Virus record (IMG/VR): IMGVR_UViG_3300021138_000175
Span: 1-23,558 of that record
Source of the DNA: a virus
DNA length: 23,558 nucleotides
Strand: one strand, 5' to 3'
Shown here: positions 1-23,558 of the stretch, one piece after another
How the letters are laid out: the number at the start of each line of letters is the position of its first letter
How positions within the stretch are numbered: the first letter of the stretch is position 1
Position numbers and translations under genes: made by a program
The notes under the pieces: generated by a model
The model's database searches: none
The model's input: only the letters and a program-made list of their open reading frames with translations
What the model was told of the DNA's origin: nothing

Positions 1-352
1 TTGGTTAACGCAATACTTATATTCTATAAATCTAAAATATTTTATATATATATATACTCTAAATTACTGGTGATATATCAGTATATAAGTAGATTAGGAT
101 TACGGGTTCTTAAACTGGGTAGAAGGCTGAGAGACTACCTACTCTATCCGCTCTATCGATCGTTGATTCTAGGCCTGTTCTCGGCCGTTTTGGGCAGGGT
201 TCTGAGTACTCAGAGTCATTACACGCACTCCAATGGTCAAGTGAATGGGGTAGGCCCCCCTAGTGAGCGTGACCCCCAACTGGCTATCCCCCATAAAATT
301 TTTACTATTTTCCTGTACGTGTTACATTGCGTACTATGTTGAAGGAGGGAAT
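1..352. other. Noncoding leader upstream of the packaging genes
   Basis: No convincing gene lies here. The only long open frame would begin at base 1, reads low-complexity Ile/Tyr-rich peptide out of a TA-repeat tract (about 43-57), and has no ribosome site. The first 100 bases are very AT-rich. The rest is closer to 50% GC and holds short palindromes: TGATATATCA at 71-80, a GGTAG/CTACC hairpin (118-122 with 135-139) and a 14-bp perfect palindrome at 201-214. A TTGGTT-N18-TATAAA pair at 1-30 is promoter-like but weak. The position directly before the late-gene run makes this the likely place for a late promoter or operator, which is inference. Confidence 0.55.
201..214. repeat. 14-bp perfect palindrome
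   Basis: TCTGAGTACTCAGA reads identically on both strands. It could be an operator half-site pair or an RNA hairpin, but about one such palindrome is expected by chance in a window of this size, so only its location in the noncoding leader favours a role. Confidence 0.3.
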
Positions 353-553
353 ATGCAGATAGAGAAGGACATACCAATACCTAGGGTAAACAGTTACCCG
401 TATGAAGACTTAGAGGTAGGTGATAGTTTCTTGGTAGAGGGCAAGAGTATTCACAATGTGTGCAATATGAATACTAGGGCGAGTAAGAGACTGGGAGTTA
501 CACTGGTAGCCCGCAAGGTTGAGGGTGGTATCAGGGTATGGAGGACAGCCTAA
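353..553 (+). CDS. Small conserved-type phage protein (66 aa), unknown function
   Basis: The start at 353 is fixed by a strong Shine-Dalgarno, AAGGAGG at 342-348; an upstream in-frame ATG at 263 has no such site and would add a hydrophobic, gene-unlike stretch. The protein begins MQIEKDIPIP, then has YPYEDLEVGDSFLV near residues 20-33 and ends in a short basic beta-like segment (VTLVARKVEGGIRVWRT). The pattern 'IPIPR...YP(F/Y)E(D/E)(M/L)EVGDSF' is familiar from small proteins of many environmental phages, whose role is not established. It is the first gene of the + strand run, and its 3' end overlaps the next gene by 16 bases, so the two are probably translationally coupled. No catalytic motif is visible. 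Confidence 0.8.
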   Translation: MQIEKDIPIPRVNSYPYEDLEVGDSFLVEGKSIHNVCNMNTRASKRLGVTLVARKVEGGIRVWRTA

Positions 554-753
554 AAGAGTCTAGGCGCAGATATGCGATAGAGATGAATAGGGCGATTAGG
601 TGCAAGACTAAGGTGCAGAAGTTGCAGCTAGTACAGGATTGGCAAGCCAAGTATGACCCGATCATGGTGAAGGAATTGATTGGTTGTGCTAAGGATAAAC
701 AGGTAATGGCTGCTATATCGAATTGGGATGTAGACAACTGGGGTTTGACATGA
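538..753 (+). CDS. Small hypothetical protein before the terminase (71 aa)
   Basis: A charged, mostly helical protein with many Arg/Lys in its first half (ESRRRYAIEMNRAIRCKTK) and no membrane segment. It lies directly in front of the large terminase gene and overlaps it by ATGA, a position that in many phages holds the small terminase subunit. At 71 residues it is shorter than typical small terminases, and no helix-turn-helix stands out, so that assignment is only positional. The start overlaps the end of the preceding gene, and the ribosome site is weak, consistent with coupling to it. It has the look of a recurrent short phage family of unknown function. Confidence 0.7.
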   Translation: MEDSLKESRRRYAIEMNRAIRCKTKVQKLQLVQDWQAKYDPIMVKELIGCAKDKQVMAAISNWDVDNWGLT

Positions 754-2510
754 AGTTCAATTTGCAACAGTTCTACAATTTCTGTTCACAGCTAAAGATT
801 GAGACTAAGGAGAAAGGTCTCAGGAAGATGGATAGGCTGCTAGGTACGCAGACCTATGTCATGGATGAGATTGCTAGTGGCTTAGAACAAGACATTCACT
901 TCTTTGTCATTCTCAAGGGTAGACAGTTAGGTATCACCACCATCTCCCTAGCGTTAGACCTGTACTGGCACTTTACTCACAATGGTTTGGGTGGCACGTT
1001 GGTCACTGACAGTGAGGAAAACCGGGATATGTTTAGGGGTACGCTGGGTGCGTACATGGATGGCTTACCTAAAGAGTTTAAGATTCCCCAGCTTGCTCAC
1101 AACAGAAATAGCTTATCTCTCAAGAACCGTAGTCGTATCTTTTACCAGGTTGCAGGAACCCGTGCCAAAGGCTCTCTAGGGCGCGGTAAGGGCATTACCT
1201 TCTTGCATGGTACAGAGACTTCTTCTTGGGGTGATGAAGAAGGCCTAGCTTCTTTGCTGGCCTCTCTCGCAGAGACTAATCCTGATCGGTTGTATATCTT
1301 TGAATCGACTGCTCGTGGCTTCAATATGTTTCATGATATGTACACCACTGCTAAACGCGCTAGAACGCAGAAGGCAATCTTCTGTGGTTGGTGGAGGAAT
1401 GAGTTCTACTCCGCATCTCCTGACAGCGATGTGTACCGAGTCTATTGGGATGGCAAACTTAATCCCGAAGAAAAGGAATGGACGAGAGAGATCAAGAAGC
1501 TATACGACTTTGAAATCACTAGCCGACAAATGGCTTGGTGGCGTTGGAAGCTGGCCGAAGGCATGAAAGATGATGCTCTGATGTATCAAGAGTTTCCTCC
1601 TACTGAAGACTATGCCTTTGTGATGACAGGTCTTTCTTTCTTTTCAAACGCTAGATGTACGGACGCAATGAAGATTGCTAAGAAGATTAGCTATGACAGC
1701 TATCGTTATGTGATGGGGAGTTATTTCCATGATACCCAGGTGGTTAAGAGTACGGAGCGTCTGGCTACGCTTAAGGTTTGGGAGGAACCCGTTGAACAGG
1801 GTTATTACGTCATTGGTGCTGATCCTGCTTATGGTAGTAGTGATTGGGCAGACCGCTTCTGCATACAAGTCTTCCGATGCTACGCAGATGGCATGGAACA
1901 GGTCGCGGAGTTTGCTACCTCAGAGATGAACACCTATCAGTTTGCTTGGGTGATCGCGCACCTTGCAGGTGCTTACAAGAACTCAACTCTGAACCTTGAA
2001 GTCAACGGGCCTGGACAGGCTGTCATCAATGAACTGAAGAACTTGAAGCGTCAGGCCTCCAGTCTTGGAGGGGTAGTAGGCCGTGACTTGATGGACGTGT
2101 ATTCATCTATGCAACAGTTTATCTGGCGTAGGAATGATTCCCTTGGCGGCATGAGCAACAGCATTGGTTGGCTAACAACACAGCAGTCTAAAGAACGGAT
2201 GCTGTCCTACATGAAGGATTACTTTGAACGCGGAATGATGAACATCTACTCAGAGGAAACGATTGATGAGATGAAGACCATTGTGCGTGACATGGGCAGC
2301 ATCGAAGCCTCTGGTCGCAACAAGGATGACCGTGTGATTGCCTGTGGCTTGGCAGCGGCCGCGTATGCGGAACAAGTAGGCCCTAGATTGATTACCGCTA
2401 AGATCACTAAAGACTTGAACAAGAAGCAAGAGGACATGACACCCGGCGAGATGGCCGCCAGTCGTGGCGTATCAACATATCTAAAGAGGATAGGCTTTGG
2501 ATCACAATGA
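750..2510 (+). CDS. terL: Terminase large subunit (ATPase-nuclease DNA packaging motor)
   Basis: The protein (586 aa) docks on the portal, pumps DNA into the procapsid with ATP and cuts the concatemer. The ATPase half shows a Walker A-like KGRQLGITT at residues 56-64 and a Walker B-like region GITFLHGTE near 148-156, followed by SSWGDEE. The nuclease half has the RNase H-like acidic set: D358 in VIGADPAYG, E417 in LNLEVNGPG, and D526/D527 in NKDDRVIACGLA, the metal-binding residues known for this family. Length is normal. The ATG at 750 overlaps the previous stop (ATGA) and was chosen over an upstream in-frame ATG at 723, which would lie deep inside the preceding gene. The 3' end overlaps the glycosyltransferase gene by 14 bases. 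The packaging mode (pac, cos or other) cannot be told from the sequence alone. Confidence 0.96.
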   Translation: MKFNLQQFYNFCSQLKIETKEKGLRKMDRLLGTQTYVMDEIASGLEQDIHFFVILKGRQLGITTISLALDLYWHFTHNGLGGTLVTDSEENRDMFRGTLGAYMDGLPKEFKIPQLAHNRNSLSLKNRSRIFYQVAGTRAKGSLGRGKGITFLHGTETSSWGDEEGLASLLASLAETNPDRLYIFESTARGFNMFHDMYTTAKRARTQKAIFCGWWRNEFYSASPDSDVYRVYWDGKLNPEEKEWTREIKKLYDFEITSRQMAWWRWKLAEGMKDDALMYQEFPPTEDYAFVMTGLSFFSNARCTDAMKIAKKISYDSYRYVMGSYFHDTQVVKSTERLATLKVWEEPVEQGYYVIGADPAYGSSDWADRFCIQVFRCYADGMEQVAEFATSEMNTYQFAWVIAHLAGAYKNSTLNLEVNGPGQAVINELKNLKRQASSLGGVVGRDLMDVYSSMQQFIWRRNDSLGGMSNSIGWLTTQQSKERMLSYMKDYFERGMMNIYSEETIDEMKTIVRDMGSIEASGRNKDDRVIACGLAAAAYAEQVGPRLITAKITKDLNKKQEDMTPGEMAASRGVSTYLKRIGFGSQ

Positions 2511-3291
2511 TTTAACCATCGTATCTGTATACGGTCACAACACTGGTGCTACGGCTATACCCAGCATTCTAAAGTCCATGCAAGAACTGCCTGGCAGCCG
2601 AGGTTTGCTCTTGAGCTACAACAAGCCTGTAGACCTGCCTAGTGACATTGAGTGGCAAAGGATAGAGCACACGAACTACATGGAGTACAGCCCCTTCATG
2701 ATGCACTGTTTGCAATCATTTATTAAGACTGAGTATTGCTTGGTGGTGCAGGATGATGGATGGGTACTGAACGGCAACAACTTCAAATCAAATTATTACG
2801 ACTATGACTATATCGGTGCTCCTAGTCACTGCGGCCTTGTGGGTAATCAGTTTCTTTTACAATTCGGATGGGTGATGCACCCTGAGCGCAGGGTAGTACA
2901 GAACGGAGGTTTTAGCCTACGCAGCAAGCGTCTACTGTCTATATTGAATGAGAAAGGGCTTATCCATAGATACGCTACCGAGATTCATAGCTGGAATGAG
3001 GATGCACAGTTGTCAGCCTTGCTTAGACCTACCCTAGAAGAATGGGGTATCAAGTACGCACCTGAGAACATTGCCAAGAACTTTAGCATTGAGTATGTTG
3101 GCCCTATCTACCATGACAGCTTTGATTACTCAGTTTTGGTTGGCCACCATGCACAGACCCGACAGCTTGTTGGTGATATGCACATCAAGATGAAAGTGAC
3201 AGATGAAGAAGTAGACCGTATGTACGGTGAGAGACAATTCCTAAACTATTTACAATCAATAGGTTACACAATTGAACCCCGTCATACCTAA
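2497..3291 (+). CDS. DUF5672-family putative glycosyltransferase (264 aa)
   Basis: The protein matches the DUF5672 pattern, a GT-A-like glycosyltransferase family often found in polysaccharide loci. The visible signature is a beta strand ending in VVQDDGW (residues 83-89, acidic pair expected to bind the metal-nucleotide sugar), YDYIGAP (103-109), NGGFSLRS (136-143) and NEDAQLS (167-173). No signal peptide or membrane segment is seen, so it should act in the cytoplasm. The start is TTG at 2497, supported by AAAGAGGA at 2482-2489; the next in-frame ATG would remove the first strand. It sits between the terminase and portal genes, an unusual place for a sugar-modifying enzyme. Donor and acceptor are unknown: phage virion protein, host surface glycan or DNA base are all possible. 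Family call is firm; function is inference. Confidence 0.88.
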   Translation: MDHNDLTIVSVYGHNTGATAIPSILKSMQELPGSRGLLLSYNKPVDLPSDIEWQRIEHTNYMEYSPFMMHCLQSFIKTEYCLVVQDDGWVLNGNNFKSNYYDYDYIGAPSHCGLVGNQFLLQFGWVMHPERRVVQNGGFSLRSKRLLSILNEKGLIHRYATEIHSWNEDAQLSALLRPTLEEWGIKYAPENIAKNFSIEYVGPIYHDSFDYSVLVGHHAQTRQLVGDMHIKMKVTDEEVDRMYGERQFLNYLQSIGYTIEPRHT

Positions 3292-3667
3292 AGCAGAACT
3301 ACGTCAATTACTCAGCCGTTTCTTTGATGACGAAGATCGCGGTATCAGCTTGCAATTGTTCGCTGAGTTAGCAGGGTTAGAGAAGAAGACGTTGATAGAT
3401 ATTTTCTATCGTGGGATGAATATGTCTCAACGTAGTCAGATACGTTTGTCCAAGGCCTATCACGCTTGGAAGAACGGAGAAGTACGCATTATGCAGAACC
3501 GTGATAGGACTAAGTTTGTGGAATACCGTGAGGAACCCAAGCCCGTCTTGGTCAGGTCTACGGGATTGATTGTAGATAACGGTAAGATCAAATTGCAGAT
3601 AGGTGTAAAAAATCCTAGGGATTATTCTGGTAAGACTTTGGATGAACAACTAAGGGGAAGATTATGA
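3272..3667 (+). CDS. Putative helix-turn-helix protein (131 aa)
   Basis: The N-terminal half, about residues 5-70, resembles a Cro/CI-type helix-turn-helix: ISLQLFAELAGLEKKTLIDIF then MSQRSQIRLSKAYHAWKNGEV, where FAELAGLEKKTL would be the two-helix motif and SQRSQIRLSKAY a following helix. The C-terminal part is basic and beta-like (GLIVDNGKIKLQIGV) and of unknown role. The open frame starts only at TTG 3272, overlapping the end of the glycosyltransferase gene; the ribosome site is weak (AATAGG), so coupling to the upstream gene is likely. Between terminase and portal it could be a small-terminase-like DNA binder or a late regulator. The HTH call is by eye and moderate. Confidence 0.7.
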   Translation: MNPVIPKAELRQLLSRFFDDEDRGISLQLFAELAGLEKKTLIDIFYRGMNMSQRSQIRLSKAYHAWKNGEVRIMQNRDRTKFVEYREEPKPVLVRSTGLIVDNGKIKLQIGVKNPRDYSGKTLDEQLRGRL

Positions 3668-4125
3668 TGTTAAAGGATTATAAGTGTCCAACACATGGCT
3701 ACTTTGAAAGCGATATTGCGGCTTGTTTTGTTGATGATTGTGAGGCGAATGTTATGCGCGTGCATTTACGTGCGCCTGGTCTCAAGTCAGAACGTACCAA
3801 AGGCATTGATACGAAAGCGAAGCAGCTTGCGATGGATTACAAGATGACCAACATCAAGACGGCACGCGAAGGCGAGAACCAAGCCGGTTATTACACTCGA
3901 AACAATGAGAAGCCTGTTGAGCAGCCAAGAGAGCAACGACCGGGTGATTCTGTCATTTGGGGTGGTGCAGGGGGCATGAATATGTCATCCATAACCAAAG
4001 GTGGTATGTTTAAGTCTGTAGCCGGTGAGCCGGTAGGCATCAATCCCAAAGAAGCCGGCAATTTGACTGGGCCTCGCGCTGCAAGTTATATTCCCGATCA
4101 TGAAAATCTAGCGATCAATAAATAA
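3664..4125 (+). CDS. Hypothetical protein with N-terminal Cys/His cluster (153 aa)
   Basis: The N-terminus reads DYKCPTHGYFE then AACFVDDCE, giving C8, H11, C21 and C26 (counted from the first Met). This spacing could be a small zinc ribbon, although the pairs are not textbook CxxC. The rest is hydrophilic and low in predicted structure, rich in Gly, Asn and Lys, with a central EKPVEQPREQRPGDS stretch. Two ATGs are adjacent (3664 and 3667); the first overlaps the previous stop as ATGA and follows AAGGGGAAG. The gene ends one base into the portal start (TAATG). Short proteins with a Cys-containing N-terminus occur upstream of the portal gene in other environmental podoviruses, but the function is unknown. 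Confidence 0.75.
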   Translation: MMLKDYKCPTHGYFESDIAACFVDDCEANVMRVHLRAPGLKSERTKGIDTKAKQLAMDYKMTNIKTAREGENQAGYYTRNNEKPVEQPREQRPGDSVIWGGAGGMNMSSITKGGMFKSVAGEPVGINPKEAGNLTGPRAASYIPDHENLAINK

Positions 4126-5765
4126 TGCGTATTCCATCAGGGCTTTCCGAACGCGAACAATTCTTCAAAGATTTGATTCAGAAGTGCATGGTGAGCCTTG
4201 AAGAACGCAAGGGTGACTATTCTAGTCTGCGTTCGTTTTATTTATTTGGTTCTGGCCCCGAAGATAGTCCGGCTATCTTTAACAAGATTTATCCACACAT
4301 TGATACGCTGTGTAGCTTTCTCTACTCAGCCGAGACTACCCGTTTTTCCATCAACATTGGTGCATCGGTCAGCCCGTTAGAAGAACGCAAAGTACCGCGT
4401 TTGACGGCTGCATTGAATGACGAATGGCTAAACAGCAATGCCGATCAAGTCTTTTCAGAGGCTTTGACCTGGGCATTATGTTTTAACACCACCTTTGTCA
4501 AACTGGTTTACCAAAACGGCATACAGCCATACATGATTGAACCCGGCACGATGGGCGTGTTACGTGAAGATACGCCCTACACTGACCGGCAACAGGCTAT
4601 TGTCCAGACGTATTACATCACCAAAACCGAGTTGTACAATCGTTTGTATAGCCATCCAAGACGGGATGAGATTGTCAAACGTGTAACTACGGCTTACAAC
4701 ACCCGTACAGAAGACCTACCGGAAGGTATTGACCGCATTATTATGAGTCAAACCAATCCTACGCTGTACGGTACGGTTAATTTGGATTTGTATGGCCAAA
4801 ACCGTTACAAAGCACGGGTGGCTGAAGATACGGTCAAGATGTATGAGTTGTGGGCATGGAATGATGACATTAAGGATTACCAAGTAGTCACCATTGCTGA
4901 CCCCGACATTATTATTTATGACCGGCCTGGTGAGAGTTTATTTCTCAAAGGTGAGTTGCCGTTCATCCAGATATGCCCTAATCCGCAGTATGACTACTAC
5001 TGGGGGCAGTCTGAAGTACAGAAATTGGTCTTTTTGCAGCAGTTACGCAATGGCCGCATGACTGAAATACTGGATTTACTAAGCAAACAGGTCAATCCGC
5101 CCACCTTTTTGACCGGCTTTACGGGCATTTTGGACGAGAAAAACTTTGCATTGAACCGTCCGGGTACGGTAATGAGCACTGATATGCCCAATGCAAAGGC
5201 TGATCGACTGGCTCCTACAATGCCGTCAGACCTATTTGAAGTCTTGCATGAGTGTGATGCTATGTTTGCAGAGGTATCAGGCATTAGTTCTGTGCTATCT
5301 GGACGCGGTGAACAAGGGGTAAGAAGTGCTGGACACGCCTCACAATTGGCCAGATTGGGCAGTTCTAGGGCTAAAAAACGCGCTTTGATTGTTGAAGATG
5401 CGCTAGAAAAGGTTGCAACGCTGTATTTGAAGCTGATGCAAACCTATGACCCTACACATTACCGCGATGAGTACGATACACCGTTCATTGCCGAGCAATT
5501 TACTAAAGACTACCACGTTAAAGTAGATGCACATAGTAACAGCCCGATATTCATGGAAGACAGTCGAGCATTAGCGTTTAACTTGTTGAAAGCACAGGCA
5601 ATTGACAAAGAATCACTACTTGACTTATTAGAACCACCGATGAAACAATTGCTCAAGGAAAGACTGGCCAAGAGAGAAGCTGCTCAAGCCGGTCAGCAGA
5701 AACCCGCTCCACAGATTAAGGAGAAGAAAGGTGGCCAAGCAAGCGAATCTCACTCCGAAGGCTGA
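4125..5765 (+). CDS. Portal protein (546 aa)
   Basis: This is the dodecameric ring at the capsid vertex through which DNA enters and leaves and on which terminase and adaptor dock. Length (546 aa), the position after terminase and before scaffold and capsid, and composition fit. Visible features are an N-terminal helical/aromatic part (YSSLRSFYLFGSGPEDSP), a beta-rich clip/wing region with LPFIQICPNPQYDYYWGQS at about residues 276-294, then a helical stem region and an Ala/Gln/Lys-rich C-terminal tail from about residue 505 (KREAAQAGQQKPAPQ). The 'P.Q.DY.WG.S....L..LQ..RN.R' pattern is characteristic of podovirus-type portals. The tail coding sequence overlaps a separate small gene starting on GTG 5731. 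The terminase-portal-scaffold-coat order supports a P22-like head. Confidence 0.9.
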   Translation: MRIPSGLSEREQFFKDLIQKCMVSLEERKGDYSSLRSFYLFGSGPEDSPAIFNKIYPHIDTLCSFLYSAETTRFSINIGASVSPLEERKVPRLTAALNDEWLNSNADQVFSEALTWALCFNTTFVKLVYQNGIQPYMIEPGTMGVLREDTPYTDRQQAIVQTYYITKTELYNRLYSHPRRDEIVKRVTTAYNTRTEDLPEGIDRIIMSQTNPTLYGTVNLDLYGQNRYKARVAEDTVKMYELWAWNDDIKDYQVVTIADPDIIIYDRPGESLFLKGELPFIQICPNPQYDYYWGQSEVQKLVFLQQLRNGRMTEILDLLSKQVNPPTFLTGFTGILDEKNFALNRPGTVMSTDMPNAKADRLAPTMPSDLFEVLHECDAMFAEVSGISSVLSGRGEQGVRSAGHASQLARLGSSRAKKRALIVEDALEKVATLYLKLMQTYDPTHYRDEYDTPFIAEQFTKDYHVKVDAHSNSPIFMEDSRALAFNLLKAQAIDKESLLDLLEPPMKQLLKERLAKREAAQAGQQKPAPQIKEKKGGQASESHSEG

Positions 5766-5898
5766 TCAGCCCAAGGTATCGACTGAGAGTTTAGCGCGAG
5801 GCAATGCACCTGCGGGTTTGCAATACAAGGTTACTGGTATTCGCAGTCCAGCGCGTAGTGCCACAACACGCAGCACCAGAGATTATAGTAGGGGATAA
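5731..5898 (+). CDS. Small basic protein overlapping the portal 3' end (55 aa, GTG start)
   Basis: The frame opens at GTG 5731, seven bases after AAGGAG (5719-5724), inside the last codons of the portal gene, and runs to TAA at 5896-5898. The product starts VAKQANLTPKADQPKVS (initiator Met expected), continues SLARGNAPAGLQYKV and ends in an Arg/Ser/Thr-rich tail RSATTRSTRDYSRG. It is hydrophilic, basic, and has no membrane segment. The good ribosome site and the 35-base overlap with the portal gene suggest coupled translation. Its Arg/Ser-rich tail would suit a nucleic-acid- or scaffold-binding protein, which is inference. I do not recognise the family. Confidence 0.62.
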   Translation: MAKQANLTPKADQPKVSTESLARGNAPAGLQYKVTGIRSPARSATTRSTRDYSRG

Positions 5899-5922
5899 CC
5901 GTCAATTAAGGAGGTGGTCAAG

Positions 5923-5964
5923 ATGTACAAGACTCACAAGCGCGGTCGTAAGACTAAACGGTAA
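5923..5964 (+). CDS. 13-residue basic micropeptide A
   Basis: The ATG at 5923 follows a near-perfect Shine-Dalgarno, AAGGAGG at 5908-5914 with an 8-base spacer, and reads MYKTHKRGRKTKR to TAA at 5962-5964. Seven of 13 residues are Lys/Arg plus one His. A GTG at 5914 is also in frame but lies within the Shine-Dalgarno sequence itself. A second ORF 71 bases downstream encodes a peptide of identical length and matching pattern (G8-R9-K10 aligned), which argues that both are real. Such a peptide could bind RNA or DNA, or neutralise charge inside the head, but no function is known to me. Standard gene callers would skip it on length. Confidence 0.55.
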   Translation: MYKTHKRGRKTKR

Positions 5965-6000
5965 TTCCCAAGAGGGAACTGGGGTATGGCTGACTTCCCC
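5965..6000 (+). promoter_or_regulatory. Stem-loop(s) directly after micropeptide A, with alternative pairing
   Basis: Right after the stop codon, TTCCC (5965-5969) can pair with GGGAA (5974-5978) across a 4-base loop. A second TTCCC at 5995-5999 can pair with the same GGGAA, and GGGG (5981-5984) can pair with CCCC (5997-6000), so the hairpins are mutually exclusive. No T-run follows, so it is not a classic intrinsic terminator. It could mark RNA processing, attenuation or translational control of micropeptide B. The stems are short (4-5 bp), so confidence is low. Confidence 0.33.
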
Positions 6001-6035
6001 TTATAAGTTGGCCGCTGCTAATTGGAGACTCCATC

Positions 6036-6077
6036 ATGGCACGCATGAAACGTAAAGGCCGCAAGGCACGCAAGTAA
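6036..6077 (+). CDS. 13-residue basic micropeptide B
   Basis: The ATG at 6036 lies eight bases after TTGGAG (6022-6027) and reads MARMKRKGRKARK to TAA at 6075-6077. Eight of 13 residues are Lys/Arg. Aligned without gaps to micropeptide A it shares M1, G8, R9 and K10 and has K/R exchanges at positions 3, 6, 7, 12 and 13. Both stop codons are followed by the same bases, TTCC (TAATTCC in each). Equal length, conserved charge pattern and shared stop context suggest a tandem duplication under selection on the peptide. Function unknown; a nucleic-acid-binding peptide is the simplest guess. Confidence 0.55.
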   Translation: MARMKRKGRKARK

Positions 6078-6112
6078 TTCCACCGGGGGGCAGGAATTAA
6101 AAATTGCCTCCC
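6075..6112 (+). promoter_or_regulatory. Stem-loop embracing the stop codon of micropeptide B
   Basis: TAATTCC (6075-6081), which contains the stop codon, pairs perfectly over 7 bp with GGAATTA (6093-6099) across an 11-base loop. The same GGAATT can instead pair with the downstream AATTGCC (from 6102), giving an interrupted stem extended by GG/CC pairs. The two folds exclude each other, as in the structure after micropeptide A. No T-tract follows, so a terminator is unlikely; a processing or translational-coupling element is possible. Confidence 0.35.
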
Positions 6113-6133
6113 ACCTAATTCAATGAGGTTGAC

Positions 6134-6601
6134 ATGAGTGTTCCACCAGATCAGTTAATGAGTTTGATGGGTAAAGGCAAAGGTACAGATACACCTACAC
6201 CGATGCCACCTGTAGGCGGTGCGCCTCAGATGAGTGATGCTTCAACTGCTCCGATGGCCGCTCCTATGTCTACCCCCGAACCTAAACTGGGAAACCGTGA
6301 AGGTGCGTTAGTCAATCTTGGTATGGCACTTGATCTGATCGAGCAATCGCTCCCCGCTCTAGGTAGCGAATCAGAAGAAGGCCAAAAAGCAATGCAAGCT
6401 ATGAAGGTTTTGTCTGCGGTATTAGGCCCACGTAAAGGCAAAACAAATGAGTTGCAGCAATCTGAAATACTTCAGATGCTTCAATCCCTACCGCAAGCGG
6501 GTGGCGGTACGCCGGAAAGTCGTTCAATCGCAGCCGCACCACCCGTAGCAAATATGCCCCCCATACCTGGCGGTGGCGCACCACAACCTAGCCCAATTTA
6601 A
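6134..6601 (+). CDS. Pro/Gly/Met-rich hypothetical head-region protein (155 aa)
   Basis: The start ATG 6134 follows AATGAGG. The first 50 residues and the last 35 are low-complexity Pro/Ala/Met/Gly sequence (PTPMPPVGGAPQMS; MPPIPGGGAPQP). Between them is a predicted helical core, about residues 53-120 (REGALVNLGMALDLIEQSLPA and QSEILQMLQSLPQ). It has no membrane segment and no enzyme motif. Genes of this composition are often found between portal and scaffold in environmental podoviruses. It could be a scaffold accessory or internal head protein, which is inference from position. Confidence 0.75.
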   Translation: MSVPPDQLMSLMGKGKGTDTPTPMPPVGGAPQMSDASTAPMAAPMSTPEPKLGNREGALVNLGMALDLIEQSLPALGSESEEGQKAMQAMKVLSAVLGPRKGKTNELQQSEILQMLQSLPQAGGGTPESRSIAAAPPVANMPPIPGGGAPQPSPI

Positions 6602-6610
6602 GGAGTTATC

Positions 6611-6796
6611 ATGGATTTATTTAAGCCTCGCGGCGCAAGCCAAACCCGTAACCCAGTTACCGATCAACAGCAAAATGGTGTTGTAACTAACACCCCTCGT
6701 TTTGCTCACCTTGGTGGTCTGGATTCCTCAACCAAAACCGGTACTAAGAACAAGATGATGGTTCAGAAGCCCGGTGACGGTAAGAAAGTTATCTAA
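6611..6796 (+). CDS. Small basic hypothetical protein (61 aa)
   Basis: A hydrophilic, disordered-looking protein rich in Asn, Gln, Lys and Thr (SQTRNPVTDQQQNGVV; KTGTKNKMMVQKPGDGKK) with a short central FAHLGGLD. The ATG 6611 has AAGGAG ten bases upstream, and the gene is followed within 20 bases by the scaffold gene, so it belongs to the head operon. I do not recognise it. Position suggests a minor head or assembly protein. Confidence 0.7.
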   Translation: MDLFKPRGASQTRNPVTDQQQNGVVTNTPRFAHLGGLDSSTKTGTKNKMMVQKPGDGKKVI

Positions 6797-6814
6797 GAAG
6801 GAAGGGGATAGATC

Positions 6815-7348
6815 ATGGCTACATTAGAAGACTTAAGTTACGAAGCTAGGGATGAACTAGCATTATTGATGCGTGAAATGTCGGAAAACCCGGCTACGCG
6901 TGCATCTGTATTGCGTTTGACCAAGCAATTACGCCCCAATATGCCGATTCCTGAGTTAGAAATTCAGGATCAAACCTCCGCTATTGTTCAACAGTCCAAC
7001 CAAAAGGTTGAGGCACTGGAAGCAAAGCTGCGTGAGAAAGAAGTCATGGCAGAGTTGGAGCAACGCCGTCACAACCTGATCAAGAAAGGTCTGGTGCAAG
7101 ACGAGGCAGATATTCCAAAAGTGGAAGCGTTGATGCTTGAGAAAGGCATGACCAACCACGAAACGGCAGCAGAATACTTTAATTGGATGCAACAAGCAGC
7201 GACACCTACGCCTTCTGGATACAATCCCAGTGCGTTGTCTAAGTTTGACTTGAGTGCGTTCTACAAGAATCCGCAGCAAGCAGCACGGAACGAGGCATCA
7301 AAAGCCCTAAGTGAATTACGTGGCCCTCGCCGGCCCATAGGGTTGTAG
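6815..7348 (+). CDS. Scaffolding protein (177 aa)
   Basis: Scaffold proteins direct capsid protein into a procapsid shell and leave before packaging. The gene sits immediately before the major capsid gene. The product is acidic to helical with a likely coiled coil at about residues 52-92 (QTSAIVQQSNQKVEALEAKL then EKEVMAELEQRR) and ends in a short helical/basic tail, KALSELRGPRRPIGL, similar in kind to the basic C-terminal coat-binding ends of known scaffolds. Length is short but within the range for podoviruses. GGAAGGGGATAG precedes the ATG. No protease domain is visible. The call rests on position and structure pattern, not on a specific sequence motif. Confidence 0.75.
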   Translation: MATLEDLSYEARDELALLMREMSENPATRASVLRLTKQLRPNMPIPELEIQDQTSAIVQQSNQKVEALEAKLREKEVMAELEQRRHNLIKKGLVQDEADIPKVEALMLEKGMTNHETAAEYFNWMQQAATPTPSGYNPSALSKFDLSAFYKNPQQAARNEASKALSELRGPRRPIGL

Positions 7349-7386
7349 TTGTTAGTAGGGGATAAAATTTTTATGGGAGATAAGCC

Positions 7387-8388
7387 ATGCCTATAGGCGG
7401 CGGTATTATTCCAGCAACGGGATCGAACCAATACACGGAGCTGACGTACGTAACGCGCCGGGCATTTATCCCCAAGCTGGTCGTTCAGCTATACAACAGC
7501 ACACCCTTGTTAGCAGCATTGATTTCCAACAGTCAGTCTGCTTCTGGTGGTGTATCCTCAGTTACCGTACCTGTACAGGGTGCTCAGTTCGTCAACGCTC
7601 AGTGGTCTGATTATTCTGGTTCTTTCAACCAGCCTTCAGTCCAGCAGGGTGCTTACAACGCTGAATACGATCTGAAGTTAATGATCGCTCCTGTTCCTTT
7701 CCTCGGAATGGAAGGTGCAGTTCAGCAAGACGCAGCCATTATTCCTCTGATCGAAGCGCGTATGAATGACGCGACTAACGTGATGATGGATGCAATGTCT
7801 ACCGCCTTGTACAACAACTCAACCAATACTCAACAGTTTATTGGTTTGCCCGCAGCGGTGTCTGCATCAGGTACATACGGCAACATCAGCCGTTCAACCT
7901 ATACTTGGTGGCAGTCAGGTTCTTATGCCGCAGGTAACGTCAACCCCACCCGTCAGAACGTACTCCAGTACATTTCTGGCACGGTGAAGAAAGGTGCTGA
8001 AGTTCCCACATTTGGTGTGTGCGGCTTTGGTACTTGGACGTTGTTGGCACAAGACTTTGTAGGCCAAGAACAGTATGTGATTACTCCTGGTAGCGGTTTT
8101 GATGGCGATGCAAACGGCCCCCAAGCAGCGTTCCGTGCGCTGATGGTTGCTGGTGTACCCATCTATGCTGACCCCTACTGCCCCGAAGGTACTCTGTATC
8201 TGTTGAACACCAATTACTTGTCTCTGTACATCCATGAGCAAGGTTCGTTTGTGTTTACTGGATTTGAGTCCACTCTACCTAACTGGCAGATTGGTTATGT
8301 AGGTGCTGTGATCATGATTGCGGAATTGGTTTCTACCAAGCCCAAGAGCATGACGGCAGTGACCGGCTATAACTACCTGTCGCTATAA
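7387..8388 (+). CDS. Major capsid protein (333 aa)
   Basis: This is the shell-forming protein, by position after scaffold, length and composition: mixed alpha/beta, few charged runs, many aromatics and Gln/Ser/Asn. The N-terminus carries TELTYVTRRAFIPKLVVQLY (residues 17-36) followed by STPLLAAL, the opening found in a group of environmental phage coat proteins. Later parts include PVQGAQFVNAQWSDYSG (about 60-76) and VAGVPIYADPYCPEGTLYLLN (about 255-275), a 'g.piy.Dp.cp.g.ly.ln' block typical of HK97-fold coat proteins near the C-terminal P domain. GGGAGA seven bases before the ATG is a good ribosome site. No N-terminal delta domain is needed, as the scaffold is separate. Confidence 0.88.
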   Translation: MPIGGGIIPATGSNQYTELTYVTRRAFIPKLVVQLYNSTPLLAALISNSQSASGGVSSVTVPVQGAQFVNAQWSDYSGSFNQPSVQQGAYNAEYDLKLMIAPVPFLGMEGAVQQDAAIIPLIEARMNDATNVMMDAMSTALYNNSTNTQQFIGLPAAVSASGTYGNISRSTYTWWQSGSYAAGNVNPTRQNVLQYISGTVKKGAEVPTFGVCGFGTWTLLAQDFVGQEQYVITPGSGFDGDANGPQAAFRALMVAGVPIYADPYCPEGTLYLLNTNYLSLYIHEQGSFVFTGFESTLPNWQIGYVGAVIMIAELVSTKPKSMTAVTGYNYLSL

Positions 8389-8399
8389 GGAGATAAGTC

Positions 8400-8750
8400 A
8401 TGTCATTAAGCACAAACAAAATCCTTTTAGCTAATGCGTCTACGAACACCGCAGGTGCATTTTTCCAGGTTACATCGTTTAACGTCACTGCTAACACAAC
8501 TCAAGCTAACACGACCATTCCTGCTGGTTTGTGGTTTGTGACCAACACTGCAAACGTGACCATTTACTTCAACACTTCTAACAACGTGGCTTCCCCCACG
8601 TTTACTACCGCACTGGCAAACAACACTGCCGGTTTGGTGTACTCAGACGGTGTGAACGTATTGGCTAACTCTGCACTGGGTAACGTGACGATCAACTTGT
8701 ATGGTTCTAACGGTGGCCAGAACGTAAGCGGCACTTATAACGCCTCTTAA
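8400..8750 (+). CDS. Asn/Thr-rich beta protein, candidate head decoration (116 aa)
   Basis: The gene follows the capsid gene by 11 bases, with TAAGGAGAT before the ATG. The protein is almost free of charged residues and rich in Asn, Thr, Ala and Val, as in beta-sandwich virion proteins (FNVTANTTQANTTIPAG; YSDGVNVLANSALGNVTI). The 'pAGlwfVtntaNVtiyfn' block resembles small virion surface proteins of environmental phages. Placement directly after the coat gene favours a decoration or head-fibre subunit, but no structural motif proves it. Val after Asn is often coded AAC-GTC or AAC-GTG, as in the fibre genes. Confidence 0.75.
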   Translation: MSLSTNKILLANASTNTAGAFFQVTSFNVTANTTQANTTIPAGLWFVTNTANVTIYFNTSNNVASPTFTTALANNTAGLVYSDGVNVLANSALGNVTINLYGSNGGQNVSGTYNAS

Positions 8751-8759
8751 GGAGAAATC

Positions 8760-9230
8760 ATGGCTAATCCAGATTCAGTCAGTCAGTTTTACCTTGACTC
8801 GTTTAGCGCAGGGCGTATTGGTCAGATTACTGCCACTACTCTTAACGCTACTTCGAACTCAGGTGTGGCCGCCTTAACCATTCCGCTTTTAAACGGCGGT
8901 TTGACTAAAGGTGCTTCTGTTGGTAGTTCTGGTGCGGTCATTCCTCGCCGTGTAACAATCAACAATCCATCTGGAAGCATGGCAAACGCTAACATCTCAA
9001 TTACTACTAGCAATGATGGAAACATCTCAAATGCAGTAGTAGCTAATGTAGTGTTGGCTAACGTCACAGCAACAGGTACGTTTCAAGACCTCACCATTGC
9101 TCCTGCTTTTCTCTCCGGAAATGTGGTAAGTGGATATAACACCCAGGCGTTGTATATCAACATCAATGCGCCTCAAGGTGGTACAAACACTTGCTCGATC
9201 CAAGTTTACGGCGATGTGGTGAGTTTCTAA
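8760..9230 (+). CDS. Second Asn/Ser-rich beta protein, candidate decoration or virion surface protein (156 aa)
   Basis: Composition matches the preceding gene: few charges, many Asn, Thr, Ala, Val and Ile, with alternating strand pattern (MANANISITTSNDGNISNAV; LYININAPQGGTNTCSIQVY). GGAGAAATC precedes the ATG, and the stop overlaps the next start (TAATG). It may share ancestry or at least a beta-sandwich design with the previous protein, though no clear sequence repeat links them. A role as second decoration protein or a fibre-base protein is inferred from position only. Confidence 0.75.
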   Translation: MANPDSVSQFYLDSFSAGRIGQITATTLNATSNSGVAALTIPLLNGGLTKGASVGSSGAVIPRRVTINNPSGSMANANISITTSNDGNISNAVVANVVLANVTATGTFQDLTIAPAFLSGNVVSGYNTQALYININAPQGGTNTCSIQVYGDVVSF

Positions 9231-9565
9231 TGTCAAACATTTATGTGACAAACCGTTGGAACAAACCAGTAGTCATGTCTTACTGTTTTGTTTTCTACGA
9301 GTTTCCAGTAGGTCAAACGGTAGAAGTACCGTTAGATGCGGCGCGTCACATATTTGGTTTTGATGAAGATGATAAAGAGCCTTATATGGTGAGGCTTGGA
9401 TGGATTAGAACAAAGAATGATTACGATGAATCTGTAAAGATTTATGATCGTTTTGAGTTTTTATTCGAGCCACCAAAAAAGAACCACTCTCTATCCCCGG
9501 TGGTGGAAAAAGTACCCTTGCCCAACGCAAGAAGGGCAGGGGGAACCGTCCAAGCTAATGCGTAA
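9230..9565 (+). CDS. Conserved-type virion-region protein (111 aa)
   Basis: The ATG at 9230 overlaps the previous stop (TAATG); an upstream in-frame TTG at 9191 was not used because it lies inside the preceding gene. The protein begins MSNIYVTNRWNKPVVMSYCF and contains FPVGQTVEVPLDAARHIFGF and EPYMVRLGWIRTKNDYDE, ending SLSPVVEKVPLP and a small Ala/Gly/Arg tail. This 'TNRW..P...y...yeFpVG..vevP...A.HiFg......ePy..RLGW' pattern recurs in environmental podoviruses between coat and adaptor genes. Its role is unknown to me. The slippery heptamer A-AAA-AAG at 9475-9481 sits in frame (see findings). Confidence 0.82.
   Translation: MSNIYVTNRWNKPVVMSYCFVFYEFPVGQTVEVPLDAARHIFGFDEDDKEPYMVRLGWIRTKNDYDESVKIYDRFEFLFEPPKKNHSLSPVVEKVPLPNARRAGGTVQANA
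9475..9481 (+). promoter_or_regulatory. Possible -1 frameshift slippery heptamer
   Basis: A-AAA-AAG lies in the correct reading phase (zero-frame codons AAA AAG at 9476-9481) in the 111-aa gene. A -1 slip would read 25 further codons to TAA at 9556-9558, replacing the C-terminus by a strongly basic tail including GKSTLAQRKKGRGN. The heptamer type is the one used in E. coli dnaX. No clear stimulatory stem or internal Shine-Dalgarno was found, so use is unproven. Confidence 0.2.
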
Positions 9566-9577
9566 CATGGGAGTTAC

Positions 9578-10444
9578 ATGGCAACAACACTTAGCCAGTA
9601 CATTACGCAAGTGCAGTATTTGCTGCATGATGCTACCGGAGTTTTTTACACTCAAACTCAACTAACCTCCTATATCAATCAAGCGCGTGAGCGCGTGGTT
9701 CGAGATACAGGTGCGTTACGCACAATTCAAACATTGACTGTTCCTGCTTCACCTTCTGCTGGTGGACAAGCTCCTGTTTTGTGGACAGCTAATACCGCAG
9801 TCACGGTAGGGCAACAGTTAGTTAGCAACATCTATACATACATTGTAACGACTGCTGGAACTACGGGTAGCACAGCACCACCGTACCCCGGTAGCAGCAG
9901 TAGCAATTACAGTGGCAATGTGTACCCGCCCAGCACTCCGTTTCAAGATGGAACGGCATACATACAATATGTGGGCAATGCAGAACAAATCAACTATGTG
10001 ACCTTGCCATCGGGTGTGCAAACCCTGGATGTGCTGAACATTAACTTGTACTGGGGTAATACGCGCGTACCTTTACGGTACTTGCCCTGGACGCAGTTCA
10101 ATGCCGAGTTACGGTTCTGGCAGAACTATATTGGTAGACCTATCTGCTTTACCCAGTATGGACAGGGATCAATCATCATTGCGCCTGTGCCTGACAACAT
10201 CTATACCGTAGATATTGATACGGTGATCTTGCCAAGCAATCTGACCAATCTGTCTGACGTAGACAATATCAATGACCCGTACAATACTCCTGTGCCATTC
10301 TACGCAGCTTACCTTGCTAAGTATTACGAGCAGAGTTTTGGTGAGGCTGAGATTTACAAGCAAGAGTACAACAAGCACGTCCAAGCGGTGCTAGTCGCAA
10401 TCAGCACACGCAGGATGCCAACTCCATACTCGAACCCATTCTGA
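9578..10444 (+). CDS. Head-tail adaptor, P22 gp4-like by position (288 aa)
   Basis: The N-terminal helical part (QYITQVQYLLHDATGVFYT then LTSYINQARERVVRDTGALR, residues 7-48) and the C-terminal helical part (VPFYAAYLAKYYEQSFGEAE then YNKHVQAVLVAI) together give the adaptor pattern in which helices pack below the portal. Between them, residues about 67-133 form a separate module of the type W-x-A-N-T-A-V-T-V-G...TTAGTTGSTAPPYP...QDGTAYIQYVG, a short beta module often seen as a fused element in phage tail proteins ('tayavGd...Y.vttaGtsGstaP...DGt..w'). After it, YLPWTQFNAELRFWQNYIGRP and a beta hairpin region follow. Length is larger than P22 gp4 because of this insert. It precedes the gp10-like gene, the same order as in P22. 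Confidence 0.75.
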   Translation: MATTLSQYITQVQYLLHDATGVFYTQTQLTSYINQARERVVRDTGALRTIQTLTVPASPSAGGQAPVLWTANTAVTVGQQLVSNIYTYIVTTAGTTGSTAPPYPGSSSSNYSGNVYPPSTPFQDGTAYIQYVGNAEQINYVTLPSGVQTLDVLNINLYWGNTRVPLRYLPWTQFNAELRFWQNYIGRPICFTQYGQGSIIIAPVPDNIYTVDIDTVILPSNLTNLSDVDNINDPYNTPVPFYAAYLAKYYEQSFGEAEIYKQEYNKHVQAVLVAISTRRMPTPYSNPF

Positions 10445-10445
10445 C

Positions 10446-12428
10446 ATGGCCTCCGCAGAGCAAAAGAAATCGTATGCGGTAGTCAAACAGTTCAAAGGTC
10501 TAAACACCAAGGCTAACCGCACGGCTATTGATGAGGCAGAGTTTTCATGGATAGAGAACGCAATGCCTGTGGGTTATGCAAACGTCAGAATCACGCCTAC
10601 TTCTAGCAACGTAGGCAATGTCACGTTTGCCAACGCAGTAAGTAATTACTTCTCTGTAAACGTAGGTCTGAACGACTATTTGCTTGCTTTTCAGTTAGAC
10701 GGCTCTTTGCAAGCAGTCAATCTGCAAACCAACTCTCTGATCAATGTAGCAACATCAGGTACGTTTACGGGTGACGGCAAAACCAATGTTAGCCAATGGC
10801 AAAACACAAATACTTTGATTGGTGATTCTGCTAAAGGGCTATTTAGCTGGGATGGCACGAATCTAGTCAGTATTGGTTCTGTTGGCCTTATTGGAATCAC
10901 TAACCCAGGTTCGGGTTATGTGACTGCACCTGCTGTGACTATCTCTGCCCCTAATCAAACAGGTGGTCAACAGGCTTATGCTACGGCAATCATTACTGCA
11001 AACGCAGTCAGTGGTTTTTCTCTTACTCAAGCCGGCTCCGGTTATACGTCAGCACCAACTGTTACTTTGTCTGGCGGTGGCGGTAGCAATGCCACAGCAG
11101 TAGCTCAAATAGTGACCTTTGCAACTGGCACAATGTCAGTTTTAGTCACTAATGGTGGTGCTGGATATACCAATGCAGCTAATACGGTAGTCACGATTAC
11201 AGGTGGTGGCGGGGCTAATGCAGCCGGTAAAGCCATTATCTCAGGCAACATTGTTACCCAAGTCATTATGACTAATGTGGGTGATCATTACAGTAATGCG
11301 GCCAATCTATCTGTAACTATTACAGGCGGCGGTGCTACGACTAACGCTACAGCCAATGGTGTCATTACAAGCAATGCGATTGTAGGTGTGGCTACATTTT
11401 CTGGTCGCACTTGGGTAGCGCAGGGTAGAACGGTATCGTATTCCTCGGCAGTAAGTTTTACTGACTTTACTACGGTATCTGCCGGTCAAATTATTCTGAC
11501 TGACTCAACGCTACACGGCAATATTCAGCAGCTATTGTCTGCAAACAATTTCCTATACGTGTTTGGCGATGACTCAATTAACGTATTCTCTAATCTACAG
11601 GTACAGACAAACGGTACTACAGTATTCACCAATACTAACGTCAGCGCATCTGTAGGTTCTAAACGGCCTTACGCCATCTTTCCGTACTTCCGTTCAGTGC
11701 TATTTATGAACGATTACGGGGTGTATGCCCTAGTTGGCTCGACTACTTCTAAGCTATCCGATCCTTTGGACGGAATCTTGCCCTACATTGACTTTACCAA
11801 GCCTATTACGGCAGGTCAGGTCTTGCTCAACAACATCTTGTGTTCGGCATTTAACTTCTACTACACGGGTGGACAAGGTGTTTCTGGCAGCAGCCGGTAC
11901 ATCCAAGCCGTGTTTTTTGAGAAGAAATGGTTCTTAACCAGTGCAGATAACGCTTTGTCATACGTTACATCTGCACCTGTGGGCGGCAAGATCAATCTGT
12001 ATGGCACAAACGGTAATTCGTGTGTGCAGCTATATAGCAATGCTAGTGCAAACGTATCCAGTTATGTACAGACGGCTTTGATGCCGATGGGCGATCCTAT
12101 CCGTACTAAACAGGCTTTGAAGCTAGGTGTAGAGGCAACATTAACCAATAACGCTACCATGTTGGTGACAGTGGATAGTGAAAGCGGTAGCAGTCCAACG
12201 TATACTCTTACTGACTATGTGTACTGGGTAAATAACTTTGGTACAACTATACCTTGGATCAATAACTCTTTAGCAACAGTGTCTTGGAATGGTTCAGCAG
12301 GGTATGTGTTGTACAAGAATGACGCACAGCAATACGGTAAGTATTTGGGTATGACGGTGCAATCCAACAGTGCAGCTTTTGTGATTAACGGATTTGAGTT
12401 CGAGCATGAACTCAGAGTGAGGTTCTAA
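10446..12428 (+). CDS. Tail accessory / DNA stabilisation protein, P22 gp10-like, with inserted repeats (660 aa)
   Basis: Proteins at this place close the portal channel and form the tail hub on which the needle and fibres sit. The N-terminus has the hallmark QFKGLNTKANRTAIDEAEF (residues 15-33) and blade-like beta repeats (NDYLLAFQLDGSLQAVN; KGLFSWDGTNLVSIG), then NNFLYVFGDDSINVFSN, RPYAIFPYFRSVLFMNDYGV and a beta-rich C-terminus. Residues about 150-315 are different: four copies of a 41-42-residue Gly/Ala/Thr-rich unit keyed by GSGY 155, GSGY 197, GAGY 238 and GDHY 279. They interrupt the propeller-like fold between SWDGTNLV and FSGRTWVAQGRTVSY. The core is probably the conserved hub, and the repeats an outer decoration. 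It starts one base after the adaptor stop. Confidence 0.8.
   Translation: MASAEQKKSYAVVKQFKGLNTKANRTAIDEAEFSWIENAMPVGYANVRITPTSSNVGNVTFANAVSNYFSVNVGLNDYLLAFQLDGSLQAVNLQTNSLINVATSGTFTGDGKTNVSQWQNTNTLIGDSAKGLFSWDGTNLVSIGSVGLIGITNPGSGYVTAPAVTISAPNQTGGQQAYATAIITANAVSGFSLTQAGSGYTSAPTVTLSGGGGSNATAVAQIVTFATGTMSVLVTNGGAGYTNAANTVVTITGGGGANAAGKAIISGNIVTQVIMTNVGDHYSNAANLSVTITGGGATTNATANGVITSNAIVGVATFSGRTWVAQGRTVSYSSAVSFTDFTTVSAGQIILTDSTLHGNIQQLLSANNFLYVFGDDSINVFSNLQVQTNGTTVFTNTNVSASVGSKRPYAIFPYFRSVLFMNDYGVYALVGSTTSKLSDPLDGILPYIDFTKPITAGQVLLNNILCSAFNFYYTGGQGVSGSSRYIQAVFFEKKWFLTSADNALSYVTSAPVGGKINLYGTNGNSCVQLYSNASANVSSYVQTALMPMGDPIRTKQALKLGVEATLTNNATMLVTVDSESGSSPTYTLTDYVYWVNNFGTTIPWINNSLATVSWNGSAGYVLYKNDAQQYGKYLGMTVQSNSAAFVINGFEFEHELRVRF
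10893..11390 (+). repeat. Four 41-residue GSGY-type protein repeats within the tail hub gene
   Basis: Each unit has the form 'I-T-(N)-G-S/A-G-Y-x-x-A-P/N-x-V-T-I/L-(S/T)-G-G-G-x-N-A-x-A-x-A'. Key tetrads fall at protein residues 155, 197, 238 and 279. The last unit is degenerate (GDHY). The DNA of the units has diverged at synonymous sites, so it is an old expansion or one kept by selection, not a recent slip. Confidence 0.75.
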
Positions 12429-12429
12429 A

Positions 12430-14274
12430 ATGGCAGTTCCCTATTCATTTGCTACGCAGACGGGTTCTATCCCTCTATCTCAACTAGACAGTAACTTTGC
12501 TACGTCTATTACCCTAGGTAATACGGCTGTGGTGCTAGGTAACACCTATAGCACGATTGGCAACCTTACCCTGTCTAACGTCACCATTTCTAGCGGTAAC
12601 GTCAGCATCAATACATCTAACGTCACCACCATCAATACAGTCAATTTGGTGGTTACGGCTAATGCTACGGTAGGCGGTAACGTCACTATTACGGGCAACG
12701 TATCAGTCAACGTAGCTAACGTCACTACACTTAATGCTACCAGTTTGACTATTACAGGTAATGAGACTGTAGGTGGCAACGTCAGCGTAACAGGCAATTT
12801 AACCTTCACAGGTACGGGTGATCGTGTCTTTGGTGATTTTACCAATGCGACCGTTACTAACCGTCTTGCTTTCCAGACCAGCACAACAAACAGCACAACG
12901 GGTATTTATGCCCTGCCTAGCGGTACGAGTACGGCTGCTTCATGGCAAGCAACTAACGCGGCTGATCCTACCAACGCCTCTAAGATTCTGATTGCAACTA
13001 ACGGCTCTACAGACGTACAGCTTGTATCCGGTATTAACGGTACGGGTACATATCTGCCTTTGTCTTTTTATACAAACGGAACGCAACAAGCGCAGATCAC
13101 AACGGCTGGAGTTTTTACTACTGTAAAAGACGCTTCTATATCAGGTCTTACTGTTGGTAAGGGTGCAGGTTCTGGATCTGGTAATACTGCATTGGGTGTC
13201 AGTGCGCTGAATTCAAACACCGCCAATAACAACACCGCCGTGGGGTATCAATCAGCGTATACAAATAGCACAGGTAGTTACATTAGTGCTTTTGGTTATT
13301 TGGCTGGATACTCTACTACTGCCGGTTTAATTACGGCTATTGGTTATCAAGCATTATATTTAAATACAACAGGAAGAAATACGGCTGTTGGTGTAAATGC
13401 TTTAAGTGCAAATACAACTGGTAGTAATAACACTGCTATTGGTGACACTTCTCTTGTAATCAATACTACAGGAAACTATAACAGTGCTTTTGGCGATCAG
13501 GCTTTAAGATCCAACACCACCGCTTCTAACAATACCGCAGTGGGTTATCAGGCTGGGTATAGCAACACCACTGGACAACCATTAATTGCTATTGGCTATC
13601 AACCTTTATATTCAAATACAACTGGTGTGCAGAATGTGGCAGTTGGAAATATTGCATTAACTCAAAATACTACAGGTGGATACAACACAGCTATTGGTCA
13701 CCAATCTCTTTACAGCAACACCACCGCCTCCAACAACACCGCCGTTGGTTGGCAATCTCTATACAACTCCAACAGAACAGCAGACACAAGTGCAAATAAC
13801 ACAGCTATAGGTTATTTTGCCGGTGGAAACATTACCACTGGTCAGAACAACGTATGTCTAGGATATAACTCTGGCACAGATGCGTTAGTCAACATATCCA
13901 CAGGTTCTAACTATGTGGTGCTTGGCAATAACTCAACTGCATCTCTGTATTGCAAAACCTCTACGATTAGCACTTCAGATATACGAGACAAAACAAATAT
14001 ACGCCCTGTTTTATTAGGCATAGATTTTGTTAGTAAGATTCAACCTATCGCGTATCAATTCAAGACTTCACGCACTGATGAAACGCCATCAAGCCGTGTG
14101 TATTTAGGCTGGTCTGCACAAGATGTATTAGCAAACCAAGGCAGTGAACATATTGTTGAAGATAGCGATCCAGAAAACCTTAAAATGGCAGGAATGGATA
14201 TGGTTGCCGTTTTATGGAAAGCAGTGCAAGAACTAAAAGCAGAGTTTGACGCATACAAAGCAACCCACCCATAA
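12430..14274 (+). CDS. Tail fibre with YadA-like repeats and S74 intramolecular chaperone (614 aa)
   Basis: The N-terminus (AVPYSFATQTGSIPLSQLDSN) is a typical phage fibre opening. Residues 30-130 are beta-helical N/V/T repeats (GNVTITGNVSVNVANVT). Residues about 250-500 hold 15 units of a 16-17-residue repeat with NTAVG/NTAIG and NTTG, a pattern like the YadA head of trimeric adhesins. The last 99 residues are a peptidase S74 (endosialidase-type) chaperone: the cut should fall before S516 in TSDIRDKTNI, with K521 five residues later as in the Ser-Lys dyad known for MYRF, then the conserved IQPIAYQFK, LGWSAQDV and MVAVLWKAVQELK, the last forming the C-terminal coiled coil. The domain drives trimerisation and is then released. 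The gene starts one base after the hub gene and is a likely host-binding fibre. Confidence 0.92.
   Translation: MAVPYSFATQTGSIPLSQLDSNFATSITLGNTAVVLGNTYSTIGNLTLSNVTISSGNVSINTSNVTTINTVNLVVTANATVGGNVTITGNVSVNVANVTTLNATSLTITGNETVGGNVSVTGNLTFTGTGDRVFGDFTNATVTNRLAFQTSTTNSTTGIYALPSGTSTAASWQATNAADPTNASKILIATNGSTDVQLVSGINGTGTYLPLSFYTNGTQQAQITTAGVFTTVKDASISGLTVGKGAGSGSGNTALGVSALNSNTANNNTAVGYQSAYTNSTGSYISAFGYLAGYSTTAGLITAIGYQALYLNTTGRNTAVGVNALSANTTGSNNTAIGDTSLVINTTGNYNSAFGDQALRSNTTASNNTAVGYQAGYSNTTGQPLIAIGYQPLYSNTTGVQNVAVGNIALTQNTTGGYNTAIGHQSLYSNTTASNNTAVGWQSLYNSNRTADTSANNTAIGYFAGGNITTGQNNVCLGYNSGTDALVNISTGSNYVVLGNNSTASLYCKTSTISTSDIRDKTNIRPVLLGIDFVSKIQPIAYQFKTSRTDETPSSRVYLGWSAQDVLANQGSEHIVEDSDPENLKMAGMDMVAVLWKAVQELKAEFDAYKATHP
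13183..13926 (+). repeat. 15 tandem YadA-like 16-17-residue repeats
   Basis: The key Ala (or Val) of the NTA-(V/I)-G core falls at protein residues 254, 270, 287, 303, 319, 336, 353, 370, 387, 404, 421, 438, 459, 476 and 497. Spacing is 16 or 17 in most cases, with two 21-residue steps. At the DNA level, stretches such as AACACCACCGC recur (about 13515 and 13728), so recombination between units is possible. Confidence 0.85.
13975..14271 (+). other. Peptidase S74 self-cleaving chaperone domain
   Basis: Nucleophile S516 is coded by TCA at 13975-13977, followed by DIRDK with K521. Release of the 99-residue fragment after trimer assembly is known for the family. All main blocks are present, so the domain looks active. 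Confidence 0.85.
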
Positions 14275-14283
14275 GGAGCAATC

Positions 14284-14613
14284 ATGTCTATTACATACAC
14301 CACCACTATCAACTCAATGTACTGCGTACAGTCACCCCAACCCGATTACGTTGTGAATGTCCTTTTCACCGTGTCTGGTACTGATGGTACACATACTGCT
14401 TCTATTGATGGCAACGTACAATTAGCCGTTGAAGCCAGCGATCCTAACTTTGTGCCGTATGCGAATCTGACTCAGACAATTGTGTTGGGTTGGATCAACG
14501 CACAGACCAATAATCAAGAGAACTATTACGCCAATATTGATGGTCAGATAGCTTCTCTGATTACACCACCTGTATCACCTACAGCAACCGCTTTACCTTG
14601 GGCAACTGCCTAA
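14284..14613 (+). CDS. Small virion-type protein between the fibre genes (109 aa)
   Basis: AAGGAG precedes the ATG. The protein is a soluble beta/alpha mix: a strand-rich first half (VVNVLFTVSGTDGTHTASIDGNVQL), then FVPYANLTQTIVLGWINAQTNNQENYYANIDGQIASLI, ending in Pro/Ala/Thr. The motif '(T)...vLgWinaq...e...yya.idgqIasl' is familiar from small proteins encoded beside fibre genes in cyano- and other aquatic phages; the function is not established. It could be a fibre chaperone or a minor fibre subunit. No signal or membrane segment. Confidence 0.78.
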   Translation: MSITYTTTINSMYCVQSPQPDYVVNVLFTVSGTDGTHTASIDGNVQLAVEASDPNFVPYANLTQTIVLGWINAQTNNQENYYANIDGQIASLITPPVSPTATALPWATA

Positions 14614-14630
14614 TTAACTTGGGGATAACC

Positions 14631-14786
14631 ATGATCAAATTAGATTTAGAAATCAACGAAGTAAACTACATTCTGCAAACTTTGGGTGAATTGCCCACTA
14701 AGACAGGTGCTTGGGAACTGCTAAGAAAGATTAAAGACCAGGCTGACCCACAAGTACCTGCGACTACCGAGGAAACGAAACAATGA
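14631..14786 (+). CDS. Short helical protein, common phage type (51 aa)
   Basis: The ATG at 14631 follows TTGGGGATAACC; an upstream in-frame ATG at 14598 lies in the preceding gene and is less likely. The sequence IKLDLEINEVNYILQTLGEL then ELLRKIKDQADPQV has the pattern 'l.l.(v)neVn.iLqaLgelP....w.Ll.kI..Qa.pQ', which is very widespread in short phage proteins, usually near fibre or lysis genes. It is a small helical, soluble protein of unknown role. It overlaps the next gene by ATGA. Confidence 0.8.
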   Translation: MIKLDLEINEVNYILQTLGELPTKTGAWELLRKIKDQADPQVPATTEETKQ

Positions 14787-15124
14787 GTGTAAATGCCGCC
14801 TTCACACCTACGGGTAATACATTTGTATTGACGGCGGCAACGTCTGCGCCAACTCCGGTACAGGTAGTCACCAATGGTGCAGCCAGTAACCAGTACCGGA
14901 TTATCAATTCGTCTACGACTCAAGGTTGTTTCTTGTCGTATTCGCAAACCAGTGCAGCGGCCACAAGCAACTGTGTGATCCCCACTGGTGTTGCGTCAAG
15001 CACAACAATTTACATCTTGCCCAATACGGACGAGATTATTACTTTTGTACCTGCTGCTTACTTCACAGCAATTACTGCTTCTAACTCAGCCGTTCTTTAC
15101 ATCACTCCTGGCGATGGAATGTAA
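14783..15124 (+). CDS. Small beta-rich virion-type protein (113 aa)
   Basis: Nearly uncharged, rich in Thr, Ser, Ala and Val, with alternating strands (GNTFVLTAATSAPTPVQVV; QYRIINSSTTQGCFLSYSQT; STTIYILPNTDEIITF; SNSAVLYITPGDGM). It looks like a single beta sandwich, as in decoration or fibre-associated proteins. The gene overlaps the previous one by ATGA, and its stop abuts the next start with no gap, so the three are one translational unit. Proteins ending 'a.LyitpGdGm' are common in environmental phages. The function is not known. Confidence 0.78.
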   Translation: MSVNAAFTPTGNTFVLTAATSAPTPVQVVTNGAASNQYRIINSSTTQGCFLSYSQTSAAATSNCVIPTGVASSTTIYILPNTDEIITFVPAAYFTAITASNSAVLYITPGDGM

Positions 15125-17371
15125 ATGCTTAAGGTATCGGGCAACTTTGCAGGAAGTCTGACTTATCAGAGCACTTGGGATGCCAATGCAAACTCCCCTT
15201 TTCTGCAATCGTCTGTTGGTACTAAAGGTTTTTACTACGTAGTTTCAGTAGCAGGTAACACCAATCTTAACGGCATCACTAACTGGAATGTTGGTGACTG
15301 GGCGGTATTTGACGGTAGTGTTTGGGAGAAGGTAGACAACAACAACGCTGTAACGTCAGTCAATGGACAGACAGGTTCCGTTGTTCTTACTGCTGCTAAC
15401 GTAGGAGCAGTCTCTAACACGGTTAATGTCATAGCCGGTGCAGGTCTTACCGGTGGTGGACAACTTACCAGCAACGTCACCATCAATATCAATACCAGTC
15501 CTGTTACGGCAGGTACGTATGGTAGTTCACAAAACGTAGCACAGATTACAGTTAATGCGCTTGGCATTATTACAAGTGTATCTAACGTCAGCATACCGCA
15601 GGGAACGGTCACTAACGTGCAGACGGGTACAGGTCTGACCGGTGGCCCAATCACTAGCACGGGAACGATTAGTCTAGCCAATACCTCTGTGACTGCGGGT
15701 ACATATACCTATGTCACATTGACGGTAGATGCTCAGGGTAGATTGACTGCTGCATCTAGCAATACTTCACCTGTGACTGCGGTGACGGCTACTGCACCTA
15801 TTCAGTCCTCTGGTGGTGCAACGCCTAACATCTCAATCACACAGGCAGGTGCAACGAGTAACGGCTACCTGTCTAGCACTGATTGGAACACGTTTAATAA
15901 CAAACAACCGAGCGGTACTTATGTAACGTCAGTCTCAGGTACAGCAGGTCAGATTGTAAGCAGCGGTGGCACAACTCCTGCTATCTCATTGAACGCTACA
16001 TCTGTGACAGCAGGTACGTATGGCTCTGCGCCTAATGTGGCTCAGATTACGGTAGATACCTATGGCCGCATTACCTCTGCCTCTAACGTAGCCATTGCCA
16101 TTCCGGTGAGCCAGGTATCAGGTGCAGTGCCTAATACCATCACGATTACAACTGGCACAGGTTTAACAGGTGGTGGCAATTTATCTCAAAGCCGCACAAT
16201 CAGTGTAGTTCCAAACAGCACCAATCAAAACGTCACTGTTGATAACAACGGTGTATTAGTTGGTAGTCAACCTGCAATCAATTTAATACCCAGTGGTTTT
16301 GTCACGATCACTACGGTCAATGACACTACCAACAGTGCGGTAGCGGTTACGTTAGGTACAAGCGGCCTAGGCACGATGGCTACCCAAAACGCTAATGCGG
16401 TAGTAATTACGGGTGGTACGATCAACAACGTAACCATGAGTAATTCTACAATTACGGGTGGTACGATACAAAACGTAGCGTTGACGTTTGACAGTATTCA
16501 GAACACGCCAATTGGTAATGTCACACCTAACGTGGGTGTGTTTACAACGCTCAATGCGTCTACTTCTACGATTACCAATCTGGCATCAGGTAACGTCACG
16601 ATTACAGGCGGTACAGCTAACTTCACTACTCTGAATGTAGCTTATAGTGGTGCATCATCTAATATAGCTAGTTTTTCAGTAGGCGGGTTTGCCAACATTA
16701 CGGCAGACACCGGCATCATTGCTACATTTGTAGGCAATTCATCAACTTATGCGTATACGGCAGTTCAGAACAAACAGACAAGTGCAACGGCTTACGGCTC
16801 TTACTCTTTATACAATGACCTAGGCACGGCGTATGGTGACCTAGGTTTTAACAGTTCTACTTACAACTATGCTTCGGCCGGTTTTCCAAACAATGCCTTT
16901 TCTGGCCCAAACAATATGTTTTTGCAGTCAGGAAGCACTGACCTTGCAATAGGTACATTTTTATCAAATGCAATACATCTGATTGCTAATGGCAACGTCA
17001 GTATTACAGATGCAATTACGGTTACGTCAAACAACCGTATTAGTCAGCAATTAGAGATTGCGACTAAAAATGCAGCCTATACAATAACAACAAGTGATTT
17101 AACAATTTTGGCTAACGCCGCACCTGCACCTTTTACGGTGACTTTGCCCTCTGCATCAACAAGCGGCTCAGGTAGGCATTACGTTGTTAAGAAGATAGAC
17201 GCTACAGCGAACACAGTAACAATTAGTACCACCAGTTCACAGACAATTGATGGTGCAAGTACCTATGCCATTTCTACCCAATACTCAGGCGTACAAGTAC
17301 AATCTGACGGAAGTAACTGGTGGATTATTGCTAACCTCAATGGCCGTAACGGTACGGCAGGAACCTTCTAA
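15125..17371 (+). CDS. Second long tail fibre / receptor-binding protein candidate (748 aa)
   Basis: The N-terminus is a classic fibre module: GSLTYQSTWDANANSPFLQS, then YYVVSVAGNTNLNGITNWNV, GDWAVFDGSVWEKVDNN and VNGQTGSVVLTAANVGA (residues 79-95). Residues 100-375 hold tandem beta units with AGAGLTGGG / TGTGLTGGP and (P)VTAGTYGS...VAQITVDTYGRIT (129-150, 190-210, 294-320). A further Thr/Asn/Val beta-helical part follows (about 425-510). The C-terminal 110 residues (NNRISQQLEIATKNAAYTIT; TLANAAPAPFTVTLPSAS; SRHYVVKKIDATANTVTI-like) form a terminal beta domain. There is no S74 chaperone here. It is the larger of two fibres, so the phage may carry two adhesion devices, or one fibre built on the other. 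Confidence 0.88.
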   Translation: MLKVSGNFAGSLTYQSTWDANANSPFLQSSVGTKGFYYVVSVAGNTNLNGITNWNVGDWAVFDGSVWEKVDNNNAVTSVNGQTGSVVLTAANVGAVSNTVNVIAGAGLTGGGQLTSNVTININTSPVTAGTYGSSQNVAQITVNALGIITSVSNVSIPQGTVTNVQTGTGLTGGPITSTGTISLANTSVTAGTYTYVTLTVDAQGRLTAASSNTSPVTAVTATAPIQSSGGATPNISITQAGATSNGYLSSTDWNTFNNKQPSGTYVTSVSGTAGQIVSSGGTTPAISLNATSVTAGTYGSAPNVAQITVDTYGRITSASNVAIAIPVSQVSGAVPNTITITTGTGLTGGGNLSQSRTISVVPNSTNQNVTVDNNGVLVGSQPAINLIPSGFVTITTVNDTTNSAVAVTLGTSGLGTMATQNANAVVITGGTINNVTMSNSTITGGTIQNVALTFDSIQNTPIGNVTPNVGVFTTLNASTSTITNLASGNVTITGGTANFTTLNVAYSGASSNIASFSVGGFANITADTGIIATFVGNSSTYAYTAVQNKQTSATAYGSYSLYNDLGTAYGDLGFNSSTYNYASAGFPNNAFSGPNNMFLQSGSTDLAIGTFLSNAIHLIANGNVSITDAITVTSNNRISQQLEIATKNAAYTITTSDLTILANAAPAPFTVTLPSASTSGSGRHYVVKKIDATANTVTISTTSSQTIDGASTYAISTQYSGVQVQSDGSNWWIIANLNGRNGTAGTF

Positions 17372-17592
17372 TGGAACTACAACAACTATTTGACATAGCG
17401 GTAATGGGTGGTGGGTTCCTTGCTGGGTGGATACTCAACAATGTCTATAAGGCGATCAAAGCCTTGGAAGATGACATTAAGGACATTCCGCATACCTATG
17501 TAATGAAAGAGGATTACAAGACAGATATTGCTGAGATTAAGACGATGCTCAATAAGATATTTGATGAACTGAAGCTAAAAGCAGATAAGTAA
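17371..17592 (+). CDS. One-TM protein with coiled coil, holin- or spanin-like candidate (73 aa)
   Basis: A single hydrophobic stretch at about residues 6-26 (LFDIAVMGGGFLAGWILNNVY) is followed by a charged helix, about 27-73 (IKALEDDIKDIP, then YKTDIAEIKTMLNKIFDELK), ending KADK. Small N-terminal-anchor/coiled-coil proteins like this follow the last fibre gene in many environmental podoviruses and are sometimes called holin or spanin candidates, without proof. The start overlaps the previous stop by one base, and the stop overlaps the next start. No endolysin is visible in this window to support a lysis cassette. Confidence 0.75.
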   Translation: MELQQLFDIAVMGGGFLAGWILNNVYKAIKALEDDIKDIPHTYVMKEDYKTDIAEIKTMLNKIFDELKLKADK

Positions 17593-17933
17593 TGGATTAC
17601 GATTCCTTGTCATACGTCAAGTTTGGAGACAAGGACTCTTTGGGCGTATTTTTGTTTGAAAACGGCATACAGCATCAAAGATTTAGGGAAACCTTCTTTA
17701 GACAGGGCATAAAAGTACCTGCATATCCCATAATAGATGCCGATATTAGCAACCTAGATGACTGGTTATTAGCGCATCAGGACGAACATCAGAGCTTTGC
17801 AAACCTGTTAGGTTTAGATAATCCGTTCAATATGTTGGACGTAGATTGGAACGTAGAGGATGATTTCTATGACTGGATAGCCAGTCATTTATACATTCAT
17901 GAACAAATAGCACAGGCGTTGAACTTATCATGA
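17592..17933 (+). CDS. Acidic hypothetical protein (113 aa)
   Basis: Overlaps its neighbours at both ends (TAATG, ATGA). The sequence is acidic and rich in Asp, Leu and aromatics: YDSLSYVKFGDKDSLGVFLF, FRQGIKVPAYPIIDADIS, DWLLAHQDEHQSFANLLGL and DWNVEDDFYDWIASHLYIHE. 'WLLAHQDEHQS' with paired His could suggest a metal site, but that is a guess. The pattern is found beside the TM/coiled-coil protein in other phages of this type, so the two likely travel together. Unknown function. Confidence 0.75.
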   Translation: MDYDSLSYVKFGDKDSLGVFLFENGIQHQRFRETFFRQGIKVPAYPIIDADISNLDDWLLAHQDEHQSFANLLGLDNPFNMLDVDWNVEDDFYDWIASHLYIHEQIAQALNLS

Positions 17934-18415
17934 CTCCACCCCAAGAAACTAGAAATGCTGCAACGCAACAAGACATGGCTGTACTTGATCAGGTCAAGAA
18001 GCAAAGAACGCCAGGGGAACGTGTGCCAATAGAAACAATTATCGACAAAATTGGGCGGGATTATGGGTTGGATGGTGCTAAGTTGCAAATGGCTTTAGCT
18101 AAAGAACAAAACGATAATCCTAAATTCAGAATCTTTCGATACAACAATACATTATTTTTTACGGTACGCACCGCGCCAGACACCATTGAGGCAATTGTAG
18201 AAACAATGGATAAGCCGAGAGATTTGATAGAAGCACTCAAAGACGGCATGAAAGCATTAAAAACAATTGGTGTGAAAAAAATTATGGGTGATATTACTAA
18301 CCCCGCAATTCTAAAGGCATATCAAATGGCAGGGTTAAAGTATAGTCTTTTGCCCTCAAAAGGTGTGATGCCTGGCACTAATCAGCCGAAGCAAAAAATT
18401 ATGGTGGAGGTGTGA
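17930..18415 (+). CDS. Hypothetical protein, possibly acyltransferase-fold (161 aa)
   Basis: The first 40 residues are a basic, flexible lead. The core (about 65-145) reads NPKFRIFRYNNTLFFTVRTA, then DLIEALKDGMKALKTIGVKK, then DITNPAILKAYQMAGLKYSL. Strand-helix-strand with a final 'NPaIlkaY.maGLkY' is similar in shape to the end of GNAT-like folds, where a helix after an Asn precedes the last strands. The acetyl-CoA loop (Q/RxxGxG/A) is not clear, so the enzyme call is weak. It overlaps the preceding gene by ATGA. It could be a virion protein placed with the ejection set. Confidence 0.72.
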   Translation: MTPPQETRNAATQQDMAVLDQVKKQRTPGERVPIETIIDKIGRDYGLDGAKLQMALAKEQNDNPKFRIFRYNNTLFFTVRTAPDTIEAIVETMDKPRDLIEALKDGMKALKTIGVKKIMGDITNPAILKAYQMAGLKYSLLPSKGVMPGTNQPKQKIMVEV

Positions 18416-18416
18416 C

Positions 18417-19478
18417 ATGGGTGTTGTTACCAATATAGTAAAAAGCGTTTCTCATGTGATTGATCCTTCCATTCCTGCTCCATCATCTTCTAGCTCGAAC
18501 AAAGGTGGTATAGGGGGGTTTTTGAGCGATCCCATAGGTAGTATTGGGCACGTAGTATCAACAGTAGCAAACACAGTAACTAAAACTGTAGAAAACGTAG
18601 TACATAATCCATTACCTGTAATTGAAACGGCAGTATTAGTTGTTGGCGTGGGAATTCCTCCGTCTGTTGCAAGTGCTGCTGTGGCTGCTGCTAACGGCAC
18701 AAAGAAGATAGAAGATATTGCTAAAGCTGCTGTAGCCGGTGAAGTGGGAGCACAAGTTGCCGGGCAAATGCCTACTACAGTTGCCGGTTCTCAAACAATT
18801 GGCACGATTGCTGCATCTGCTGTAGGAGGCAGTTCAACTGCAACCACACAGGCTTTGTTAAGCGGAAAGCCATTGGATCAAGCATTGCAAATTGGTGTGC
18901 AAGCTGGAGCATCTGCTGCGGCAGGAGCAGGAGTGGGTTTAGCGGAAAAAGCTGTTGGTCAAGAAATACAGCAAGCATTACCTAGTGGTGGCGATACCTT
19001 GGCTCAAGTTAAAGCGGCTGTTCAACCAGTAACTGACGTGGTAAAAGCTGCCGGTCAAGCTATTGATCCTGCTGTGCAAGCGGTCAAACAAGCGTTGCCC
19101 TCAACTCAACCTATACAACAAGCAATTCAAGATGTACTTCCTGCAAAGTCAGACTTACCTCAATTGCCGAGTAGCGTATTAAAGACAGGTCAAGTTGCAG
19201 GTGACATTGTAGCCAAAGACATTACGGGTGCAGCAGCAACAGGATTGGGTACAGGGCTTGGGGAAGTATTGTTTGGACAACCCTTAGCTAAATCAACACC
19301 AGGTACACCTACATCGGGTAGTGGTACAGCAGCACCACAAACCAGTGCATCTCCTGGTTCACAGGCTTTGGCACAGGCATTAAACGTAGGTGATCCACTC
19401 TTTGACAAGACAGGTGGTACGCCTAAGAATGTATGGAACCAAGCCTCTTTACGTGTAAAAGACGAGACAGGAACCTGA
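18417..19478 (+). CDS. Ala/Val/Gly/Gln-rich ejection-type protein 1 (353 aa)
   Basis: Low-charge sequence with hydrophobic stretches likely to contact membrane: IETAVLVVGVGIPPSVASAA (about 69-88), AGASAAAGAGVGLAEKAV and ITGAAATGLGTGLGEVLFG. Between them are Gln-rich amphipathic segments (DPAVQAVKQALPSTQPIQQAI). Such Ala/Gly/Gln-rich proteins after the structural genes in P22-like phages (gp7, gp20, gp16) and in T7-like phages are packed inside the head and form the DNA-ejection conduit. It is the first of four similar genes. GGTG before the ATG is a modest ribosome site. No lytic transglycosylase motif is visible. The role is inferred from position and composition. Confidence 0.72.
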   Translation: MGVVTNIVKSVSHVIDPSIPAPSSSSSNKGGIGGFLSDPIGSIGHVVSTVANTVTKTVENVVHNPLPVIETAVLVVGVGIPPSVASAAVAAANGTKKIEDIAKAAVAGEVGAQVAGQMPTTVAGSQTIGTIAASAVGGSSTATTQALLSGKPLDQALQIGVQAGASAAAGAGVGLAEKAVGQEIQQALPSGGDTLAQVKAAVQPVTDVVKAAGQAIDPAVQAVKQALPSTQPIQQAIQDVLPAKSDLPQLPSSVLKTGQVAGDIVAKDITGAAATGLGTGLGEVLFGQPLAKSTPGTPTSGSGTAAPQTSASPGSQALAQALNVGDPLFDKTGGTPKNVWNQASLRVKDETGT

Positions 19479-19479
19479 T

Positions 19480-20553
19480 ATGGCTAAGACTTTGATGAAG
19501 GCTTTACATACCGAGATGACGGCAGATTTGCCGGCGGTTGCTGCTCTATTGCAAAAGAAAGGGCGAGGCAAAGACACTATCTTGGCTCACATTACACCTA
19601 AAGAAGCTGCGTTGTTGAGAGAGCGAGGCGGTAGAGGCTCAAAGAACCCTGATACGGGATTGCTTGAGTTTGAAAACGAAAGTGACTATGCGTTTGACAT
19701 GACACCTGCTCCTGCTGCTCCCTCTCCTACTCCTGCTGCTGAAACTGGCTTCGGACAAGGAGATTACGCACAAGCTAATCCGTATGGGGGTGGTGTAATG
19801 AAAGGCGATACAGTTATTCGCACGCCTAATGCACCAGAAGATTTTCCTGCTGCACCTGCACCATCTGCTCCGGTATATACAGGCCCGGCCCCTTTTACTG
19901 AGTTTCCTCAAACGCAAGTGCCGCAAGCATTTCAAATTCCCGCAGGTCAGGCAATTGCAGCACAAGACTTAGCAGGTTTGCAGCGTGATTACACGGGTGC
20001 TGTTCAACCACCTGCTGCACCTAAAGAGAAAGGCTTCCTTGATAGCCTTGGTCTAGGTGGCGTAACTGGAGGTCAAGCATTGGGAGCAGGTGCATTAGGA
20101 CTGTTAGGTGCTTATCAAGCACGTAAGGCATCTGAGCAAGGTCAACAGGCCAAGCAAGACTTGTTAAATCAAGCTGCGCCTTATCAACAGCAAGGTGCTA
20201 GACAAGTGGCTGCGGCTCAAGCAGGTCAACTCTCTGCTGCGTCTCAACAAGCGTATGAAGCGGCCAGAGCCAAAGCTGCACAATCAGGAATGGCTGCCGG
20301 TGGTGGCGTAGGCGTTGTTCAAAGTCAGGCTGCACTAGAAAGTTTCAGACAGCAATTGTTAGCAGGTGACCTGAACATCGGTCTACAGATTCAAGCTATT
20401 GGTGACAAGATTGCTCAGGGTGCTATTCAAGCCGGAGTACAGGCTGATCAGTATGTAAATTCTTTGACTGGTAACTATGCAATGAACGTGGGCCGAGTGT
20501 TGATGGGTGCAACACCGGGAACTCCAACTACAACACAGACTCCGGTGGCTTAA
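19480..20553 (+). CDS. Ejection-type internal virion protein 2 (357 aa)
   Basis: The N-terminal 70 residues contain GRGKDTILAHITPKEAALLR, GGRGSKNPDTGLLEF, a block I recognise from the N-termini of many environmental phage virion proteins ('GRGgDTmLAHItpkEA.lL...GGsGtiNP.TGL.eF'), which may be a maturation or packaging signal. Next is a Pro/Ala linker (about 75-160), then a glycine-rich hydrophobic segment (LDSLGLGGVTGGQALGAGAL, LGLLGAYQA, about 187-215) and a Gln/Ala coiled-coil-like part, QQQGARQVAAAQAGQLSAAS and following. It starts one base after the previous stop. Most likely an injected protein by context. Confidence 0.74.
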   Translation: MAKTLMKALHTEMTADLPAVAALLQKKGRGKDTILAHITPKEAALLRERGGRGSKNPDTGLLEFENESDYAFDMTPAPAAPSPTPAAETGFGQGDYAQANPYGGGVMKGDTVIRTPNAPEDFPAAPAPSAPVYTGPAPFTEFPQTQVPQAFQIPAGQAIAAQDLAGLQRDYTGAVQPPAAPKEKGFLDSLGLGGVTGGQALGAGALGLLGAYQARKASEQGQQAKQDLLNQAAPYQQQGARQVAAAQAGQLSAASQQAYEAARAKAAQSGMAAGGGVGVVQSQAALESFRQQLLAGDLNIGLQIQAIGDKIAQGAIQAGVQADQYVNSLTGNYAMNVGRVLMGATPGTPTTTQTPVA

Positions 20554-20554
20554 C

Positions 20555-22066
20555 ATGGCTAATGCGTTAGGTACAAATATGGGTGGTTTGCCGCTTAGTC
20601 AGCGTGCAAGCATCGTTCCTGCGTCTAAAACCGCTTACAAAGAACAGAAAGACGAAGAACAGTTGCAACCTCTTTACCAAACGATGTTGGCTGAAGGCGA
20701 GGCAGAGGCCGGCCTAAAAGAACTCGAGTCTAAGAAGAAGGCAGCCGAAGAAACGGCGGCCGCTAGAACGATTAAAACTGCAATTGAATCAAGAGGCGAG
20801 TTTCCCGAATCAGAACAACTTACTCAAGCCATTCAAGCGCGTAATAAAGCATTTGTACCAACTCAAGAAACAGCAGGTGATTTAAGCAAGATGTTTACCT
20901 TGACTACGGTCATTGGTTTTTTGCTTGGTGGTGCTGGTAAAGGTCACGCTCAACAAGCCCTATCTGCAATGAACGGCATGGTTGAAGGCCATATTAAAGG
21001 CCGTGATGACTTGTACAAAAAAGAGAAAGAAATATATGACGAGAACGCCAAAGCGTTAGATCGCATGGTTGACCAGTTGCAAAAGAAACAAACAAGCTGG
21101 TTAGAAATGGCCAAAACAAATGTAGAAGCAGCTAGACAGCAAGCGGTTATAGATGCACACGCAGCCGGTGCTCCGTTCTTAGCTGACATTGCTGAGAAAC
21201 AGGGTGCTGTAGCGGCCGCTAAACAAGCGCGTGAATTGGCTAAGTTAATTGAAACCAGACGCAGCCATTTGGAAACTGCTGAAGGTAAATTGCGTGATCA
21301 AGTTATTCGTCAAGAAACATTAGAAGAACGCAAACGCGAAGATCGTGTTCGTGACCAAATTGCACAGGATCGTTTGGCTATAACTCAACAATTAAGCGAA
21401 TTAAAAGGCAACCAAGTACGGCAACAGCAATTTGTTGCTCAACGTGTAGTCAACGGTTTGGGTGGTGTGGCTTCTGCTACCGAAGCGATTATGCAATTAC
21501 CTGCCGGAACAACTGCTGGAATCTTGCCTAATCTGCAAACCAGAGATGGCATGATCAATTACATGAGAAATTCAGCCGGTAGAACCATGAGCAGTTCTGA
21601 GGCTAAAGCACTGGAAACATTGTTTACAGGTGTAACACGTAACTTGGCCGCTATTGAAGCATCTGGGGCTGCTACTGGCTTGGTAGGATTGTCTACAAAC
21701 ATTGAAAAGTTGATACCTAGAGCCGGTGATTCAGCAAAAGATGTGGCTTTAAAGATGGCAGATATACGGCGTATTGCTACTGAAAACGTCACGCCTATGA
21801 TCAACTCAGGCATATTGTTGCCCAAACAAGCTGAAGAAGCACAACGCTTGATAGAGAGAATTGATAAAGCTATACCTTTTACAACTATGGATGTGGTTCA
21901 GTCTTTGCAAAAAGGCAGACAAACTATGGGTGAAAAAGGTGCTGAAATTGCAGCAGGGGGGCAATTACCAAGCGGTATCCCACCTGGTTCTAAAAAGATT
22001 GGAAAAACACCGAAAGGCGTAGACGTATATCAAGCCCCTGACGGCACAAGACATATACCGGAGTAA
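20555..22066 (+). CDS. Ejection-type internal virion protein 3, coiled coil (503 aa)
   Basis: The ATG at 20555 is one base after the previous stop; an in-frame ATG at 20507 would add 16 residues inside the neighbouring gene and gives a less typical start. The protein has an N-terminal charged helix (about 25-100, QKDEEQLQPLYQTMLAEGEA, EAGLKELESKKKAAEETAAA), one hydrophobic stretch with Gly (FTLTTVIGFLLGGAGKGHAQ, 114-133) and a long charged coiled coil to about residue 300 (KKEKEIYDENAKALDRMVDQ; ETLEERKREDRVRDQIAQDR). The C-terminal third is mixed helical. This plan, coiled coil with one membrane-active segment, is usual for podovirus internal proteins. The start ribosome site is poor, pointing to coupling. 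Confidence 0.74.
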   Translation: MANALGTNMGGLPLSQRASIVPASKTAYKEQKDEEQLQPLYQTMLAEGEAEAGLKELESKKKAAEETAAARTIKTAIESRGEFPESEQLTQAIQARNKAFVPTQETAGDLSKMFTLTTVIGFLLGGAGKGHAQQALSAMNGMVEGHIKGRDDLYKKEKEIYDENAKALDRMVDQLQKKQTSWLEMAKTNVEAARQQAVIDAHAAGAPFLADIAEKQGAVAAAKQARELAKLIETRRSHLETAEGKLRDQVIRQETLEERKREDRVRDQIAQDRLAITQQLSELKGNQVRQQQFVAQRVVNGLGGVASATEAIMQLPAGTTAGILPNLQTRDGMINYMRNSAGRTMSSSEAKALETLFTGVTRNLAAIEASGAATGLVGLSTNIEKLIPRAGDSAKDVALKMADIRRIATENVTPMINSGILLPKQAEEAQRLIERIDKAIPFTTMDVVQSLQKGRQTMGEKGAEIAAGGQLPSGIPPGSKKIGKTPKGVDVYQAPDGTRHIPE

Positions 22067-22068
22067 TC

Positions 22069-23454
22069 ATGGCTGAATACAAAGGCGAAGTTATAGATTA
22101 CAAAGTACCGGAGATAGAATTAGCTCCAGAGGAACCCTCGTTCAAAGAAAAGGCGGGGGCTGCTGCTTATGGTGCAGCTACAGGGTTAGCCGGTGGTTTG
22201 GGTGAACTTGAAAAGTTTGGTGCTTATACCGTGCCTGAGTTTCTAGGAATGAGAGAACCTGGTACGCGCGATCAGTTTATGGGTAGAGAAACAATCTTTC
22301 CTACCATTAAAGAGGCACAAGCAGGATTAGCTAAATTAGGAATAAAACCACCGCGTGAAGAAGTGTCTGGCTATCAAACAGGTGGTGAGATATTGGGTGG
22401 TTTAGGGCCGGCTTTACCGGGTGCTGTACGTGGCGCAGGGCGTGCGTTATTAGGCGTACCAAGCAAGACCAGTGAAGCGGCTGCTAAAGAAGCAGAACAG
22501 ATTGGGTTCAAATTGTCTCCTGCACAAGTCAGACAAACACCACGAGCAGGAGCCAAAGGCTCTACCTTTAGCGCCGAACACAATCAGGAATTAGCAAATA
22601 AGTTAGCTGCTGAATCAACCGGCAAGAGTGCTACTGAGATTAGCCCTGACTTTGTACGTGGACGTTTGAAGGAGTTAGGTGCAGAATTTGACAAAGTTTA
22701 CAAAGGCAAAGAGTTTAATTTAGACAAACAAGCTGTTGACGCTTTACAACAGATTGCTTTAGCCGAGAACTATTTGCCGCCATCTGTTGCTGTTTCTGGT
22801 GTCAAACAAACGGCTAACAATATTCTTGGTAACTATCAATCATTAGTTATGTTGCCTGGAGCCAAACCATCTACGTTTAAAGTATCTGGTGATGCTTTAC
22901 AGCGCATCCGAACTGACTTATTGCAAGCAGCTAGGGCATCTGGATCACGGCAAGACGCCCATGTGATCTATGACTTAGTGGATGAGTTAGATCAATCAGT
23001 TGCACGCAATCATCCAGACGTGGCTGCAAAGTTAGATGAGTTGCGCCCTAAATATCGCAATACCATCATTCTTGAAGACATGGTACGTAGAGGCGGTATA
23101 GATCAAGGCAACATAAGCCTAGAGAAACTTGGTGAGATGTTAGGCGCAAAGAAAGAAGGGGTGCGCCGAGCAACAGGAGAACTTGATCGACTTGGTGAAC
23201 TAGGACGCACATTAAAACTACGTGCGTTGTGGCAAACAGAAGGTGGTGCAGAAACGGAAGCGGGTGATCTTTTATCAAAAGTATTAGGAACAACGATGGG
23301 TGCAAGCGCTAAAGCATTAGGGTTACGTTCTGGTGCAGCAAGAGCGGCACAGCGTCAGTTAGCAAAACAACCATCTAAAGCAGCTACAACACGCATACCT
23401 CAAGCAGCGGCGGCAGGAACAGTTACTAGACCGTTTCAAACTGAAGAAGAATGA
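22069..23454 (+). CDS. Ejection-type protein 4 (461 aa)
   Basis: The N-terminal part has an Ala/Gly-rich amphipathic stretch AGAAAYGAATGLAGGLGELE (29-48) and YTVPEFLGMREPGTR. A second glycine-rich segment, GGEILGGLGPALPGAVRGAG, follows at about 105-125. The C-terminal half is charged and helical (LQRIRTDLLQAARASGSRQD; VIYDLVDELDQSVARNHPDV; LDELRPKYRNTIILEDMVRR) and ends in a basic Ala-rich tail. The 'l..iR..L...ar.....a....l...lD......p......L...r..yr....led' pattern is frequent in large injected or tail-tip proteins of aquatic podoviruses. No peptidase or transglycosylase motif is seen. It ends with ATGA overlap to the next gene. Confidence 0.74.
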   Translation: MAEYKGEVIDYKVPEIELAPEEPSFKEKAGAAAYGAATGLAGGLGELEKFGAYTVPEFLGMREPGTRDQFMGRETIFPTIKEAQAGLAKLGIKPPREEVSGYQTGGEILGGLGPALPGAVRGAGRALLGVPSKTSEAAAKEAEQIGFKLSPAQVRQTPRAGAKGSTFSAEHNQELANKLAAESTGKSATEISPDFVRGRLKELGAEFDKVYKGKEFNLDKQAVDALQQIALAENYLPPSVAVSGVKQTANNILGNYQSLVMLPGAKPSTFKVSGDALQRIRTDLLQAARASGSRQDAHVIYDLVDELDQSVARNHPDVAAKLDELRPKYRNTIILEDMVRRGGIDQGNISLEKLGEMLGAKKEGVRRATGELDRLGELGRTLKLRALWQTEGGAETEAGDLLSKVLGTTMGASAKALGLRSGAARAAQRQLAKQPSKAATTRIPQAAAAGTVTRPFQTEEE

Positions 23455-23558
23455 AACGCATGAAAGCGACAGGCCCGTATTACTGGGATGAAGTGCGGCA
23501 AGGTACACCGCAGAAAGTACCGTTATTGGGGATAGAGCATGGCAAAGAAAGACAAGGG
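23451..23558 (+). CDS. Start of a further gene, cut by the window end
   Basis: The ATG at 23451 overlaps the previous stop and reads MKRMKATGPYYWDEVRQGTP and onward with no stop to the last base, so at least 36 codons are open. A second start, ATG 23539 (MAKKDK...), lies in another frame after TTGGGGATAGAGC and may be a separate next gene overlapping this one. Which of the two continues cannot be decided here. Both fit continuation of the late-gene run. Confidence 0.5.
   Translation, partial: MKRMKATGPYYWDEVRQGTPQKVPLLGIEHGKERQG

What the first reader, a model, noticed from the sequence alone, without database searches (positions are those of the whole stretch)
5923..6077. Tandem pair of 13-residue, highly basic micropeptides between portal and scaffold
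MYKTHKRGRKTKR and MARMKRKGRKARK have the same length, G8-R9-K10 in register, and K/R exchanges at five further positions. Each has a ribosome site (AAGGAGG with 8-base spacer; TTGGAG with 8-base spacer) and each stop is followed by the same bases (TAATTCC). This is the pattern of a duplicated, selected peptide, in a stretch most pipelines would call empty. They could bind nucleic acid in the head or act as tiny regulators. No function is known to me.
Basis: partly seen in the sequence, partly recalled or inferred. Interest (0 to 1): 0.72.

Follow-up and report, generated by a model that had tools for sequence, protein, structure and literature searches.

The report
Conserved polybasic micropeptides with RNA pseudoknots
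A large group of uncultured, mostly freshwater bacterial viruses carries, next to its capsid genes, one to three genes of only 9-15 (once 22) codons that make almost purely lysine/arginine peptides, interleaved with conserved folded RNA knots; annotation leaves them out, and their function is untested.

Summary
MYKTHKRGRKTKR (5923-5964) and MARMKRKGRKARK (6036-6077) are real, with the stated ribosome sites. In 93 non-redundant relatives (portal 65-100% identical), 87 keep one to three such micro-ORFs between the portal and the next late gene. A stricter count on 49 relatives gave 85 micro-ORFs against 0.15 expected from shuffles. Third codon positions change about 3-4 times as often as first or second in the 13-codon sets; none of 161 peptides contains D or E. 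Two IMG/VR-wide patterns gave at least 156 listed hits, all at this site in this clade.

PK1 covaries strongly (11 of 12 pairs change on both sides; 0/500 shuffles). Neither is in Rfam.

Best model (inferred): abundant polycationic nucleic-acid-binding peptides made with the head proteins, probably DNA/RNA-neutralising packaging or core peptides; PK1 is an mRNA control element of the second gene. Autoregulation by the peptide itself is the main rival. Function is untested.

The parts
5923..5964 (+). micro-ORF A, MYKTHKRGRKTKR (clade consensus MYKKxKRGRKTRR)
5908..5914 (+). ribosome site AAGGAGG of A, 8-base spacer
   Evidence: SD-like sites precede A in relatives
5965..5978 (+). hairpin TTCCC-AAGA-GGGAA directly after the A stop; hairpins of other sequence are seen at this place in many relatives
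   Evidence: a stem starting within 4 bases of the A stop is not above shuffles across the clade
5981..6014 (+). PK1, H-type pseudoknot: S1 5981-5984/5997-6000, S2 5987-5996/6005-6014; ends 7 bases before the ribosome site of B
6022..6027 (+). ribosome site TTGGAG of B, 8-base spacer
6036..6077 (+). micro-ORF B, MARMKRKGRKARK (clade consensus MARKARKGRKARK)
6075..6112 (+). PK2, H-type pseudoknot overlapping the B stop: S1 6075-6081/6093-6099, S2 6085-6092/6105-6112, A-rich loop 3
5731..5898 (+). p55, small basic protein (pI 11) starting at GTG inside the portal 3' end; kept even in relatives without micropeptides
4125..5765 (+). portal (SU10-like, PF23899), upstream anchor
6134..6601 (+). p155, acidic protein of unknown function, downstream anchor

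Best explanation
Shown by comparison: A and B are selected protein-coding genes of about 13 codons, fixed between portal and p155 in this phage clade, and PK1 is a conserved, covarying mRNA pseudoknot tied to gene B; PK2 is a second, more variable pseudoknot at or after the B stop. Inferred mechanism: in late infection strong ribosome sites and host-preferred codons make large amounts of disordered peptides of about +8 charge. They bind nucleic acid by charge alone (K and R exchange freely; the other residues are mostly G/A/S/T with some Y/M/H/C) and serve as small counter-ions or core peptides for genome packaging in the head, as polycationic core peptides do in other viruses. Two or three copies raise the dose. 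PK1, whose 3' end lies a few bases before the ribosome site of B, and PK2 set the translation and stability of the micro-mRNA. Weight: real coding genes about 0.96; PK1 real about 0.96, PK2 about 0.9; nucleic-acid binding about 0.7; head packaging or core role about 0.4.
For: 87 of 93 relatives keep one to three; 85 observed against 0.15 expected. IMG/VR-wide patterns: B 39/39, relaxed B one further hit, L191, also in place, A 116/116 of the listed hits; none elsewhere. Codon-position asymmetry and pN/pS below 1. Arg codons CGT/CGC 95% in B and 81% in A against 61% in portal genes, as expected for high expression. No D/E in 161 peptides, net charge +5 to +12. At least one copy is nearly always kept although A or B alone is lost in several lineages, which fits dose or redundancy. 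Peptides without pseudoknots exist (L054, L139, L152), whereas listed PK1s come with a micro-ORF: the peptide looks primary. Site: between portal and p155, p61, p177 and MCP.
Against: No proteomics, ribosome profiling, binding assay or isolate. Well-studied tailed phages neutralise DNA with polyamines and Mg2+ and are not known to need such peptides (own knowledge). The outgroup with similar portal and head genes lacks them, so they are not essential to this head design. The conserved pseudoknots suggest regulation, which a purely structural peptide would not need.
Confidence: 0.42

Rival explanations
1. Autoregulatory RNA-binding peptides: B (and A) bind PK1/PK2 as arginine-rich-motif peptides, repressing B translation or controlling late mRNA once free peptide is in excess, the logic of T4 gp32 and its pseudoknot operator.
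For: PK1 precedes B in 168 of 171 loci that hold the PK1 motif; two of the three exceptions end inside B. PK1 is specific to the mRNA strand and covaries. A review names the T4-type gene 32 pseudoknot as perhaps the only viral pseudoknot used in translational autoregulation (PMC3014915).
Against: Peptides persist without pseudoknots (L054, L139, L152) and A precedes PK1; extra copies fit dose better than a tuned repressor; PK1 does not cover the ribosome site of B; no binding data.
Confidence: 0.24
2. Cis-acting leader peptides: only the act of translating K/R codons matters (stalling or attenuation), switching the adjacent pseudoknots and so expression of p155-MCP.
For: Micro-ORFs abut structured RNA; the B stop lies in PK2 in the window; length is typical of leader peptides.
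Against: K and R exchange freely and codons are the preferred CGT/CGC, AAA/AAG, unlike leaders that sense one amino acid; micro-ORFs without PK2 exist; a TTGAC box downstream in 78 of 87 suggests p155 has its own promoter.
Confidence: 0.13
3. Host-directed micropeptides (for example inhibitors of ribosome, RNase or membrane function, or counter-defence).
For: Many phage small proteins target host factors (review PMC11323111); high expected expression.
Against: Fixed place among head genes, charge-only conservation, no hydrophobic or specific contact residues.
Confidence: 0.1
4. Non-coding RNA element in which the ORFs are accidental.
For: Pseudoknots are real.
Against: 0.15 expected against 85 observed; differences concentrate at codon position 3; ORFs survive without the RNA folds.
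Confidence: 0.02

Closest known systems
Adenovirus core peptide mu/X (reviewed in PMC7998265; abstract seen, details own knowledge)
   Same: very small, highly basic, virus-encoded, made with structural proteins, DNA-associated in the virion
   Different: eukaryotic virus, cleaved from a precursor; here each peptide is its own 9-15 (once 22) codon gene in tailed phages; virion presence untested
Microviridae protein J, DNA-binding core protein (own knowledge)
   Same: small K/R-rich phage protein with a head role
   Different: about 25-40 residues, ssDNA phages, contacts the capsid; here about 13 residues, dsDNA tailed phages, no shared sequence known
T4-type gene 32 mRNA pseudoknot operator (PMC3014915)
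   Same: H-type pseudoknot upstream of the ribosome site of a nucleic-acid-binding phage protein
   Different: gp32 is a large single-strand binding protein with demonstrated binding; PK1 lies nearer the ribosome site and no ligand is known
Short leader peptides such as TrpL or ErmCL (own knowledge)
   Same: same length class next to RNA structure
   Different: not rich in one codon family for sensing; charge conserved rather than one amino acid; no regulated gene shown
Catalogued small-ORF families (GMSC, PMC11364881; Enterobacteriaceae ismORFs, PMC11188072)
   Same: conserved small ORFs missed by standard annotation
   Different: the second survey starts at 15 codons; GMSC takes ORFs from 30 nt but I could not check whether these peptides are in it

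Membership tests
Functional protein-coding small ORF | synonymous excess across relatives | tested here: met
   pN/pS A 0.50, B 0.33; differences per site at codon positions 1/2/3: B 0.117/0.130/0.402, A 0.171/0.131/0.438 for the 13-codon sets; weaker in the 12-codon B set
Functional protein-coding small ORF | ribosome site and start codon kept | tested here: met
   (exceptions: L063 start lost; outgroup lacks the ORFs)
Functional protein-coding small ORF | translation product observed | not testable with these tools
   no proteomic or ribosome-profiling data available
Viral polycationic core peptides (mu, J) | strong net positive charge, no acidic residues | tested here: met
   median +8 in 13 residues, 0 of 161 with D/E
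Viral polycationic core peptides (mu, J) | present in virion and bound to genome | not testable with these tools
   needs virions; no isolate in the phage collection, only two environmental genomes
H-type RNA pseudoknot (PK1) | two crossing helices supported by covariation | tested here: met
   95.6% of cells paired, 11 of 12 pairs with both-side changes, 0/500 shuffles, slid controls far lower; chimera test
H-type RNA pseudoknot (PK2) | two crossing helices supported by covariation | tested here: met
   energies against shuffles, chimera test, 0/500 shuffles for covariation score; weaker than PK1 because the alignment is imperfect and strand specificity is lower
Rfam families | match to a described RNA family | tested here: not met
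   no relevant hit in the window or in nine relatives
T4 gene 32-like autoregulatory operator | encoded protein binds the pseudoknot and represses its own translation | not testable with these tools
   only the position is similar

The most novel reading that the evidence does not exclude
A new kind of phage gene unit: tandem genes of about 13 codons that make trans-acting polycationic peptides, interleaved with covarying pseudoknots, forming a self-regulated peptide-RNA module in the head operon. The peptides would be among the smallest independently encoded viral structural or regulatory gene products.
Probability: 0.3. Interest if true: 0.9.

Novelty: new variant of a known kind. Interest (0 to 1): 0.74.

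Why it matters
Genes of 12-14 codons lie below the length cut-offs of most gene finders and of some small-ORF surveys, yet here selection on them is visible across a whole clade of mostly freshwater phages. If translated and packaged, they would show that a tailed dsDNA phage uses encoded polycationic peptides as core components; if regulatory, they would give a second viral pseudoknot-based translational control system. Either way they are a clean test case for how small a functional gene can be, and PK1 and PK2 are two candidate RNA families.

Tried and rejected
1. A 6-codon ORF inside PK1 (ATG GCT GAC TTC CCC TTA TAA): its start is not kept in relatives (GTG, TTT or TCT there); rejected. 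2. Known RNA family: none. 3. Frameshift or readthrough signal: PK2 begins at the B stop itself in the window, closer than known stimulators lie to the slip site (own knowledge), and lies further downstream in many relatives; rejected. 4. A hairpin at each stop codon as a clade-wide rule: not above shuffles for A and only partly for B; not claimed. 5. Micropeptides elsewhere in viruses: scans for the A and B patterns found none outside this site. One A-pattern variant gave no hits because the pattern was badly written. 6. A pattern in the window's own record gave no hit because B of the window has M-K at positions required as R-K. 7. First regex extraction of PK1 failed and was redone. 8. MAFFT misplaces stem 1 of PK2, so PK2 rests mainly on the shuffle and chimera tests.

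Full report
The window is a 23,558-base IMG/VR virus record from a tailed phage with a Terminase_6C large terminase, an SU10-like portal and a major head protein of phrog_9953. Named close relatives are limited to two environmental genomes, MW202753 and MW202825.

Observation. Both micro-ORFs, their ribosome sites and the shared TAATTCC are as described. I fetched portal relatives from IMG/VR and major-capsid relatives from genome contigs and extracted the DNA from the portal stop to the next late gene, p155. In 49 non-redundant stretches there are 85 SD-preceded ATG ORFs of 8-30 codons with at least 45% K/R, against 0.15 in dinucleotide shuffles and none on the antisense strand. In 93 non-redundant stretches, 68 have two, 16 one, 3 three and 6 none. 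The tree places L124, L169, L170 and L184, which lack them, as a sister group; L126 also lacks them, and L063 lost the ATG of its only copy.

Coding evidence. Among close pairs, differences per site at codon positions 1, 2 and 3 are 0.117, 0.130 and 0.402 for 13-codon B and 0.171, 0.131 and 0.438 for 13-codon A; the small 12-codon B set shows a weaker asymmetry, 0.149, 0.168 and 0.283. pN/pS is 0.33 for B and 0.50 for A. R9 of B is invariant in 41 distinct DNAs through CGT, CGC and CGA codons. No peptide of 161 has D or E; the make-up is R, K, G, A, S, T, Y, M, H, C with traces of V and I. Arg codons are 95% CGT/CGC in B and 81% in A, against 61% in portal genes of the same phages, which fits strong expression.

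Site specificity. An IMG/VR-wide search for the B pattern gave 39 contigs, all with the micro-ORF at this site; a looser version added one more, also in this clade. In MW202753 the stretch carries two annotated antisense hypothetical proteins instead, and in MW202825 one.

PK1 (S1 5981-5984/5997-6000, S2 5987-5996/6005-6014) lies between A and the ribosome site of B; PK2 (S1 6075-6081/6093-6099, S2 6085-6092/6105-6112) starts at the B stop. With a simple pseudoknot finder of my own the mean scores are -13.8 and -16.7 against -6.3 and -6.4 for shuffles. Of 207 tiles of 110 nt across the window only the one starting at 5980 reaches -18.5. Replacing one strand of S1 or S2 by that of another genome weakens the fold, which is covariation. 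On a sequence-only MAFFT alignment of 43 PK1s, 95.6% of cells pair and 11 of 12 pairs have changes on both sides, 0 of 500 shuffles reaching any measure; sliding the partners removes the signal. PK1 is mRNA-sense: 85 of 87 score better than their reverse complement, with many G-U pairs. PK2 is supported less cleanly, partly because stem 1 is misaligned and many strands are G- or C-runs. Rfam has no match.

Which part depends on which. All 171 fetched loci with the PK1 motif lie in this clade, and 168 have a B-type micro-ORF within 75 bases; two of the other three end inside B. Micropeptides without pseudoknots occur in L054, L139 and L152, and the outgroup has neither. So the peptides look primary and PK1 looks like an accessory of gene B. 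Most relatives have a TTGAC box between B and p155 (78 of 87), suggesting a separate promoter for the head genes.

Mechanism. The shown steps are conserved coding, fixed position, extreme basicity, preferred codons, and the conserved folds. The inferred steps are high expression, nucleic-acid binding, and a role in packaging or as core peptides. Free K/R exchange and copy-number change argue for charge and dose rather than a specific contact. The main rival is gp32-like autoregulation through PK1. Leader-peptide control is less likely, because charge rather than one amino acid is conserved. Accidental ORFs are essentially excluded.

Comparison with the known. By function the nearest are polycationic viral core peptides (adenovirus mu, microvirus J); by RNA anatomy the nearest is the T4-type gene 32 pseudoknot (PMC3014915). 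Membership in none is shown: virion presence and ligand binding could not be tested. I rate it a new variant of a known kind (conserved viral polybasic small gene products), with an open possibility that the peptide-pseudoknot unit is categorically new.

Noticed in passing
window 2497-3291: DUF5672 (glycosyltransferase-like) gene between TerL and p131; found in only some relatives, and MW202825 has a putative methyltransferase at this place: a variable cargo slot in the packaging operon.
   Followed up: no
L081 4740-5038 and L082 5779-6039: Antisense hypothetical proteins annotated over the micro-ORF region of MW202753 (UOF81572.1, UOF81573.1) and MW202825 (UOF82412.1) are probably spurious gene calls.
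   Followed up: partly
window 5731-5898: p55, a 55-residue basic protein (pI 11) that starts at GTG inside the portal 3' end; kept even in the outgroup that lacks the micropeptides.
   Followed up: partly
window 6113-6133: The TTGAC box between B and p155, about 54 bases before p155 in most relatives (78 of 87), is not kept at that distance in the window, where TTGAC directly abuts the p155 ATG.
   Followed up: partly
L036, micro-ORF B at 294 bases after the portal stop: B is lengthened to 22 residues by an internal repeat (MARRGRKAHKGHKARKGRKARK), as if charge dose grew within one gene.
   Followed up: no
L124, portal-p155 gap: This outgroup member has one 20-codon SD-preceded ORF (MYGKMPKPMKKPPMRDGKRS) at the place of A, perhaps a distant form.
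   Followed up: no
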